Shown: positions 1 to 64,000 of the stretch, piece by piece
How positions within the stretch are numbered: the stretch's first letter is position 1
Layout: each line of letters begins with the position of its first letter
Origin: Bacteroidaceae bacterium
Lineage (GTDB): Bacteria > Bacteroidota > Bacteroidia > Bacteroidales > Bacteroidaceae
Direction of reading: 5' to 3'
Length of the DNA stretch: 64,000 bases
Assembly (NCBI GenBank): GCA_017529865.1
Contig: JAFXNA010000027.1
Span: 1-64,000, forward strand
The notes under the pieces: model-generated
What the model saw: the letters and a program-made list of their open reading frames with translations, nothing else
The model's database searches: none
What the model was told of the DNA's origin: nothing
Translations under genes and position numbers: made by a program

Positions 1-1079
1 TAGAACAGGTCGTGATCCTGTGCAAAGCCATGAGCATAGAGTTCCTGCGCCACAAGATTCTCGAATACAGCGCCGAAGTTGATGTTGGTATCCTTCTCTA
101 ACAATCGCAACTGGATATCGCCGCCATACATAGCTGCCAGAAGGCCGACATCGTTGAGGAAGAGTTTGAACAGGTTGCGTTGCTTGTTCAACAACAAGGG
201 CAGTCTTGGCTCCTCGATATTATAAGTGGGAAGGGCCACGCCAGCATCCTTCAACCACAGGAAGCCACTCTCATAGCGACTGAAACGGGCCTTTTCATTC
301 AACTCTTTAAGAATGAAACGCTTGGTCTTGGCATTGAGTTCTGAGGGTATCAGGTCGTAGATTTCCTCTATCAGCAGTTTCTTCTTGGGGTCGTATTTCG
401 TAATGTCACGTTTGTAGGCGCGGATGATGTCACGCTGCTCGCCCAACACCCGTCGCAGGTTGTTGGTATCAAGGTAGCGCTGAACGGCTGCAGGCATTCC
501 TCCTATAATCAGATAGAGGCGCACCAGCTCCATCATGCGCTCGTGGATAAAACTGTCGACAGTCTTCTGCTGTTCGAAACTCTCACGCAAATGGACCTGC
601 ACATCGCTGCTGATACCAACAGCGGTGGCAAACTCCTGCAAGTCGAGCGGATACATTTCGAGTTCGCCCATATAGCCCACAGGTACGCTCCTGATGTCTT
701 TCAGTTCGACACCCAGCAGCGAGCCGCTCATCACATAGCGGTAGCTGCCTTCATCAACCAGGAACTTGATGGCAGTAACGATCTCCTTGCACTCCTGCAC
801 CTCGTCGAAGAATATCAGCGTCCGACCAGGAATCAGTTGCTTGTGAGTGAAAGCAGACAAGCGCAGCAACACGCCCTTAGCATCCTTGGGCTCGCTGAAA
901 AGGGCGATAGCTTCAGGTTGCTCGATGAAATTGACTTCGACAAACTGCTCAAAGCACTCCTTGCCTATCTTGCGGATGGCGAAGGTTTTACCTACCTGAC
1001 GGGCTCCTGTTACCAGCAGTGCACGTTTCTCATTCTTGAAAAAGTCACGAATCGACTCGTTTGCCTTTCTTTCTATCAT
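1..1079 (-). CDS. AAA-family ATPase with DUF4143 domain, C-terminus beyond window edge
   Basis: The gene reads leftwards and leaves the window before a stop, so only about 359 N-terminal residues are visible. The start ATG is at 1079-1077 (MIERKANESI). Walker A is GARQVGKT near residue 24-31 and Walker B is LIFFDEVQ near residue 88-95. A following SGS sensor motif and the later region around KDAGVALPTYNI match the AAA_14 plus DUF4143 architecture of stand-alone ATPases common in Bacteroidales. The cellular role of this family is not established; many copies per genome and accessory location are usual. A good -7 box lies 25 bp upstream, and three direct repeats lie behind that. No frameshift is visible in the portion present. 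Confidence 0.88.
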   Translation of the reverse strand, partial: MIERKANESIRDFFKNEKRALLVTGARQVGKTFAIRKIGKECFEQFVEVNFIEQPEAIALFSEPKDAKGVLLRLSAFTHKQLIPGRTLIFFDEVQECKEIVTAIKFLVDEGSYRYVMSGSLLGVELKDIRSVPVGYMGELEMYPLDLQEFATAVGISSDVQVHLRESFEQQKTVDSFIHERMMELVRLYLIIGGMPAAVQRYLDTNNLRRVLGEQRDIIRAYKRDITKYDPKKKLLIEEIYDLIPSELNAKTKRFILKELNEKARFSRYESGFLWLKDAGVALPTYNIEEPRLPLLLNKQRNLFKLFLNDVGLLAAMYGGDIQLRLLEKDTNINFGAVFENLVAQELYAHGFAQDHDLF

Positions 1080-1103
1080 ACTCAATGATGTTATTTCCGG
1101 CTG

Positions 1104-1111
1104 CAAATATA
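1104..1111 (-). promoter_or_regulatory. -7 box for the AAA ATPase gene
   Basis: The minus strand reads TATATTTG, a perfect match to TAnnTTTG. A TTG lies about 20 bp further upstream, the spacing expected for the -33 element. Confidence 0.7.
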
Positions 1112-1151
1112 GTAAAAATCACATTATCCCACAAGAAAAACGTAAAAAAAC

Positions 1152-1231
1152 GACACTTTTCCAATGAATTATTATGAAAAATTTACACTTTTCCAATGTA
1201 ATTTGGTACAAAAACTTACATTTTTCCATTA
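1152..1231. repeat. Three spaced direct repeats upstream of the ATPase promoter
   Basis: ACACTTTTCCAATG occurs exactly at 1153-1166 and 1185-1198, and a degenerate copy (ACATTTTTCCATT) at 1218-1230. The offsets are 32 and 33 bp, about three helical turns. The position just behind the -33 region suggests binding sites for a regulator on one DNA face. Confidence 0.6.
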
Positions 1232-1364
1232 TCAGTTAATATCCTTAATAGCTTAGTTGGTTAATAGGTGAATAAAAAAACTCGCGAGCTTCACAGCCAG
1301 CGAGGGCAATCGTTTATTTCCAATAACTAATATTGCTTTTTGTTCGTATAATGAATTTATGTCT

Positions 1365-2000
1365 TTATTCTTTTACTTTAATTTCCGCATCTATGATGAA
1401 AATATCACCTTCCTTATCTCTAAGGACATTCCTAGGAACCAAATCCCAAACCAAATACTCGTCATTTGCGTAGCAGCCATCGTCATTCTGCTTTATGAAG
1501 CCAATGGCAGCCATATAAGTTTCAATCTCAATGGCTGTTGCAGGCACGGCATCTTTTATTAATCGCTGCTGAAGAACGGGCATGATGGTTCGTCCGTCAA
1601 ATCCAGTAAAAGCACGTAAGGTGTATGCAGTATCATAGAACAGATTATTATGCCACTACACTCGGGCAAGCAATCGGAGGATACTGCCACTATTCAAAAG
1701 ATTGTTTACCTTATAGATAATATCATTAGAGACGTATGTGTCGTTTTCATTGCCACTTGGACCAGGAACGCCCAATTCGAAAACGTCACTCATAGATAGC
1801 CACATGCCATTTTCTTTGGCATATTGCTCAGCCACGCGTTGTTCTATCTCCAGATGGGTTTACATCGTCTTGGCCATCTCGAAGTTGCGCTTCATATAGT
1901 TGGCAGCTTCGACGGAGTTCATCGGCGATTTCATGGATTCTGCGATTTTCTGCAGTTTCCTCTCCACTGCCTCTTTGTGAAACTGATTGAGATATGTCAT
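1365..2000 (-). pseudogene. Disrupted gene, possible polyvalent protein-kinase-like protein
   Basis: One frame reads continuously from ATG at 2000 (MTYLNQFHKEAVERK) to the stop at 1365, about 211 codons, but is broken by TAA at 1862-1860 and TAG at 1658-1656. Both interruptions keep the same frame, so these are nonsense changes and not frameshifts. The last part contains DLVPRNVL followed ten residues later by IIDAEI. This D-x4-N...D spacing resembles the catalytic loop and metal-binding Asp of small protein-kinase-like domains carried on phages and conjugative elements. That family call is tentative. A -7 box is still present at 2016-2023, so the loss is probably recent. Sequencing error at two separate sites is the main alternative. 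Confidence 0.6.
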
Positions 2001-2015
2001 AATCCATTTTTTTTG

Positions 2016-2023
2016 CAAAGATA
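2016..2023 (-). promoter_or_regulatory. -7 box of the disrupted gene
   Basis: The minus strand reads TATCTTTG, placed 15 bp before the ATG at 2000. Confidence 0.6.
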
Positions 2024-2100
2024 ATAATTAATACATAATTCAGCAAAATTGCGGTTAAGAAAGTGCAATAAAAGCTTGTTTTTATTGCCGAACGCTAGAA

Positions 2101-2175
2101 AAAAAAGCGTTTTAGCCGAATATAATGTCACAACTTGTGTTTGAACATTATTGAGGCGCAGCTTTTAAGACGAAG
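2101..2175 (-). other. Dispersed ~75-bp structured element, copy 1
   Basis: On the minus strand this shares the conserved segments TGCGCCTCAA and ATTCGGCTAAAACG with 24266-24336 and 42760-42836. Outer arms AAAAGC and GCTTTT pair, and the inner arms ATAATGT and ACATTAT form a perfect 7-bp stem. Stem sequences differ between copies while pairing is kept. Function is unknown; it lies upstream of the disrupted gene. Confidence 0.55.
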
Positions 2176-2237
2176 TCAATTTAGACTTTTTCAAGTCAAT
2201 GCATAATTGACTAACGTCGAGTTTACTCGTTTGCCTG

Positions 2238-2285
2238 TCGGCGAACTAAAGTTTCATAATTATTTGCAAATTCCTGTGTTTTTCT
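2238..2285. repeat. GAACTAAAGTTTCAT dispersed repeat, copy 1
   Basis: About 45 bp match the stretch at 45081-45128 with few differences. Shared core: AACTAAAGTTTCATAATTA, then a GCAAAT and GTGTTTTT. Shorter relatives occur at 55632-55646 and 63913-63929. Confidence 0.55.
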
Positions 2286-2378
2286 ATTCAAAAACCTTGG
2301 TTTTGATGTTTGAGCCTATAAGTAAAGGTTATTGGTTATAGACTGGTTAAGTAGTCGATTAGAATCGATATATACACG

Positions 2379-2482
2379 AAGTGTCAATAAAAACAGCACA
2401 GCTTTTTCGAAGGTGTCCATTGATTCAGTACGACTTCAATAAAGGTGTCTATTGTTTCAGCTAATAAAGAGAAAAAGTGTCT
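2379..2482. repeat. Four direct repeats with exact 32-bp period
   Basis: AAGTGTC, AGGTGTC, AGGTGTC and AAGTGTC end at 2385, 2417, 2449 and 2481. The two central units match over about 19 bp (AAGGTGTCYATTGWTTCAG). The flanking non-coding sequence also holds two palindromes, TCGATTAGAATCGA at 2354-2367 and TTGAATCGATTCAA at 2525-2538. The rest of 2024-2530 holds no gene that I can support. Confidence 0.6.
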
Positions 2483-2534
2483 AGTAAAATCAGGAAAAGT
2501 CATCCATTTTCTATGCTATTTTTTTTGAATCGAT

Positions 2535-2699
2535 TCAAATAATACCCCCTAAAAACAGTCTAAAATCAGTCAGTTCATAAAAGGGGGCAAAAAAGCGCAA
2601 AAAATGCGTGTTGTTATTTTTCTCTAATTCTCCTTCACTGAAAACGTTGTTGATATACTTTCTTACAGTCTTTTCGTCTCGAGCGAAAAGTACTGACAT
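2535..2699 (-). pseudogene. Remnant of a RhuM-family (COG3943) protein
   Basis: A 54-codon frame from ATG at 2699 to TGA at 2537-2535 begins MSVLFARDEKTVRKYINNVF and continues with SEGELEKN. This matches by recognition the short helix-turn-helix-like segment near the N-terminus of RhuM/virulence proteins (LF.....TI..HI.NIF.EGEL). After ELEKNNN the resemblance stops. The remainder (about 300 residues in intact members) is missing, so this is a fragment and not a small gene. It sits downstream of the terminator at 2731-2762. The family call rests on about 28 residues. Confidence 0.4.
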
Positions 2700-2730
2700 C
2701 TGATTGGCTTTTCTCTTTGAATGGGCTCAT

Positions 2731-2762
2731 AAAAAACCATCATCTTCAGCTAAGATGATGGT
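2731..2762 (-). terminator. Rho-independent terminator
   Basis: ACCATCATCTT and AAGATGATGGT form a perfect 11-bp stem with a 5-nt loop. On the minus strand it is followed by six Ts. It closes the transcript of the gene ending at 2790. Confidence 0.85.
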
Positions 2763-2789
2763 CTTGTTTATTCGTAGCTTTTCTCTCTA

Positions 2790-3224
2790 TTATTCTTTCA
2801 TCAGTTTCTCGAAGAAGTCGTCGAGGTCCTTATCCATATCTTTCAAGAGGTCGTCGCTGAGGACGATGAGATCTTCATCGACATAGAAGAGTTCTTCGAT
2901 GGTTTCCTGATTATCGTCTTCGAGCACAAAGGAGAATGGTTTGGACACACTGACTTGTTCGAACGCGCCTTCGGCCGACATTTCACTGAGCAGCGTCTTC
3001 AGCTCGCGAACGAGCGTTTCCATATCGTCGTCGCCATCGAGATCTACCCATTCTTCGACCACTGCCGAGGCAATGGTCATCTCGGTATCGTCGGCAATCG
3101 CTACTTCGCCAGTATCTGTGTCAAGATGCAAATGGAAATCGGTGACAACCATGAAGTCGTCATCTTGCGCGAAATGATTGACTGCCTGAAGGATTGCAGT
3201 GCGAAGACCATTAACATTTACCAT
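2790..3224 (-). CDS. Acidic hypothetical protein, 144 aa
   Basis: I do not recognise a named family. The start is taken at ATG 3224 (MVNVNGLRTAIL); the longer frame to 3299 is rejected because it would run through the -7 box at 3245-3252. The protein is strikingly acidic, with Asp/Glu-rich patches (WVDLDGDDDMETL near residue 60; SDDLLKDMDKDLDDFFEKL at the C-terminus), and has no signal peptide, membrane segment or cysteine. It is probably a soluble cytoplasmic protein. It is monocistronic, between the terminators at 3297-3329 and 2731-2762. Confidence 0.75.
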   Translation of the reverse strand: MVNVNGLRTAILQAVNHFAQDDDFMVVTDFHLHLDTDTGEVAIADDTEMTIASAVVEEWVDLDGDDDMETLVRELKTLLSEMSAEGAFEQVSVSKPFSFVLEDDNQETIEELFYVDEDLIVLSDDLLKDMDKDLDDFFEKLMKE

Positions 3225-3244
3225 CTCCAAATAATTTTGATGTG

Positions 3245-3252
3245 CAAAAGTA
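3245..3252 (-). promoter_or_regulatory. -7 box for the acidic protein gene
   Basis: The minus strand reads TACTTTTG, 21 bp before the chosen ATG. A run of heptamers (TTGATAA/TTGACAA) occupies 3260-3290 directly upstream, replacing the -33 region. Confidence 0.65.
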
Positions 3253-3296
3253 CGAAATAATTGATAATTGACAATTGACAATTGATAATTATTTTG

Positions 3297-3329
3297 CAAA
3301 AAAAGGCTGAAAGTGTGATGCTTTCAGCC
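3297..3329 (-). terminator. Terminator after the Hsp20 gene
   Basis: GGCTGAAAG (3305-3313) and CTTTCAGCC (3321-3329) form a 9-bp stem with a T-run on the minus side (A-run on the plus strand at 3298-3304). A T-run also follows on the plus strand, so it could work both ways. Confidence 0.85.
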
Positions 3330-3362
3330 CTTTTTGTTCTTTGAACTTGATTTTTTGCCTCA

Positions 3363-3788
3363 TTAAGAGACTGTGATGTTCTTTGAGATCTTCTTTTCTT
3401 CCTTCGCAACCTTAGGCATAACGACCGTCAGAATACCATTCTCAACCTTCGCAGAAATCTTGTCCTTTTCTACGTCGTCCGGCAATGTGTAAGCTTGTTC
3501 ATAGTTGGTATATGAGAACTCGCGGCGCAGATAGTGATGCTTGTGGTCACTTTCCTTATGCTCGGCCTTGTTTTCGATGGCGATACTCAAGTTACCTTCA
3601 TCGTTGATTGAGACACGGCAAAACTCCTTCTTAATGCCTGGAGCTGCAAGTTCCATGGTGTAAGCCTTCTCGTCTTCTTTCACATTGACTGCTGGCGCGG
3701 TGCAGTTGGCACGTGGCACATAATCAGAATTCATGAAATCGTCGAATACTGTTGGGAACCAACTGTTGTGAAACATTACTGGTAACAT
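3363..3788 (-). CDS. Hsp20/alpha-crystallin small heat-shock chaperone
   Basis: A 141-residue small heat-shock protein, the usual size for bacterial Hsp20. Small Hsps bind unfolding proteins and hold them for refolding by DnaK/ClpB. The alpha-crystallin domain runs from about residue 35 to 130: ELAAPGIKKE marks its start and VENGILTVVMPK near the end matches the conserved ENGxLxVxxPK signature. A short hydrophobic N-terminal arm (MLPVMFHNSWFP) precedes it. The start is ATG 3788; AGGAGG lies 8 nt upstream, one of the few clear Shine-Dalgarno sequences here. The longer frame would need a TTG codon. No convincing -7 box was found, which may mean an alternative promoter type. Confidence 0.93.
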   Translation of the reverse strand: MLPVMFHNSWFPTVFDDFMNSDYVPRANCTAPAVNVKEDEKAYTMELAAPGIKKEFCRVSINDEGNLSIAIENKAEHKESDHKHHYLRREFSYTNYEQAYTLPDDVEKDKISAKVENGILTVVMPKVAKEEKKISKNITVS

Positions 3789-3922
3789 AATCAAATCCTC
3801 CTATTTTTATTAGTTAAACATTAATTCGTTTCTTTGAATCACCTCTGCTTTCGTTTCGGTGTTCACTAACAAATAATGCAAAGAGGTGTGCCAACCAACC
3901 GATTGGTACAAATTGGCAGGAT

Positions 3923-6847
3923 TTACGGACGATTTGTCAGGGTGTTGGACATTTTTTTACTTTCGGTGGTTCCATCGGTATAGATGATGCGACGGATGAA
4001 GATGCGTGCATCGGTGGAACGACTCAGCCTCTGTCCGTTGAGGTTATAGTATTGGATGTCGGCGATTTGGCTTGATGTAGCCGTACGGATGGGCAGAATT
4101 TCCGTGTTGTGATTGTCATCGTAGTGAAGTGTCGTAAGGACGGTGTGGGTATTGATGTGATTGGGTTGCTCGATGGTGGTGCGGTCCATCAATGCAACCT
4201 GGTCTGCTCCGTCGGGATAGCGTCCGAAGGTCTGCCAGCGGCCCTGTGCCTGATAGCGGAGGCTGTCGGCCCAACTGCCGTCGGCCGCCTGAATGCTGAC
4301 GAATGCGCTATCGGCATTCTCTAACTTGAAGGATGCATGAAGTTGGTCGATCGGCTCACGCCCGTCACACCACACGACGCGATAGCCATGAGGTGGGATG
4401 GTAAGCGTGGAGCGTGAAGAGTGAAGAGTGAAGAGTGGAGATCGATTAGCGAGGAGCGGGGTGAGTTGGTACTTGTGGGGGTTGGCTGGGTTGTCGCTGA
4501 GATACACATCTGTGAGGTCGATGATGGAGTCGGTGGTGTTGTAGAGTTCGATCCAGTCGCTTTTCTTCGAGTAGTCGCTGATGTAGATATCGTTGGCCGA
4601 ACTGACTTCATTGATACGGATCGGACTTACAGGACTTATGGGAGTGAACTGTGCGAGGATTGATTTTCCCCGATAGTTTTGTAGGTTAATGACGGAGTCG
4701 GTCGATATGATTTCTCCATCGACTTGCCAACCCTCGAACTGATAGCCAGAGGGTGTGAGGGCTGTGAGTTTGGTTGTTTCGAACAGGGTGCCGGAGAAGT
4801 GGGCTGTAGGTATCTCACATCCATTGAGCAGCAGGCGTGCTTGAGGTATCGAGGTCTCAATGGTGACCTTGAGGTCGCCCGTCAGGTTGAGTTGTTTCTT
4901 CAGGTTGGCAATGCGTCGCTCGTGCTGGTTGGTGCGGTCGGAAAGAATCCCGCAGAGGTCTTCTGCTCGCTCCAAAGAGCTGTTCCCCTCCCACTCCAGC
5001 GCAGGATTGGTCAGAGAAGCCATCTGCCGGATGATGGGCAGACAGCGCTCGGGCAGGAACACACTACCACCCATCATGCAATATGCATCGACGAACTGCT
5101 GACGGAACGGTTTGTATTGCAGCATGTTCTTGAAAATCTCTACCTGACGTCCACTCCCCTTGCTGAAAATCTGCACAATCATATCGGTATCGCCGAAACA
5201 GCCATCGAGGTCGAACAGCACCACATGAATCTTTCCGTCGTCCTTACTGCAGCGGAATCCCTTGATGTTCTTCAGCCCTGACCGCAGCCAGTCGAGATTG
5301 CCCATATAGATTTCGGCTGCCATATAGTTGCAGTATTCGTCTACATCGACGATGGCACAGATGGACTGCCACAGCGATTTGTTCGTAGGACTGGCAGCCA
5401 GTTGCTGACTGAGTTTGTACCAGCTATCGTAGACGGCCCGAGTACCTGCCTTCACTTCGAACTCGTTCTCCCACTGATCCACCTCGTCACCATCGATGCC
5501 GTAGTTGCTATATGCGAAATTGCGATTGCTCGCCTCGCGCAGATTCATCATACCGAGATACAACCCATCGAGGAAGATATGGGCAGGCTGGGTGGCCTGA
5601 CAATCGAGATAGATGCCGCTGCTGTGGATGAGCTGCTGAATGGCTGCATCCTTGAGTCGGGCATGCTGATCCTGACCACCATTACGCACCAGGAGTGTTT
5701 TGTTCTTAATGTAGGGTTTGGCTGCAAAGACCGGATAGGGATAGAACGTCTGCCACTCATACATCTTCTCGGCCTTGAGTTTGAACGAAGGTTTGAACTG
5801 AAAGACATCGTCGCCGTCATTGAATCGTGTCCAACCGCCAAAGATTGAGAACGTGGCACCTTGGTTCAGCGCTTCGTTCCAGTTACCCTCATCATCGGGT
5901 ACGAAGTACTCCACATTCACAGGGCGCTCCCAATCCATATTCTGGTTCATCTTTTTCGACTGATGGTTGTCAATCCGACCGTTCACACCACCCACATACA
6001 GACCGATGGAGTCGCCGAACAGGTTCTGGGGATGAGTCGTCACACTCACGATGGGCAGGTAGTAATCGTGTGTTGTCTTGATGAACGAACGTGTCGCAAC
6101 AGGACTGTTCAAATAGCCTTCCTTCGCGAGCATGAAGCGGTAGATGGTGGTCTCATCGACCGTGAAACGTCCGTTGGCCGACACAGGGCTATGGCCTGGA
6201 ACGGGTGCGGCTCCACCTATTTCGTAATAGAGCGTAGCTCCTGAAGGGATGTCGACCTGAAACGAGAAAGGTTGGCTGAACACCCCACCCTTCACATCCA
6301 CCTGGGGCATATCGAGGCGCTCGTCAGCAAACAGGCTCCCTTCGTTGCTATGCAGAGGAGTTGGAGTAGATGTTGTGCCCCACTCCGTTCCCCCATCGGT
6401 CAGTCGGGCAAACGAACAGCGAGGAATGGCAGGTGGATAGACAATCGCATCCAACAACCCTCCAACCGCATCCAGCAGCTCAATCGTTCCTCCATCCATA
6501 TCCAGTTTGAACGGTATCTGCTGCTTCGATCCCGAGCCGTAATAGCCGTCCTTATAATTGTGGTCGAACCACAGGTTGCAGAATCCATGAGGAAGCAACA
6601 TACCATGCAGGGCCGTAAGTTTCTGTTGCTTCATCGTTCCCTCAGCATCAGTATGCCGGAGCGTACAATTGGTCAGATAGAGTGTATCGGCTGTCGTGTT
6701 ATAAAGTTCCACCCATGCACCATAGTTGTAGGATGGGTCGATGAACCTATCCACGTTCGCCACCTGCACCTCATTGATTACTATCCGTTGCGCTATAGTC
6801 TTTATGGCCATAGTACATACACATAGAATTACAACCAGTCGTCTCAT
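3923..6847 (-). CDS. CotH kinase-family surface protein with two lamin-tail domains
   Basis: A 974-residue exported protein with an N-terminal signal peptide ending at AQ (residue 20). Order: lamin-tail-like domain (about 21-150, INEVQVANVD...WVELYNTTADT); a chitobiase-C-terminal/Fn3-like segment (about 190-255); a CotH domain (about 270-640) with GLYLGMMNLRE and NLDWLRSGLKN followed by VVLFDLDGCFGD, matching the CotH ATP/metal-site signatures; a second lamin-tail domain (INEVSSANDIYISD...DWIELYNTTDS, about 735-880). The end (YYNLNGQRLSRS...IFIRR) resembles tails of other exported proteins here. CotH proteins are atypical kinases, and some phosphorylate secreted proteins; the substrate here is unknown. 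A run of heptamers at 4407-4441 encodes part of the second lamin-tail domain. Confidence 0.88.
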   Translation of the reverse strand: MRRLVVILCVCTMAIKTIAQRIVINEVQVANVDRFIDPSYNYGAWVELYNTTADTLYLTNCTLRHTDAEGTMKQQKLTALHGMLLPHGFCNLWFDHNYKDGYYGSGSKQQIPFKLDMDGGTIELLDAVGGLLDAIVYPPAIPRCSFARLTDGGTEWGTTSTPTPLHSNEGSLFADERLDMPQVDVKGGVFSQPFSFQVDIPSGATLYYEIGGAAPVPGHSPVSANGRFTVDETTIYRFMLAKEGYLNSPVATRSFIKTTHDYYLPIVSVTTHPQNLFGDSIGLYVGGVNGRIDNHQSKKMNQNMDWERPVNVEYFVPDDEGNWNEALNQGATFSIFGGWTRFNDGDDVFQFKPSFKLKAEKMYEWQTFYPYPVFAAKPYIKNKTLLVRNGGQDQHARLKDAAIQQLIHSSGIYLDCQATQPAHIFLDGLYLGMMNLREASNRNFAYSNYGIDGDEVDQWENEFEVKAGTRAVYDSWYKLSQQLAASPTNKSLWQSICAIVDVDEYCNYMAAEIYMGNLDWLRSGLKNIKGFRCSKDDGKIHVVLFDLDGCFGDTDMIVQIFSKGSGRQVEIFKNMLQYKPFRQQFVDAYCMMGGSVFLPERCLPIIRQMASLTNPALEWEGNSSLERAEDLCGILSDRTNQHERRIANLKKQLNLTGDLKVTIETSIPQARLLLNGCEIPTAHFSGTLFETTKLTALTPSGYQFEGWQVDGEIISTDSVINLQNYRGKSILAQFTPISPVSPIRINEVSSANDIYISDYSKKSDWIELYNTTDSIIDLTDVYLSDNPANPHKYQLTPLLANRSPLFTLHSSRSTLTIPPHGYRVVWCDGREPIDQLHASFKLENADSAFVSIQAADGSWADSLRYQAQGRWQTFGRYPDGADQVALMDRTTIEQPNHINTHTVLTTLHYDDNHNTEILPIRTATSSQIADIQYYNLNGQRLSRSTDARIFIRRIIYTDGTTESKKMSNTLTNRP
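4407..4441. repeat. Five heptamers inside the CotH gene
   Basis: GTGGAGC GTGAAGA GTGAAGA GTGAAGA GTGGAGA in order. They encode a Ser/Thr/Leu-rich loop (SPLFTLHSSRSTL) in frame within the second lamin-tail domain. Confidence 0.75.
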
Positions 6848-6869
6848 GTCATTTGTTCATTTCAGTTTG

Positions 6870-6877
6870 CAAAGTTA
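6870..6877 (-). promoter_or_regulatory. -7 box for the CotH gene
   Basis: The minus strand reads TAACTTTG, 23 bp upstream of the ATG. Heptamer-like repeats (ATTGAAG/ACTAAAC types) fill 6893-6957 between this and the divergent B12 promoter. Confidence 0.7.
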
Positions 6878-6962
6878 GTAAAAAAGTGACGAATTGAAGG
6901 ACTGAAGGATTGAAAAAAGGGAAAAAACACTAAACACCAAACGCTAAACGCTAAACTTTTTG

Positions 6963-6970
6963 TACCTTTG
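6963..6970 (+). promoter_or_regulatory. -7 box for the cobalamin operon
   Basis: TACCTTTG immediately precedes the riboswitch, so transcription would start a few bases later and include the whole aptamer. Confidence 0.75.
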
Positions 6971-6974
6971 CATC

Positions 6975-7205
6975 GGTTTTGTTCCCCACGAAGTGTTTTC
7001 GCTTCGCACGGATGAAAAGGGAATCAGGTGAAAGTCCTGAACAGTCCCGCTGCTGTAAGCCGCATTTACCAGCCAAGCACAAGTCACTGAAAGTAGACTT
7101 TAGACGTTAGACGATAGACTTTAGTTATGGTTCACGTTGACGTTGACGTTAAATTCGGGAAGACGCTTGGAAGTGGGCGGTAAGTCAGAAGACCTGCAAG
7201 ACGCA
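6975..7205 (+). promoter_or_regulatory. Cobalamin (B12) riboswitch
   Basis: Conserved core pieces appear in order: GGTGAAAGTCCTGAACAG with CCCGCTGCTGTAAGC (7027-7060), GCCAAGCAC..GTCACTG (7072-7089), GGGAAGACGCTTGG (7157-7170) and the B12 box AAGTCAGAAGACCTGCA (7182-7198). It lies between the promoter and the TonB-dependent receptor gene, as expected for an adenosylcobalamin-sensing leader that lowers expression when B12 is plentiful. The variable segment between CACTG and GGGAAG is occupied by four heptamers (7096-7123) and a GTTGAC-type repeat (7133-7151). No clear terminator follows, so control of translation initiation is likely. Confidence 0.93.
7096..7123 (+). repeat. Four heptamers within the B12 riboswitch
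   Basis: GACTTTA GACGTTA GACGATA GACTTTA. The stretch lies in a peripheral, non-conserved part of the aptamer. Confidence 0.75.
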
Positions 7206-7245
7206 TTATCATTCAAGAACCCCCGGGATTGGGTTATGATTGAAC

Positions 7246-9231
7246 ATGTTCGGAATTAATTGGTGCAAAAAGCAGTGGTTGCTATCGTTGTGCCTTGTCG
7301 CACAATATGGATTAGCACAGCATGCCGAGACTCAGGGTAAGCCTGGACGTCTCGACACTATTCAGCATTTGCAGGAAGTAACCATCATGTCGATACAACC
7401 GTCGCGCACCATCGCTACATCCCAAACACTACAAGGTCGCGACCTTCAAGCACTAAGCTCCACATCAGTTGCCGATGCGCTTAAATATTTTGCTGGCGTA
7501 CAGATTAAGGATTACGGTGGGCTCGGAGGCTTGAAAACCATCAACGTGCGTTCGCTCGGAGCACAACATGTGGGCATCTATGTAGATGGCATACGCATCA
7601 CTAACGCACAGAATGGTACTGTAGACCTGGGTAAGTTCTCACTCTCAAGTATGGAGAGTGTTTCACTTTACAATGCCAACAAACTCGACAATTGTCAATC
7701 AGCCTCAGAATATGCTTCTGGAGCCACCGTGTATCTGCGCACCCGTCGCCCAACGAACGACTCGCTGAGTGTACAACTGCGTCGTGCCTCGTTCACCACC
7801 TGGATGGCGAAAGCAAATGCCCAGTTCGAAAAGAATGGCTGGAGCGGCTTTATTGATGGCGAATGGACAGACTCGCGTGGTGACTACCCCTTCCGCTACC
7901 ACTCGGAGTTCGAGGACACCGTAGGTCGTCGTGCCAACAGCGACATCCGTTATGGACGTATCGAGGGAGCCTTGTTCAAGGACGGGTTCTCATCACATAT
8001 CTATTATTATGACTCAGAGCGTGGTTGTCCGGGTGGCATTGTACGCCGCTTGAGCGACAAGTATGTGAATGTGGGTCGTGAGTGGGATCGTGACTTCTTT
8101 GTGCAAGCCAGCTATCAAGAGTCGTTCTTGGGGCTGCACGATGTCAAGGTGAACGTGAAATACACCAACGAATATCTGCGCTATTGTACGGATTACCCTG
8201 AGAATCAGAATACAGCTCGTGTGGACAATCATTATCGTCAGCAGGATGGATACGGAGCTCTTTGCTATGCTTACTCGCCCTGTTCGTGGTTGTCGCTCTC
8301 GGCAAGCTACGATATTCGCTACAGCAAGTTAAATGCTGACCTGAAGAAGTTCGATGATGTATTCCGTCTTGACCAGAAGCAGGTGATGGCTGTACGGGCC
8401 AACTGGCAGGGTATGCAGGCAGCAGCCTCAGCACTCCATCAGCATTATCACGATTTCACTTTTGCGCATATAGGTGCCGCCGATCCATTAGACCGATGGA
8501 CACCTGCTATTTCATTAGCATACACACTGAAGGGATTGACTTTCAGAGCCTGGTACAAGAAGATTTTCCGTGCCCCTACGCTCAACGACCTCTACTACAC
8601 GCAGGTGGGCAACCGAAACCTAAAGCCAGAGTACACCAAACAGTGGAACTTGGGTGCAGAGTATCACTACGACTCGCAGCACTGGAACGCCTCAGTTCAG
8701 GCTGATGTTTATCAGAACAGAATAGAGAACCGCATCGTATGCCTACCGCTGAAGGGCACCTACACATGGTCGATGATGAACTATGGCTACACCTTCTGCC
8801 AGGGACTCAATGCTACAGCACAAGGGCGTTACCAGACTGGTGACTGGCAGTTCTCGCTGCTCACCTCGCTGACGTGGCAGCGCGATGTGAACCGCACCGA
8901 CCCTGATGACGAGGACACCTACGACAAGCCCATCTGCTATTCCCCTACCCTGTCGACGGGCATCACAGCCATCATCGGCTGGCGCAATCTGCAGCTTACG
9001 ACCTCATACCTCTATGTGGGCGAACGTATGTGGAGCTATGCAGACCCTGAAGACATCTTGGAACCCTATCATAACATCGACACGAAACTGACCTACACGC
9101 ACCAAATAGGTAAAACCACATGGGGACTTTGCCTTGAGGTATGCGACCTGCTCGATGAACAATATGAACACATTCCACGCTACCCCATGCCGGGACGTAA
9201 TTATAAACTTACACTTACATTTGGAATATGA
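7246..9231 (+). CDS. btuB: TonB-dependent outer-membrane receptor, BtuB-like
   Basis: A 661-residue TonB-dependent receptor that should carry cobalamin across the outer membrane using TonB energy. A signal peptide (to about residue 24, GLAQ) is followed by a plug domain (about 45-160) with VADALKYFAGVQIKDYGG, NVRSLGAQHVGIYVDGI and a 22-strand-type barrel ending in the aromatic-rich NYKLTLTFGI. The length suits BtuB (about 600-680 aa). The start is ATG 7246; an in-frame TTG at 7240 is possible. The B12 riboswitch directly upstream is the main evidence for the substrate. The stop overlaps the next start (ATGA at 9228-9231), implying translational coupling. Confidence 0.9.
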   Translation: MFGINWCKKQWLLSLCLVAQYGLAQHAETQGKPGRLDTIQHLQEVTIMSIQPSRTIATSQTLQGRDLQALSSTSVADALKYFAGVQIKDYGGLGGLKTINVRSLGAQHVGIYVDGIRITNAQNGTVDLGKFSLSSMESVSLYNANKLDNCQSASEYASGATVYLRTRRPTNDSLSVQLRRASFTTWMAKANAQFEKNGWSGFIDGEWTDSRGDYPFRYHSEFEDTVGRRANSDIRYGRIEGALFKDGFSSHIYYYDSERGCPGGIVRRLSDKYVNVGREWDRDFFVQASYQESFLGLHDVKVNVKYTNEYLRYCTDYPENQNTARVDNHYRQQDGYGALCYAYSPCSWLSLSASYDIRYSKLNADLKKFDDVFRLDQKQVMAVRANWQGMQAAASALHQHYHDFTFAHIGAADPLDRWTPAISLAYTLKGLTFRAWYKKIFRAPTLNDLYYTQVGNRNLKPEYTKQWNLGAEYHYDSQHWNASVQADVYQNRIENRIVCLPLKGTYTWSMMNYGYTFCQGLNATAQGRYQTGDWQFSLLTSLTWQRDVNRTDPDDEDTYDKPICYSPTLSTGITAIIGWRNLQLTTSYLYVGERMWSYADPEDILEPYHNIDTKLTYTHQIGKTTWGLCLEVCDLLDEQYEHIPRYPMPGRNYKLTLTFGI

Positions 9232-11462
9232 AAAGAAATCAGTTTAAAGTATACAGTTTACGGTTTATAGTTTTCGGTTTACTATACACCCTTGCCCAGA
9301 TCACATCGGCTCAAGAGCGTATCATCCTGCTGAACGAAGGTATCTGGCAGGCTGATAACGGACGCATGACCTACTTCGAGGATGACCATGTGGTGAGCAA
9401 CCAGTGGTTTCGCGACCAGAACGGTTATAAAATCGGCGATACACCCAACGACATCATTCAGATTAATGACAACCTGATTGCTATTGCCATCAACTGGTCG
9501 AATATCGTACAGTTCATCACACCCGACGGCAAAGCCGTAGCAGCTACTGAGGACATTCCCAACAATCGTAAGCTCTGCACAGACGGCAAATACGTCTATG
9601 TCACCAGCTATGGTCACGAGTGTGTTACGACCGATGGTGTGAAGCAGTTCAATAAAGGGTATGTAGCCAAGATCGACGTCAGCACTTTCAAGGTCGTTGC
9701 TGCTACCGAGGTGGGGTATGAGCCAGAAGGTATCGCCCTCTATAAGGGACATCTCTTCGTGGCCAATACAGGCGGTTATGCTTTCGAGGAGAATCATGAA
9801 TACGAAACCACCGTGAGCATCCTCAATGCTGAGACGATGGAGGTGATTAAAACTGTAGACACCCACCAGATCAACCTTTTTGGTAAGATGTCGCAAAGTG
9901 GACGATATCTATGCATTAACTCTTCAGGTGACAACTACGAGGTACCAGCCGCAAGCATTATCTTCGATTGTGAGAAGGCTCTCCAGGACGAAACTGACTG
10001 CTATGTACGATTAGACTATGCAGCCACCTACAACTGCACCATGCTCGACGGACGTTTCCTCGCTATCGGCTCACGATTCTCATTCTACACCAGCGAATAC
10101 ACATTTGACTACAATATCATCGACCCCGCCGAAGTAATGCACTCACAAGGAGCGAGTGGCTCTACCCCAATCCAAATAGGTTCAATCATGGACGACATCC
10201 AGAAGATGGATACACCCTACGGCATCTATGTCAACCCCTATACAGGCTATATCTACGCTACCGATGCAGGCTCATTTGCTGCAGCCGGACAACTCTACCA
10301 ATGGAGTCCGGAAGGTCAACTCCTCGGTAAGCACAAGGTGTATATCAACCCAGGTCACTTTCTTGCCTTGCCGCCGAATGGGCAGCACTTTAATGGTCAC
10401 GTGACCACAGACAGTGTACAATCGCCTTATATTAATAAGGTATACGAATATCGTCCCGCTCCAGGACAGTTTGTCAACATACTCCCCAAATACGAGGAAG
10501 GCGACACCTGGGAGGATATGGCACACAAAGCCCAAGAAAACCTAACTAACGACGAAGTGGTATCGCTGGGCGGCTATGGAGGCTATATCATTTTCGGTTT
10601 CGACCACATGGTAGAGAACCATGAAGGAAAGATGGACTTCCATATTCTGGGCAATGCATCCTATGCCAACACGTCTAATCCCGATGCATCCCGCAAAGGA
10701 GGCTCCTGCGAATCAGGGGTCGTCATGGTGAGCTATGATGCCAACGGCAACGGAGTGCCCGATGATGAATGGTATGAATTGGCAGGTAGCGAATACGGCA
10801 GTACCGCTACCATTCACAACTACCGAATCACCTACTATCGACCTGATGAAACCAAGGAGCGTACTCCTGGCAACTCGTTCCTCAACGACACCACCTACAT
10901 ACGCTGGACCGATAATCAGGGACAACAAGGCTACGTCAGCCGCAACACCTTCCACAATCAGCCCTATTACCCGCAGTGGCTCCATGAAGACGAGATGGTC
11001 TTTGAAGGCACCCGTCTTGCCGACAACTATGTCGATGAGAGCGGCAAAGGCACTAACTATGTACTCTATGCCTATCCATGGGGTTATGCTGACAACCATC
11101 CAAATCAGGACGACCTCTCAAAAATGAATATCGATTGGGCCGTAGATAGTAATGGCCGACGAGTACATCTGCCAGGTATCCATTTCGTAAAAGTTTATAC
11201 AGCCCTGAACCAGTCGTGCGGATGGCTTGGCGAGACCTCCACCGAGATACAAGGAGCTAGCGACCTACACTTGCTCGGCATCGATATCGACGACATTTGG
11301 TCTTCTGAAGAGTCGGCCATCGAGAAAATAGAAAATGGCAAATCGTCAAATCGTATGGATGTCTACGACCTCAATGGTAGGGTTGTCGACATTCAGTCAG
11401 CACCTGCAGGTATCTATATAGAACGCAGAACGAATGGGGTACGGAAAGTGCTGAAACGATAA
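9228..11462 (+). CDS. BtuG-like beta-propeller surface protein (DUF5074/YncE type)
   Basis: A 744-residue exported protein. Residues about 28-400 form a YncE/DUF5074-like beta-propeller (repeated blades with VYVTSYG, GYVAKIDVSTFKVV, PEGIALYKGHLFVANTGG, GIYVNPYTGYIYATDAG). BtuG proteins of Bacteroides are propellers of this sort that bind B12 on the cell surface and pass it to BtuB; position in a riboswitch operon supports that role. Residues about 420-700 form a second domain (GGYGGYIIFGFDHMV; SYDANGNGVPDDEWYEL) of unassigned function. The C-terminal tail (MDVYDLNGRVV..APAGIYIERR) resembles sorting tails. The signal peptide is encoded by heptamer repeats. Unlike typical BtuG there is no lipobox Cys, so anchoring must differ. 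Confidence 0.82.
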   Translation: MKRNQFKVYSLRFIVFGLLYTLAQITSAQERIILLNEGIWQADNGRMTYFEDDHVVSNQWFRDQNGYKIGDTPNDIIQINDNLIAIAINWSNIVQFITPDGKAVAATEDIPNNRKLCTDGKYVYVTSYGHECVTTDGVKQFNKGYVAKIDVSTFKVVAATEVGYEPEGIALYKGHLFVANTGGYAFEENHEYETTVSILNAETMEVIKTVDTHQINLFGKMSQSGRYLCINSSGDNYEVPAASIIFDCEKALQDETDCYVRLDYAATYNCTMLDGRFLAIGSRFSFYTSEYTFDYNIIDPAEVMHSQGASGSTPIQIGSIMDDIQKMDTPYGIYVNPYTGYIYATDAGSFAAAGQLYQWSPEGQLLGKHKVYINPGHFLALPPNGQHFNGHVTTDSVQSPYINKVYEYRPAPGQFVNILPKYEEGDTWEDMAHKAQENLTNDEVVSLGGYGGYIIFGFDHMVENHEGKMDFHILGNASYANTSNPDASRKGGSCESGVVMVSYDANGNGVPDDEWYELAGSEYGSTATIHNYRITYYRPDETKERTPGNSFLNDTTYIRWTDNQGQQGYVSRNTFHNQPYYPQWLHEDEMVFEGTRLADNYVDESGKGTNYVLYAYPWGYADNHPNQDDLSKMNIDWAVDSNGRRVHLPGIHFVKVYTALNQSCGWLGETSTEIQGASDLHLLGIDIDDIWSSEESAIEKIENGKSSNRMDVYDLNGRVVDIQSAPAGIYIERRTNGVRKVLKR
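9241..9289 (+). repeat. Heptamer tract encoding a signal peptide
   Basis: AGTTTAA AGTATAC AGTTTAC GGTTTAT AGTTTTC GGTTTAC TATACAC: seven consecutive heptamers. They encode residues about 5-21 (QFKVYSLRFIVFGLLYTL), the basic and hydrophobic part of the signal peptide. Confidence 0.8.
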
Positions 11463-11522
11463 CAACGCTTTTTAAGTATAACAAACAACATATTATTAAT
11501 TCACTTTAAAACCAATGAGATT

Positions 11523-13145
11523 ATGAAAAGATTTTTCTACTCTCTTGCCTTCCTGATGACGGCTGTATGTGCTAACGCACAGAATTATGAAGTACGCACC
11601 CTCACATTCGAGGACAGCGACTTCAAAGGAACTACTAAGAACTATGCTGGTAACCTCGACTGGTCATCACTCATCGATGCACAGTACGGCGGTCCTATGC
11701 TCTACCCTACCGACTTCGATGACGAAGAAGATATTCTCTATTACTGGTACGACGAGGGAAACACCGAGATCTACTCAGAGCTGAACAACTCCTACATGGA
11801 CGGATGCTACTGGGCAGGCGGTATCGCTATCTCTAATTACGTTGATGCCGATTTGGCCAATGGAGATTACCTCCACCAGTTGGCAGTACCTAAGAGCAAT
11901 GGTTCTGCAAACTTTGCTGTAGTATTCTGTAACAGCAATCCTACCATCTCTGAGTACAACCCACAGACCGAACTGACCATCATGGACGGAAAGACTCACA
12001 TCATCGAGTCAATGCAAATTTCCCCCACAATCTATCAGCTAAACACGTCTAAGAACGGCAACGCTTTCACAAAGACACTCACAGAAGTAGGTGACTACCT
12101 GACATTGACCATCCATGGTATGGTAGGAGAGACTGAGGTGGCAACCGTAGATGTTGACTTGGCTCGCGATGGTGTGTTCATGGAAGACTGGACTACCGTA
12201 GATCTCACTTCTTTAGGCGAAGTTGACGGTTTGATGTTCACGATGGACAGCAACGATGCAGGTGCTTATGGTGTCAACCAACCTGTATATTTCGCTTTTG
12301 ACAACCTGAAAGTTCGCTTCGAGAGCGAGACTGCCACACTGGCTGTTGCTACTTTCGAGGAATTAGAAGTACCTGCCGACGGACATGTCAGCGTCAGCAC
12401 AGAAGAAGATGACGAGCGCACAGAGTTCGTTAGTGGTGGCTATGAATTTGCACACGGTTGCATGAGCGACTGGGACTACTGGTACTGGTTTGGCTATGCA
12501 AATCGTACTGAGACAAAGTATGAGAGTCTCGACGACCAGTGGAACAATATCGTAGGTGGTGGTTATGATGGCTCCGCAAACTATGGTGTTGCCTTTGCTG
12601 CAGAATTCAATGGCCCTTGCTATGTAACTCCAATCTCCGACAAACCTGTTGTCGTTCCTGGTTTCTACATCACCAACAGCAGCTATGCCTACAACTCAAT
12701 GTCAAACGGTGACGGATTCGCCAAGAAGTTTGAGAAAGGCGACTGGTTCAAGCTCACCATCACAGGTTATGATGCTGACGATGCAGTGACAGGCACAAAG
12801 GAATACTACCTTGCCGACCTACGTGATGAAGCTACTGCCTACATCATCAATGATTGGCGTTATGTTGATCTCTCCGTACTCGGTGAAGTTACCAAGATTG
12901 GCTTCGCCCTGAGCAGTACAGACGGTGGTGATTGGGGTATGAACACACCTGCATATTTCTGCTTCGATAACTTCGGTGCTACAGGTACAGAGGTACTGCC
13001 AGAGAAGAACGTCGATGTAACCACAGGTATCGCAACCATCAACAAGGCCAAGAGCGAGACCATCTACAACATCGCTGGTCAGCGTGTAGCTCAACCAACC
13101 AAGGGCATGTTCATCGTAAACGGACAAAAAGTCTTGGTTAAGTAA
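11523..13145 (+). CDS. Tandem DUF4465 surface protein, probable B12-binding accessory (BtuH-like)
   Basis: A 540-residue exported protein with a signal peptide (VCANAQ, residue 20) and two DUF4465-type repeats. The first spans about 25-265 and the second about 270-505. Both share the pattern Y-WY-D ... ggiAISNY/GSANYGVAF ... W-YVDLS-LGEV--I-FALSS-D-G--G-N-P-YFCFDN. DUF4465 proteins sit in many Bacteroidetes B12-uptake loci; a BtuH class of B12-binding surface proteins has been described, and I believe this is a relative, but the link is from memory. The end (YNIAGQRVAQPTKGMFIVNG, then KVLVK) is a typical exported-protein tail. It is 60 bp from the preceding gene and 24 bp from the next. Confidence 0.82.
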   Translation: MKRFFYSLAFLMTAVCANAQNYEVRTLTFEDSDFKGTTKNYAGNLDWSSLIDAQYGGPMLYPTDFDDEEDILYYWYDEGNTEIYSELNNSYMDGCYWAGGIAISNYVDADLANGDYLHQLAVPKSNGSANFAVVFCNSNPTISEYNPQTELTIMDGKTHIIESMQISPTIYQLNTSKNGNAFTKTLTEVGDYLTLTIHGMVGETEVATVDVDLARDGVFMEDWTTVDLTSLGEVDGLMFTMDSNDAGAYGVNQPVYFAFDNLKVRFESETATLAVATFEELEVPADGHVSVSTEEDDERTEFVSGGYEFAHGCMSDWDYWYWFGYANRTETKYESLDDQWNNIVGGGYDGSANYGVAFAAEFNGPCYVTPISDKPVVVPGFYITNSSYAYNSMSNGDGFAKKFEKGDWFKLTITGYDADDAVTGTKEYYLADLRDEATAYIINDWRYVDLSVLGEVTKIGFALSSTDGGDWGMNTPAYFCFDNFGATGTEVLPEKNVDVTTGIATINKAKSETIYNIAGQRVAQPTKGMFIVNGQKVLVK

Positions 13146-13169
13146 AAAGAAGAAATTCCTAACATTAGG

Positions 13170-14378
13170 ATGAAAGTTAAGAATAAGATAAAGTTTTTTT
13201 CTGTTGTATCAGGAGCTGCCATACTGCCATATATGGCACTCCTGGTACTTTTCCTTCTCTCCTGCCGTCAAGGCAAAGTAACCGACACCGCAGAGCAAGG
13301 CGATACCGTCGCGATGAAGTATGCAGAAAACATCTGCATTGTTCATTACGAGGGTTATACCAAAGTGACACTTGCCAATCCGTGGAAGAAGGGACAGGTA
13401 CTCCATACTTATTATCTGGTGGACAGAAACCCCTCTCTTATCTCCCCCAAGGGGAGAGGATTGGATTCCTTACTCGACTCCCCTCCTTGGGAGGGGGCGG
13501 GGGAGGTTTTGCTTATCCCCCTCGCCCGTTCAGCCGTCTATTCGGGCGTACACGGCAGCATCATCGACGAACTTGGTGCAGCAGACCGGATACGTGCCGT
13601 GTGCGAAGTCGAGTATTTCACCAACGAGCACATCCTGTCGGCCTATCGTGCCGGGCGCATCACCAATCTCGGCAACAGCATGGCACCCAATATCGAAGCG
13701 CTCATCGACATCCATCCCGATGCCATCCTCCTCTCCCCCTTCGAGAACAGTGGAGGGTACGGACAAATTGAAACCCTCGACATCCCCATCGTCGAGTGTG
13801 CCGACTACATGGAGACCTCACCCCTCGGACGTGCCGAATGGATGAAGTTCTACGGTCTGCTCTACGGACGTGCCGCCGAAGCTGATAGCCTGTTCCACGA
13901 AGTCGAGACCGCCTACAATGATCTCAAAGCAATGGTGAGAGGGTCCGGGGGGCCTCGCGTCATCGCTGACCTCATCACAGGTTCCACATGGTACGTCCCA
14001 GGAGGACGGAGCACTATGGGGCGCCTCATAGCCGATGCAGGAGGCGACTATATCTTCAAGGAACGCTCAGAAAGCGGTTCCCTTGCACTCGCCCCCGAGA
14101 CTGTCTTTGCAGAAAGTCAAGATGCCGATGTGTGGTTCATGAAGTACACCAAATCCACAGGCGACAAGACCTACGAGGAATTGGCAAGTGAGTCACCCCT
14201 CTACCCCCAGATGCGTGCATTCAAAGAGCGTCGGGTCTATGGATGCAACCTCAGTTATGTTCATTTCTACAACGACCTCCCCTACCATCCCGAGCGCCAT
14301 CTCCGCGACATGATTCGCATGTTCCATCCCGACCTGCTGCCCGACCATCAACTCAAATACTATAAACCGCTTGAGTGA
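13170..14378 (+). CDS. btuF: ABC transporter substrate-binding lipoprotein, BtuF-like
   Basis: A 402-residue lipoprotein: signal peptide with lipobox LLSC near residue 32, then a TroA/BtuF-type bilobal periplasmic-binding fold. Recognisable parts include IPLARSAVYSGVHGSIIDELGA, HPDAILLSPFENSGGYGQ with the basic/acidic residues expected to contact BtuC, and VRGSGGPRVIADLITGSTWYVPGGRSTMG, shown here only as landmarks in order and not as one motif. The role is capture of cobalamin in the periplasm for the BtuCD importer. Only btuCD is missing; the operon ends here at the terminator 14384-14411. A GC-rich palindromic repeat at 13427-13510 adds about 28 Pro/Gly-rich residues near position 86-114 in frame. 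Confidence 0.87.
   Translation: MKVKNKIKFFSVVSGAAILPYMALLVLFLLSCRQGKVTDTAEQGDTVAMKYAENICIVHYEGYTKVTLANPWKKGQVLHTYYLVDRNPSLISPKGRGLDSLLDSPPWEGAGEVLLIPLARSAVYSGVHGSIIDELGAADRIRAVCEVEYFTNEHILSAYRAGRITNLGNSMAPNIEALIDIHPDAILLSPFENSGGYGQIETLDIPIVECADYMETSPLGRAEWMKFYGLLYGRAAEADSLFHEVETAYNDLKAMVRGSGGPRVIADLITGSTWYVPGGRSTMGRLIADAGGDYIFKERSESGSLALAPETVFAESQDADVWFMKYTKSTGDKTYEELASESPLYPQMRAFKERRVYGCNLSYVHFYNDLPYHPERHLRDMIRMFHPDLLPDHQLKYYKPLE
13427..13510. repeat. GC-rich palindromic element inside btuF
   Basis: Ends are inverted (AAACCCCTC ... GGGGAGGTTTT). Two internal hairpins are present: CTCCCCC-AA-GGGGAG and CCCCTCC-TT-GGGAGGGG. Base composition differs sharply from the surrounding gene. Length 84 bp equals 28 codons. 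Confidence 0.7.
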
Positions 14379-14383
14379 ACAAT

Positions 14384-14411
14384 AAAAGACCGACATGAAA
14401 GCCGGTCTTTT
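14384..14411. terminator. Bidirectional terminator between btuF and glnN
   Basis: AAAAGACCG and CGGTCTTTT form a 9-bp stem with a 10-nt loop, with A-runs and T-runs on opposite sides. The two genes converge here. Confidence 0.85.
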
Positions 14412-14446
14412 ATAAATGTGTTTTGTTGAGGGACTGTTGTTCACGA

Positions 14447-16639
14447 TTAATTGATGAACAACAGCTCACGATACTTTGGCAATGGCCACAGGTCGTTATC
14501 GACCACCTCTTCGAGTTTGTCGATAGGTCGGCGAATGGCGAAGAGCGACTCTGCGATGTCGTAGTATGCCAACGCTTTCTCACGCTCGTCGTCTATCTTA
14601 TTGGCAGCCTTGCGCGCCTCGACCATCGCATCGCACTTGGTGCGGATGTCTTCGATAAGACGGGTTATCTTCTCGAGCAATTCGGTCTCGGTGGCAGCCA
14701 TCGCTGCATAGTCCTTCGGGTCGGGATAGATGGTCTTCTGCTGGGTGAGGATACCAAGCAGGCGACTCTTGTAAGCGAAGGCGGCAGGGATGATGTGGTT
14801 GATTGCCATACGGCCCATCACACGCGCTTCGATCTGTACTTTCTTCGTGTAGGTCTCCCACTTCACTTCGTTGCGGGCTTCAAGTTCGGGACGTGTGAAG
14901 ACTCCCGTCTGCTCGAACATCTTGATTGTCGCAGGTTTGGTGAACTCATCGAACATCAGCGGCACACAGGTCTCGGTGTCCAGTCCCCGACGCTTTGCCT
15001 CTTCCTTCCATTCATCAGTATAACCGTTTCCGTCGAAGCATACGGTGTCGATGATGCTGGCAATGAGCGGCTTGAGCACATCCATTACCGCAATATTCAT
15101 CTGCTTGCCTGCTGCCATCTCCTTATCGACCGCTGCCTTGAAGGCGGTCAGCTGTTCGGCTACGGCGGCATTCAGCGTGGTCATGGCTCCTGCACAGTTG
15201 GCACTCGAACCTACGGCACGGAACTCAAAGCGGTTGCCCGTAAAGGCGAACGGAGAGGTACGGTTGCGGTCGGTGTTGTCGATGAATATCTCAGGTATCT
15301 CTACCAATCCTACCGACTTGCCGCGCTTGCCGGCAATCTCAATCGGTGTGTCGGACGGTACTTCGAGCAATTTGCGAAGCACATTGGTCATCGTATGTCC
15401 TAAGAACGACGAGATGATGGCTGGAGGTGCCTCGTTGGCTCCCAGTCGGTGTGCATTCGTTGCTGTGGCGATAGAGGCTTTCAGCAGGGCGTTGTGCTTC
15501 TGTACTGCTACGAGTACGTTCACGAAGAAGGTGACGAACTGCAGGTTGCCCATCGCATCCTTACCTGGAGCGAGAAGCAGGGTGCCAGTATCCGTTCCTA
15601 AAGACCAGTTGTTGTGCTTACCGCTTCCGTTGATGCCTGCAAAGGGTTTCTCGTGGAGCAGAAGTACGAATCCATGCTTACGGGCAATCTGCTGCATGAG
15701 GTTCATGATCATCTGGTTCTGGTCGTTCGACAGGTTGGCTTCACCATAGATAGGTGCCAGCTCGAACTGGTTAGGTGCCACCTCATTGTGGCGCGTCTTC
15801 AAAGGAATGCCGTGACGATAGCCCTCAATCTCCACCTCTTTCATAAACTCCATCACGCGTGAAGGGATGGCACCGAAGTAGTGGTCGTCCAGCTGCTGGT
15901 TCTTCGATGACTCATGTCCCATCAGTGTGCGACCTGTGAGCATGAGGTCGGGACGGGCGGCATAGAGGTCTTCATCAACAAGAAAGTACTCCTGCTCCCA
16001 ACCCAGATAGGCGAAAACTTTCTTCACCTTGGGGTCGAACAGCCGGCAAACCTGCACAGCAGCATCGCTCACAGCCTTGAGCGACTTCTTCAGCGGGGTC
16101 TTATAGTCGAGGGCCTCACCTGTATAAGAGATGAAGACCGTTGGAATACAGAGCGTATCGTCCTGAATGAATACGGGCGATGTAGGGTCCCATGCCGTAT
16201 AGCCTCGAGCCTCGAACGTGGCACGGATGCCTCCGCTCGGGAACGAACTGGCATCAGGCTCCTGCTGACTGAGCGACTTACCGTCGAACTGTTCAATCAT
16301 ACCTCCCTTCTGGTCGTACTCCATGAAGGCATCGTGCTTTTCTGCAGTGCCCTCGGTCAGCGGCTGGAACCAATGGGTGACATGGGTGACATGGTGCTCC
16401 ATAGCCCAGGTCTTCATACCTTCAGCCACCTTGTCGGCGGTAGTACGAGGAAGTGGATGACCGTTGTCGATACAGTCAATCAGATCGTTATAGGTGGCCA
16501 CATCCAAATAGCGGCGCATTTTGTCACGATTGAACACCAACTCTCCAAAATATTTTGAAGGGCGTTCGGTCGGAGCATCAACAAGGATTGCTTTCTTCTT
16601 GAACGCATCCTGAACTACATCAAATCTCAGTTTACTCAT
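14447..16639 (-). CDS. glnN: Glutamine synthetase type III
   Basis: A 730-residue GSIII enzyme making glutamine from glutamate, ammonia and ATP; this large dodecameric type is standard in Bacteroidetes. The N-terminal GSIII-specific region (about 1-180) contains HHVTHVTHWFQPLTEGTAEK, a hallmark. The catalytic core follows with YFLVDEDLY, TRHNEVAPNQFELAP and GINGSGKHNNWSLGTDTG, which holds the glutamate-binding and ATP-binding residues. The C-terminal helical part is full length. Monocistronic, with its own -7 box at 16718-16725 and the shared terminator. In this group expression usually responds to nitrogen supply, but no operator was recognised. Confidence 0.97.
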   Translation of the reverse strand: MSKLRFDVVQDAFKKKAILVDAPTERPSKYFGELVFNRDKMRRYLDVATYNDLIDCIDNGHPLPRTTADKVAEGMKTWAMEHHVTHVTHWFQPLTEGTAEKHDAFMEYDQKGGMIEQFDGKSLSQQEPDASSFPSGGIRATFEARGYTAWDPTSPVFIQDDTLCIPTVFISYTGEALDYKTPLKKSLKAVSDAAVQVCRLFDPKVKKVFAYLGWEQEYFLVDEDLYAARPDLMLTGRTLMGHESSKNQQLDDHYFGAIPSRVMEFMKEVEIEGYRHGIPLKTRHNEVAPNQFELAPIYGEANLSNDQNQMIMNLMQQIARKHGFVLLLHEKPFAGINGSGKHNNWSLGTDTGTLLLAPGKDAMGNLQFVTFFVNVLVAVQKHNALLKASIATATNAHRLGANEAPPAIISSFLGHTMTNVLRKLLEVPSDTPIEIAGKRGKSVGLVEIPEIFIDNTDRNRTSPFAFTGNRFEFRAVGSSANCAGAMTTLNAAVAEQLTAFKAAVDKEMAAGKQMNIAVMDVLKPLIASIIDTVCFDGNGYTDEWKEEAKRRGLDTETCVPLMFDEFTKPATIKMFEQTGVFTRPELEARNEVKWETYTKKVQIEARVMGRMAINHIIPAAFAYKSRLLGILTQQKTIYPDPKDYAAMAATETELLEKITRLIEDIRTKCDAMVEARKAANKIDDEREKALAYYDIAESLFAIRRPIDKLEEVVDNDLWPLPKYRELLFIN

Positions 16640-16717
16640 CGTCTCTTTTACTATTTGACTATTAACCTATTAAGCAATTAAGCTACTAAACTATCACCTT
16701 ATAATATTAATTAGGTG

Positions 16718-16725
16718 CAAAGGTA
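16718..16725 (-). promoter_or_regulatory. -7 box for glnN
   Basis: The minus strand reads TACCTTTG, 79 bp upstream of the ATG, leaving a leader of about 70 nt that holds AT-rich heptamer-like repeats (TATTAAC/TATTAAG). Confidence 0.65.
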
Positions 16726-16829
16726 CGAAATAATTTTTGAAACTTAGATGATGGCTTTAAGTTTTCTGCAAAATCATTAAACCTTTTTTAGTTTCGGTGG
16801 TCATAATAGCGTAATTAATTTTAAAAAAG

Positions 16830-19800
16830 ATGAAAAAATTACTTTCGATTGCTTTATTAGTAGTTTTCGCTGGTTTGACGGTTACAGCTCAAACCACTAC
16901 AACCAAAACAACAAAAAAGACTAAAGCTAACGTGACAGGTTTCGTAAAAGACTCCGAAGACGGAGAGGCTTTGGTGCGTGCAACCATTCAGATTATGTCG
17001 GAAGACACCACGAAGATGGTTGCCGGAGGTGTTACAAACACGCTTGGTGGTTACACCATCAAGAACGTAGAAGAAGGTACATATATCGTAAAGATCTCGT
17101 ACCTGGGTTATCACAACTTTACGCGTAAGATTACCGTCCGTAATGCAGAGACGATTCATAACGTAGGTACTACGCTGTTGATTCCGAACACCATCGTAAT
17201 TGAAGGAGCGGTGGTAACAGCTGCTTTGCCTCAGATGGAGGTGAAGGAGGACACGCTGATCTTCAACGCCGATGCATTCAAGGTGCCAGAAGGCTCTGTG
17301 CTTGAAGACCTCGTGAAGAAGCTTCCAGGTGCAGAAGTAGATAACGAAGGTAACATCAAGATTAACGGTAAGACCATCAACCGTATCCTCGTAAACGGTA
17401 AGGAATTCTTCTCGAACGATAAGGATATGGCGATGAAGAACATCCCAACAGAAATCATTGATAAGATTAAGACATACGACCGCGCATCTGACCAAGAGCG
17501 TCTGTCAGGTATTGCTGACGGTAACGAAGAAACTGTGATCGACCTCACCGTGAAGAAAGGTATGAACAGAGGTTGGTTCGGTAACTTCGACCTCGCATAT
17601 GGTACAGAAGACCAGTATGCCAACCGTATCAACTTGAACCGCTTCATCGACGATAACTTCCAGGCATCCATCATCGGTAACATCAACTCCAACGGAGGTG
17701 GTGGTATGGGCATGGGCCGTGGAGGCGGCGGTGGCGGCGGCGGCAAGCGTCGTAACAGTCAGGTCGGTATCAATGCCGTAGCATCAAAGGAAAGAAAGTA
17801 TGAGATTGGTGGTAACATCCGTTACAACGCCAACAAGAACGAGAGTCAGAGCAAATCTTCTTCTGAGAACTACCGCGTGGATAACGTGACAGGTAATAAA
17901 GTGACCACTTATTCAAACCGTCTGAGCGACAGCCGTAGCCACAACGATAACGCAAACGCAGAGTTCCGTATCGAGTTGCAGCTCGACTCACTCACCACAT
18001 TCCTGATTCGTCCAGTTCTCGGTTTCGGAAACTCATTCTCAGCAAGCGGCGGCAACAATAACCAGTTCAACGCCGACCCATATTCAATCGCAGGTGTTGA
18101 GAACGAATTTGAGCAAGACGCATTGATTCCTAATGCAATACGTATCAATAGTAACAAGTCTTCTTCGCTCTCATTCAGCGACAACAAGCAGATTAGTGCG
18201 AACATGACTCTCAGCCGTCGATTCATGACTCGTAACCGTAACCTCACGTTCAACGGTAGCTTCAACTACAACACAAGCGATGGTAGCAACTTCAACGTAT
18301 CAGACGCTCACTACTTCCAAGTAAAGAGTAATGTAACAGGTCTAGACAGTGTACGCCCGCAATTCCGCTATCGTCTGTCACCAAATACCACGAGAAGTTT
18401 CAGCGCAGGAGTTTCTTACAGCGAACCTATTGCAACAAACCTCATCCTGCAGACCAGCTATAGCTTCAGCTACAACTACCGCAAGAACATGAGTGACACA
18501 TACGACCTGATTAATAAATATGTGAAGGACAATATGGGTAACTTCATCTATGACTCAAGAACAACTTTCAACCCAATTACAGCAAAACCAACCACAGAGA
18601 CCTATAAGAGACAGGTATATACTCCATGGGCTGAACAGTGGGCTATAATCGGTGACTCATTGTTGGCAAACCTCGGTCAGCTTCCAGAATGGTATTTAAA
18701 TGGTGACCAAGAGCTTTACTTGAGCGATGATCTGACCAACCACAACAAGAATATTGACACGAACCACAACATCAATATTCAGGTACGATGGAACTCTAAC
18801 TTCATCACTTCATCAATCGGTGTACAGATGGTTCCACAGAGCCAGCATTTGGAGCAGAACTACATGGGAGTACCAATCGATACAACCCGTCACTTCTTCC
18901 GAATCGCTCCATCACTCCAATTCCGTTACAGATTCAACCGTCAGAACCAGCTGAACTTCTCATACCGTATGAACATGCAACAGCCAAGTATCACGGACAT
19001 GATCAACATTGTGGATGACAGTAACCCAATGAACATCCGCATGGGTAACCCAGAGTTGAAGAACTCGTTCAACCACAACTTCTCACTCGGCTGGAACAAC
19101 TATGTGACTGCAACTATGCAGAGCTACAACGTGAACGCATCGTTCAGCATGACATCTAACAGCACAAGTAGCCGTACACAGTATGATGCACAGACAGGTA
19201 ACTCCGTAACTATGCCTATGAACATCAACGGTAACTGGAATGCAAGTTTGAGTTTCGGCTTCAATACTCCTCTGTTCGCAAACGAACGACTGATGTTGAA
19301 TACCCAAACACAAACAAGCTACAGAAACAACGTCAGCTACCTCTCACGTCAGGCTAAAGATGCAAACGGAAATGCAATCATTATCGGTTACAACGAGCAG
19401 AACAGACCTATCTATCAGTATGATGACTTGAAGAACAAGACCACCAACCTCACAGTGGGTGAGAACATTAGCTTGAACTTCCGTCAGGACTATTGGGACA
19501 TTGGTATCAGAGGTAACTTCAACTACACTCATCAGGAAAACAAATACATGGAAGTGAACAGTCCTAACACTTTCAACTTCAGCTACGGTGTTGAATCGAG
19601 CGGTAACTTCAACAACGGATGGGGTTATTCAACCAACATCAACATGAGCAGCCGTCGTGGTTACGCTTCAAAGGAAGCCAACTCTAACGAATTGGTATGG
19701 AACGCTCAGGTTAGCTACCGCTTCCTCAAAGGACGTGCAGCAACCATCAGCCTCCAGGCATACGATATCTTGAACAACCGTAAGAACTTCAACCGCAATA

Positions 19801-20042
19801 TCAGCGCAAACGGTCGTACAGATACTTGGACACAGACAGTCAACAGCTACATTATGGCACACTTCATCTACCGCTTCAACTTCTTCGGAAGTGCATCAGG
19901 TCGTCGTGAGTTGCGTCAGCAGCGTGCAGCTCGTCAGGCTAACATGCCTATGGCAGGAGCTCCAGCAATACCAGCAGGTGGTGCAGGAATGCCAGCAGGC
20001 GGTGGCCGTCCAGCAGGAATGCCAGGTGGTGGACGATTCTAA
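16830..20042 (+). CDS. Large outer-membrane beta-barrel protein, TonB-receptor-like with carboxypeptidase-like domain
   Basis: A 1070-residue exported protein. After the signal peptide (TVTAQ, residue 21) comes a carboxypeptidase-regulatory-like beta-sandwich (about 33-115; VTGFVKDSEDGEALVRATI), then a plug-like segment (about 125-235; EDTLIFNADAFKVPEGSVLEDLVKKLPG) and an OMP_b-brl_3-type barrel to about 1025. Two low-complexity runs occur: GGGGMGMGRGGGGGGGG near 290-306 and a Met/Pro/Ala/Gly tail (PAGGAGMPAGGGRPAGMPGG) at the C-terminus. The tail after the barrel is unusual, as barrels normally end in an aromatic residue. The plug motif EDTLIFNADAF is also found in the barrel at 58032-60785. 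The substrate is unknown and no SusD-like partner is present. Confidence 0.85.
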   Translation: MKKLLSIALLVVFAGLTVTAQTTTTKTTKKTKANVTGFVKDSEDGEALVRATIQIMSEDTTKMVAGGVTNTLGGYTIKNVEEGTYIVKISYLGYHNFTRKITVRNAETIHNVGTTLLIPNTIVIEGAVVTAALPQMEVKEDTLIFNADAFKVPEGSVLEDLVKKLPGAEVDNEGNIKINGKTINRILVNGKEFFSNDKDMAMKNIPTEIIDKIKTYDRASDQERLSGIADGNEETVIDLTVKKGMNRGWFGNFDLAYGTEDQYANRINLNRFIDDNFQASIIGNINSNGGGGMGMGRGGGGGGGGKRRNSQVGINAVASKERKYEIGGNIRYNANKNESQSKSSSENYRVDNVTGNKVTTYSNRLSDSRSHNDNANAEFRIELQLDSLTTFLIRPVLGFGNSFSASGGNNNQFNADPYSIAGVENEFEQDALIPNAIRINSNKSSSLSFSDNKQISANMTLSRRFMTRNRNLTFNGSFNYNTSDGSNFNVSDAHYFQVKSNVTGLDSVRPQFRYRLSPNTTRSFSAGVSYSEPIATNLILQTSYSFSYNYRKNMSDTYDLINKYVKDNMGNFIYDSRTTFNPITAKPTTETYKRQVYTPWAEQWAIIGDSLLANLGQLPEWYLNGDQELYLSDDLTNHNKNIDTNHNINIQVRWNSNFITSSIGVQMVPQSQHLEQNYMGVPIDTTRHFFRIAPSLQFRYRFNRQNQLNFSYRMNMQQPSITDMINIVDDSNPMNIRMGNPELKNSFNHNFSLGWNNYVTATMQSYNVNASFSMTSNSTSSRTQYDAQTGNSVTMPMNINGNWNASLSFGFNTPLFANERLMLNTQTQTSYRNNVSYLSRQAKDANGNAIIIGYNEQNRPIYQYDDLKNKTTNLTVGENISLNFRQDYWDIGIRGNFNYTHQENKYMEVNSPNTFNFSYGVESSGNFNNGWGYSTNINMSSRRGYASKEANSNELVWNAQVSYRFLKGRAATISLQAYDILNNRKNFNRNISANGRTDTWTQTVNSYIMAHFIYRFNFFGSASGRRELRQQRAARQANMPMAGAPAIPAGGAGMPAGGGRPAGMPGGGRF

Positions 20043-20081
20043 AGCAAGGCTAACTAGCCTAGAATTAATAATTACCTAATT

Positions 20082-20121
20082 GAGAGGGGTCTGCTTCTTG
20101 TGAAGCGGACCTCTTGTTTTT
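20082..20121 (+). terminator. Terminator after the outer-membrane protein gene
   Basis: AGAGGGGTCTGCTTC pairs with GAAGCGGACCTCTT around a TTGTG loop region, followed by GTTTTT. Confidence 0.85.
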
Positions 20122-20124
20122 AGA

Positions 20125-20277
20125 GAAGTTATCGCTTCGCTCGAAGTAATCGAAGTTAACGTAGTTACCGCTTCACTCGACGATAGATTGCTGATGGAAA
20201 CAATCCTTGAGAAATGTCGAGCGCAGCGGTAACTTCGAACGAAGTGATTACTTCGCTAACTTCGTTAACTTTCTTAA
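20125..20277. repeat. Imperfect inverted repeat rich in CGAAGT/GTTACCGCTTC
   Basis: The left arm (20125-20182, with GTAGTTACCGCTTCACTCGA) is partly the reverse complement of the right arm (20217-20275, TCGAGCGCAGCGGTAACTTCG). The arms surround about 35 bp of unremarkable sequence. A similar CGTAGCGAAG-rich block is at 43060-43184. Confidence 0.55.
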
Positions 20278-21167
20278 TATTTTATATTCAATTCTTTGAC
20301 AATCGCACTTATTTCTCCGAAGGTGGTGAGACGCGCTGGAACCAGTGGGAGTCGGAGTTCATTCTCGAGGAGTCCCATGCTGTTCATCATCGCTTTCACA
20401 CCAGCGGGATTGCCATCAACGAAGAGGAGTTTGAACAACTCAGTAAATTTGTGATGGATGGTCAACGCATCGGAATAGTTTCCACTAAGCGCCAAACGAA
20501 CCATGCGTCCGAATTCGTTAGGAAGTGCATTACCTATCACGCTGATGACACCTACTGCTCCTAAAGTAATCAATGGGAAAGTGATGCCGTCATCGCCTGA
20601 AATGACTTCGAAGTGGGATGGTTTGTTTTTGATGATATCATCGATTTGTGTGAAGTTACCACTCGCCTCCTTAATAGCAACGATGTTCATACAATCGTTC
20701 GCAAGACGAAGGGTAGTCTCTGCAGTCATGTTCACACCTACCCGACCCGGTACATTATACAGTACGACAGGGAGTGTAGTAGCATTAGCAATCGCTTTGA
20801 AGTGCTGATAGAGTCCTTCCTGCGATGGTTTGTTGTAGTATGGACAAACACTGAGGATGCCGTCAATACCGGTAAAGTCTTCTGTCTGAAGGGCGCGAAC
20901 CACTTCTGAGGTGTTGTTTCCTCCACATCCCATCAAGATAGGAATGGTTCCTTTGACTTTTTCAATAACAATCTCCTTAATCTTATGCTTCTCTTCTAAC
21001 GTGAGACAAGGGGTCTCGCCAGTTGTGGCAAGGATACAAAGGAAATCGATGCCGTTTACTAACTGATAATCAAGTATTCGTCGTAGTGAGTCATAGTCTA
21101 CCGCCCCACTCTTCGTGAAAGGTGTAACGAGTGCGATACCTAATCCTCTGAATTTATTATGTGCCAT
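20274..21167 (-). CDS. dapA: 4-hydroxy-tetrahydrodipicolinate synthase
   Basis: A 297-residue class I aldolase-type TIM barrel that condenses pyruvate with aspartate semialdehyde, the first step of the lysine/diaminopimelate branch. Hallmarks: TTGETPCLT near residue 49 (pyruvate carboxylate contact), YNVPGRVGVN near 138 with the catalytic-triad Tyr, and IVAIKEASGNF near 165 with the Schiff-base Lys. Full length. It has its own -7 box at 21233-21240 or lies in readthrough from ligA. Its 3' end abuts the inverted repeat at 20125-20277. Confidence 0.97.
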   Translation of the reverse strand: MAHNKFRGLGIALVTPFTKSGAVDYDSLRRILDYQLVNGIDFLCILATTGETPCLTLEEKHKIKEIVIEKVKGTIPILMGCGGNNTSEVVRALQTEDFTGIDGILSVCPYYNKPSQEGLYQHFKAIANATTLPVVLYNVPGRVGVNMTAETTLRLANDCMNIVAIKEASGNFTQIDDIIKNKPSHFEVISGDDGITFPLITLGAVGVISVIGNALPNEFGRMVRLALSGNYSDALTIHHKFTELFKLLFVDGNPAGVKAMMNSMGLLENELRLPLVPARLTTFGEISAIVKELNIKY

Positions 21168-21200
21168 GATGTTGTTGTTGTGATGGCGTCAAAAAACAAA

Positions 21201-21242
21201 CGTACCTTTGCCGCCATTTTAGTTTTCAGCCGCAAAGGTACG
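21201..21242. promoter_or_regulatory. Inverted pair of -7 boxes between dapA and ligA
   Basis: CGTACCTTTGC (21201-21211) and GCAAAGGTACG (21232-21242) are perfect reverse complements 20 bp apart. Each contains TACCTTTG, one facing right into the 3' end of ligA and one facing left into dapA. The leftward box suits the dapA promoter; the other half may be antisense, or the palindrome may be a hairpin or operator. Confidence 0.55.
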
Positions 21243-21258
21243 AAAAATCTATGATATA

Positions 21259-23325
21259 TTATGCGAGCATCTGTAAAAATTCGTCTTCATTCACGATTTT
21301 CACACCAAGTTTCTGTGCTTTCTCCAATTTTGCAGGCCCCATATTGTCACCAGCAAGCACAAAGGAAGTCTTTGCCGAAATACTACCAACGTTCTTTCCA
21401 CCGTTCTTCTCAATCATCGCTTTGTACTCGTCGCGTGAGTGATATTTGAAAACCCCGCTGATGATGATGCTCAGTCCTGCCAGCTTGTCGGTATGTCCTG
21501 CAAGTTCTTCTTCTGACATCTGCATCTGTACCCCAGCTTCAGCCAGGCGGTCGATGATATTCTGATTTTTTTCGTCAGCGAAATAGCGGATAACACTCTC
21601 TGCGATGACCTGCCCCACTCCATCTACTTCAAGCAATTGTTCAAGTGTGGCATGACGGAGGGCATCCATCGTCTTGAACTTACGAGCCAGCAACTTGGCA
21701 GTCGTCTCGCCCACGAAACGGATTCCAATAGCGAACACCACGCGCTCAAATGGTACATTAACAGAGTTCTTGATGGCTTCAACGGCTTTCGTTGCCGAAA
21801 CCGTTCGATTCTTATTATAGCCAGCTACCTCAGCAACCGTCAGTTGATACAAATCGGCAATGTCGCGGATGAGCTTGCGCTGATAGAAATCGTCGACCGT
21901 CTCAGGACCTAAGCTGTCGATGTTCATCGCCTTGCGACTGATGAAATGCTCGATACGTCCTTTGATCTGAGGCGGACATCCTGTCTCGTTCGGACAATAA
22001 TGAGCTGCTTCGCCTTCATAACGAACCAACGGAGCGCCGCACTCAGGACAATGCGTGATAAACTGCACCTTCTGCATACCTGGCACTCGCTTGTCTTTGT
22101 TCACCCCAACGACCTTCGGGATGATCTCACCACCCTTCTCCACATAGACCATATCACCGATATAAAGGTCGAGCTCGTTGATGACATCCGCATTGTGGAG
22201 CGAAGCCCGTTTCACCATCGTTCCAGCCAACTGCACAGGGTCCATATTGGCAACAGGAGTGATGGCACCTGTACGACCGACCTGATAAGTCACTTCGTTC
22301 AGTCGGGTACATTCGCGTTCAGCCTTGAACTTATAAGCGATAGCCCATCGTGGCGATTTGGCGGTAAATCCAAGATGGCGCTGCTGCCGAAGTGAGTTCA
22401 CTTTCAGCACAACACCATCTGTCGCAACAGGCAGGTTCTTACGTTCTTTGTCCCAATAGTTGATGAAGTCCATAATGTCGTCAATCGACTTACACTTCTT
22501 CATCCCTTCCGATATCTTAAATCCCCACTCTTTCGCTTTCATCAGACCCTCATAGTGGTATTCATTGACGAAAGCAGGCTCGTCCATCATACCAAACAAG
22601 TCGGCCATTCCACCAGCGGTCTGCGTTTGAGTAGTTCCTTCTGGTACAATTAAATAATAGAGGTATGCATCGAGTTTGCGGGCTGCAACGAGTTCCGACT
22701 TCTGTGATTTGAGAGTTCCACTCGCGGCATTACGAGGATTGGCAAAGAGTGGTTCTTCCTTTGCCTCACGTTCGGCATTCAGTGCTTCGAATGAGGTCCA
22801 AGGCATCAGAATCTCGCCTCTGATTTCAAATTCATGCGGATAGCCCGTCCCTTCTTTCAACTTCAACGGAATGCTTCGGATGGTTCGAACATTGGCTGTC
22901 ACATCATCGCCCATCACACCGTCACCACGTGTAACAGCCTGTGTCAACTGACCATCCACGTAGGTGAGCGAGATACTCAGTCCGTCGTATTTCATCTCAG
23001 CTACAATCTCGAAATCCTCGCCTGAAAGACCGTTGCTGACACGTTCGTAAAATTCACGGATTTCACCTTCGTTGTAGGTATTGGCCAACGAAAGCATGGG
23101 ATACTTATGAGGAACCTGCTTGAAAGATTGGTTCAGGTCGCTACCTACACGCTGGGTGGGAGAGTTCGGGTCGGCATACTCAGGATGCTGACGTTCCAAA
23201 TCCTCCAATTGGTGCATCTTTTGGTCGAACTCATAGTCGCTTATCGTCGGCTGGTTCAACACATAGTAGTTATAATTATGCTGATGTAGCTCCTTGCGGA
23301 GCGCCTCTATCTGCTCCTTAACCAT
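21259..23325 (-). CDS. ligA: NAD-dependent DNA ligase
   Basis: A 688-residue LigA that seals nicks in replication and repair. Order: Ia domain ([15 protein letters not shown] near 20-34), adenylation domain with the nucleotide-accepting Lys112 in EMKYDG, OB-fold, a Cys4 zinc finger (CPECGAP ... [10 protein letters not shown], near 407-432), helix-hairpin-helix repeats ([11 protein letters not shown] near 545) and a C-terminal BRCT domain ([12 protein letters not shown] to the end). All expected parts are present. It lies 41 bp downstream of ispE and probably shares its transcript. Confidence 0.98.
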
Positions 23326-23366
23326 CTTTCGATTTAACTCACAATCATTTTATTATAAATTATGAA

Positions 23367-24197
23367 TTATTCCAGCGTTCTCTGTCGGCAGAAATAGCCG
23401 GCAAAGGTCTCGTCGACATACTCTACGGATTCATTGAAGATTCCAAACACACTGCTTCCACTGCCCGACATCGCTGCATACAACGCACCCATATCGTACA
23501 GTTTGTCTTTGATGGCAGCAATCTCTGGATACTTACAGAACACACTGTCTTCGAAGTCGTTCTTCACGGTATCCTTCCACGTCTCAATCGGACGCATCAA
23601 CAGTTTCGACAACGACTCCTTTGGACGCTGAGGTGTTACATGGCGGTAAGCATCTGAGGTCGACACATAGATGTCTGGTTTGATAAGCAACAACACCTTT
23701 CCTGCCAACGACAATTTGATAGGATGGAACACGTTGCCGATACCTGTAGCCATCACAGGACGGTTCTTGATGAAGAATGGACAATCGGCCCCAAGTATCG
23801 AGGCATATTTCTCCATATCTGTATCCGTTAGTCCCAAACCAAACTTATCGTTGATAGCTTTGATGGTGAAAGCAGCATCGGCCGATCCACCACCCAGGCC
23901 GGCTCCTGTAGGAATATGCTTGAATACATTGAAACTCAAGTCAGGAATGTCGTAGTCTGACTTCAACAACTTATAAGCCTTTATCACCAGATTCTCTTCC
24001 GGAGTACCGTCGAGTACGTTTCCTGTCACTTTCAAGCGATAGCCACACATCGGAACATCCTCCTCAATTACATTCATCTCAATGGCATCCTGCAGATTGA
24101 TTGGATAGAATACCGTCTCCAAATCGTGATAACCGTCCGTACGTTTTGCTACCACATTCAGTCCGATATTAATTTTAGCATTTGGGTAGTATATCAT
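23367..24197 (-). CDS. ispE: 4-diphosphocytidyl-2-C-methyl-D-erythritol kinase
   Basis: A 276-residue GHMP kinase phosphorylating the 2-hydroxyl of CDP-ME in the non-mevalonate isoprenoid pathway. The N-terminal [19 protein letters not shown] contains the conserved Lys and the Tyr/His of the substrate pocket; [14 protein letters not shown] near residue 92-105 is the GHMP ATP loop, with the catalytic Asp in that segment; [12 protein letters not shown] near 245 is the third motif. Start ATG 24197, preceded by a -7 box at 24246-24253. Confidence 0.97.
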
Positions 24198-24245
24198 AAT
24201 CTCAATTACTATTTAATCATTTACGATTCACTGTTAATTACTTTG

Positions 24246-24253
24246 CAAAGATA
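24246..24253 (-). promoter_or_regulatory. -7 box for ispE-ligA
   Basis: The minus strand reads TATCTTTG, 49 bp before the ispE ATG. Confidence 0.65.
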
Positions 24254-24265
24254 GGAAATATTTCG

Positions 24266-24336
24266 CTTTACGCAAAATGCTACGCCTCAATAAATGCAAA
24301 TTAACTTGATTTATGTTCGACTTAAACGCATTTTTG
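24266..24336 (+). other. Dispersed ~75-bp structured element, copy 2
   Basis: Reads GCAAAATGCTACGCCTCAA, then an inner hairpin ATAAAT...CAA...TTG..ATTTAT, then TGTTCGACTTAAACGCATTTTT. Outer arms AAAATGC and GCATTTT pair. It lies between the ispE promoter and the 3' end of uvrA. Confidence 0.55.
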
Positions 24337-24386
24337 TCCATTTAACGATTTACTATTTACTATTTTTTCTGCTTAGGCAAAAAAAA

Positions 24387-27197
24387 TTACAAAAACTGCC
24401 AAGTATATCCTTGTCGGGATGCACGCACATCATCGAGTGTTCCTTGTGCAACAACTTGACCACCGTCTTTACCACCCTCTGGTCCCATATCGATGATATA
24501 ATCGGCCTGACAGATAACTTCCAAGTTGTGTTCGATTACGATGACAGTATTTCCCTTCTCCACCAGTCGATTGAGGACAGCCATCAGAGCCTTGATGTCC
24601 TCTGAGTGTAATCCTGTGGTAGGTTCGTCAAGAATATAGAGTGTATTTCCAGTATCCTTCCGGCTTAGTTCAGTAGCCAACTTCACACGCTGACTCTCGC
24701 CACCCGACAAAGTAGAGGAGGGTTGTCCCAGTTTGATATAACCCAATCCCACTTCCTGTATCACCTTTATCTTATTAAGGATGTTAGGTTGGTTCTCGAA
24801 AAACTCCACGGCGTGGTTGATGGTCATATCGAGTACATCTGCAATCGACTTCCCTTTGAACTTCACCTCACAAGTCTCACGATTATAGCGTTTTCCGTGA
24901 CACACCTCACAAGGCGACAACACATCAGGCAGGAAGTTCATCGCGATGGTCTTGTAGCCGTTTCCTCCACAAGCCTCACAGCGTCCACCCGACACATTGA
25001 ACGAAAAACGTCCAGGCTTGTAGCCTCTCAGCACAGCCTCAGGAAGTTTTACGAAGAGGTCACGAATATCGCTGAACACACCTGTGTAAGTTGCTGGATT
25101 GCTTCGAGGCGTACGTCCGATAGGCGATTGGTCGACTGTCACTACCTTATTTATTAATTCCAGTCCTTCAATCGACTTGTAAGCCAACGGAGCCCTGAGC
25201 GAGCGATAGAGATGCTGACTGAGAATGGGTTGCAGGGTATCGTTGATAAGGGTCGACTTTCCGCTTCCGCTGACACCAGTGACACAGATGAGCTTGCGTA
25301 GCGGGAAGGAGACTGATACATCCTTCAAATTGTTGCCGTGACAGCCCTCCAACCTCAAAAAATCACCCTCAGGTTGTTCCGTATGATGGGATTGTACAAC
25401 ATTAGCGTCCTCTCCACGAAGGAAGCGGGCTGTGAGCGTATCAGTCTTCATCAGTTCCTGTGGTGTTCCCTGGAACATCACTTCCCCACCCTTACGTCCA
25501 GCCAGCGGTCCCATATCGATGATATAGTCGGCTGCGAGCATCATGTCCTTATCATGTTCCACCACGATGACCGTATTCCCTTCGTCACGCAGCATCTTGA
25601 GCGAATTGATCAGTCGCTGATTATCGCGCTGATGGAGTCCTATACTCGGTTCGTCGAGGATATACAGCACATTCACCAGTTTTGCACCTATCTGTGTAGC
25701 CAGACGGATGCGCTGGCTTTCACCGCCCGACAAACTCATAGTACTGCGGTTGAGCGACAGATAGTCGAGTCCCACATCGAGCAGAAACTGCAATCGGCTG
25801 CGTATCTCCTTCAATATCTCGACAGCGATTTTCCTTTGTTTGTCCGATAACTGCTCATCCACCCCTCCGAGCCATTCATACAGGTCTTTGAGATCCATAC
25901 ATGACAGCTCGTAGATGTTCTTGCCGGCAAACCGATAGCTCATCGCTTCCTCATTCAGGCGCGAGCCTCCACATTCCGGACAGACAGTAATGCTGTCGAA
26001 TGAGTCAGCCCATCGTTGTGCCTGAGCAGACATCTCACTATCGCGCAACTGGTTGATATAGCGAGCAAGTCCTTCGTATGAGGTATACAGGTCGTTCGTC
26101 TGATGAATCACCGCTCCAGGAATCCGAATACGTTCGTTACAGCCATAAATCAGGTCGTGAATCAACTCCTCGGGCAATTTTTCCACAGGGGTGTGGATGT
26201 TTTGTTCGTAGAGGTCGAATACACCCTGAATCTGCAAAAAGATCATGGTGTTCTTAAACTTTCCCAACGGAGCTAATGCCCCATTATAGACAGAGAGCGA
26301 CTTGTCAGGAATGATTTTATCGCGGTCTATCAAACTGATATATCCCAGTCCCTTACAGCATGGGCAAGCTCCTTGCGGTGAATTGAATGAGAAATTGTTT
26401 GGTGCAGGATCATGATAACTGATACCAGTCGTAGGACACATCAGACGACGGGAGTAATGCTTCAGTTCGCCAGAGTCTTTATCGAGAATCATGATGAGAC
26501 CATCGCCCAACGTCATTGCTGTAGCTACACTTTTGGCCAGTCGCTCTGCATCCTTGCTGCTGACCATTAGACGGTCAACCACCACTTCGATGTTGTGATT
26601 CTTATAGCGGTCCACGCGCATATCGGGTCTCATCTCCACCACTTCGTCATCAATGCGCACATGCAGATAGCCCTTCTTCATTAAGCTTTCGAACAACTCA
26701 CGATAATGACCCTTACGGCTACGAACTACAGGTGCCAGGATATAGATGCGACGCCCCTCGTAGTGTGAGAGGATGAGGTCGAGAATCTGCTCCTCAGTAT
26801 ATTTCACCATCTTCTCGCCAGTAACGTGGCTGTATGCATCTGCAGCACGTGCAAACAACAATCGGAGGTAGTCATACACCTCCGTCACTGTGCCCACCGT
26901 ACTGCGTGGATTCTTGTTCGTGGTTTTCTGCTCAATGCTGATGACCGGACTCAGCCCCGTAATCTTATCGACCTCAGGACGCTGCATGCCTCCCAAGAAG
27001 TTACGCACGTATGCCGAAAAAGTCTCGATATAACGTCGCTGACCTTCCGCAAAGATGGTATCGAAAGCCAAACTCGACTTGCCGCTACCACTCAGTCCTG
27101 TGATAACGGTCAGACTATTTCGAGGGATTCTAACATCTACATTCTTGAGGTTATGAACCTTCGCACCATATACCTCAATCCATTTTTCAAATTTCAA
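24387..27197 (-). CDS. uvrA: Excinuclease ABC subunit A
   Basis: A 936-residue UvrA, the damage-recognition ATPase of nucleotide-excision repair. Two ABC modules: Walker A GLSGSGKSSL near 34 and GVSGSGKSTL near 645; ABC signatures LSGGESQRIRLATQ and LSGGESQRVKLATE; zinc motifs ACPCCKGLG...CPECGGSR and CEACGGNGY...CEVCHGKRY. The segment that in E. coli UvrA holds the CPDHDVPL-type knuckle (after the LLFAR motif) reads ARAADAYSHVTGEKM with no cysteines, so that small metal site is missing. The start appears to be TTG 27197, inside a short heptamer-like run (TTGAAAG/TTGAAAT/TTGAAAA). Confidence 0.95.
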   Translation of the reverse strand: MKFEKWIEVYGAKVHNLKNVDVRIPRNSLTVITGLSGSGKSSLAFDTIFAEGQRRYIETFSAYVRNFLGGMQRPEVDKITGLSPVISIEQKTTNKNPRSTVGTVTEVYDYLRLLFARAADAYSHVTGEKMVKYTEEQILDLILSHYEGRRIYILAPVVRSRKGHYRELFESLMKKGYLHVRIDDEVVEMRPDMRVDRYKNHNIEVVVDRLMVSSKDAERLAKSVATAMTLGDGLIMILDKDSGELKHYSRRLMCPTTGISYHDPAPNNFSFNSPQGACPCCKGLGYISLIDRDKIIPDKSLSVYNGALAPLGKFKNTMIFLQIQGVFDLYEQNIHTPVEKLPEELIHDLIYGCNERIRIPGAVIHQTNDLYTSYEGLARYINQLRDSEMSAQAQRWADSFDSITVCPECGGSRLNEEAMSYRFAGKNIYELSCMDLKDLYEWLGGVDEQLSDKQRKIAVEILKEIRSRLQFLLDVGLDYLSLNRSTMSLSGGESQRIRLATQIGAKLVNVLYILDEPSIGLHQRDNQRLINSLKMLRDEGNTVIVVEHDKDMMLAADYIIDMGPLAGRKGGEVMFQGTPQELMKTDTLTARFLRGEDANVVQSHHTEQPEGDFLRLEGCHGNNLKDVSVSFPLRKLICVTGVSGSGKSTLINDTLQPILSQHLYRSLRAPLAYKSIEGLELINKVVTVDQSPIGRTPRSNPATYTGVFSDIRDLFVKLPEAVLRGYKPGRFSFNVSGGRCEACGGNGYKTIAMNFLPDVLSPCEVCHGKRYNRETCEVKFKGKSIADVLDMTINHAVEFFENQPNILNKIKVIQEVGLGYIKLGQPSSTLSGGESQRVKLATELSRKDTGNTLYILDEPTTGLHSEDIKALMAVLNRLVEKGNTVIVIEHNLEVICQADYIIDMGPEGGKDGGQVVAQGTLDDVRASRQGYTWQFL

Positions 27198-27220
27198 CTT
27201 TCAATAACCTATAACCATTA

Positions 27221-27976
27221 TCACTCATCGTACTCCCTATACCCGGTCAACACATTAATTGCTTTCCTGATATTGTATTTCACACCATCACTTCCCGTCG
27301 CTTGCAAGTTCAGGAAGTAGACACCATCCTTTACGATACTTCCACCATTCTGACGACCGTCCCAACCCTGATCCACATTCGAAAGATCGAAACTATACAC
27401 CTTCTGTCCCCAGCGGTTGACAATCACACCTTTCATCTTGACAATCGACTGGTGAGTCACATAAAACACATCGTTCTTTGTGTCACCATTGGGCGAAAAA
27501 CCATCAGGACACGATAGTTTCGATTCCGTAATCGTAATCTGAAAGACATCCGATTCGTACTCTATATCCTCCTCGTCAGTCTGCGAGAAAGTCACATAAA
27601 GTTTGATATTATATGTTCCGGCTTTCTCAAGCGTATAGGTCGTATTCTCTTCAAAGCGGTTCATGATTGTCTTCTTCTCACCCTCCTTCGAATCATAGAG
27701 CCTCCATTCACATTTCGCATCCCAACCCACATAATCATCCAGGTTGGCAAACATCTTGATGGTCAGCGGAGCATTCGCTGTCTGCTCCTCACCAGGATTC
27801 ATCTCCACATCCGTCGTAGTCACCTCATTATTCTCCGTCTCAATAATCGTATACGACACCGTTGGATAAGCCGTCTGTGCATTGAGAAGGGTTGAAGAAT
27901 TGAATAAAAAAGCTATTAAGCCAAATACAATGCCCAATAACCTATAACCTATAACCTTTATGATTCTATCGTCCAT
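27221..27976 (-). CDS. Gliding-motility-associated C-terminal (CHU_C) surface protein
   Basis: A 251-residue exported protein. The start is taken at ATG 27976 because the -7 box at 27992-27999 lies inside the longer frame. A signal peptide (about 1-33, ending LLNAQ) is followed by about 125 residues with Ig/PKD-like character (TYTLEKAGTYNIKLYVTF) and a CHU_C domain (about 160-245: GFSPNGDTKNDVFYV, IVNRWGQKVYSF, WDGRQNGG, DGVYFLNLQA). CHU_C is the type-B sorting domain for the type IX secretion system in Bacteroidetes, so surface delivery or release by T9SS is likely. The gene is only 23 bp from uvrA and may share its transcript. Heptamers at 27936-27960 encode the start of the signal peptide (KVIGYRLLGIV). 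Confidence 0.87.
   Translation of the reverse strand: MDDRIIKVIGYRLLGIVFGLIAFLFNSSTLLNAQTAYPTVSYTIIETENNEVTTTDVEMNPGEEQTANAPLTIKMFANLDDYVGWDAKCEWRLYDSKEGEKKTIMNRFEENTTYTLEKAGTYNIKLYVTFSQTDEEDIEYESDVFQITITESKLSCPDGFSPNGDTKNDVFYVTHQSIVKMKGVIVNRWGQKVYSFDLSNVDQGWDGRQNGGSIVKDGVYFLNLQATGSDGVKYNIRKAINVLTGYREYDE
27936..27960 (-). repeat. Heptamers encoding part of a second signal peptide
   Basis: The minus strand reads GGTTATA GGTTATA GGTTATT GGGCATT. Out-of-gene versions of the same heptamers are at 27203-27215 and 46862-46890. Confidence 0.75.
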
Positions 27977-27991
27977 ATCAATATATTTTTG

Positions 27992-27999
27992 CAAAGTTA
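27992..27999 (-). promoter_or_regulatory. -7 box for the CHU_C protein gene
   Basis: The minus strand reads TAACTTTG, 16 bp upstream of the chosen ATG. Confidence 0.7.
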
Positions 28000-28168
28000 C
28001 AAAATAATTCATAATTCATAATGCATAATTCATAATTATTTCATTTTTTCAATTCTTTAATCCTTCAATTCTACTATTTTCATATTAATAACGGAAAATT
28101 CTTTCTTTTATTGCACCGTTTTTTATTCCAAGCCACTTTTTGCCCCATAACAGATAAAGAATTGCAGA

Positions 28169-28234
28169 TACGTTGAACTGGGAGAGAAGCTACGTTCAAA
28201 CGGGAGGGAACATACGTTAGAGCGGGAGAGAACC
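28169..28234. repeat. Three tandem 22-bp repeats
   Basis: Three contiguous units begin TACGTTGAACTGGGAGAGAA, TACGTTCAAACGGGAGGGAA and TACGTTAGAGCGGGAGAGAA, each 22 bp. Consensus is TACGTTnnAnCGGGAGRGAAnn. They lie in the 579-bp gene-free gap between two divergent genes. No coding gene can be supported in 28013-28590. Confidence 0.75.
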
Positions 28235-28248
28235 CATATCTCTTCGTT

Positions 28249-28292
28249 CGGCAGCGGCCGCAGACGATATCAGCAGCGCCCGCTGCCGATAT
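28249..28292. other. GC-rich nested hairpins
   Basis: CGGCAGCGG (28249-28257) pairs with CCGCTGCCG (28280-28288). Alternatively ATATCAGCAGCG (28267-28278) pairs with CGCTGCCGATAT (28281-28292) with one mismatch. The two stems are mutually exclusive. GC content is far above the neighbouring AT-rich sequence. It directly follows the 22-bp repeats; a structured RNA or mobile remnant is possible. Confidence 0.45.
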
Positions 28293-28509
28293 GGGCAGCG
28301 AGCGCCGACGAATTGAGCAGCAGCCGCTGCGTACCAAGTTTATATATGGGAGGTATTTATCTGACAAACGAAGGCTCAATCGTGCACGTCTATTCATAAC
28401 TAACGCCTTTTTATACTGCAAAGATATTGTTTTTTCCAGAAACTGACACTTTTCGAGGGCAAGAAAGTATTTTTTGGCATTTTTATTTCTTCAATTCGTG
28501 AAAAAGTAG

Positions 28510-28517
28510 TAATTTTG
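28510..28517 (+). promoter_or_regulatory. -7 box for the TPR/ribH/tamB operon
   Basis: TAATTTTG, 73 bp upstream of the ATG at 28591. Confidence 0.65.
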
Positions 28518-28590
28518 CACGCTAATTGTGGGTAGGCTTAAGACCACAATGTGTAAGATAATTATAAAATGTAAAAAATAATAGAAGAAA

Positions 28591-29274
28591 ATGGCAAAAA
28601 ACAAAAAAGCATCAAACGACGTAATCGGACTTGATGTACAACTGAGCAAATCAGAGGCTTTCATTGAAAAGCATCTCAAGTTAATTCTTGCAATCCTCGC
28701 AGTAGTGGTTATCGTAGTATCGGGTATTTTCATCTATCGTCACTACATGTCGAACCAGACTGCCGAGGCTAACGAAGCTATCGGAGCCAGTCAGACTGCA
28801 TTCGGTATGGAGCAGTATGAGCAGGCACTGAATGGCGACGGTGTGAAGGAAAAAGGTTTCCTGAAGATTATCGACGAGTATAGCGGAACAACTACTGCCA
28901 ACCTCGCAAAGGCATATGCTGGTCTGTGTTATGCAAACCTGGACAAGGTGGATGAGGCTATCAAGATGCTCGAGGCTTTCGATCCTCAGGACGACCAAAT
29001 GATTTCTCCAAGCGCCATTGCTGCACTCGGCAACTGTTACGTAAAGAAGGGTGACAACCAGAAGGGTGCAGAGACTCTCGTGAAGGCTGCCAAGGCTGCC
29101 GACAACGAGGCAGTAAGTCCTATCTTCCTGCTTCAGGCCGGTGAGGTGTACGAGGAACTGGGCAATCCTGACAAGGCTCTCGAACTCTATAAGGAAATCA
29201 AGGACAAGTACTTCCGTTCTTCACTTACCAGCAGTGGTGAGATCAACAAGTACATTGAGAGAGTAAGCAAGTAA
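28591..29274 (+). CDS. Membrane-anchored tetratricopeptide-repeat protein (YfgM-like)
   Basis: A 227-residue protein with a cytoplasmic N-terminus, one membrane helix (about 30-50, [19 protein letters not shown]) and a periplasmic TPR region (about 95-220; [61 protein letters not shown] in sequence). The topology and size match YfgM/DUF2133-type proteins, which assist envelope protein folding near the Sec translocon in proteobacteria; this is an inference from layout. It is first in a run with ribH and tamB. Confidence 0.85.
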
Positions 29275-29279
29275 ACAGA

Positions 29280-29310
29280 CCCACTCCCGCTCCTCTTTTT
29301 GGGGGAGAAT
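29280..29310. repeat. Short GC-rich palindromic element between TPR gene and ribH
   Basis: CCACTCCCGCTCCTC and TTTGGGGGAGAAT. It is a partial relative of the elements at 13427, 54800 and 57501 (shared start AGACCCACTCCC). Confidence 0.45.
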
Positions 29311-29317
29311 TTATAGT

Positions 29318-29809
29318 ATGGCTACTAAAAACCATAATCTATCTGACTACGATATCAACAGCGTTCCCGATGCTAAGGGCATGAAAGTTGGTATCGTAGT
29401 TAGCGAATGGAACGACAACATCACTGGAGCGTTGCTTGATGGTGCACGTGAAACACTGATGCGGCACGGTGTGGCAGAGAGCGACATCGTGGTCGAAACG
29501 GTGCCAGGCAGTTTTGAGCTGATACTCGGCGCACAACTGATGGTGAAGACGTCTGTTGATGCTGTCATCGCTATAGGCTGCGTGATTCGTGGCGACACTC
29601 CACATTTCGACTATATCTGTGAGGGCACCACATACGGACTGGCACGCCTGAACGCCACACAGTCCAAACCGGTCATCTATGGTCTCATCACCACCAACAA
29701 TATGCAGCAGGCACTCGACCGCTGCGGAGGAAAGATGGGCAACAAGGGTGACGAATGTGCCGTAGCAGCAATAAAGATGATTGCCTTATCAAGAAGGTTA
29801 AGCAAATAA
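29318..29809 (+). CDS. ribH: 6,7-dimethyl-8-ribityllumazine synthase
   Basis: A 163-residue lumazine synthase, the penultimate step of riboflavin synthesis, normally assembling as a 60-mer or pentamer. Features: [16 protein letters not shown] with the substrate-binding Trp, [31 protein letters not shown] with the catalytic His, and the late phosphate-binding segment [14 protein letters not shown]. Full length. It precedes tamB, whose predicted ATG lies 55 bp inside the ribH end. Confidence 0.97.
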
Positions 29810-32800
29810 GCAGAGGTGTGATTGGCGGCATACTTATTCTTTATCTATGCCTCATCATACTGGTCAACATTCCAAGCATCCAACAAACGATCGGAGGTTG
29901 GGTAGCTGATATTTTGTCGGAACAAATCGGAACGGAAGTTCGGATTGGAAAAGTGAAATTGGGACTTCTGAACCGTCTGATTTTAGACGATGTCTATATT
30001 GCCGATCAATCGAAGAAAAAACTCATCAGCATTGACCGTACATCGGTCAAGATTGACCTTGTCGCACTGACGCAAGGGAAGGTCCGTGTGTCGAACGCAC
30101 AGCTGTTCGGCCCCACCCTGCATGTCAGAAAAGCTACACCAGACGACAAAACCAACTTGCAGTTCCTGATTGATGCGTTCTCAGAAGACGATGAGGACTC
30201 GAATCCTATTGATGTACGTATCAATTCGTTCATCATGCGCAGAGGTCATGTGACTTATGACGTATTGAGCGAAGCACAGCAGGCAACCCTAGACCCGAAC
30301 CATCTCGACATCGACCGTATAGACATCACGATGTCACTACGAGCATTGAGCGAGGATAGCCTGAACCTGACCATCAAAAGACTGAACGGCATAGAAAAAC
30401 ATAGCGGACTGGAACTGAAAAGCCTGCAAGCACAGGTGGAGGCGAACAAGCAACAAGGACGAGTGACAGACTTCCAAATCGAGATGCCACAATCATCGCT
30501 AAATATCGACACACTCACAGCCTCGTATGCCAACTACGAGAAAGACAAGTCGTTTGAATTTGCCACAGAGATACAAACTGCAGACATTACACCTGACGAC
30601 TTCAAAAGTCTGATGCCACGATTGGAGAGCCTCACTACCCCACTCCATCTCAGTACCAAAATCAATGGGTCGCAAGAGCGGATTAATGTTGAGCGACTGA
30701 CGCTACAAACGATTCCACAAAGCCTAACCGCTCAACTGAACGGCTCTATCAACAATCTACAGACAGCCGACCAAAAAATCCATATAGACATTCAGCAACT
30801 GTCGATGAACAACGAAGCAAAAGCCAAGCTATTCCAATTCCTTTCACCTAATGACCCGATGCCTGCTATCGTTGACAACATCGGGCGGATGGACTATCGA
30901 GGCACAATTGATAAGACATCTGGACAGCTGATGGCTGACGGTACACTCATCAGCGATGCAGGAAATGCACGAGTAAACCTTGACCTGACAGACGGAAAGG
31001 TATTTAAAGCCCATACTGTGGGCGACGACATTAATATCGGCCAGCTAATGGATAGTCCGGATTTTGGAACAACATCGTTCGATCTGACGATGAATGGACA
31101 AATCACTAATCAACAGCCAGAGGGAACCATTCAGGGCAAAATCAACACATTGGAATATAACGGTCATCAATATAACAATATTACACTCGATGCCACTCGA
31201 AAGGACGGAATGATAAAAGGTATGGTAAACAGTGCCGACGAACTGGCACGCTTCGACCTTGACGGCTCGTACGATGAGCGCAACAGCCGCATTGCTGGAA
31301 CACTGAACTTGCATCATCTCAGTCCACATACGCTGAACCTCGTCAAAGGGATGGAGGGGCAGTCGCTCAGTATGAATGCCGATGTCGACATCCATGGGAA
31401 CAACCTGAATTCGCTGTTAGGCAACATAGACATTAACAACCTAAGCATTCACGACAAGGAAAACACCGTCAATCTGGAACATATCAATCTGAACATCAGC
31501 CAGGAACAGGCTGATAAGTCAATCGATATAAAAACCGACTTTGCAGAAGCACATCTCTGTGGACAGATTGAGTTGGACGGCATTGTCGATGCATTTAAGA
31601 ACCAGGTAGCGAGTCATCTACCCTCATTGGTGCAGCATACGCGTGACAACCGCAATCGCTTTGCCTTCGATGCCACCCTGACCGAGTCGGACTTTCTGAA
31701 ACATTTCATAGAGACCGACTATGTAATCGACCAACCTGTCAACATCAAAGGCTATATCGATGCAGTAGCCGACACGATGACAGTCGATATCGAAGCGCCT
31801 CGTATTAGTAATAATAATAATGTGTATGTCGACACGCATGTGCTATGTACCAACTCGCATCGTATGATGAGTGCCTCACTCAATACCCGTCAGCGCCAAG
31901 AAAACACTGTACTGAGTTATCTACTGACCGCCGATGCGAAAGATGACAAATTAGAGACGTTCATCAACTGGGAGGACAGGAAAAACAACATGACCAACGG
32001 AACGGTCTATGCGACGACAGTCTTTTCGGACATACAAGGTAAGGTAAACGCAGATGTCAACATCCACAAATCACAAGTAACGCTGAACGACACCATTTGG
32101 CAAGTAGCACCTTCCCATCTGCAATACTATGACAAGCGTATCGTGTGCGAGGATGTGAAGATGTACAAAGAGAATCAGTCCATCGTACTCAACGGTGCAA
32201 TATCTGAAAAGATGTCCGATTCGCTCATTGTCGACCTCGATAACATCGAAGTGGCTTACATCACTGATATTGTAGACTTTGATGCCGTAAGTTTCCAAGG
32301 ACAGGCTTCTGGACGAGCACAAATCAGCAATGTCTATGATGACATCCACCTGAATGCCAACCTCATAGTCAATAATATGCACCTACAAGAGGGACGATTA
32401 GGTACAGGCCATATCCAGGCCTACTGGGACAGCACCATCAAAGGTATGCGAGTAAACGGACACATCACCGACTTCTATAAGAACCTGAATCGCACTACCG
32501 ATGTTGAAGGTTTTATTTCTCCCAGTCAGAACGATATTGACCTCAAGATCACCACTCATGACACCAACGCAGAGTTCCTCAATGGCTTCCTGTCGTCTAC
32601 GTTCCGAAACTTCAAAGGACGCACTAATGGAGTGTTACATGTAATAGGACCGTTGAACGACGTGAACCTCGTGGGCGACATTTGTGCTGATGTAGCGATG
32701 ACCCTCAGAGCTACAAATGTACAGTACCACATCAACCCATCCGATACCCTCCATCTGCGTCCATACGCATTCCTGTTCAACAACATCCGTCTGACTGACG

Positions 32801-34218
32801 ATCAAGGCAACACAGGTATTGTCAATGGTACGCTAGCACACAAGAACATGAAGAACTTCAAGTACGACTTTGTCATCAACACTCAAAACCTTACCATCTA
32901 CGATGAGCATGAGTTTAATTCCGATAAGTTCTATGCCACCGTCTATGCCGATGCCACGCTGGAGATTCATGGTTCCGATGGTCACCCATTACGTATGACC
33001 GCCGATGTCACCCCAACACGTGGAAGTGTGTTTGCTTATGATGCCGCTACACCCGATGCGATCAATACGGGTAGTTTTGTGGAATTCCGCGATATGACCC
33101 CTCACGAAGCAGAACCAAAGAAATATCTGCTCTTCAATGAAAGCGACAAGGAAGATTGGGACGAAGAAGATACGAACGAAGCTTCCGATATAATCGAATA
33201 TCAAGGTGACATTTTCATGGATATCAGCATTCATGTCAACCCCGACTGCGAAATCAAACTCCGCATGGATAATGTCGAAGATGGCTATATGTCGACCTAT
33301 GGTTCGGGAACCTTGCTTGCACACTATCACAACAAGAGTCCATTCTCGCTCAATGGTATCTATCAGATTGATGGAGGTCGCTATCGCCTCTACCTGCAAG
33401 ACATCATCTTCCGAGATTTGGACCTCCAGCAAGGTAGCAATGTGGAATTCAATGGTAATCCATTCGATGCCAACATTCATCTCATTTGTCACCACATCCT
33501 CAATGCCGTACCGCTACAGGACATCACAGCTGGCTATTCCATCGGGTCGAACAACAAAGTGAAAGTCATCTGTGTACTCGATATCACAGGTAAGTTAGGC
33601 AACATGAACTTCGGATTTGACATCCAGTTGCCAAACGTGAACGACGAAACACGCCAATTGGTCAAGAGCCTCATCAGTACAGAGGATGAGATGAATATGC
33701 AGATGATCTACCTGTTGGGCCTTGGACGCTTCTACTCGAACGAATACGCACGCGCGGCTGGAGAATCTGGGTCGAATCAAGCTGTCAATACCTTGTTGTC
33801 GTCCACCATCTCTGGACAAATCAACCAAATGCTCTCGAACGTAATTGGTCAAGACAGTAAGTGGAACTTCGGAACCGGACTTTCGACAGGTGAGAAAGGA
33901 TGGAATGACCTCGACGTAGAAGGCATCTTGTCAGGTCGATTGCTCGACGACCGCTTGCTTATCAACGGAAACTTTGGCTATCGTGACAATGCACTCACCA
34001 ATACAGCCAACTTCATCGGTGATTTCGACGTGAAATGGCGACTCACAAAAAACGGAAAGACCTTCATTAAGGCCTACAACCAGACCAACGACCGCTATTT
34101 CACTAAGACCACCCTTAACACGCAGGGTATCGGCATTACCTACCAGCGCGACTTCGACTCATGGAAGGCGTTGTTCCGCAGGAAAATGAAAGAAGAAAAC
34201 ATGAAAAATAGTAAATAA
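29755..34218 (+). CDS. tamB: TamB-like translocation/assembly protein (DUF490)
   Basis: A 1487-residue AsmA/TamB-type bridge protein: one N-terminal signal-anchor helix (about 23-42, [17 protein letters not shown]), a very long beta-rich repeat region, and a C-terminal DUF490 domain (about 1080-1460; [50 protein letters not shown]). TamB proteins span the periplasm and move phospholipids or assist outer-membrane barrel assembly; Bacteroidetes usually lack TamA. The start is uncertain: ATG 29755 overlaps ribH by 55 bp; an in-frame GTG at 29818 would start at the membrane helix and lose basic residues KKVKQISR that a signal anchor needs, so 29755 is preferred. Confidence 0.92.
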
Positions 34219-34219
34219 T

Positions 34220-36178
34220 ATGGCAAACTACGGATTTATCAAGGTTGCTGCAGCTGTACCACAAGTCAAAGTCTGCGACTGCACATGGAACACCAATCAG
34301 TTAGAGAGCCTCGCCGCTCAGGCTGAAGGAAAAGGTGTGGAAATCATCTGTTTTCCCGAACTCGCTATCACAGGCTACACCTGTGCCGATCTCTTCCTCC
34401 AACAACAGTTGTTGGAAAGTTGTGAGAACGCATTGTTTCGTCTGCTCGACGTCACTCGTTCGCTCAACATCATCATCATTGTCGGACTCCCAGTCCGCGT
34501 CAATACGACCCTGTTGAATGCCGCAGCAGTCATCCAGAAAGGAAAGATTCTGGGCATCGTTCCCAAGTCCTTCATCCCCAACTACCGTGAGTTCTACGAA
34601 AAGCGTTGGTTCTCATCTGGAGCAAACATTAACACCATGGTGACCCTCTGTGCACAGACTGTTCCAGTGTCTCGCGACCTGCTGTTCCGCACCAGCAACT
34701 GTGCGTTCGGTATAGAAATCTGCGAGGACCTCTGGGCACCAATTCCGCCAAGTTCCACCCTTGCACTTCAAGGTGCAGACATTATCTTCAACCTCTCAGC
34801 CAGCGATGAAGTGGTCAGCAAACATCAGTACCTTTGTAGCCTCATCGCACAACAGTCTGCCCGCTGTATCAGCGGTTACGTCTATGCATCTTGTGGCTTT
34901 GGCGAGTCCTCACAAGACCTTGTCTTTGCCGGCAATGGCATGATATACGAGAATGGAAAACTGCTCGCAGAAGGGCATCGATTCAGTATGAAGGAACAAC
35001 TCGTCATCTCCGAAATCGACGTTGAATACCTGCGTTCTGCCCGTCAGGCCAACATCACCTTTGCCGACAGCCAACTGTCAACAGTCAACAACCAACCATC
35101 AACTACCATTGAGGCCGTATCGTACGATGCATGGGACAACAAGCCTACCCTCACTCGCACCATCGACCCAAGTCCCTTCGTTCCGAAAGGCGACCTGCTC
35201 AATCAGCGGTGCGACGAAATCTTTGCCATTCAGGTGGCAGGATTGGCAAAACGTATCGACCACATCAAAGCTAAGACACTTGTCATCGGTATCTCTGGCG
35301 GACTAGACTCCACCCTTGCACTCCTCGTAGCAGCCAAGACAATGGATAAATTAGGTCGTAACCGCAAGGACATCATCGCCATCACGATGCCTGGATTTGG
35401 CACCACCGACCGCACCTACAACAATGCTCTCTCGCTTATGCGTTCGTTGGGTGTCACTCTGCGCGAGATATCCATCAAAGATGCATGTATCCAGCACTTC
35501 AAAGACATCAACCACGACATCAACGTCCACGATGTGACTTATGAGAACAGTCAGGCACGCGAACGCACACAGATTCTGATGGATATTGCGAATCAAGAGG
35601 GCGGCATCGTAGTTGGAACTGGAGACCTCTCAGAACTTGCACTCGGATGGGCCACCTACAATGGTGACCACATGTCCAACTATGGTGTCAACTGTTCCAT
35701 CCCTAAGACCCTCGTACGCCATCTCGTCAAGTGGGTTGCACAAACTAGTGTAGATGAAGCATCGAAGGCAACCCTCCTCGATATTGTTGACACACCTATT
35801 AGTCCAGAGCTTATCCCTGCAGACGAAAACGGACAAATCCTACAGAAGACCGAAGACCTCGTAGGTCCCTACGAGTTGCACGACTTCTTCCTCTATCATT
35901 TTATGCGCAATGCCTTCACTCCTGCGAAGATCTATTTCCTCGCTCAGCAGGCCTTCCGCAACACTTACGATGACGAGACCATCATGAAATGGCTACGCAC
36001 CTTCATCCGCCGCTTCTTCAGCCAACAATTTAAGCGATCCTGTGTACCCGACGGACCTAAAGTCGGTAGTGTAAGCCTCAGTCCACGAGGCGACTGGCGT
36101 ATGCCAAGTGATGCAACTGCAGCCGAATGGCTCAAGAATCTCGAAGAAGTATCATCCGCACTACCCTTATTCACATGA
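34220..36178 (+). CDS. nadE: Glutamine-dependent NAD+ synthetase
   Basis: A 652-residue two-domain enzyme. The N-terminal carbon-nitrogen hydrolase domain (1-275) supplies ammonia from glutamine with the triad Glu (CFPELAITGY), Lys (VPKSFIPNY) and Cys (GIEICEDLWAP). The C-terminal synthetase domain (about 330-640) carries the PPi-loop ISGGLDSTLALL and GTGDLSELALGW, and amidates nicotinic acid adenine dinucleotide. A run of CAACTAT-type heptamers at 35071-35107 codes for an interdomain stretch (SQLSTVNNQPSTT) that seems not to belong to the family core. One bp separates it from tamB, and its stop overlaps the next ATG (ATGA). Confidence 0.97.
   Translation: MANYGFIKVAAAVPQVKVCDCTWNTNQLESLAAQAEGKGVEIICFPELAITGYTCADLFLQQQLLESCENALFRLLDVTRSLNIIIIVGLPVRVNTTLLNAAAVIQKGKILGIVPKSFIPNYREFYEKRWFSSGANINTMVTLCAQTVPVSRDLLFRTSNCAFGIEICEDLWAPIPPSSTLALQGADIIFNLSASDEVVSKHQYLCSLIAQQSARCISGYVYASCGFGESSQDLVFAGNGMIYENGKLLAEGHRFSMKEQLVISEIDVEYLRSARQANITFADSQLSTVNNQPSTTIEAVSYDAWDNKPTLTRTIDPSPFVPKGDLLNQRCDEIFAIQVAGLAKRIDHIKAKTLVIGISGGLDSTLALLVAAKTMDKLGRNRKDIIAITMPGFGTTDRTYNNALSLMRSLGVTLREISIKDACIQHFKDINHDINVHDVTYENSQARERTQILMDIANQEGGIVVGTGDLSELALGWATYNGDHMSNYGVNCSIPKTLVRHLVKWVAQTSVDEASKATLLDIVDTPISPELIPADENGQILQKTEDLVGPYELHDFFLYHFMRNAFTPAKIYFLAQQAFRNTYDDETIMKWLRTFIRRFFSQQFKRSCVPDGPKVGSVSLSPRGDWRMPSDATAAEWLKNLEEVSSALPLFT
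35071..35107 (+). repeat. Heptamers in the nadE interdomain linker
   Basis: CAACTGT CAACAGT CAACAAC CAACCAT CAACTAC. The same heptamer occurs outside genes at 62835-62865. Confidence 0.75.
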
Positions 36179-37038
36179 AGAAATTCTTTTTCCTTATGAC
36201 TGTCGTCTTATGCTTGTTCTCATGCAGCAAAGACGATAGCTCCAACGTCATCTTCACAGGCGTGACACTCGGCAAATACGAATCGCGCCTCGAAGTACCC
36301 CAACTTGCAGGGGGTGATAACCTTTTTATCCAACATAGTGTCAAGATAGGTAACGATTCCGTCATGACCTATTGCCTCGAATACAACCCAGCCAAGAATC
36401 ACTCACGCTGGATTGCCTTCCGCTTCGACGGCATGACACGCGATTTAGGGAGCGGACGCACCAATGCATGGGCCGACGATCCCAAACTGCCCCAAAAATA
36501 CCAAATAGGTTCTGGGGCTTTCAGCCGCTACACCCGAGGACACCTCTGTGCCTCCTACGATCGTCAGTACAACAAGGAAGCCAATCGTCAGACTTTCTAC
36601 ATGACTAATATGTCACCTATGCAGTACGATTTCAATGGCAACTATTGGACAGCCTTCGAACAATATGTGCAAGGCATCGGACGTGATGCCAGTTTTGCCG
36701 ACACTCTCTATGTTGTCAAGGGGGGCACAATCGACCAGACACAAGGAACCGTCAACAGCAGTGGCGGCAAATCCATCGTTGTACCACGCTACTACTTCAT
36801 AGCTTTACTCCGCTTCAAGGCTGGCAACTACAGTGCAATCGGTTTCTGGGTAGAGCACAAAGACTATGGCTACTCAGGCAGCCAGTATGCTCCTTCTTAC
36901 GTAGTGCGTGACAAAGCCGTCAATATTGATGAGCTGGAAAAAAAGACAGGTATTGACTTCTTCCACAACCTGCCCAATCTCAAGGAAGATGCCATTGAAG
37001 GCGAGGATGTGGAAACCCTGAAAAAACTATGGTTCTAA
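36175..37038 (+). CDS. DNA/RNA non-specific endonuclease lipoprotein
   Basis: A 287-residue exported nuclease of the NUC/beta-beta-alpha-metal family. The start is ATG 36175, overlapping the nadE stop; a lipobox LFSC follows at about residue 16. The active site reads YTRGHLCASYDR near residue 120: the usual first Asp of DRGH is Thr, with Arg-Gly-His (general base His) retained, and MTNMSPM about 22 residues later supplies the metal-binding Asn. Lipid anchoring suggests nucleic-acid degradation at the outer membrane for nutrient use or defence. Functional coupling to nadE is unclear. Confidence 0.88.
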   Translation: MKKFFFLMTVVLCLFSCSKDDSSNVIFTGVTLGKYESRLEVPQLAGGDNLFIQHSVKIGNDSVMTYCLEYNPAKNHSRWIAFRFDGMTRDLGSGRTNAWADDPKLPQKYQIGSGAFSRYTRGHLCASYDRQYNKEANRQTFYMTNMSPMQYDFNGNYWTAFEQYVQGIGRDASFADTLYVVKGGTIDQTQGTVNSSGGKSIVVPRYYFIALLRFKAGNYSAIGFWVEHKDYGYSGSQYAPSYVVRDKAVNIDELEKKTGIDFFHNLPNLKEDAIEGEDVETLKKLWF

Positions 37039-37040
37039 TT

Positions 37041-37095
37041 ACGCAACAACAGATTCTTGTTATTGCCCGTAAGTAATACCTTATAATAACAGATT
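37041..37095 (+). promoter_or_regulatory. Possible SOS-type operator and promoter of umuDC
   Basis: ATTACGCAACAA and TTGTTATTGCCCGTAAGTAAT are imperfect inverted halves, with AACAA/TTGTT at the centre. TATAAT at 37083-37088 could be a -7-like element. No TAnnTTTG is visible. The operator call is by position before umuD only. Confidence 0.35.
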
Positions 37096-37524
37096 ATGCC
37101 TCTCGAAATTCTTAACATAGAAGACACAACAGCACGAGCCTCTATTCCATTCTCTGACGGAGGCGTGAAAGCAGGATTCCCATCGCCTGCTCAGGACTAT
37201 ATGGATCAAACCATCGACTTCAACCGAGAATTGATTACACATAAGGCCACAACGTTCTGTACACGTGTATCGGGTGACTCTATGATTGATGCATACATCC
37301 ATGATGGTGATTACCTTATTGTCGATCGTTCACTCGAACCACGTCACGACGATATGGCTGTTTGTTTCATCGATGGGGAGTTCACGCTCAAATATGTCGA
37401 AGTACGTCCGGACGGCATCTGGTTACGTCCTGCCAATCCCGACTATCCATCTATCAAAGTCGACCCCGAAAGCGACTTCACTATTTGGGGAGTCGTCACC
37501 TACTCCATCCACAAACGCCGCTAA
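37096..37524 (+). CDS. umuD: UmuD-like S24 peptidase, SOS polymerase subunit
   Basis: A 142-residue LexA-family protein without DNA-binding domain. Self-cleavage site Ala26-Gly27 in VKAGFPSP, catalytic Ser62 in SGDSM and Lys99 in FTLKYVE. On DNA damage RecA filaments stimulate cleavage, and the processed form joins UmuC to make the translesion polymerase. The stop and the umuC start overlap (TAATG at 37522-37526). Confidence 0.96.
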   Translation: MPLEILNIEDTTARASIPFSDGGVKAGFPSPAQDYMDQTIDFNRELITHKATTFCTRVSGDSMIDAYIHDGDYLIVDRSLEPRHDDMAVCFIDGEFTLKYVEVRPDGIWLRPANPDYPSIKVDPESDFTIWGVVTYSIHKRR

Positions 37525-38792
37525 TGTTTGCCCTTTGCGACTGCGACAGTTTCTTTGCCTCCTGTGAACGTGTGTTTCGTCCTGAGCTTTATGGCAAACC
37601 CGTTGTTGTTCTCAGCAATAACGACGGTTGCATTGTGGCGATGACAAAGGAAGCAAAAGCGCTTGGACTAAAGCGAGGAATGCCGTTCTATCAAGTCAAG
37701 GACTTGGTTCGCCAACACAATATCAGTGTCTTTTCGAGCAACTACACACTCTATGGCGACATCTCTGCACGTGTCATGCAACTCATTGCCGAAGAGACGG
37801 GCGACATTGACGTCTACTCCATCGACGAGGCATTCTTCAGCATCGATGAATTCCGCTCTGATATGCTCCACGAATCGCTTATTGCCTTACGTCGCAAAAT
37901 TTACAAGGGCATAGGATTGCCTGTATCCATCGGTGTAGGCCCGACGCGCACACTCGCTAAGGTAGCCTCGCATTTTGCCAAGAAAATTCCTGGCTATCAT
38001 GGGGTCTGTATTATCGACAGCGAAGAAAAACGCCAGAAAGCGCTACGGCTATTTCCCATAGGCGATGTATGGGGCATTGGGCGACAATTCCGCAAGAAAC
38101 TTGAATACTTTGGGGTGAAGACTGCTTATGACTTTCAAGACAAACGTGAATCATGGGTAAGCCAAGTGTTCAAGTTGTCAGGTGTACGCACTTGGAAAGA
38201 ATTGCGCGGCATACCATGTAAGGACATCAGCGAACTACCCGAGAAACAAAGCATCTGCACAAGTCGCTCGTTCGGTGAGATGATTACCGAATGGGGCAAG
38301 ATGGTAGAGAGTGTTGCTAATTTCACTGCCTCATGTGCAAGAAAACTCCGTGCACAACATACTGTTGCAGGCAGCCTTACAGTGTTCGTCCTCACCAACC
38401 GGTTCCGTGAAGACCTACCGCAATACATGAACAGCACCACTGTGCAGTTCGTCACACCTACCGACTCTAGTCTCCAACTCACCAACTACGCTATCACTGC
38501 TCTGCAGAAAATCTGGCGCGACGGGTTTCACTACAAGAAAAGCGGCGTTATCCTTACTGATATCGGCCCCAATACAAGCATACAACAAAACCTATTCGAT
38601 ACTACCGACCACGTCAAGCAGCAGCGACTCACACGAGCCATCGATGCTATCAACAAACGAGAAGGCACCGATACTGTCCATCTGGCTGTACAAAGTGATT
38701 CGTTCAGCAAATGGAATCTAAAACAGGATTTCAAGTCACCTTGCTACACCACCAACATCAAAGACGTTTTGGTCGTAAAAGCATCACAATAA
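37524..38792 (+). CDS. umuC: UmuC-like Y-family DNA polymerase
   Basis: A 422-residue translesion polymerase starting MFALCDCDSFFASCERVF, which holds the first metal-binding Asp and steric-gate region. The second catalytic motif is YSIDEAFFSI near residue 101. Then GIGLPVSIGVGPTRTLAKVASHFAK (palm/thumb), helix-hairpin-helix (GDVWGIGRQFRKKLE), little finger and C-terminal DUF4113-type end. The longer frame to 37362 overlaps umuD and is rejected. It is closed by the terminator 38800-38831. Confidence 0.96.
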   Translation: MFALCDCDSFFASCERVFRPELYGKPVVVLSNNDGCIVAMTKEAKALGLKRGMPFYQVKDLVRQHNISVFSSNYTLYGDISARVMQLIAEETGDIDVYSIDEAFFSIDEFRSDMLHESLIALRRKIYKGIGLPVSIGVGPTRTLAKVASHFAKKIPGYHGVCIIDSEEKRQKALRLFPIGDVWGIGRQFRKKLEYFGVKTAYDFQDKRESWVSQVFKLSGVRTWKELRGIPCKDISELPEKQSICTSRSFGEMITEWGKMVESVANFTASCARKLRAQHTVAGSLTVFVLTNRFREDLPQYMNSTTVQFVTPTDSSLQLTNYAITALQKIWRDGFHYKKSGVILTDIGPNTSIQQNLFDTTDHVKQQRLTRAIDAINKREGTDTVHLAVQSDSFSKWNLKQDFKSPCYTTNIKDVLVVKASQ

Positions 38793-38799
38793 GAAAACA

Positions 38800-38831
38800 A
38801 AAAGGGATGAGCGTTAACTCATCCCTTTTTG
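38800..38831. terminator. Bidirectional terminator between umuC and the TPR gene
   Basis: AAAAAGGGATGAG and CTCATCCCTTTTT, 13-bp perfect stem, 6-nt loop. Confidence 0.9.
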
Positions 38832-38834
38832 TGA

Positions 38835-40058
38835 TTATGAATCCTTATACTTGGCATATTTCTTTTCGTTGGCACTATCTGACAAGGCATGATAGCAACG
38901 ATAGAGATAGTTACCCCAAAGGATTGGGTTATCGGGTTCGCATTCTTCTGCCTTCTTGTAGCATGGGATGGCTTCGTTAATCCATTTCTTACACTCTGGG
39001 ATGTTGTTCTTGTTTTCCATTGCTATCTGATAGTAGCAAGTGCCAAGTGAGGTCCATGCACGAGCATAGGTCGGGTCAATCTCAATCAGTTTCTTGAAGA
39101 TGTCAATCGCTTCACGATACTTCTTGTCGTTGAACACCATGAGGGCCTTTGTCTCGACGAAGTAGATTTCATTTGGATAGAGCTTGCCCATTTCGTCACA
39201 CAACTTCATCGCTTCATCAAGTTTGTCCTGACGCACTTTCTCTTGTACGAGAAGCTTAGGGAACTGCACATCGTTGTAGTGTTCGGCTGCATAACGACAG
39301 TATTTCTCCCACTTCTCCATATCGCCGTGACGCTTGTATGTATCCATCAGCTCAACACATGTATAAGTGCCGTAGGTTGGTGAATCGAGCACTTTTTCGT
39401 ACCAATTGAGGTACTTCACAGTGTCTTCCCATGTAACGGCCTTGTTCTTCATAGCCATACCATAGTAAAGGTAGGCACTTTCCTTAAGGGTGTCAGTCTC
39501 ATTGAGATTGAGTTCCTTGAACAATGGGTCGTCAAAGGTTTCGAAGTAGTGATCGAAGAGCTTCATGGCTCCATCAGGATGGCTGTTGACAACAGAGCAT
39601 GCACCTGTGAGGATCTGTCCACGCATAGAGGCGGCCTGTTGCAGAGCATCCTGATGGATTTCCTTGTATTCGTCCGCCTTCACGGGCATTTTTCCTTTTT
39701 CATTAGGTGTAGTAATACACTTCTCTACTTTCTGATAGTAAGAGAGAATATCACTCAGAGCACTGAAATACTTCAGGGTGTCGAGTGTTCCTGCCTGTCC
39801 GTCCTGATAGACTTTGTAGGTCAGGATGTTCTTGATCTTGGCTGCTGTTACCCAAGTGTCATAATAGTCTTTACTTTTCTCATTGACCATGCATTCCTGG
39901 ATATCTCTCCATGCTTTGTTAACGAGTTTGTAATCGATATTACGTGAGTCACGACAAGCTTCAGTGAGCGTGTTCCTAGCGTCGATCACTGCATACTTTT
40001 GTGCGAACAATGTTGAGCATGCTGCTAACATCGTGCAGATGAATAATACTCGTTTCAT
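38835..40058 (-). CDS. Exported tetratricopeptide-repeat protein
   Basis: A 407-residue protein with a signal peptide (TLFAQ, residue 20), presumably periplasmic. TPR units are clear in the C-terminal half (about 235-400): FVETKALMVFNDKKYREAID, AWTSLGTCYYQIAMENKN, AIPCYKKAEECEPDN, given in order. The N-terminal half is helical with weaker repeats. No enzymatic motif is seen. It starts 21 bp after gyrA and should be cotranscribed with it, an arrangement that looks conserved in this group by recollection; no functional link is known. Confidence 0.85.
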   Translation of the reverse strand: MKRVLFICTMLAACSTLFAQKYAVIDARNTLTEACRDSRNIDYKLVNKAWRDIQECMVNEKSKDYYDTWVTAAKIKNILTYKVYQDGQAGTLDTLKYFSALSDILSYYQKVEKCITTPNEKGKMPVKADEYKEIHQDALQQAASMRGQILTGACSVVNSHPDGAMKLFDHYFETFDDPLFKELNLNETDTLKESAYLYYGMAMKNKAVTWEDTVKYLNWYEKVLDSPTYGTYTCVELMDTYKRHGDMEKWEKYCRYAAEHYNDVQFPKLLVQEKVRQDKLDEAMKLCDEMGKLYPNEIYFVETKALMVFNDKKYREAIDIFKKLIEIDPTYARAWTSLGTCYYQIAMENKNNIPECKKWINEAIPCYKKAEECEPDNPILWGNYLYRCYHALSDSANEKKYAKYKDS

Positions 40059-40079
40059 AACTATTCAATTTAATTGGTT

Positions 40080-42680
40080 TTAGTTTTGATTTTCGTTTTC
40101 GTTATCTGTAGCTTCCGTTTCCGGATTCTCTTTATACGTCATATTGGTTTGTCCGTCAGCATCGGGAACTGCATTCTCATCATCGCCCTCCACTTCTTCA
40201 TGCTCGACTTTGCAAACGCTCGAAATAGCATCGTTGCGCTTCTTGAGGTTGATGAGGGTTACACCCTGAGTGTTACGTCCCTGAATGCGTACGGTCTTGA
40301 GTGCCAGACGAATGGCAATACCACTACGGTTGATAATCATGAGGTCGTCATCGTCCGTTACACTCTTAATAGCAATAAGCTTGCCAGTTTTTTCTGTGAT
40401 GTTGAGGGTCTTGATTCCTTTTCCGTTACGGTTGGTGATGCGGTAGTCGAAAATTGAGCTGCGCTTTCCATAACCGTTTTCGCTGACGACGAGTACGGTA
40501 GGTATCGTTGGGTCGTTTGCCATTTCCTCTTCGCTAAAGCCTTCTGGCTTCTGGAGGGAAATCATACCTACGATTTCGTCTTCCGGACCATTGAGCTTGA
40601 GGGCACGTACACCTGTAGCACTACGTCCCATGACGCGAACGGTGTTCTCTACGAATCGGATGGCACGTCCTTCGCGGCTGGCAATCATGATTTCGTCTGT
40701 TCCGCTAGTGAGGAGCACATCCTTCACGATATCGCCTTCGTTGAGGTTGATGGCAATAATACCTGTGGTACGTGGACGGGCATAGTTGGCAAATGCTGTC
40801 TTTTTGACAACACCCAACTTGGTACAGAACATGAGGTTGTGGTTGTTGACAAACTCCTGATCGTTTATGTTCCTGATGCAGATGAATGCCGTTGCCTTAT
40901 CGTCAGAGTCGATGTTGAGCATATTCTGCACAGCACGTCCCTTGAAGGTCTTGCCGCCCTCTGGAATGTCGTAGACTTTCATCCAGTAGCAACGTCCCTT
41001 CTGGGTGAAGAACATCATAGTGTTGTGTCCTGTAGCAGGGTAGATGTGCTCTATGAAGTCGGTATCGCGAGCGCTTCCTCCCTTACTGCCTACTCCACCA
41101 CGAGCCTGTGTGCGGAATTCGGTGAGTGGTGTGCGCTTGATATAGCCGAGGTGTGAGATGGTCACAACACATGCATCGTCAGCATAGAAGTCCTCTGGAT
41201 TGAAGTTCTGGCTACCACGTGGGTCGATGACTGTCTTACGCTCGTCACCATATTTCTCTTTTACTTCAATCAGCTCGTCCTTCATCACCTTCTTGCAGAG
41301 TTCTGGGTCGTCGAGAATCTGCTGGAGGTATTCGATCAGTTTCAACAGGTCGTTGTACTCTGCATGGAGTTTCTCCTGCTGCAGACCAGTCAGCTGGCTG
41401 AGACGCATATCAACCACATACTTAGCCTGAGCCTCATCGAAGCCGAAGCGTTCCATCAAGCGGGTCTGAGCCTCCTGTGGAGTCTTCGACGACTTGATAA
41501 TCTGTACCACCTCGTCGATGTTATCGCTGGCAATGATAAGTGCTTCGAGCAAGTGTGCACGCTCTTCAGCTTTTTTCTTGTCAAACTTCGTACGGCGGAT
41601 GGTTACCTCGTGACGATGATCCACGAACTCCTTGATACAGTCCTTCAGCGTCAGGGTCTTCGGACGTTTGCGTACGATGGCAATACAGTTGACACTGAAA
41701 CTGCTCTGCAGTTCTGTCATCTTGTAGAGCTTGTTGAGCACCACATTCGAGTTCGCATCACGCTTCAAGTCGATTACGATACGCATACCTTCACGGTCCG
41801 ACTCATCATTCACATTGCTGATACCCTCAATCTTCTTTTCGTTGACCAGGTCGGCAATACGCTTGATGAGTTCCGACTTATTTACATTATAAGGTATCTC
41901 GTTCACGATGATCTTCTCGTGCTGTCCATCTGTTTCAAATTCAGTCTTCGAACGGATAACAATACGTCCACGACCCGTATCATAAGCCTCACGGATGCCA
42001 TCCACTCCACAGATGATACCACCTGTAGGGAAGTCAGGACCTTTGATATAGTGCATCAATCCATCCGTATCAATGTCTGGGTTGTCGATATAAGCCACAC
42101 ATCCGTCAATCACCTCACTCAGATTGTGCGTCGGGATGTTAGTCGCCATACCTACCGCAATACCCGTCGCACCATTTACAAGCAGGTTAGGAATCTTCGT
42201 TGAGAGAACCGTAGGTTCGGTGTTCGAGTCATCATAAGTAGGTTGGAAGTCCACGGTGTCCTTATACAGGTCGTCCATCATCACCTCACCCAGCTTAGTG
42301 AGTCTTGCTTCCGTATAACGCATAGCTGCCGCACCGTCACCATCGACCGAACCAAAGTTACCTTGTCCGTCTACCAGTGTGTAGCGCATCGCCCAAGGCT
42401 GAGCGAGACGTACTAATGCACCATAAACCGAAGAATCACCATGTGGGTGATACTTACCGAGCACGTCACCCACGATACGTGCACTTTTCTTTGTTGGTTT
42501 GTCCGAAGTAATGCCCTGTTCCATCATGTCGAAAAGGATACGACGATGAACAGGTTTGAATCCATCTCTGACATCAGGCAACGCACGCGCCACAATCACC
42601 GACATAGAGTAGTCGATGTATGAAGACTTCATCGTTTCGTTGATGTCCACTTTGATAATTCTGTCTTGCTGATCCACCAT
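40080..42680 (-). CDS. gyrA: DNA gyrase subunit A
   Basis: An 866-residue GyrA: winged-helix/tower breakage-reunion domain (about 1-520) and six-bladed beta-pinwheel C-terminal domain, ending in an acidic low-complexity tail. Catalytic Tyr122 is in [11 protein letters not shown]; numbering happens to match E. coli. The quinolone-resistance region reads [18 protein letters not shown]: Ser83 as in sensitive E. coli, Ser84, and Gly87 where E. coli has Asp. The GyrA-box QGRNTQGV near 775 distinguishes gyrase from topoisomerase IV. Promoter: -7 box 42839-42846, with a leader of about 150 nt carrying a 75-bp element copy and a hairpin. Confidence 0.98.
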
Positions 42681-42736
42681 GTTAATTTCTTTTTTACTAT
42701 ATGATTTTTAAATTCATGATTCGTTTAGCAGTAAGC

Positions 42737-42756
42737 AAATAGGGCTTTCCCTATTT
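42737..42756. other. Perfect hairpin in the gyrA leader
   Basis: AAATAGGG and CCCTATTT with a CTTT loop. No T-run follows on the minus strand, so it is not an obvious terminator. Confidence 0.45.
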
Positions 42757-42759
42757 TCA

Positions 42760-42836
42760 CTTCGTGCAAAATGCTGCGCCTCAACAATGCTCAAGCAAAT
42801 CTCTGGCATTCTGTTCGGCTTAATCGCATTTTTCGT
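42760..42836 (+). other. Dispersed ~75-bp structured element, copy 3, in the gyrA leader
   Basis: TTCGTGCAAAATGCTGCGCC TCAA, inner arms AATGC/GCATT, then CTGTTCGGCTTAATCGCATTTTT. If gyrA is transcribed from 42839-42846, the complement of this element is in its 5' untranslated region. Confidence 0.55.
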
Positions 42837-42838
42837 TA

Positions 42839-42846
42839 CAAAGATA
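42839..42846 (-). promoter_or_regulatory. -7 box for gyrA
   Basis: The minus strand reads TATCTTTG. It lies 159 bp from the ATG; no closer match was found. Confidence 0.55.
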
Positions 42847-42921
42847 AGGCTTTTTCGCGATATTTACGAACTTTTAGGCGTTAAAAAAAGTCAAGACGCC
42901 CAAATTCGTGCGAAAAAGCCT
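42847..42921. other. Large three-tier inverted repeat upstream of gyrA
   Basis: AGGCTTTTTCGC (42847-42858) is the perfect complement of GCGAAAAAGCCT (42910-42921). Inside, CGAA/TTCG and GGCGT/ACGCC add further pairing. It directly abuts the -7 box, so its left arm would overlie the -33 region. Confidence 0.6.
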
Positions 42922-43035
42922 CAATTTTGCATTTTAGGTCTCAAATCGAGGGGGTGTCGACACAAAACCTAACATTCCTTAAAACTCATATATTTACCAT
43001 TTAACAGCAATTTAGTTTCTAGTTGTTAGTTTCTA

Positions 43036-43184
43036 GATGGTAAACGGTAAACGGTAAACTATCTTCGTTATCGTAGCGAAGCTCTGCTGAGCGTATCGTA
43101 ACGAAGTGTATCGTAGAGGCTCATCCACGTAACGTAGGAGCTTGCTCCGTGGCGTAGCGAAGCGTTTCGTACGAAGTCCCTTCG
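43036..43184. repeat. Heptamers followed by CGTAGCGAAG-rich repeats
   Basis: GGTAAAC is repeated three times at about 43041-43061. Then CGTTATCGTAGCGAAG, GAGCGTATCGTAACGAAG, TATCGTAGAGG and GTGGCGTAGCGAAGCG follow as short palindromic units up to the end of the SGNH gene. Related to 20125-20277. Confidence 0.55.
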
Positions 43185-45029
43185 TTATTTTACTACAACC
43201 TTACGGGAATGAATGGTACCATCGTCCGCATGGCGCACTTCGATGTATGTACCAGTTGTCGGCTGAGCTGTCAGTCGCATGCCACTGAGGGTATAGGTCT
43301 CAATCGATATTGTTGATGGTTGATTGACAGACTGCTGGGTGATGGAGGTCGGTGTGGTAGTGCCGCCCATACCCGATGGTGCTTCGGGATTGGTAGTGAT
43401 GCAGAGTTTGTCGAGACAAGCCCCGTCTTCACGTCCTCCGATATAGAGCGTGTGCCGGCCTGCCTTCAGGTTGCCATGATAGAGTTCCTTCCACGCCCAC
43501 GATGCGGTTTGCAACCCATTGACAAAGTTGTTGGTCAGAGCACCATCGACGCTCACAAAGTAGCTATCGTCATCCCACGTAGTACACATCACACGCGCAT
43601 AGATATAATAGGTGCCAGCTGTCGATATAGTGAAGTGGGCAGCAAGGATATAGGCGCTATCGGTAGGCGTAGTGGTTGTCTGTGTCAGGGTCTCCAGATA
43701 CTTTCCCTTCGATGCTGTTGCGTCCTCTCCCAATTGGAATGCTGTTCCCGACACCTCGGTAGGCAGGTCTTCGGCCTCAATCCACAAGGCATTGTTATCG
43801 TAAGGCTCCTCCTCATCTTCTTCGTCGGATACAGGGTCGGTCTTGGTGAACAGACTCAGGTCGATGCATCCGCCCATCGTCTCATAGCCTTTTGCATTGA
43901 GATGCAGCCAGTCGTTCTCGAAAAGGAACTGCGACTGCATGGCCTCGGGGTCTTGTGGATTACGCACAGCCTCGTCGAAGTCTATCACACCGTCGAGCAT
44001 CTTCGTGGTGCGAATCCACTGATTGATGGTCGAACGTCCCTTTTCGTGATCAGCCGAGTAGTAGCTGTTTCCCTTGAACGGGGTGATGGTGCCTCCGAAG
44101 ACATAGATGCCCTTCTCGTGCGCCTCACGGATAATCTGCTTATAGACCTCGATGATGCGCTTGGCGGTCTGCAAACCGTTCTGTGCTCCACCCAAATCGT
44201 TGACTGCCTCGAAGAGGATGATCCATTTCACACCCTCCTGTCCCAGCAGGTCACGCTGATAGCGGCTCGATGCCGTGGGGCCTAAGCCTCCACCCAACAC
44301 ACAGTTGCCTCCAATACCCATATTGAGCACACCCACCTGACTGGTCGGCTCGTTGTCCAGCAGTCGGCGTGAGAGCACGTCCGCCCAGCGGTTCTGCTGA
44401 TTGGTGGTCGAACCACGTCCGTCGGTGATGGAGTTACCCAAGATGGCTACGGCACCAGCCTCTTCGGGAGCTTCCACTTCGAGAGCCAGGATGTTATACC
44501 AATGATCGGTCTTCGTGGCGTTGCTGAAGTTCGTGGTGTTGCCCGACTTCAGATACGATGTCGTGCGCGAGCCGGGATGTCCGCTCACGCTGGTCGATGA
44601 AGCCGAACCATAGTGGATGGTGATGGCCACATTCTCGCGCGGCCCGATGGGGAAGTCCACAGGGTCAGACACCGCCTTGCCCTTTGCAGGCATGGTCACA
44701 CCCGCCTGTCCGTCGAAGGTGAGGCTCACGGTCGTGCTTTCGTCAATCTCGCTGCTGCTACCAGCCGTCTTGGCGATCGCCAGTTCCACAGCCTTGATTT
44801 GCGTGCTCCCCGTACTGAACTCATTGGTCAGTTTCAGGCGTACACGCTCACCACCGATAGACACCTGCACAATCTGGCGCAACGAGTTGTTGCCCAGTCC
44901 CGGCGAAGGCGGATTGTTGTTGTTCTCTACCAATTGAGGGGCTGTACCCCAAGTGCCTACCCAATGACTCTGAGCCCATGCCAAGCCACCCATCAGTAAG
45001 CACAAAAATACCATTGCTATTTTCTTCAT
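43185..45029 (-). CDS. Exported SGNH/GDSL esterase with C-terminal jelly-roll domain
   Basis: A 614-residue exported hydrolase. Signal peptide to AWAQ (residue 20); N-terminal beta domain typical of GDSL family proteins (about 22-185); SGNH catalytic domain (about 190-395) with Ser in ILGNSITDGRG, the oxyanion Gly in MGIGGNCV, Asn in EAVNDLGG, and Asp/His in FENDWLHLNAKGY. An acidic linker (SDEEDEEEPYD) leads to a CBM/jelly-roll-like domain (about 415-560) and a tail (YTLSGMRLTAQPTTGTYIEV). It may deacetylate or de-esterify plant or host glycans; no polysaccharide-utilisation partners are next to it. Confidence 0.88.
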   Translation of the reverse strand: MKKIAMVFLCLLMGGLAWAQSHWVGTWGTAPQLVENNNNPPSPGLGNNSLRQIVQVSIGGERVRLKLTNEFSTGSTQIKAVELAIAKTAGSSSEIDESTTVSLTFDGQAGVTMPAKGKAVSDPVDFPIGPRENVAITIHYGSASSTSVSGHPGSRTTSYLKSGNTTNFSNATKTDHWYNILALEVEAPEEAGAVAILGNSITDGRGSTTNQQNRWADVLSRRLLDNEPTSQVGVLNMGIGGNCVLGGGLGPTASSRYQRDLLGQEGVKWIILFEAVNDLGGAQNGLQTAKRIIEVYKQIIREAHEKGIYVFGGTITPFKGNSYYSADHEKGRSTINQWIRTTKMLDGVIDFDEAVRNPQDPEAMQSQFLFENDWLHLNAKGYETMGGCIDLSLFTKTDPVSDEEDEEEPYDNNALWIEAEDLPTEVSGTAFQLGEDATASKGKYLETLTQTTTTPTDSAYILAAHFTISTAGTYYIYARVMCTTWDDDSYFVSVDGALTNNFVNGLQTASWAWKELYHGNLKAGRHTLYIGGREDGACLDKLCITTNPEAPSGMGGTTTPTSITQQSVNQPSTISIETYTLSGMRLTAQPTTGTYIEVRHADDGTIHSRKVVVK

Positions 45030-45057
45030 ATTCGTTCACTATTAGTTATTTGGACTG

Positions 45058-45065
45058 CAAAGATA
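45058..45065 (-). promoter_or_regulatory. -7 box for the SGNH esterase gene
   Basis: The minus strand reads TATCTTTG, 29 bp before the ATG. Confidence 0.7.
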
Positions 45066-45080
45066 ATCAATTTAATTGAC

Positions 45081-45128
45081 TCCGACTAACTAAAGTTTCA
45101 TAATTAATGCAAATACCCGTGTTTTTAT
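45081..45128. repeat. GAACTAAAGTTTCAT dispersed repeat, copy 2
   Basis: Contains AACTAAAGTTTCATAATTA, GCAAATACCCGTGTTTTT. Begins about 16 bp behind the -7 box of the esterase gene, so it overlies the -33 region and upstream DNA. Confidence 0.55.
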
Positions 45129-45335
45129 CAACCAAATATAATATTTTTTGTAATGGTTATGGACATCTTTGGGTTCCGTATCTACTACATCCCTATTATT
45201 TCAAATGTTTTTCTTTTATAAGTCAACTCTTCAGCCAGTCAACTCTCGTCTAGCCTTCAAAATAAAACTGTCACAATTAATCATTTCTGCCCTATTTATT
45301 CACTTAATGGAATTTTATGTTTTAATAAGAATTAG

Positions 45336-45401
45336 TGTTCCCCTCAAGGGGAATTTTTGTTACCCTTAAGGGGAACAATTGCTACCCTACTAGGGCCGCA
45401 A
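45336..45401. repeat. Three tandem 22-bp units each with an internal palindrome
   Basis: Units start TGTTCCCCTCAAGGGGAA, TGTTACCCTTAAGGGGAA and TGCTACCCTACTAGGG, spaced exactly 22 bp. The rest of 45129-45469 is AT-rich and holds nothing I can assign. Confidence 0.7.
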
Positions 45402-45469
45402 AAATGACAATAAATCAGAAAGTCCCCATGACATCATCACAGGTTCTAGCCGAGAAGAAGACAAGCAAC

Positions 45470-45502
45470 AAAAAAACGCCTCACACTGGATGTGGGGCGT
45501 TT
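45470..45502 (-). terminator. Terminator after the small lipoprotein gene
   Basis: AAACGCC-TCACA and TGTG-GGCGTTT form an interrupted 11-bp stem; seven Ts follow on the minus strand. Confidence 0.85.
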
Positions 45503-45521
45503 ATTGTTTGTAGAGGTCGGT

Positions 45522-45959
45522 TTAGAGATCTGGAAGGCCAAGTTCTTCAGTCAACTGCTTCTCGAAGTCCTTGTCATCATTGACTGCCTTTCCGTTAGGG
45601 CAAGCTTCAGCAATTTCTTGGAACTCGTTCATGAGATCATCGATTGGCTGGAAAGCTTGGAACTTCTCTTCCATCGCAGCAACTTCTTCTTCAGACATGT
45701 TTCCAATATTCTTAGTGGCTTCGTCTATTTCCACCATCATTGGCTTGATTGCGATAGCAGCCTGCTTGAAAACATACTTCCACTGGTCAATTGTCCAGTT
45801 AGCACCGTCAGCCTTTGCTTTTGCAACGATGTCGGTCAATACTTCTACTGCAGTTCCATCGGTCTTGATGTCAACTGGAGCATCACTTTTCTGATTGCAT
45901 GAAACAAATGCAAAACCCATTGCGAGTGCAACGATACCTGCTAATAAGAATTTCTTCAT
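45522..45959 (-). CDS. Small lipoprotein of unknown function
   Basis: A 145-residue protein with signal peptide and lipobox FVSC (Cys near residue 21). The mature part is predicted mostly helical and acidic (EEEVAAMEEKFQAFQPIDDL), with conserved-looking WTIDQWKYVFKQAA. I recognise no named domain, although small helical lipoproteins of this type are common in Prevotella. Monocistronic, with a -7 box at 46010-46017 and a terminator. It diverges from another lipoprotein gene at 46153. Confidence 0.8.
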   Translation of the reverse strand: MKKFLLAGIVALAMGFAFVSCNQKSDAPVDIKTDGTAVEVLTDIVAKAKADGANWTIDQWKYVFKQAAIAIKPMMVEIDEATKNIGNMSEEEVAAMEEKFQAFQPIDDLMNEFQEIAEACPNGKAVNDDKDFEKQLTEELGLPDL

Positions 45960-46009
45960 ACGCTTTGTTTAAATAATTAAGTTTGTGATTAGGGTTGATT
46001 AAATCACCG

Positions 46010-46109
46010 CAAAGTTAAAGAAAAATGTAAAAATGAAAAAATTATATAATGTAAAAATGAAAAAAGTAAATGATTTTTCGTGTTTTCTTGCCTGTTTTTA
46101 CTAACTTTG
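46010..46109. promoter_or_regulatory. Divergent promoter region of two lipoprotein genes
   Basis: Leftward -7 box TAACTTTG on the minus strand at 46010-46017, rightward TAACTTTG at 46102-46109. Between them AATGTAAAAATGAAAAA occurs twice, at 46024-46040 and 46048-46064, with a 24-bp offset; a shared regulator is possible. Confidence 0.6.
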
Positions 46110-46152
46110 CATCATTAAAACGAAAACCTAAACCTAAACCAAAATTGCAACA

Positions 46153-46860
46153 ATGAAAAAGAAGATATTTATGGTTCCCATCGCATTGATGATGATGGGA
46201 TGTACCCATTCGAGTACGAACAACACGAATGGTGTAGCTGAAGACAGTGTGAAGGACGTAGTGGCTGAGGAGATGGAAGAAGAGCCATCAGACGAGACGG
46301 AGATGATGGGTGTGGCGATGTATCAGCAGGATGTGATGGATGCATCGGAGATGCCGAAAACAGCTAAGTTGGTGGATAATCGTGGTCAACTAGCACTATA
46401 TGTGGATATGGACAAGAATGCGGACGAGACGAACGATTATTACACAGTGTGGCTGATGGACGAGAAGGCGAAGACAGTGCAGCGCGTGTGCTACACCAAC
46501 CCTACAGCTGCGGCTCCTTGGGAAGAGATGAGAGGCGAAGATGCTGATGCAGTGGAGGTACCTATCCACTTGATTGCTACAGCTGAGCAGGCTTATTTCG
46601 CTCCAGGCAAGGGAACGAAAATTCTGGTGGAAGGTTGTCCTGACGGGCGTAACATTTGGACATATATCATCGATTTGGACAGCCACACGGCAAAGATGTT
46701 CCCTTCGAACGAAGGCATGAACAGCATGAACTACGACACTAACGAAATCATCCTTGCTACATATGGTTACTACGACGAAGGTGGTCGATACACGTATCTC
46801 AGGGCTTACTCACCCAATGGTAAGTATCTGAGAAATGTAGGAGAGAAGGAACCTGAATAA
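46153..46860 (+). CDS. Lipoprotein of unknown function
   Basis: A 235-residue protein with signal peptide and lipobox MMGC (Cys17). Residues about 20-50 are low-complexity and acidic (EEMEEEPSDETEMMG), a likely flexible tether, and the following domain (about 60-230) is beta-rich (TKILVEGCPDGRNIWTYIID; EIILATYGYYDEGGRYTYL). No family name is recognised. A surface-export signal of the Bacteroides lipoprotein type (acidic residues after Cys) is not obvious at +2 to +6 (THSST). Confidence 0.8.
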   Translation: MKKKIFMVPIALMMMGCTHSSTNNTNGVAEDSVKDVVAEEMEEEPSDETEMMGVAMYQQDVMDASEMPKTAKLVDNRGQLALYVDMDKNADETNDYYTVWLMDEKAKTVQRVCYTNPTAAAPWEEMRGEDADAVEVPIHLIATAEQAYFAPGKGTKILVEGCPDGRNIWTYIIDLDSHTAKMFPSNEGMNSMNYDTNEIILATYGYYDEGGRYTYLRAYSPNGKYLRNVGEKEPE

Positions 46861-46861
46861 T

Positions 46862-46945
46862 GGTTATGGGTTATAGGTTATGGGTTATAGAAACCTAAAG
46901 CCTAGCTTCCAAAGTCTAAAGCCTAAAGTCTAACGTCTAACGCGA
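46862..46945. repeat. Heptamer repeats at the 3' end of plsC
   Basis: GGTTATG/GGTTATA units at 46861-46890, then CTAAAGC, CTAAAGT, CTAACGT, CTAACGC units to 46942. The last ones encode the PlsC C-terminus (ALDVRL) and its TAG stop. Confidence 0.75.
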
Positions 46946-47630
46946 TGATGTCGTAGACTTCCTGCATGAAGACCTTGGTGGGTCGGTGCTGGTAGTAGTC
47001 GGGAGTGATGGGTTGATGGATAGTGAGCGAGAGCGGTGTGCGGGTCACGGAACGTGCCTTGCGGCTGAAAGCTCGGAACGAACCGTTGATGGTGATGGGC
47101 ACAACGGGAAGTCCTATCTCGTTGGCGAGCATAAAAGCTCCTCGTTTGAATGGAATCATCCGTCCGTCATAGGTGCGTGTCCCTTCAGGGAAGATGGACA
47201 TAGACATTCCGCCCTGCAGCGTTTCACGTGCATTCTTCACCGCTTGCTGAATAGATGCCAGACTGTCGCCAACGAATATCTGACGACTGATCATACATGC
47301 CTGTCCAACGATAGGCATTTTTTTGAGGTATTCCTTCATCATCCACTTAAAGCTATGACCTAGATAGCCATACATAAGCAGGATGTCGAGGTAGCCTTGG
47401 TGGTTGGCTACGAAGATATACGACTGCTTGGGGTCGAGTTGCTCACGCCCTTCGACATGGACAGGAAGCAGGTAAAGCCAACAACACACACGCCCCCACC
47501 ACATGGGGAAGTAACGATGAGGAAGTGACTGGAACCCCAATAATGCAGAAACGGACACCAACAAGCCAATGATGATGGTGAAGATGAGGAAGAGAGGGGT
47601 TGCGATGAGGAAGGAATAGAGTTTGTACAT
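46923..47630 (-). CDS. plsC: 1-acyl-sn-glycerol-3-phosphate acyltransferase
   Basis: A 235-residue membrane enzyme that acylates lysophosphatidic acid to phosphatidic acid. N-terminal membrane helix (about 5-35), catalytic HX4D motif NHQGYLD near residue 75, FVGD, and FPEGTRTYDG near 148 for glycerol-3-phosphate binding, then VVPITINGSF. The last residues and the stop are encoded by heptamer repeats, so the native C-terminus may have been altered. Last gene of the five-gene operon, 4 bp after the metallophosphoesterase. Confidence 0.95.
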   Translation of the reverse strand: MYKLYSFLIATPLFLIFTIIIGLLVSVSALLGFQSLPHRYFPMWWGRVCCWLYLLPVHVEGREQLDPKQSYIFVANHQGYLDILLMYGYLGHSFKWMMKEYLKKMPIVGQACMISRQIFVGDSLASIQQAVKNARETLQGGMSMSIFPEGTRTYDGRMIPFKRGAFMLANEIGLPVVPITINGSFRAFSRKARSVTRTPLSLTIHQPITPDYYQHRPTKVFMQEVYDIIALDVRL

Positions 47631-47634
47631 TAAA

Positions 47635-48570
47635 CTATTTTTTCTTGAGTGTTAGTACACAGATTTCCGGCCATGCTCCGATGCGGAAAGGAATGGGTAC
47701 GCACCCCACCCCTTCGCTAATGTGAAGATACTGGGTGAGAGGTTGCCCATCTGGAGTCGTCTTCTGGTTGGAGTAGAGTCCTGTCCACTCGTTGTAGACC
47801 ATCGCTACGGGTGACCACCCGAAGAGTTTGAGTTGTCCTGCATGAGTATGTCCTGAGAGGGTGAGATGAGCATTTGTCTCAGGAATGATAGCCCGACGCC
47901 AATGGGTAGGGTCGTGACTGAGCATAATCTGGAAGGAGGTGCTGTCGACCCCATTCATTGCTTTTTTCAGGTCGGCAAATCGTGGGAAATGCGGCGGCGT
48001 TCCATCGTTTTCCACTCCGATGACCACCAAGGAATCCTCGCCTCTGTAGATAGTTGTATGTTCGTTGAGCAGGAGGTTCCAGCCCAAATCGCGCTGACGA
48101 CGATAGAGGTCCTTGATATCGGCCCTACGCTGTGCTTTCGTGAATTGACGCTGATACATGGCATAGTCGTGGTTACCCATGATGGATATGACACCATCAG
48201 GGGCAGAGATTTGGGAAAGCTGCTCCATGAAGCCATCAAGTTCGTTAGCACGAATGGTGACAAGGTCGCCTGTGAAGACAATGAGGTCGCACTGCTGGGC
48301 ATTGATGAGGTCGACCACTTGCTGCACATCTTCCTCATGACCACGATGGAAAGCATAAGCATGAAAGTCCGAGAACTGACAGATGCGATAGCCATCGAAG
48401 GCATCAGGCAATTGGTCGAATTCGATGGTCTGTTCGCGTACCACGAAATGGCGACTTCCGTAGAAGTAGCCTACAGAGACCAGAATGACGGCCAGAAGGA
48501 TGAGACCTACGATGACAATGAGCATATATTTTAAGAGTTGAATGATTGAAGAACTTATGAGTTGAAGCAT
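47635..48570 (-). CDS. Membrane-anchored metallophosphoesterase (YaeI-like)
   Basis: A 311-residue protein with one N-terminal membrane helix (about 15-37) and a calcineurin-like phosphoesterase domain. Metal ligands: FSDFHA, FTGDLVT, GNHDY, then LSHDP and SGHTHAGQ. The YaeI group includes phosphodiesterases acting on lipid head groups such as lipid-linked intermediates; with plsC next to it a membrane-lipid role is plausible. The first about 15 residues (MLQLISSSIIQLLKY) come from TTCAACT-type heptamers; ATG 48525 (MLIVIVGLILL) may be the original start. Confidence 0.9.
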   Translation of the reverse strand: MLQLISSSIIQLLKYMLIVIVGLILLAVILVSVGYFYGSRHFVVREQTIEFDQLPDAFDGYRICQFSDFHAYAFHRGHEEDVQQVVDLINAQQCDLIVFTGDLVTIRANELDGFMEQLSQISAPDGVISIMGNHDYAMYQRQFTKAQRRADIKDLYRRQRDLGWNLLLNEHTTIYRGEDSLVVIGVENDGTPPHFPRFADLKKAMNGVDSTSFQIMLSHDPTHWRRAIIPETNAHLTLSGHTHAGQLKLFGWSPVAMVYNEWTGLYSNQKTTPDGQPLTQYLHISEGVGCVPIPFRIGAWPEICVLTLKKK

Positions 48571-48606
48571 TGAAAAATATAAAAATTAATTGAATAATTG
48601 AAGGGT
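48536..48606. repeat. Heptamer-like repeats before the phosphoesterase gene
   Basis: On the minus strand: TTCAACC, TTCAATT, CTTCAACT, TCTTCAA and similar units of period 7. They extend from the intergenic gap into the first codons of the downstream gene. Confidence 0.6.
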
Positions 48607-48612
48607 TGAAAT

Positions 48613-49356
48613 TTAAGAAACGGCTGTCTCCACATATTTTTTCATTGTATCGAGCGTGAATCCACGCCGACGGGCATAGTCGACCAATTGTTCCTCGCTT
48701 ACAGGACCGATAGAAAAGTAGTACGCATGCGGATGGGACATGATGAATCCACTCACGGAGGCATGCGGTTGCATCATGCCATTTTCTGTCAGACGAATAC
48801 CTATCTGACTCAAGTCGCATAAGTCGTTGAGCAGAAAGTTAATGGACATGTCAGGAATCATAGGATAGCCCACAGCCGGACGGATGATATGACTGGTGTT
48901 CCACCCCACACTAGCTGCCACTTGCTGCTGCAAATACTCAGCAGCTGCCTCTGCAAGACGATCTGACAGAGTCTGTAGAAGCAAGCTTGTATAGGGATCA
49001 TCGTGAGACACATCATACAGACACTCTACCGATGTAGCAAAGACTCCTACCCTATCGCCTTGTGGACGTACAAAGTCGCTCACACAAAGACAATAGCCCT
49101 CCGAATTGGGAATCTGCTGACGCAGAAAGGGGATGCGGAAATCATCAAGCAGGATGTCATCGCCTTCGGAATGGGCATCAAGCAGCTGGTAGAGATAATG
49201 GATGGAAAGACGATTGCGTAAGGAATCCAGAAGTTGCAAAGCTTCCTGCTTCAGATGCTCTGCCGCTTCCGTACCCGACTTTACGTTCCAGGTGTAGAAG
49301 AAATGCTCCCAGCTGATGCTGTCGAGCAATTGGTCAACACTGTATCGGCTAATCAT
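48613..49356 (-). CDS. Stand-alone methionine synthase activation domain
   Basis: A 247-residue protein matching only the C-terminal reactivation (AdoMet-binding) domain of B12-dependent methionine synthase MetH: RLAEAAAEYLQQQVA, IRPAVGYPMIPD, IGIRLTENGMMQPHASVSGF and MSHPHAYYFSIGPVSEEQ, given in order; the last carries the conserved Tyr/His region that positions AdoMet near cobalamin. It would rescue oxidised cob(II)alamin by reductive methylation on a separate MetH core. The start is ATG 49356, overlapping the pyrC stop by 8 bp; the longer ATG 49383 lies further inside pyrC. Confidence 0.9.
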   Translation of the reverse strand: MISRYSVDQLLDSISWEHFFYTWNVKSGTEAAEHLKQEALQLLDSLRNRLSIHYLYQLLDAHSEGDDILLDDFRIPFLRQQIPNSEGYCLCVSDFVRPQGDRVGVFATSVECLYDVSHDDPYTSLLLQTLSDRLAEAAAEYLQQQVAASVGWNTSHIIRPAVGYPMIPDMSINFLLNDLCDLSQIGIRLTENGMMQPHASVSGFIMSHPHAYYFSIGPVSEEQLVDYARRRGFTLDTMKKYVETAVS

Positions 49357-50689
49357 AGACCAATTCCATTCCTCGGATACCATCGATAACGATACCGTCA
49401 GAGTAAGCCGTTACTCCATTCACCAACGTACGCACGACCTTCCACTTGAAATTACGCTCGTCCATCGGTGTCCAACCACATTTGGTATAATAGCGTCCCT
49501 CACCCACTTGCCAGTTGGCATTAGGGTCGACCAGCACGAGGTCGGCATAGTAACCCTTACGGATGAAGCCACGATCGCGAATCTTGAACAGACGTGCAGG
49601 ATTATGACTCATGAGTTGAGGGATATGTTCGAGTGGCAAGATGCCCTTATCGGCCAACTCCAGCATCGAGACTAACGAGAACTGAATGAGCGGCATGCCT
49701 GAAATGGCCTTGAGTGCTCCACCCACCTTTTCGTTCAGCAGATGAGGAGCGTGGTCAGTGGCTACAACATCGATTTTCCCATCATTGAGTGCTTCGTAGA
49801 GCGCTGCTTGGTCTTCAGGGGTCTTGACCGAAGGGTTGCACTTGATACGGGTACCCAACCAGTCATAGTCTTCGGTGGTGAACATCAGATGTGCTATACA
49901 TACCTCACAAGTAATCTGCTTCTCTTCGAGCGGTTTGGATTCGAACAGTGACAACTCGTGTGCTGACGACACATGGGCCACATGCAGACGTGCCCCTGTA
50001 GCTTTCGCTAATGCTACCGCCTTCGATGACGCTTCGTAGCAGGCTTCCACACTTCGGATGCGAGAGTGATAGCGAACAGGGAAGTCGTTCTGACCCTTAT
50101 AGCGTTTCTTGAATGCCTTGATGTTACGTGCAATGACGTTGTTGTCCTCACAATGAGCCACAATGCGAAGAGGCGATTTTTCGAATATCTGGCGCAATGA
50201 TGAGTCGCTATCGACCAGCAGATTACCTGTGCTGGAACCCATAAACACCTTCACGCCAGGCACCCGATGAGGGTCGAGCTGACGCAAGGCATCCACATTG
50301 GTGTTTGTAGCACCGAAATAGAACGAATAGTTCACACGGCTCTTCTGGCGTGCCAGTTCAAACTTCTCGTCCAACAGTTCCAGCGTCGTGGTAGGCGGAT
50401 TGGTGTTAGGCATCTCCATATAGGACGTAACACCTCCTGCTGCAGCTGTACGGCTCTCCGACTCGATGTCAGCCTTGTATTCGTAGCCTGGTTCACGGAA
50501 ATGAACATGATCATCGATGACACCAGGAAAAAGGTAGAGGCCTTGAGCATCGATGAAGAGGTTCTCGTTATCGGCTTGGAGCTTTACTCCTTCCAGAACA
50601 TCCACGATACGTTCGTTTTCGATGACAACCGAACCCATGAACTGGCGTTCTTCATTGACAATAGTAGCTCCACTTATGATCGTTCGCAT
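49349..50689 (-). CDS. pyrC: Dihydroorotase, class I
   Basis: A 446-residue amidohydrolase for the third step of pyrimidine synthesis. Zinc-site residues: His61 and His63 (DDHVHFREPG), the carboxylated-Lys position 147 in GVKVFMGSSTG, His in AHCEDNN and HVAHVSSAHE, and Asp in VATDHAPH. The class I form is typical of Bacteroidetes. It starts 5 bp after the glycosyltransferase and overlaps the MetH-activation gene. Confidence 0.96.
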   Translation of the reverse strand: MRTIISGATIVNEERQFMGSVVIENERIVDVLEGVKLQADNENLFIDAQGLYLFPGVIDDHVHFREPGYEYKADIESESRTAAAGGVTSYMEMPNTNPPTTTLELLDEKFELARQKSRVNYSFYFGATNTNVDALRQLDPHRVPGVKVFMGSSTGNLLVDSDSSLRQIFEKSPLRIVAHCEDNNVIARNIKAFKKRYKGQNDFPVRYHSRIRSVEACYEASSKAVALAKATGARLHVAHVSSAHELSLFESKPLEEKQITCEVCIAHLMFTTEDYDWLGTRIKCNPSVKTPEDQAALYEALNDGKIDVVATDHAPHLLNEKVGGALKAISGMPLIQFSLVSMLELADKGILPLEHIPQLMSHNPARLFKIRDRGFIRKGYYADLVLVDPNANWQVGEGRYYTKCGWTPMDERNFKWKVVRTLVNGVTAYSDGIVIDGIRGMELVYD

Positions 50690-50694
50690 GCTTC

Positions 50695-51444
50695 TTAATC
50701 TTTAGGTTTTGGATATGTCTTGAACCATCCGTCGAGACGCAGACGGATGACTCCCCATAAAGCTTCGCTGAAGATACCGCCGCTCATCTTCGAGGTTCCA
50801 AACACGCGATTGACGAAGATGACAGGTACTTCCTTGATCTTGAAGCCACACTTATAGGCGGTGAATTTCATTTCTATCTGGAAGGCATAACCCTTGAAAC
50901 GGATAGCATCGAGATCGATGGTTTCCAACACACGACGCTTGTAACATTTGAAGCCTGCTGTCGTATCATGTACTGGTAAACCTGTGATGAACCGCACATA
51001 CTTCGATGCAAAATAGGACATCAGCACACGTCCCATCGGCCAGTTCACAACATTCACACCCGAGACGTAGCGCGAGCCGATAGCCAGGTCGTAACCGTCG
51101 TATTCACAGGCGTCATACAGACGTGGAAGGTCGGTAGGAGCATGTGAGAAATCGGCGTCCATTTCGAAGATGTAGTTGTACTTCCGCTCGATGCCCCACT
51201 TAAATCCGGCGATGTAGGCAGTACCCAATCCCAGTTTCCCGGAACGCTCGATGATGAACAGGCGGTCGCCAAATTCACGCTCGATGAGTTGCTTCACAAT
51301 CGCAGCCGTCCCGTCGGGCGAACCGTCATCAATCACCAGAATATGGAAATTCATCGGCAACTTGAAAACCTCGCGGATGATCCTTTCGATATTCTCTTTC
51401 TCGTTATACGTAGGTATAATTACAATGCCATCACTTGCATTCAT
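50695..51444 (-). CDS. Polyprenol-phosphate mannosyltransferase-like GT2 enzyme
   Basis: A 249-residue family-2 glycosyltransferase of the DPM1 type without the membrane domain. VIIPTYNEKENIE near the start binds the nucleotide, then VIDDGSPDGT near 40, the metal-binding EMDADFSH near 97 and GSRYVSGVNVVNWP near 125. It probably makes polyprenyl-phosphate-mannose for surface glycans or protein O-glycosylation. Start taken as ATG 51444; the frame extends to a TTG at 51450. First gene of the operon, with a -7 box at 51474-51481. Confidence 0.93.
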   Translation of the reverse strand: MNASDGIVIIPTYNEKENIERIIREVFKLPMNFHILVIDDGSPDGTAAIVKQLIEREFGDRLFIIERSGKLGLGTAYIAGFKWGIERKYNYIFEMDADFSHAPTDLPRLYDACEYDGYDLAIGSRYVSGVNVVNWPMGRVLMSYFASKYVRFITGLPVHDTTAGFKCYKRRVLETIDLDAIRFKGYAFQIEMKFTAYKCGFKIKEVPVIFVNRVFGTSKMSGGIFSEALWGVIRLRLDGWFKTYPKPKD

Positions 51445-51473
51445 ATTCAACCAGATATTAATTCATTGAATTG

Positions 51474-51481
51474 CAAAGATA
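51474..51481 (-). promoter_or_regulatory. -7 box for the five-gene operon
   Basis: The minus strand reads TATCTTTG, 30 bp before ATG 51444. Confidence 0.7.
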
Positions 51482-51532
51482 GTACAAAGAATGATAAGTA
51501 CAAAATAAATTAGGATTTATTTTCAATAAATG

Positions 51533-54500
51533 TCACTTTTTTATGATTTCTTCCAAAATACTTACAGCGTGACTAACAGAATTGACATCTTTTATCCATA
51601 ATGAACGTCGGCCGTCCTGTTCGCGCAGCTTGGTGTTGCGCGGATGCCACGAAGCGTAGTTGATGATGCGGTCAAACACGTCGCTTTCGTAGTAGCTGCT
51701 TTCGAAATCAGAGATGAGATACATGAACATATTGCCCGATTTCAGCACAACCTTCTCAACGCCCAGCGAGGCAGCCAGCCACTTGAGCGGCATTACTTTC
51801 AGCAGTTCTTCTCCCTCTGAAGGAATCGGTCCGAAGCGGTCAATAAGTCGCTGAGTGTAAGCATCGAGTTGTGCCTGCGAGGTCAGGCCATCAAGTTCGC
51901 GATACAGACTGATACGTTCGCCGCTGCTTGGCACGAACGACTCGGGGAAATGAGCCACGATATCCGATTCTATGACCACATTGTCAAACCATTTACTATT
52001 TGACCATTTACCATTTACTATTTGGTTTTCGTCCTTAGCCTTTTCTCCTTCGTTCTTCGACAGCACCTCAGCACGGAGTTCATCCATTGCTTCGGCAAGC
52101 ACTTTCTGATAGGTCTCATAGCCCAAATCGGCAATGAATCCGCTCTGTTCTGCTCCCAACAGGTTACCGGCACCCCGAATGTCAAGGTCCTGCATCGCTA
52201 TCTGCATACCCGATCCCAGTCCCGAGAAGTTCTCCAAAGCCTGCAAGCGGCGACGTGCATCGTCGTTGAGGGCAGCTAATGGTGGTGCCAACAAGTAGCA
52301 GAAAGCTTTCTTGTTGCTACGCCCCACACGTCCTCGCATCTGGTGCAGGTCGGAAAGTCCGTAGTTCTGTGCACCGTTGATAATGATGGTGTTAGCGTTT
52401 GGAATATCGATTCCGTTCTCCACTATCGTGGTAGAGAGCATCACGTCGTAGTCGTAGTTCATGAAGTCGAACACTACCTCCTCCAGTTCCTGAGGGTTCA
52501 TACGTCCGTGACCGATACACACACGGGCATCGGGCACTTGCTTCTCTATCATGTCCTTCAGATCCATCAGGTTGTTGATGCGATTGTTCACGAAGAACAC
52601 CTGACCGTTTCGGCTCATTTCGAAGTTGATAGCTTCCGCCACAATCTCGGGCGAGAAGGTATGTATCTCCGTCTGGATAGGATAGCGGTTGGGAGGCGGA
52701 GTCTGTATGATGCTCAGGTCACGTGCGCCCATGAGCGAGAACTGCAAGGTTCGCGGAATCGGTGTGGCAGTCATCGTGAGGGTATCGACATTGATTTTCA
52801 TCTGACGCAGTTTCTCCTTCACCGACACACCGAACTTCTGTTCCTCGTCGATGATAAGCAACCCCAGATCCTTGAACTTCACATCCTTGCCAATCAGTTT
52901 GTGGGTACCGATGATAATATCCACCTTACCCGCTTTCAGGTCTTCCAACACCTCCTTGGTCTGCTTCGCACTACGTGCCCTACTGATGTATTCCACCCTC
53001 ACCGGGAAGTCCTTCAGACGTTCACAGAATGTCTGATAATGCTGATAAGCAAGGATGGTAGTCGGAACGAGTACAGCCACCTGCTTGCTGTCGGCAGCAG
53101 CCTTGAAAGCCGCACGAATGGCCACCTCAGTCTTGCCGAATCCCACATCACCACACACCAGTCGGTCCATCGGCTGCTGGCGTTCCATATCGGTCTTCAC
53201 ATCCTGCGTAGCTTTCAGTTGGTCAGGTGTATCTTCGTAGATGAAGCTCGCCTCCAACTCATGCTGCATATAGCTGTCAGGACTGTAAGCAAATCCAGCC
53301 TCCTGCTGACGTTGCGAATAGAGTCGGATAAGGTCGCGGGCGATGTCCTTCACCTTCGTCTTCACACGTTCCTTCATCCGCTCCCAAGCACCAGTACCCA
53401 GTCGGTTCAGTCGTGGAGCCTCACCTTCCCTACCCTTGTATTTCGACACCTTGTTGAGCGCATGAATCGACACATACACGATGTCGTCGTTCTGGTAGAT
53501 AATCTTGATCATCTCCTGCATCTGACCATTCGTCGGCACCCTCACCAGTCCGCAGAACTTACCCACACCGTGATCGATATGCACCACGTAGTCACCAATC
53601 TCAAACTGCTGAATCTCCTTCAGCGTCAGCGCCACCTTACCCCGTCGGGCCTTATCGCTCTTCAGGCTGTACTTATGGTAGCGGTCGAACAACTGGTGGT
53701 CAGTGAAGTAGCACTGCTTCATCGCGTGATCCGTGAATCCCGCATGGATGGCAATCGGCACCGGGTTGAACACCACAAGCGTACTACCCTTACGGTTCGC
53801 ATCGAAGATCTCCTCCAAACGACGAATCTGCTTGTCGTTGTCGGCAAAGATATTGAGTGTATAACCATCACCCAGCAACTGCTCAAACGTACTTGTCACC
53901 AGTTCGAAATTCTTATGAAACAGCGGTTGCATCTCAGTGCTGAACGACACCTTTATATATTTGTTTCCACCCTTGACTTCGTGAACACCTATCAGCACCT
54001 TGCGCTTATCAGCTATCTCACGTTCAAACTCCTCCCGCGACGACAGGAAACTTGTGTCTAACAGCCCACTCGCGTCCTCCCCCTCAGTTCCCTCCCTTGA
54101 GGGGAGGGTTAGGGAGAGGCTTGCCTGCTTCGAAAAACCCGTCTCGCTGATCACCCCAATCTTATCGGCCACATAGTCCAGGTTCTTGGCCACAATCAGT
54201 GTATCGTCAGGCAGGAACGACAAGAGCGATATATACTGATTCTGCTGTTGCAGGAGGTCAGGCACGATAGATGCCACCTCCATCTTCTCGTCCGACAACT
54301 GACTGACGATATCGAACGTACGGATGCTATCCACTTCATCGCCAAAGAAGTCGATACGATACGGATTCTCGTTGCTATACGAATACACATCCACGATACT
54401 GCCACGGATAGCAAACTGACCAGGCTCATACACATAGTCCGTACGCACGAAACCCAGATCCAGCAAACGGTCCTCCAAAACCGTCAAGTCCATCACATCG

Positions 54501-55060
54501 CCCCGCTTCAATGTCACAGAATTGTCCTCGAGATTCTGTCGAGACACTACACGTTCGGCTAATGCATCAGGGTAAGTGACAATGAGAATAGAAAGGGGGT
54601 GGGTCTGGTTAGTTAGCACTTGTGCTAACGTATTCGTTCGCAGCAGTTCGTTCGCATCATCCTTCTGGTTATACTTAATGGCTCGACGATATGAAGAAGG
54701 AAAGAACGACACCTCCCTGTCGCCCAACATCTGTGTCAGGTCATGATAGAAATAGCCCGCTTCCTCCTCATCATCCAAGATGAATAAGAAAGAATTAGCA
54801 GACCCTCCCCCTTTTACCCCTCCCTGTAAGGGCGGGGAGTAGTCACTATTGGGTGTAAACATCTCGTGGTTTTCACTCCCCTCACTCGCAGGGAGGGGAA
54901 TGGGGGTAGGTCTTGATATAATAGAGGCAAAATACAACGCAGCAGACGAACCGTTCAGTCCGTCCACCACTACGTCCGATTTACGTTTCCGTATTGCTTC
55001 AGCCAGCCGCTTCGCATCTGCCGACGAAGCCAACTGCTTCAGTAGTTGTTCTCGTTCCAA
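51533..55060 (-). CDS. mfd: Transcription-repair coupling factor
   Basis: A 1175-residue Mfd that removes stalled RNA polymerase and recruits UvrA. Order: UvrB-homology region (to about 380), RNA-polymerase-interacting Tudor-like CarD domain (FEIGDYVVHIDHGVGKF near 490), RecG-like helicase motor with Walker A CGDVGFGKTEVA, IIDEEQKFGV (DEEQ box) and the GRVGRSNKKAFCYL motif, then the TRCF C-terminal domain. The start codon is TTG at 55060, with AGGGG 4 nt upstream. Three repeat stretches lie in frame: a 114-bp palindromic element (54800-54913), a shorter one (54075-54123) and heptamers (51988-52024). All sit between core domains, so the protein may still work. Confidence 0.97.
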   Translation of the reverse strand: MEREQLLKQLASSADAKRLAEAIRKRKSDVVVDGLNGSSAALYFASIISRPTPIPLPASEGSENHEMFTPNSDYSPPLQGGVKGGGSANSFLFILDDEEEAGYFYHDLTQMLGDREVSFFPSSYRRAIKYNQKDDANELLRTNTLAQVLTNQTHPLSILIVTYPDALAERVVSRQNLEDNSVTLKRGDVMDLTVLEDRLLDLGFVRTDYVYEPGQFAIRGSIVDVYSYSNENPYRIDFFGDEVDSIRTFDIVSQLSDEKMEVASIVPDLLQQQNQYISLLSFLPDDTLIVAKNLDYVADKIGVISETGFSKQASLSLTLPSREGTEGEDASGLLDTSFLSSREEFEREIADKRKVLIGVHEVKGGNKYIKVSFSTEMQPLFHKNFELVTSTFEQLLGDGYTLNIFADNDKQIRRLEEIFDANRKGSTLVVFNPVPIAIHAGFTDHAMKQCYFTDHQLFDRYHKYSLKSDKARRGKVALTLKEIQQFEIGDYVVHIDHGVGKFCGLVRVPTNGQMQEMIKIIYQNDDIVYVSIHALNKVSKYKGREGEAPRLNRLGTGAWERMKERVKTKVKDIARDLIRLYSQRQQEAGFAYSPDSYMQHELEASFIYEDTPDQLKATQDVKTDMERQQPMDRLVCGDVGFGKTEVAIRAAFKAAADSKQVAVLVPTTILAYQHYQTFCERLKDFPVRVEYISRARSAKQTKEVLEDLKAGKVDIIIGTHKLIGKDVKFKDLGLLIIDEEQKFGVSVKEKLRQMKINVDTLTMTATPIPRTLQFSLMGARDLSIIQTPPPNRYPIQTEIHTFSPEIVAEAINFEMSRNGQVFFVNNRINNLMDLKDMIEKQVPDARVCIGHGRMNPQELEEVVFDFMNYDYDVMLSTTIVENGIDIPNANTIIINGAQNYGLSDLHQMRGRVGRSNKKAFCYLLAPPLAALNDDARRRLQALENFSGLGSGMQIAMQDLDIRGAGNLLGAEQSGFIADLGYETYQKVLAEAMDELRAEVLSKNEGEKAKDENQIVNGKWSNSKWFDNVVIESDIVAHFPESFVPSSGERISLYRELDGLTSQAQLDAYTQRLIDRFGPIPSEGEELLKVMPLKWLAASLGVEKVVLKSGNMFMYLISDFESSYYESDVFDRIINYASWHPRNTKLREQDGRRSLWIKDVNSVSHAVSILEEIIKK
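51988..52024 (-). repeat. Heptamers inside mfd
   Basis: On the plus strand CATTTAC TATTTGA CCATTTAC CATTTAC TATTTGG units. They encode a hydrophilic stretch (QIVNGKWSNSKWFDN) before the C-terminal domain. Confidence 0.75.
54075..54123. repeat. GC-rich palindromic element inside mfd, short copy
   Basis: CCCTCCCTTGAGGGGAGGG forms the core hairpin, flanked by CCTCCCCCTCAG and TTAGGGAGAGGC. Encodes SLTLPSREGTEGED in frame. Confidence 0.7.
54800..54913. repeat. GC-rich palindromic element inside mfd, 114-bp copy
   Basis: Termini AGACCCTCCCCC and GGGGGTAGGTCT are inverted. Internal hairpins TCCCTGTAAGGGCGGGGA and CCCCTCACTCGCAGGGAGGGG. Length is 38 codons and the frame is kept; it encodes a Pro/Ser/Gly-rich stretch (RPTPIPLPASEG...PPLQGGVKGGGS). 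Confidence 0.75.
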
Positions 55061-55078
55061 GACCCCTTCATTATTAAT

Positions 55079-55214
55079 TATTAATAAAGTGTATAGTTGA
55101 TAGTTGAAAGTTGAAAGTCAGTTGATAAAGTGTAAAGTAGAGAGTATATTTACCTGTTAAACTATAAACTCGTTAAACTGACTATAAACCATAAACTTTA
55201 AACTTTAAACTTTA
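55079..55214. repeat. Heptamer repeats upstream of mfd
   Basis: TAGTTGA TAGTTGA AAGTTGA AAGTCAG and AACTTTA AACTTTA AACTTTA-type units in both halves. They fill the space between mfd and the small frame at 55215. Confidence 0.65.
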
Positions 55215-55340
55215 TTATGAATTATGAATGTAGTCACTTGCAAACAAGCGGATAAAATTCAGGGTTTCGTCACTTGCATGCAACATCGGCATGTCCAGCG
55301 GAAGGGAATCAAAATCAGTGTCTTGTGTAAAATCTCTCAT
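55215..55340 (-). CDS. Possible 41-aa small protein
   Basis: ATG 55340 to TAA 55217-55215 encodes MRDFTQDTDFDSLPLDMPML... with ETLNFIRLFASDYI near the end. The ETLNFIR-FA pattern recalls C-terminal ends of very small Bacteroidales proteins that I have seen but cannot name. The last residues and stop are encoded by TTCATAA heptamers. No -7 box is visible. It may be real or a fragment. Confidence 0.35.
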   Translation of the reverse strand: MRDFTQDTDFDSLPLDMPMLHASDETLNFIRLFASDYIHNS

Positions 55341-55469
55341 AGGCAATCCTGCATTATATGATAAATTATAAATTATGCATTATAAATTATGCATTATAAA
55401 TTATACATTATAAAGAAATCTTCTTTCAACTATAATAACGTAACAATCCCGATTTTATTTTGCAACACT

Positions 55470-55625
55470 GCATTTTTTTTCAAAAATAATGAAAATGCGA
55501 GGGGGTGTGAAGGCCATGAAAGGGAGGGGGCGAAAAAGGCCCTTTCATGGGGGTTTGTTTTTAAAAATCACAATTCACAAAATTCACAATTCACAAAATT
55601 CACAATTCACAAAATTCACAAAATT
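55470..55625 (+). repeat. Left inverted repeat of the smalltalk cassette
   Basis: Its core 55491-55605 matches the reverse complement of 57846-57960 with two mismatches in 115 bp. It contains an 11-bp stem (CCATGAAAGGG...CCCTTTCATGG at 55514-55550) and three copies of the 16-mer AATTCACAAAATTCAC. Confidence 0.85.
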
Positions 55626-55919
55626 GACTACGTTGAACTAAAGTTTCACAAAAATCACATTTCACCGTTTCACCATTTCACCAAATAGCGGCTACCTTCA
55701 CAGGCTGCCGCTACCAAAAATTGTTAAACCAACTTTATTAACATCAAACTTCGCTTAAACAATGCACATATCATATTTCTAACGGATAGTAATGTTTGCC
55801 ATCCTTACACCTCAATAGGCTTTTTATTTCCGATGCGTATTTTATCCTCGATGATGTCAAAGTTATACGAACTTTCATTCCACAAAAATTTTTCAAAGGA
55901 AAAAATGAGTTGAATACAA

Positions 55920-56096
55920 GAAGTTATTTTGTGAATTTTGTGAATTGTGAATTTTACATTTCTCAATGGAAAAACATTCTAAAGTATATATATAATATAT
56001 ATTCTTTAGGGCATTGTAATCCCGACATTACAAAATTACATAAAAAACCTAAATTCACAGAATTCACAATTCACAAAATTCACAAAATTCACATCT
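55920..56096. repeat. Internal TTCACAAAATTCAC arrays
   Basis: Inverted units at 55928-55958 (GTGAATTTTGTGAATTGTGA) and direct units at 56051-56094 (AATTCACAATTCACAAAATT). The two arrays face each other and could pair. The remaining 55626-55919 and 56097-56122 hold nothing I can assign. Confidence 0.6.
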
Positions 56097-56122
56097 TCCA
56101 TTGTTTTCCCCGTTTTTTTTCG

Positions 56123-56130
56123 TAACTTTG
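56123..56130 (+). promoter_or_regulatory. -7 box for the cassette operon
   Basis: TAACTTTG. It leaves a leader of about 155 nt that contains three copies of TTTACCTCTTG-type 11-mers at 56170-56205. Confidence 0.7.
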
Positions 56131-56291
56131 TATCGTCGAAAGGGCAAGAAACCCAGCGAACAACGCAGGTGTACCTCTTGTTTACCTCTTGTTTACCTCT
56201 TATTTATAAGATAGGAGTTCGAGCGGAGTTAGTGGCAAGGTATAAGCGGAGCTCAACGGGAAGCCCTAAAAACGACACCCAAAAAAACAAC

Positions 56292-57500
56292 ATGGCAGTA
56301 AGTCAAGGTTATTACGGTCTACGTCGTGGTTCAACGAAATCACATACCTACTCAGTAGTAGGTGGTAAGCAGATTACCAAAGACCGCGTAGAAGGTGGAA
56401 AGAATCCACGCACATTGGGTCAGATGAAGCAACGCGCGATTATCGCAACCGTTGGTTCCGCCTACAGTGCAATGAAGACCATCTGTGATCACTCTTTCGA
56501 GGGAGTTACAGCAGGTCGTGAATCAATGACTGAGTTCATCTCTCTGAACACATCATTGGTTCGTCAGTCAATCAACCAATCAAACGGATTCTTCGGAATC
56601 AACAAGTGGGGAGTAAAGGGCATGATGCCTGGCAGCTACATCATTTCAATGGGTACGCTTCCATCCATCGCTCCCGACCTCTCAACGCTCAGCATTGACG
56701 GTGCAGCAAAAACTGCTGTTATCGACGTTGCTTATGGACGTAGCGTCGCAGACATTTGCGAAGAGCTGGGTTTGAAGCAGTACGGCGATATGGCAACCAT
56801 CTGTATCGCTTACAAGAAGAAGGACGGAACTTACGGTTTCGGTGCCGCTCGTTTCACCTTCAAGCAGGGTGCAGATGTAGCAGGTTCATTCGATCTCGCC
56901 ATCACGGGTGACCTCGTAGCCGCTTCGTTTGCTTACGCAACGAATAAGCTGAGCCTCACCGTAAAGACTGCTTTCGAGTGGGCTGACGGTGCTGATGCTG
57001 AGCACACTTATACTGCTGCAATCTGCTCGCAGTATCGCAACGGTAAGTACTTCCGTAGTAAGGCTCAGTTCGATGTCCTCGATGCTTCTCCAAGCTATGC
57101 AGAGGCAATTCAGACCTACCCAGTAGGTCAGGAGCGTTTCCTCAATGGTGATGCTTCAAACAACGACAATGGTGGTGCTGCTCCCGTAGAACCATCAACG
57201 CCAACCGACCCCGTAGTGACTGACCCAGTCCTCACCATTCAGAAGAATGGTACAGGCTCGGTAGCAGTAACTCATGATGGATCAGCTGTTCAGACAGGCG
57301 CAACCGTGACTGCAGGTGACGAGGTTGAACTCGTCGTAACTCCAGCAGAAGGATTCACTCCGACTGCAACTGTCAACGGACAGTCTGTTCAATTGACCCA
57401 GAGCGGCAACAACTGGGAAGGTAGCTTCCTCATGCCATCAGCTAATGCAACTCTCAGCGTTGTTACTTCAAGCAACGGCGGTGGAGTTGACCAGAACTAA
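56292..57500 (+). CDS. Repeat-domain protein of unknown function in the smalltalk cassette
   Basis: A 402-residue protein. The start is ATG 56292 (MAVSQGYYGLRRGSTKSHTY); the frame extends further upstream but through the leader repeats. There is no signal peptide. Residues 1-285 form one domain: basic N-terminus, GGKNPRTLGQMKQRAIIATV near 37-56, then beta-rich sequence; there is a faint resemblance to DUF6266-type proteins (NPRT-x-x-Q-x-x-R) by recollection. A Pro/Thr linker (PVEPSTPTDPVVTDP) leads to a C-terminal bacterial-repeat/InlB-B-like domain (about 312-395; GDEVELVVTPAEGFTPTATVNG). It is followed by a smalltalk gene where many Bacteroides have an HU-like protein. Confidence 0.75.
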   Translation: MAVSQGYYGLRRGSTKSHTYSVVGGKQITKDRVEGGKNPRTLGQMKQRAIIATVGSAYSAMKTICDHSFEGVTAGRESMTEFISLNTSLVRQSINQSNGFFGINKWGVKGMMPGSYIISMGTLPSIAPDLSTLSIDGAAKTAVIDVAYGRSVADICEELGLKQYGDMATICIAYKKKDGTYGFGAARFTFKQGADVAGSFDLAITGDLVAASFAYATNKLSLTVKTAFEWADGADAEHTYTAAICSQYRNGKYFRSKAQFDVLDASPSYAEAIQTYPVGQERFLNGDASNNDNGGAAPVEPSTPTDPVVTDPVLTIQKNGTGSVAVTHDGSAVQTGATVTAGDEVELVVTPAEGFTPTATVNGQSVQLTQSGNNWEGSFLMPSANATLSVVTSSNGGGVDQN

Positions 57501-57560
57501 GACCCACCCCCTGTGCCCCTCCCTGTAAGGGAGGGGAGTGGGATGAGGGGCTGATGAACT
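57501..57560. repeat. GC-rich palindromic element after the cassette gene
   Basis: AGACCCACCCCC, then CCCCTCCC-TGTAA-GGGAGGGG. Same family as 13427-13510 and 54800-54913. Octamer-like AACCTTAA repeats follow at 57578-57624. Confidence 0.7.
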
Positions 57561-57628
57561 AGAAGGGAAGAGTAGTGACAGGGAACCTTAAAACCTCAAA
57601 ACCTTAAACCTTAAAACCTTAAAAATGT

Positions 57629-57724
57629 ATGGAAGAAAACAAGAAGAAGGTCATTGCAGAAGTGATACGCTTCATCATCACAGTACTTGGTGCCCTCCTC
57701 GGCACATCGGCACTACAGTCATGA
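57629..57724 (+). CDS. Smalltalk protein, 31 aa
   Basis: ATG 57629 to TGA 57722-57724 encodes MEENKKKVIAEVIRFIITVL then GALLGTSALQS. The charged N-terminus, one hydrophobic helix and small-residue C-terminus match the 'smalltalk' family of about 32-residue Bacteroidales proteins (typically MEENKK...II..L.AI...LG...C). Function is unknown; a single membrane-spanning peptide is likely. It usually sits beside an HU-like DNA-binding gene and often an amidase; neither is here. It is followed by a terminator. Confidence 0.8.
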   Translation: MEENKKKVIAEVIRFIITVLGALLGTSALQS

Positions 57725-57726
57725 GC

Positions 57727-57808
57727 CTCCTCCAGCTCCCCCTCAGGGGGGAGGGTATAGCCTTACCCTGAAAGCCCCCTCTCTTGAGGAGAGGGATGGG
57801 GAGAGGCT
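57727..57808. repeat. GC-rich palindromic elements between smalltalk gene and terminator
   Basis: CCCCCTCAGGGGGG hairpin, then AAAGCCCCCTCTC-TTGA-GGAGAGGG and GGGGAGAGGCTTT; outer ends AAAGCC/GGCTTT are inverted. Confidence 0.7.
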
Positions 57809-57810
57809 TT

Positions 57811-57839
57811 GAGTCGGGCTTAACTGCTCGACTCTTTTT
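57811..57839 (+). terminator. Terminator of the smalltalk operon
   Basis: GAGTCGGGC and GCTCGACTC pair with one mismatch around TTAACT, followed by TTTTTG. Confidence 0.85.
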
Positions 57840-57840
57840 G

Positions 57841-57985
57841 TGATTTTGTGAATTTTGTGAATTGTGAATTTTGTGAATTGTGATTTTTAAAAACAAACCC
57901 CCATGAAAGGGCCTTTTTCGCCCCCTCCCTTTCATGGGCTTCACACCCCCTCCCATTTTCATCATTTTTTTCAAAAAAGATGCGA
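57841..57985 (-). repeat. Right inverted repeat of the smalltalk cassette
   Basis: Reverse complement of 55470-55625 (two mismatches over the 115-bp core), with two 16-mers AATTCACAAAATTCAC instead of three. Confidence 0.85.
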
Positions 57986-58031
57986 AGCACACTGGCCCCG
58001 CACCCTTATAAAATTCCCAAACCGCCAAACG

Positions 58032-60785
58032 CTAATCAAACGCATTGAAACGATAGCGGAACGAGAGGACGAACATGGATGTATCGCCATAGGTACGACT
58101 TTCATTCCACGTGGTTCCGTCCATCGTGGCGTTGAATCCGTTATATGAATTGAGGATGTCACGCCAATGTATCCCTACAGTTGCCATACGTTTTTTCAGG
58201 AAATGGTACTCGGCGTTCAATCCCAACAGGCATTCTGTCTTGTTGGCAGCTGCCATCTCGTAACCAAACGGTTTGCTGAAGGTGCAGTCCACATTCAATT
58301 CCAATCCGAAGGGTGCTTCGTAGGTGATGTCGGCTCCTGCATTGATGGACTGTCCTTTTGTGGCTTTGGTGAGGTAGTCGCTCTTGCTGTGGTTCATTGT
58401 ATACCCTACATTTCCTTGCATCATCCAGTACTTATTGCCGTAGCTTCCGGATATGCTTGTGTTGAAGTTATGATGCTTCGTTGCACTCTTCCTTGCTTCA
58501 CTGTCTGTCAGGTTCTGCACATACGACACGCCGTGGTTGAACGAGTGTGTGGCATTGATGCTGAGCGTGAAGTCGTGGATAGGGATGGTGAAGTAGACAT
58601 ACTCGCGAGTGTTCCAATTGCCGTTGATATTGGCAGGCGATGTACGACGTGCACCGGTCGACTTATCCATCAGGGTGAGTGTGGTGATCTGGTTGTCGGT
58701 GAATCCATACGTAAGTTGCAGACGCATCAACGACTTCAGCTGATACTCAAACTCAAAGTGGTGGGTGAATGCATTCTTCAGGTTCGGGTTACCCACGCTG
58801 ATGTTCATCGGGTCGTGGTAGTCGGTCACATTCGACAACTGCTCCACACCAGGCAAAGCATTATTTCCCGAATAACTCAGTGTGTATTTGTCTTTCTTCA
58901 CATTGAGCGTATAGCGGGTGTTGAATGAGAGTTGAACTCCATTGCTTTCGATATGCTCGTTCCGGCCATACTGGTCGTTGTCGATGGTCATCTTACGTGG
59001 TGAAGCCTGAATCGACGCATTCAGACGCGACTTCTTGTCGCTATAGAAATAGGACAACTGAAACTGATGCACAAAATTGCGGTTACGCTTATCATAGTGA
59101 AGGCTGTCCACCTGTGCGAATGTTCCGTCGGCCAGGATGTCCTCATAGTTCTGTGTGCTGGTATTGCTGCTGAAATCGACTCCGTAACCGAAACTGAGGA
59201 ACGAGTTGACAGGATTTTCGTCATCATCGTCCATACCTCTCATGTATCCTCCACCAATCCTGTGGCTATAGCGCAGCATGATGCTGTGTTGGTTGTGACG
59301 ATCGGGCGAAGAAATACGATGGTTCACATCGCGAATGCTGTCAAGTTGGACGAACCGGCTGTACGACTTGTTGTACGAGGTGTTCTTACTGTCGGAATGG
59401 CTATACGTGTAATTAAGGCTCAACTCGTTTTTATGGTCTTCATCGAAAGTATAGTTCAAGTTGAAGCTTCCGTTCAGTGATTTGTTGTCGCCATCGGACG
59501 AATTGATCTGACGGGTGGTGCTCACCAGCCCTTCTCCCTCGTTCGAGATGGTGTCGTTTGATTCGCTGTAGCTCTTCGAGTCCGTCTTGTCCATACCAAT
59601 ATTCGCATTGAAGTAAAGCTTTTCGGAAATTCGGGCAAACGAACCGAAACTGCCATTCCAGTTCTTGCTTTTGTTGCTGCTGAACGACTCGTTCATGGAG
59701 TTCTGGGTATAGTCGGGCATGAACATCTTGGTGTAGTTGTCGTTCTTCGTCTCGTTGCGGTTGTAGTTATGGTTCAAGTTCCCGTTTATCGAAGCCTTGT
59801 CGTTGAAGTTATACTCCGCCATCAAGTTTCCGTATGTTCTCACCGTCTCCAGCTGATAGGTGCCTTCATCGGGAATATCCTGCGTATTGAAGCTACCATT
59901 CAGCTGCAACCCCTTCTGCTTCCACATATTGATATAGCCGCCAACGCCGTAGTGGTTGAACTTCTCGGTGGTCGATGCGTTCAGTTCCGCGAATATGGTA
60001 CCCGTCATCGGTTCCTTGGTCTCCATATCCATCACGAGGTGCTTCTCGCTCTTCACGTCGAGTGTATCCTTGAGTTCCTCATAGATGCTCAGACTCTTCA
60101 GCTTCTCATGCGGCATGTTGTTGAGCGCAATGCTCATATCGTGCTTGAAGAACGAGTCGCCATTGAGCTTGATTTCCTCGATGTCCTTACCCATATAGGT
60201 CATCTTGCCACCCTCGTACTTCAATCCAGGCAGACGGCGCACGAGGTCGAGCAGCACACTTCCGGACGGCATCTCGTAGGCATCGGCATTGAAGATGACG
60301 GTATCGCCTCGCTGGTACATCTTCTTCAACTCAGCGACGACGACAGCCTCGTCGAGCGTCATCGGCTTGCTCTCCATCACCAATGAATCTATCTTAACCA
60401 CGTAGGCATCGACTCCGTTCTCCTTCGTCTTCTCGGGCGAATAGATGTGCTCGTAGGTGTCCATACCCACATAGGAGATCATCACCTTCACACGCGTGTC
60501 CTTCAAGCGTTCACGCAGAGGCAACCACACATCGAAGCGTCCGTCTTTCCATACGGACTGACCATCCATCTGAGTGGTGTCGCCCATACAGGTCACCTTC
60601 ACATTCGCACCTTGCAATGCGTATGGTTTCGGCTCGAACTCGTCCTTTCCGAACACCTTTCCCGATACGTGATATATCTGCTTGTAAGCAGTACGCATAT
60701 ACGTATTCAACTCTGGGGAATCCCACTGAGCATAGAGGCTCACACACATTGCAAAGCCTGCTACAAGACTCAAAACTCGTTTCAT
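58032..60785 (-). CDS. Outer-membrane beta-barrel protein, TonB-receptor-like
   Basis: A 917-residue exported protein: signal peptide (SLYAQ, residue 20), N-terminal beta-sandwich (about 38-130, shorter than in the other barrel), plug-like segment RGDTVIFNADAYEMPSGSVL (about 160-180), then an outer-membrane barrel ending FVLSFRYRFNAFD, which has the usual aromatic end. It is a paralog of 16830-20042 (shared DT-IFNADA-..P-GSVL-DLV..LPG) but lacks the Gly-rich runs. The start is ATG 60785, just after the XRE stop; ATG 60800 overlaps that stop. Probably co-expressed with the XRE and membrane genes. Confidence 0.87.
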   Translation of the reverse strand: MKRVLSLVAGFAMCVSLYAQWDSPELNTYMRTAYKQIYHVSGKVFGKDEFEPKPYALQGANVKVTCMGDTTQMDGQSVWKDGRFDVWLPLRERLKDTRVKVMISYVGMDTYEHIYSPEKTKENGVDAYVVKIDSLVMESKPMTLDEAVVVAELKKMYQRGDTVIFNADAYEMPSGSVLLDLVRRLPGLKYEGGKMTYMGKDIEEIKLNGDSFFKHDMSIALNNMPHEKLKSLSIYEELKDTLDVKSEKHLVMDMETKEPMTGTIFAELNASTTEKFNHYGVGGYINMWKQKGLQLNGSFNTQDIPDEGTYQLETVRTYGNLMAEYNFNDKASINGNLNHNYNRNETKNDNYTKMFMPDYTQNSMNESFSSNKSKNWNGSFGSFARISEKLYFNANIGMDKTDSKSYSESNDTISNEGEGLVSTTRQINSSDGDNKSLNGSFNLNYTFDEDHKNELSLNYTYSHSDSKNTSYNKSYSRFVQLDSIRDVNHRISSPDRHNQHSIMLRYSHRIGGGYMRGMDDDDENPVNSFLSFGYGVDFSSNTSTQNYEDILADGTFAQVDSLHYDKRNRNFVHQFQLSYFYSDKKSRLNASIQASPRKMTIDNDQYGRNEHIESNGVQLSFNTRYTLNVKKDKYTLSYSGNNALPGVEQLSNVTDYHDPMNISVGNPNLKNAFTHHFEFEYQLKSLMRLQLTYGFTDNQITTLTLMDKSTGARRTSPANINGNWNTREYVYFTIPIHDFTLSINATHSFNHGVSYVQNLTDSEARKSATKHHNFNTSISGSYGNKYWMMQGNVGYTMNHSKSDYLTKATKGQSINAGADITYEAPFGLELNVDCTFSKPFGYEMAAANKTECLLGLNAEYHFLKKRMATVGIHWRDILNSYNGFNATMDGTTWNESRTYGDTSMFVLSFRYRFNAFD

Positions 60786-60786
60786 A

Positions 60787-60987
60787 TTAATCGTTTTCAT
60801 CTAACTGGAATATTTCTTCTAATGGTTTACTGAACACTCGGGCCAGCTTCAGCGACAGGGTCGTCGAAGGTACATAGTTGCCCTTCTCGATCGCATTGAT
60901 GGTCTGACGGCTCACCCCTACCTGTTCCGCCAGCTGTTGTTGCGTGAGGTCGCAAATGGCACGCTCCACTTTTAGCCTATTCTTCAT
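60787..60987 (-). CDS. XRE-family helix-turn-helix regulator
   Basis: A 66-residue stand-alone HTH_3 protein. The helix-turn-helix reads LTQQQLAEQVGVSRQTINAI (residues 14-33), and EKGNYVPSTTLSLKLARVF follows. The size and type match YozG-like regulators paired with a small membrane protein. Start ATG 60987, overlapping the membrane gene end by 11 bp. Likely controls its own operon, including the barrel gene. Confidence 0.93.
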   Translation of the reverse strand: MKNRLKVERAICDLTQQQLAEQVGVSRQTINAIEKGNYVPSTTLSLKLARVFSKPLEEIFQLDEND

Positions 60988-61453
60988 TGTTCTTACGGAA
61001 TTGATAGAGTGAAATGTTGTACTTGATGATAAAAAACAGGAAGGTAGAGAACGGATAGACCGCCATACAGGTGAGATAGGAGCCTCCATATATAAATAAG
61101 GTGGTGAGCAACACCAGCACCATATTCACCATCAGCGCCCATACCAGCGACTGCATACGTATCTGAGCAATGCACTCGTCTTCTTCCTTCTCCCTTGAGA
61201 ACGCTACGAACACACAGCCCACACACATCAGCGTCATCACAATCTCGAACCAACCACCCTGAGTGATGCGAGGATAGAACTTGAATATGGTCCACTCTTC
61301 GTCCATCGGTGGTGTGAGACTGATCATCGGATACTGAAGGCCGAACGCCAACTGGTCGAACGACAGACAGAGAACAAAGAAAACCAAGGCTACGACGAGA
61401 AGTGCGTAACCAATCTTTCTGAACACCGGGGAAAACAAATAATTCTTTACCAT
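60977..61453 (-). CDS. Four-helix integral membrane protein
   Basis: A 158-residue inner-membrane protein. Helices are near 14-32 (IGYALLVVALVFFVLCLSF), 67-85 (FEIVMTLMCVGCVFVAF), 100-120 and 123-143. Short charged loops, no catalytic motif. The layout resembles DUF2975-type proteins encoded with YozG-like XRE regulators. The linked HTH suggests a membrane sensor or protein-protein control of the regulator. Confidence 0.83.
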   Translation of the reverse strand: MVKNYLFSPVFRKIGYALLVVALVFFVLCLSFDQLAFGLQYPMISLTPPMDEEWTIFKFYPRITQGGWFEIVMTLMCVGCVFVAFSREKEEDECIAQIRMQSLVWALMVNMVLVLLTTLFIYGGSYLTCMAVYPFSTFLFFIIKYNISLYQFRKNNEE

Positions 61454-61479
61454 AATGCGCTTGTTTTTAAATTGCGCTG

Positions 61480-61487
61480 CAAAGGTA
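61480..61487 (-). promoter_or_regulatory. -7 box for the membrane-XRE-barrel operon
   Basis: The minus strand reads TACCTTTG, 27 bp before the ATG at 61453. Confidence 0.7.
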
Positions 61488-61584
61488 AAGCAAATTTTTC
61501 ATAATGTCAAGCGAATTTGACAAAAAGTTATGCAGACTTAACCTTATTTAACACTAAAATGCCTGATATTGCTCGATTCGAGCA

Positions 61585-62682
61585 TTATTTCTTCTCTTTT
61601 TGTTTGTATTGCTTCTTCTTGAGGAAATCGAAGCCGATGATGTATTTCACGGTTCCGTAAGCGTTGGTGAGACTGAACTTCTTTTGACGATAAGCATAGG
61701 TGTGAAGATCGACAACGAAGCCGGTGAAATACTTAGTATTGTTCCAGAACAGGCTGGTGCGGAAGAAGACATCGGTGCTGATGTGGCGCAAAACAGCCTT
61801 GTCTTTGTTGTATTCGGTGATGTCGGACTGGCGATAACCGATAGAGGGAAGCACAGAGACGGCAAGGATGCAATTGCGACGGAAAGCCCAGTTGTAGCCG
61901 TATCCGAAACTGATGGCGTAATCCTTATAGCTTACTTTATTGAATAACAGCGTGGTATCGATGTTCTGTGCGATATAGGTCGGCAACTCGTTCTTGTTGA
62001 AGTTCACCGTCACGTGATTATAGGAGAAACCCAGTTTCCACGACCCCTGACTCTTGCGCTGCACAGCATTCTCGCCAAAAGCTGCTGGCCATGAATAGCG
62101 GCGATGGTTGAAGATATACTGGGCATCGATGCCGAAACACTTTGAGCTCAGTCCCTTGAATGTGCGGTCCTGTCCTTCGAGATCGACATCGCTGATGCTC
62201 CTGAACTTTGCCGACTTACCCGATTTGAAGGTATATACCTCGGCGATGATACGAGCCGTATTGAGCACAAACACATTGCGGTGACCGGTTCCGTTCGTCT
62301 CCCCTTCCGGCTTGCCGATATCGCCCAGATTCACAGAGTGACCATAACCGAGAATACTCCAATAGACGTAACCGCCAAGCACGAGCGGATTGCCCGACTC
62401 TAACGACATCGATTTGGTCGTTCCGTTCACCGATGATGACATCCGGTAGAAATCGTGCCAGTACGACAACTCTGCCTGTGCGGTAAACTCATATTTCTGA
62501 GGTGTCACGTAGTTGGTGTCGCAGCCCATGAAGAAGTTCGTAATCGCATCGGCCCCCTTGAACACCGTATTCAGCACTCGCTTACCCCAAGGCAACGAAT
62601 CCAAACGCACAGAGTCCCCCGTTTCTATTGCCATTGTAGCAACAGAAAACATCATCAGCAGTATGTAAACTACGTATCTCAT
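61585..62682 (-). CDS. DUF4421 outer-membrane-type protein
   Basis: A 365-residue exported protein with signal peptide (SVATMA, residue 17) and a predicted beta-barrel in which every strand is rich in aromatic residues (ISFGYGYNWAFRRNCILAVS; FTGFVVDLHTYAYRQ). YVTPQKYEFTAQAELSYWHDFY near residue 60 and the C-terminal end match DUF4421, a Bacteroidetes family of unknown function. Heptamer repeats precede the ATG and no -7 box is visible. Confidence 0.85.
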   Translation of the reverse strand: MRYVVYILLMMFSVATMAIETGDSVRLDSLPWGKRVLNTVFKGADAITNFFMGCDTNYVTPQKYEFTAQAELSYWHDFYRMSSSVNGTTKSMSLESGNPLVLGGYVYWSILGYGHSVNLGDIGKPEGETNGTGHRNVFVLNTARIIAEVYTFKSGKSAKFRSISDVDLEGQDRTFKGLSSKCFGIDAQYIFNHRRYSWPAAFGENAVQRKSQGSWKLGFSYNHVTVNFNKNELPTYIAQNIDTTLLFNKVSYKDYAISFGYGYNWAFRRNCILAVSVLPSIGYRQSDITEYNKDKAVLRHISTDVFFRTSLFWNNTKYFTGFVVDLHTYAYRQKKFSLTNAYGTVKYIIGFDFLKKKQYKQKEKK

Positions 62683-62689
62683 CGATTTT

Positions 62690-62870
62690 ATAGTTTAAAG
62701 TTTATAGTTTAATGTTTTAGGAGTGCAAGAGTGTAGGAGTAGAGGAGTGCAGACAGCACCAAAAGACGTTAACACCAGCAGTCTATCGGCTGCCACTCCA
62801 GCCACTACTGTCACTCCTGTCACTACTATCTCAGCAGTCTATCAACTTTCAACTATCAACTATACACTTT
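62690..62870. repeat. Heptamer repeats between the DUF4421 and oxidoreductase genes
   Basis: TTTATAG TTTAAAG TTTATAG TTTAATG at 62690-62718, GGAGTGC/AGAGTGT types at 62720-62752, CACTCC-type units in the middle and CAACTTT CAACTAT CAACTAT at 62840-62866. Confidence 0.7.
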
Positions 62871-62871
62871 A

Positions 62872-63864
62872 TTAAATTTTCTCCAATATCTTATCCATCA
62901 CCCAGTTGGTAGGTGTAGCACTGATGGAATCACATTCACATCGAGGACCACCCCGCAAATCATCAACGATAGCCTGAATCAGCGGAGTCTGCACATACTG
63001 AGGATTCTCAATCGGAAACTCCTCACGTCCACGCTCGGTATGCAGGGCAATCGGCAGATAGTCGAACACAGAGAAGCAAATCATACCCTTATCACCCACA
63101 ATCTCAATGCGGTCGGTACGAGCCGAATCGTGTGCCACGAAACACCAGGAACCACTACCTGTGAGGCCGTTCGCAAAACGGAAACAAGCATTGAACGTAT
63201 CCTGCACACGATACAGTCCTGCCATATTGGTTGCATAGCCTTCAGCCTCGATAATCACACCGAACATGTGCTGCAACATGTCGAGCTGATGACTGGCCAA
63301 GTCGTAGAAGTACCCCCCTGCCCCAGCGATATCGGGCTGAAGTCGCCAAGGAAGGTTCGTCTTGTTGTAGTCGAGCTCACGTGGCGGCACAGCAAACCGA
63401 ATCTGGACAGACAACACCTTCCCGATGGTGCCGTTAGCCAGTATCTCCTTCACCTTCTCAAAATACGGCAGATAGCGGCGATAGTATGCCACATAGCAAG
63501 GCACACCCGTCTGTTTCGACACATTGTTCACACGCAGACATTCCTCATAGCTCGATGCGAGCGGCTTTTCCACATAGGCAGGTTTGCCGGCTTTCATCGC
63601 CATGATGGCAAACGTGGCATGCGACGAAGGAGGTGTGGCAATATAAATGGCATTAACGTTGCGATCGTTTATCAGTTCCACAGGGTCGGTATAGAAATGC
63701 TGAATACCATGACGCTGAGCATAACTGCGTGCCTTCTCCTTGTCACGACTCATCACAGCCGCTATCATCGACCCTTCGACACACTGCAACGCAGGACCGC
63801 TCTTCGTCTCTGTAGCTTCACCGCATCCAATAACCCCCCAACGCACTTGACTGTTTGACTTCAT
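62872..63864 (-). CDS. Gfo/Idh/MocA-family oxidoreductase
   Basis: A 330-residue NAD(P)-dependent oxidoreductase. N-terminal Rossmann fold starts VRWGVIGCGEAT; the cofactor-proximal EKPLASSYEEC near residue 100 and AYYRRYLPYFEKVKEIL near 125 are family signatures. The C-terminal alpha/beta domain carries GGYFYDLASHQLDMLQHMFG (about 185-204), which holds the catalytic His. The substrate is likely a sugar or inositol derivative. No neighbouring carbohydrate genes indicate which. Confidence 0.93.
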   Translation of the reverse strand: MKSNSQVRWGVIGCGEATETKSGPALQCVEGSMIAAVMSRDKEKARSYAQRHGIQHFYTDPVELINDRNVNAIYIATPPSSHATFAIMAMKAGKPAYVEKPLASSYEECLRVNNVSKQTGVPCYVAYYRRYLPYFEKVKEILANGTIGKVLSVQIRFAVPPRELDYNKTNLPWRLQPDIAGAGGYFYDLASHQLDMLQHMFGVIIEAEGYATNMAGLYRVQDTFNACFRFANGLTGSGSWCFVAHDSARTDRIEIVGDKGMICFSVFDYLPIALHTERGREEFPIENPQYVQTPLIQAIVDDLRGGPRCECDSISATPTNWVMDKILEKI

Positions 63865-63889
63865 ACGTACCTTATTTTGATTTATCGTG

Positions 63890-63897
63890 CAAAGGTA
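63890..63897 (-). promoter_or_regulatory. -7 box for the oxidoreductase gene
   Basis: The minus strand reads TACCTTTG, 26 bp before the ATG. A GAACTAATGTTTCAT repeat copy lies at 63915-63930, and 63931-64000 is AT-rich with TTCATAA heptamers and no gene. Confidence 0.7.
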
Positions 63898-64000
63898 CGA
63901 AATAATTGCCTAACGGCGAACTAATGTTTCATATTTTTTAATTCATAATTCATAATTTCTTTAAAATTTCATTTTTACATTTTATAATTCTTACATTTTT

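Follow-up and report, generated by a model that had tools for sequence, protein, structure and literature searches.

IS200/IS605 elements carry strand-specific hairpins at their ends, which engage in base-pairing, and they recognize a short target motif and leave no target duplication, while integron attC sites are recombination sites that act as single-strand hairpins with unpaired central bases. REP/BIME sequences, which are associated with RAYT enzymes, are short extragenic hairpins present many times per genome in arrays and mosaics, and CGTC-type REP families are likewise described without a dedicated transposase (PMC3733652). The closest described element of the Bacteroidales is the BrickBuilt MITE of Porphyromonas gingivalis, which has a 23-nt minisatellite, 12-bp terminal inverted repeats common to IS5-family ISPg elements and outward promoter activity (PMC4596501). 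Palindromic RNA candidates from Bacteroidetes are listed in PMC8040213. Bacteroidetes promoters are of an unusual kind: those of the sigma-ABfr type carry TTTG near -33 and TAnnTTTG near -7, with the -33 box not recovered in one member of the phylum (PMC7366714).

Here, we characterize a gene-free element of ~74-82 bases, three copies of which lie in the window, i.e. the whole analyzed stretch of 64,000 nucleotides from a Bacteroidaceae bacterium. A search of the open-access literature returned no description of it. The element resembles REP/BIME sequences in forming short extragenic hairpins with many copies per genome, arrays and mosaics, but differs from them in length (~80 bp versus 20-40), in the possession of two hairpins and in an exact promoter phasing. 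With BrickBuilt, the element shares its occurrence in Bacteroidales, the intergenic location, the lack of genes, the existence of empty sites and terminal repeats with CCTTTGCA; promoter activity would be a further, predicted likeness. However, the anatomy differs, as neither a minisatellite nor ISPg-type terminal inverted repeats were seen. The reading that we prefer, and regard as fairly probable, is that of a dispersed mobile Bacteroidales repeat of REP/MITE-like nature, which would form a single-strand hairpin and be aimed at, or tolerated in, promoters.

A dispersed family with a conserved folded structure

A sequence-only reading of the window had proposed three copies of a ~75-bp element with co-varying stems. 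We scanned the whole window, with filters off, using a covariance model for which 26 copies of the same genome served as input. All three copies were recovered at their proposed positions, by the model as well as by reading the sequence, with matches at 2099-2181 (minus strand), 24260-24337 (plus) and 42754-42835 (plus) and E values of 3e-15 to 1e-17, and no fourth strong copy was detected. Of note, the model reads the strand opposite to the one used for description below, on which copy 1 reads 5'-AAAAAAGC...GCTTTT-mini-hairpin and is assigned to the plus strand. The element continues for ~10 bases past the outer arm given in that reading, into a covarying mini-hairpin, and the blocks described as conserved are not invariant, copy 2 having TACGCCTCAA and TTCGACTTAAACG and copy 1 TTCGGCTAAAACG.

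Copy 1 (2099-2181, plus, E=3.4e-15) is a long unit of type 1, whose mini-hairpin GACGAAGTC (2169-2177, plus) was recognized from the sequence and from helix covariation. It stands in tandem with a degenerate type-2 unit (2044-2098, plus) that gave a weak model match (2052-2098, E 0.58), and the first arm of the latter holds a minus-strand TTTG (2047-2044), which precedes a minus-strand TAnnTTTG (2023-2016) by 20 bases. Copy 2 (24260-24337, minus, E=1.7e-16) is a short type-1 unit located upstream of the promoter of an ispE-like GHMP kinase gene (23367-24197, minus; ORF with Pfam GHMP_kinases_N/C). Copy 3 (42754-42835, minus, E=1.4e-17) is a long type-1 unit in the 5' leader of gyrA (40080-42680, minus; ORF, with Pfam DNA_topoisoIV matching the first 200 codons), and its mini-hairpin CACGAAGTG at 42758-42766 (minus) was read from the sequence.

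The three window copies are members of a dispersed family of hairpin-forming DNA repeats found in Prevotella-type genomes. As to relatives of the own genome, a scan with GyrA returned MAGs carrying the labels Bacteroidaceae and Prevotella, at 79-85%. When copy 3 was employed as blastn query, 38 matches (E<=1) were obtained in the 3.32-Mb genome, and the covariance model yielded 62 matches (E<=0.1). By the same model the element was found in 11 of 16 congeners and, across the order, in 37 of 393 Bacteroidales genomes, while phages, plasmids and viral contigs gave no match. Units also form head-to-tail arrays, spaced 72-80 bp, and copies occur at many unrelated genes and at contig ends. The family is thus multi-copy, extragenic and hairpin-forming, with one copy being coding: it is read as the opening codons of an ORF that resembles an ATPase (MKNAIKREQSQARMNSAERSISRAAKEIKRIVLTGGPCAGKTT...; L093:1556-1900 on contig C36) and whose frame through the element is open both in this species and in the sister species G006 (L166:402-742). 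In the left flanks of four loci (L018, L021, L023 and L032) the copies are preceded by another repeat, which contains CCCTTAAGGG palindromes and forms a composite unit with them.

A unit is composed of the outer arm AAAATGC, followed by GATTAA, GCC, GA and a variable stem with its loop, often CAAGCTTGCTTG; the 3' half then comprises GA, GGC, GTA, the outer arm GCATTTTG and the mini-hairpin CGCGAAGCG, beyond which the flank reads AAWW. In type-2 units, GCGAG...CCGAGC replaces the GCCGA...GAGGC of type 1. We read the main hairpin as containing a tandem G.A internal loop, and the mini-hairpin consists of 3 base pairs in the covarying versions CGCGAAGCG, CACGAAGTG and GACGAAGTC. The structure was specified manually on the basis of single folds. 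Among the 26 own copies, 13 of its 24 pairs were changed on both sides (mean of shuffles 6.1; this value was reached in 0 of 500 shuffles), which excludes chance as the source of the structure; of all cells, 91.8% pair. Compensation also extends to the relatives, where 21 of 24 pairs were changed on both sides and 92.7% of cells pair (98 matches, 95 distinct rows), with 381 doubly changed cells as compared to 121 after shuffling and no more than 72 in the slid controls, in an alignment fitted to the covariance model, which favours such counts. On a sequence-only alignment the RNAalifold consensus comprised five pairs, and single-sequence folding was mildly better than for shuffles, except for the type-2 copy and window copy 2. 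Further copies and compensated arms had been put forward initially as the test of selected structure, and both the 62 matches and the paired changes speak in its favour.

On the strand read by the model, A.C mismatches outnumber G.T mismatches by 46:12 in the own copies and 69:22 in the relatives, indicating that pairing on the opposite strand is preserved by G.T or G.U. Such an asymmetry argues for a single strand rather than a cruciform as the folded form, which is favoured but not proven. After thinning at 85% identity the asymmetry weakened to 21:8 (own), 33:11 (relatives) and 5:6 (distant set), with per-pair sign tests giving p values of 0.27, 0.18 and 1.0, respectively, and this counts against our preferred reading. 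The folding strand would be 5'-AAAATGC..GCATTTTG-CGCGAAGCG-3', with the main hairpin followed by the mini-hairpin.

The strand preference for G.U, the compensated helices together with the putative tandem G.A loop, and the sense orientation of leader copies at gyrA and on contigs C14 and C1 would suit a structured RNA, either cis-regulatory or located at a 3' end, whose function depends on its being transcribed. We regard such an RNA as quite unlikely: the downstream genes are unrelated and no gene context is conserved, the element is absent from the gyrA and ispE leaders of orthologs that were read within the genus, and no copy in the window matched Rfam at gathering thresholds, while at eight loci 11 weak matches with E values up to 1 all fell below these cut-offs and mostly concerned microRNA families. 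Elsewhere in the window a cobalamin riboswitch is located at 6962-7215 (RF00174, 91.8 bits).

Presence and absence between sister species

To compare the sites between species, we used 1.58 Mb of stretches, some of them overlapping, of the about 2.7 Mb sister genome G006. For 46 own copies we looked for both flanks in these stretches, which gave a convincing pair for 12 and none convincing for 34. Of the 12 copies with both flanks, four are present in G006 (C1:205562, C40:76467, C36:137656 and, in a diverged form, C56:78689) and eight are missing. Five of the latter correspond to clean empty sites, namely gyrA, C14:86380, C1:170754, C37:74057 (before a tRNA gene) and C20:579. In both G006 and G003 the -7 box of gyrA runs directly into the leader. 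At the places equivalent to copy 2 (ispE) and C44:102051, G006 has short AT-rich repeats instead of the element, and at C25:18386 the absence is accompanied by another change. These differences between sister species indicate that the element is mobile. In a check for target-site duplication, most of the five filled sites were bordered on either side by A-rich AAWW, AAAA being also the usual start of the element.

The sequence-only reading had left a structured RNA, an operator and a MITE as options. Since clean empty sites exist in the sister genome, the MITE-like option is best supported, the element being short, gene-free and multi-copy as well; a regulatory RNA fits poorly, as does a classical operator, which is at odds with copies at many unrelated genes, in tandem arrays and at contig ends.

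Many copies are flanked by arrays of 7-base AT-rich repeats (AATTATG, AATTATC, AATGGTC, GTAAACG), with which the element is in phase. Such arrays were seen in the window at 43038-43060 and at loci L029, L034, L085-L087, L182, L184 and L186; the AT-rich repeats of G006 at the ispE and C44:102051 sites are also 7-base arrays.

Placement of the copies at promoters

All three copies had been said to adjoin promoters of minus-strand genes. This holds for copies 2 and 3, whereas for copy 1 there is only a possible minus-strand promoter, that of a 46-codon ORF. The proximity proved to be real and much more exact than originally stated. In copy 2, TTTG of the right arm (24273-24276, minus), a candidate -33 box of ispE, is separated by 19 bases from the candidate -7 box TATCTTTG (24246-24253, minus), which is conserved in G006 in the absence of the element. 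Copy 3, in the gyrA leader, lies just downstream of the candidate gyrA -7 box TATCTTTG (42839-42846, minus), at a distance of 3 bases.

We analyzed the spacing in 46 of the 62 own matches (53 matches minus six duplicates at overlapping loci and one partial copy at a contig end) and in 89 of the 98 relatives' matches, nine tandem or partial neighbours being left out. In 14 of the 46 own copies the right-arm TTTG was followed by TAnnTTTG at exactly 19 bases, which matches the box spacing of Bacteroidetes sigma-ABfr promoters, and in one at 18 bases, with no other spacing between 10 and 30 bases represented. By chance 0.03-0.15 such copies are expected, depending on the background, although common descent of promoter copies could inflate this statistic. 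Among the relatives the 19-base spacing occurred in 16 of 89, with one copy each at 18, 20 and 22 bases. According to a scripted classification, which on visual inspection puts a few rows (L023, L169) in the wrong class, promoter-spaced copies account for 14/17 own and 17/25 relatives' short type-1 units, compared to 1/29 and 1/64 of all other units; long and type-2 units show no promoter phasing. The next downstream gene is co-directional in 13 of the 15 own promoter-spaced copies; in the other two (L036, L087) an ORF of the downstream sense is listed as overlapping the element, which is beyond the ORF heuristic. The short subfamily seems to provide a portion of the promoter itself.

In nine of these 15 copies the upstream neighbour is divergent, so no transcript of a neighbouring gene passes through the element in the folding sense. 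A structured RNA is hence difficult to reconcile with most copies upstream of promoters, all 15 being located upstream of the promoter they face.

A second class comprises sense copies 0-5 bases after a -7 box. There are five in the 46 own copies (expected 0.2-0.9) and two in the 89 of the relatives, which is near expectation, so this start-site enrichment is confined to the own copies. Four of the five clean insertions are in sense orientation after a -7 box, at 3, 3, 3 and 12 bases. An outward -7 box, CAAAnnTA, is present in the first arm of 23 of the 54 copies from other genera, copies of one genus not being independent, and 14 of these 23 have an ATG frame running outward.

The exact 19-base spacing kept in the short subfamily, a conserved spacer between mini-hairpin and -7 box at short copies, and two short copies with orthologous counterparts in G006 could alternatively reflect a vertically kept promoter module, such as an operator or upstream element of one regulon, that was duplicated by recombination rather than transposed. 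We consider this unlikely, as the spacer (A-rich, then T-rich bases) is seen in weaker form in control promoters that lack the element, ispE of G006 keeps its -7 box without the element, the flanks past the -7 box are unrelated, and the long and type-2 units are not promoter-phased.

In the mobile-repeat reading, the folded single strand would be moved by a trans-acting enzyme and inserted into S^AAW-type sites, often within promoters, where such sites would occur at fixed places in those of the sigma-ABfr type. A short unit would thereby bring TTTG of its right arm to the -33 position of the promoter entered, whereas long-type insertions at the transcription start would be carried in the leader as passenger hairpins, and units that leave the gene working would be retained. 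The S^AA junction at which the mini-hairpin ends is also that of the targets, so that a new unit could enter directly behind a resident copy, which may account for the tandem copies 72-80 bases apart. In this proposed account, S^AAW insertion and retention of tolerated units together would give rise to the fixed spacing, the sense leader copies and the arrays. A bolder version, which we put forward tentatively, is a single-stranded hairpin transposon that would enter the melted region or fixed A-rich motifs of sigma-ABfr promoters. Its terminal arms would at the same time serve as promoter boxes, as -33 box in this genus and as outward -7 box in other genera, allowing the transposon to spread with the gene left active and to rewire promoter boxes throughout the Bacteroidales. 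If true, a mobile repeat that arrives in phase and is equipped with a -33 or -7 box would naturally generate promoter change in a group that is dominant in gut and rumen, and the in-phase element would offer a ready-made genetic test of which Bacteroidetes promoter bases matter.

Search for a mobilizing enzyme

The element raises the question of which enzyme moves short palindromic families without a RAYT of their own. Our search covered Y1-type enzymes. A Y1_Tnp match (E<=0.001) was present in 7 of 13 element-bearing genomes, and none of 12 tested Y1 loci had the element nearby (best E 0.054). A longer RAYT-like protein, composed of a Y1 half and a C-terminal half, is encoded in 14 of 61 related genomes. 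It was not found in the own genome or G006 and is present in G008 and G012, both without an element match. Again, no element was detected near the 24 loci tested of 30 fetched (best E 0.24). A RAYT was therefore rejected as partner of the element, as no tested Y1 gene, short or long, is flanked by it. As compared to IS200/IS605, the element differs in that no transposase partner was found, and its arms are not known to guide cleavage.

These data also bear on the possibility of a regular REP family that carries a GTAG or CGTC tag and is moved by a RAYT. Although intergenic location, a hairpin with an internal loop, head-to-tail arrays and mosaics with other palindromes are in line with it, an assignment of this kind is very unlikely: no unpaired GTAG or CGTC tag was seen at either end of the copies read with flanks, GTAG being confined to the interior of the 3' arm in type-1 units and not a general feature of type 2, no RAYT gene flanked by the repeat was found at the Y1 and RAYT-like loci tested, and G025, a near-complete and element-bearing genome, has no Y1_Tnp match.

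G025 additionally contains a long non-coding mosaic of hairpin repeats (L187-L189, 2.217-2.262 Mb) with nine element copies, all on the same strand. An integron array was considered for this same-strand cluster and rejected, since in the one cluster read the DNA is a non-coding mosaic of repeats without cassettes. A single Y1 transposase gene was found in the own genome (L043:1320-2190; C14:32129). It is flanked by a different palindrome, GCCCCAAAGGGGC, and gene and repeat together resemble a conventional RAYT with its own repeat. The long RAYT-like proteins at L396, L410, L403 and L399 comprise 340-400 aa, the C-terminal half being unassigned, and likewise have flanking palindromes of their own.

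Follow-up and report, generated by a model that had tools for sequence, protein, structure and literature searches.

Positions 55470-57985 of the 64,000-nt stretch of Bacteroidaceae DNA analysed here (the window; the genome it belongs to is called G000) hold a small two-gene cassette, in a Bacteroidales genome of gut type, enclosed by two long, near-identical inverted repeats, which raises the question of what such a bracket does. The initial annotation proposed that the enclosed segment is either a non-autonomous mobile unit or an invertible one. We wondered whether the repeats move the cassette, flip it, or do neither, and compared the locus with the rest of G000, with a sister species (G006) and with other relatives. 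The reading that we consider probable is that the repeats passively provide a substrate for recombination and that the cassette between them belongs to a modular kind already known.

The inverted pair is real, unusual and old. The left arm (55470..55614, + strand) consists of a hairpin unit followed by an array, and the right arm (57836..57983, - strand) of an array followed by a hairpin unit. The arms match over 133 ungapped nt at 95% (55473-55605 with 57846-57978), and their gapped alignment spans 148 columns at 93.9% and scores 221 bits, compared with a best score of 38 bits in 60 dinucleotide shuffles. The core contains two mismatches (98% over 113 nt). The claim of long near-identical repeats thus holds, at 94-95% over 133-148 positions and far above chance. 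In a scan for inverted pairs of at least 60 nt and at least 85% identity with a spacing of 300-8000 nt, the arms were the sole pair to pass in 861 kb of G000 and related genomes.

Each arm contains a hairpin with a stem of 11-12 bp, located at 55514..55550 (+ strand; 11-bp stem CCATGAAAGGG/CCCTTTCATGG) on the left and at 57900..57938 (+ strand; -19.1 kcal/mol, z -4.3) on the right; an Rfam search returned nothing. The left-arm array of 16-mers (7+9) occupies 55563..55624 (+ strand), and further array copies lie between the arms in reverse (55926..55955, - strand) and forward (56052..56093, + strand) orientation. The internal 11-bp stem, the 16-mer array on both arms and the internal 16-mer copies in both orientations are accordingly all present, as had been annotated.

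The interior reads as a complete transcription unit, with the promoter, gene, smalltalk-type open reading frame (ORF) and terminator that had been described between the arms. The promoter, TTG-N19-TAACTTTG (56101..56130, + strand), was read directly from the sequence and fits the Bacteroidales-type consensus. It is followed by a gene for a 402-residue protein (56292..57500, + strand), a smalltalk-type ORF of 31 codons (57629..57724, + strand) and an intrinsic terminator, GAGTCGGGC-TTAACT-GCTCGACTC-T5 (57811..57840, + strand; -16.4 kcal/mol, z -5.4), of a type also found 3' of other cassettes. The left arm is about 500 nt upstream of the promoter and so lies outside the transcript, which leaves the initial suggestion that the arms fold the transcript ends together without support.

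The 402-residue protein has two parts. Its first ~290 residues form a DUF6266-like head, a separate domain predicted to contain two helices followed by a β-rich part (pLDDT 82.6, model built with 20 sequences); its last ~90 (about 310-402) form a β-repeat, Ig/InlB-like tail with a weak Flg_new_2 match and confident strands in the structure model. The model of the full-length protein is poor, and its structural matches are antibody β sandwiches. The head model has no convincing match in the PDB and one strong match in a viral structure library, to a protein of unknown function; a search of solved structures by sequence gave no match for the window protein. An HU domain (PF18291) sought at its N terminus was not found, although paralogs do match. 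The window protein itself does not match DUF6266 (PF19781) either; the resemblance comes from one distant head relative, which is weakly similar over the N-terminal NPRT..Q..QR region (E 0.014, 15.4 bits, below the curated cut-off of 23.4 bits).

The smalltalk-type ORF is a shortened copy. An ORF of this type is indeed present where a 31-residue smalltalk gene had been annotated, but it scores 14.2 bits against NF033879, under the curated cut-off of 24.7 bits, compared with 47.7 bits for the paralog on contig C22. It retains the position after the tail gene and the membrane segment and lacks the family's terminal Cys-containing motif. In most full copies the last residues are Q-S-C and two to three more, an end that resembles a lipoprotein signal and may be lipidated. 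The copies in the window, on C34, on C5 and on G006 C25 stop before the Cys, at the point where a palindromic G+C-rich block common to all four begins (in the window directly 3' of codon 31, at 57722..57810, no strand assigned). Gene position suggests that smalltalk once supplied the membrane component of a lysis module, an ancestral role that we infer from its neighbours; as a holin it gave weak matches only (E 0.042).

The window cassette is one of several in its genome. G000 contains 12 copies of the tail and nine of smalltalk, with four kinds of head: two HU types, DUF6261 and the DUF6266-like head of the window. In this genome, heads of different kinds showed no detectable similarity, yet at the DNA level the tails that go with the two HU kinds share 78-95% identity; the tail in the window stands further off, at 58-65%. 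The window's smalltalk was matched with seven other G000 copies and shares 89-94% identity with six of them and 72% with the seventh, on C32, but its identity to the syntenic copy of G006 is 75%. The smalltalk copies of G000 C32 and G006 C2 are 100% identical. The cassette family is therefore modular and recombining, with exchangeable N-terminal heads and a common tail type.

Some paralogs continue beyond smalltalk: the order on C22 is HU-type tail protein, smalltalk, amidase-like ORF, and on C9 HU-type tail protein, smalltalk, M15 peptidase. This gene order and tail kind are those of the HU-HIG / smalltalk / N-acetylmuramoyl-L-alanine amidase neighbourhood of Bacteroidales (PF18291, NF033879 / DUF6486). 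The initial statement that no element of this form has been described thus applies to the unusual bracket but not to the cassette, which belongs to that neighbourhood. The window differs from it in its DUF6266-like rather than HU head, in having no endolysin afterwards, in its shortened smalltalk and in the hairpin repeats that bracket the unit.

Several features of the wider family were seen alongside. The linkers of some tail proteins contain 'TPDPSPQGEG'-like stretches that read as translated palindromic repeats (L026:5724-6608, L077:4954-5781, L030:5743-6546). Some cassettes (L026, L072, L089) have lipoprotein and ankyrin-type genes and an RHS-like fragment nearby, reminiscent of immunity gene arrays. 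Both ends of the 151-kb G000 contig C14 (L032, L033) are tail copies in opposite orientation, and several other G000 contigs also end in cassettes.

Relatives are encoded at 39 loci, mostly in rumen and other ruminant-gut Bacteroidales assemblies, and their tails vary (glycine-rich, chitobiase C-terminal-like, Big_2-like). One relative is encoded on a 10.4-kb human faecal scaffold that is labelled as phage in a record marked unverified (MT836516.1, L166). There it is preceded by an SSB and a replication initiator and followed by a 75-residue membrane protein, an M15 endolysin and a spanin-like lipoprotein. No relatives turned up in viral contigs, whether the query was the window protein or its alignment, the hairpin or the relative from the phage-labelled scaffold, and a plasmid search gave no match.

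The arm repeat also exists outside the bracket. Five copies of the hairpin repeat were found in G000 and three in G006, one of the latter partial. The hairpin unit stands singly at three other G000 sites: after smalltalk on C34, after a Bro-N gene on C46, and on C44, where the copy is a longer intact hairpin (-47.6 kcal/mol). On G006 C15, half a unit lies near an M15 gene. Among 301 family genomes the hairpin part is present in two, G000 and G006, and other matches are mainly to the array. Dispersed intergenic hairpin copies are what a REP-type palindromic repeat would show, and the arm repeat is likewise short and hairpin-forming, as in REP/BIME- and MITE-type repeats. It differs from these in its few copies, in having no identified partner transposase and in its attachment to a heptamer array. 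The window has many period-7 arrays; heptamer intergenic repeats such as TAACTGA arrays are known in other bacteria (PMC4679880), with a different sequence, and here the array is part of the repeat arms.

Two further repeats of the locus deserve mention. A 40-nt palindromic repeat of the CCCCTCCCTGTAAGGGAGGGG type at 57501-57541 has several dozen matches in the genome. Within mfd, an in-frame stretch of ~40 residues (54797-54916, residues about 49-88) has no counterpart in relatives such as G014; it matches a G+C-rich palindromic repeat present elsewhere in the genome and is a repeat inserted in a coding gene.

The bracket occupies the same site in the sister species. In G006 the left arm lies beside mfd (C27:33753-33889) and the right arm beside an outer-membrane-protein (OMP) gene (C25:953-1088), although the two contigs are not joined between the arms and the sequence adjoining the left arm differs from that of G000. 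Because G006 has both arms at the mfd/OMP site, the bracket arrangement predates the split of the two species. In the array part, the two arms agree at 96% in G000 and at 80% in G006, and arms from different species agree at 71-89%, so that homogenisation of the array is clear in G000 only, in a comparison resting on two draft genomes. Together, the array homogenisation and the likeness of the window smalltalk to its paralogs indicate sequence exchange within the genome.

On the reading that we favour, the segment is one member of a dispersed family of modular cassettes, in which an exchangeable N-terminal head and a common type of β-repeat tail are followed by the smalltalk membrane peptide and, in some copies, by an endolysin-type peptidase or amidase. 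The arms are a short palindromic repeat, dispersed in the genome and linked to a heptamer-type array, in two copies that face each other. Of these, the right one sits at the usual 3' end of a cassette, in the order terminator, array, hairpin, as at C34 and C46, and the left one abuts the promoter region of the operon of mfd and a 43-residue ORF. By the mechanism that we infer, the pair, older than the split of the two species, would passively serve homologous recombination or gene conversion, both between the arms and between paralogous cassettes. Among the points against this passive reading, the left arm is not a 3' end and so needs a separate event, and the left flank stops being homologous to G014 near the arm's outer edge, which is what the boundary of an insertion would look like. 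The 43-residue ORF itself (55215-55346, upstream of mfd) is kept in G014 at 90% over 39 residues.

A possible extension, compatible with the passive reading and put forward tentatively, is that the bracket is the relic of a chromosomal rearrangement between two cassettes, which brought mfd next to the OMP gene and put two repeat copies face to face. In G014, mfd adjoins a gene for a 685-residue protein with no cassette between them; in G000 the 685-residue gene adjoins another cassette, on C32, and mfd adjoins the window cassette, so cassettes stand at both sides of the changed adjacency. The neighbours of the OMP gene also differ among relatives; an ABC-F gene adjoins it in G003 and G013 and is absent from the G000 assembly. 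Against this, the adjacency of mfd and the 685-residue gene was seen in one relative only, and the event cannot be reconstructed from the contigs.

That the segment flips by recombination between its arms, with both orientations in the population, we consider unlikely. The arms are long and near-identical enough for homologous recombination, the homogenisation of the array within G000 supports exchange between them, and the outer variants appear swapped between the two species (at two informative sites only). Yet there is no invertase inside, and the 3' end of the cassette faces the OMP gene in both species, giving one orientation in two assemblies. Promoter and terminator are both between the arms, so an inversion would not turn expression of the gene on or off, and we found no support for the bracket as an expression switch. 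It is also rather unlikely that the roughly dozen cassettes constitute a working diversification system, in which shared tails, smalltalk modules and hairpin repeats recombine, moving unrelated heads between sites and rearranging the chromosome, with the bracketed unit as a specially mobile or invertible member.

Movement of the whole 2.5-kb segment as a non-autonomous unit, with the arms as terminal inverted repeats for a transposase or integrase encoded elsewhere, seems improbable. In its favour are the end of the G014 left-flank homology near the arm's outer edge and the single arms at other cassettes. An 18-nt sequence at the left outer end (55474..55491, + strand) is directly repeated at the right (57965..57982, + strand; 89%) and could be a target duplication; this is uncertain, as the repeat is A/T-rich and quasi-palindromic. 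However, no transposase or recombinase was found between the arms, and a MITE-like element would have several bracketed copies in the genome. No second one was found in G000 or relatives, with the caveat that at C34 and C46 the copy is close to the start of its contig and a partner arm could be missing there; other cassette loci with enough flank had no facing arms longer than 45 nt. No relative examined has an empty mfd-OMP site, and the site is the same in two species. The search of relatives for arm copies and empty sites hence spoke mostly against mobility, the solitary repeat copies being the exception. We also discarded a simple insertion between neighbouring mfd and OMP genes, since these are not adjacent in any relative examined.

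In Bacteroidales, cassettes of HU-type head, tail and smalltalk are a puzzle. Our comparison indicates that their heads, tails and smalltalk modules pass from site to site. It also indicates that assembly breaks and altered gene neighbourhoods are marked by cassette copies, and that the head slot can take a domain that, on a small scaffold labelled as phage, is encoded next to replication and lysis genes. From this come a concrete lead on where the cassettes originated, namely a phage-like module for lysis or replication, and one on the poor assembly of such genomes.
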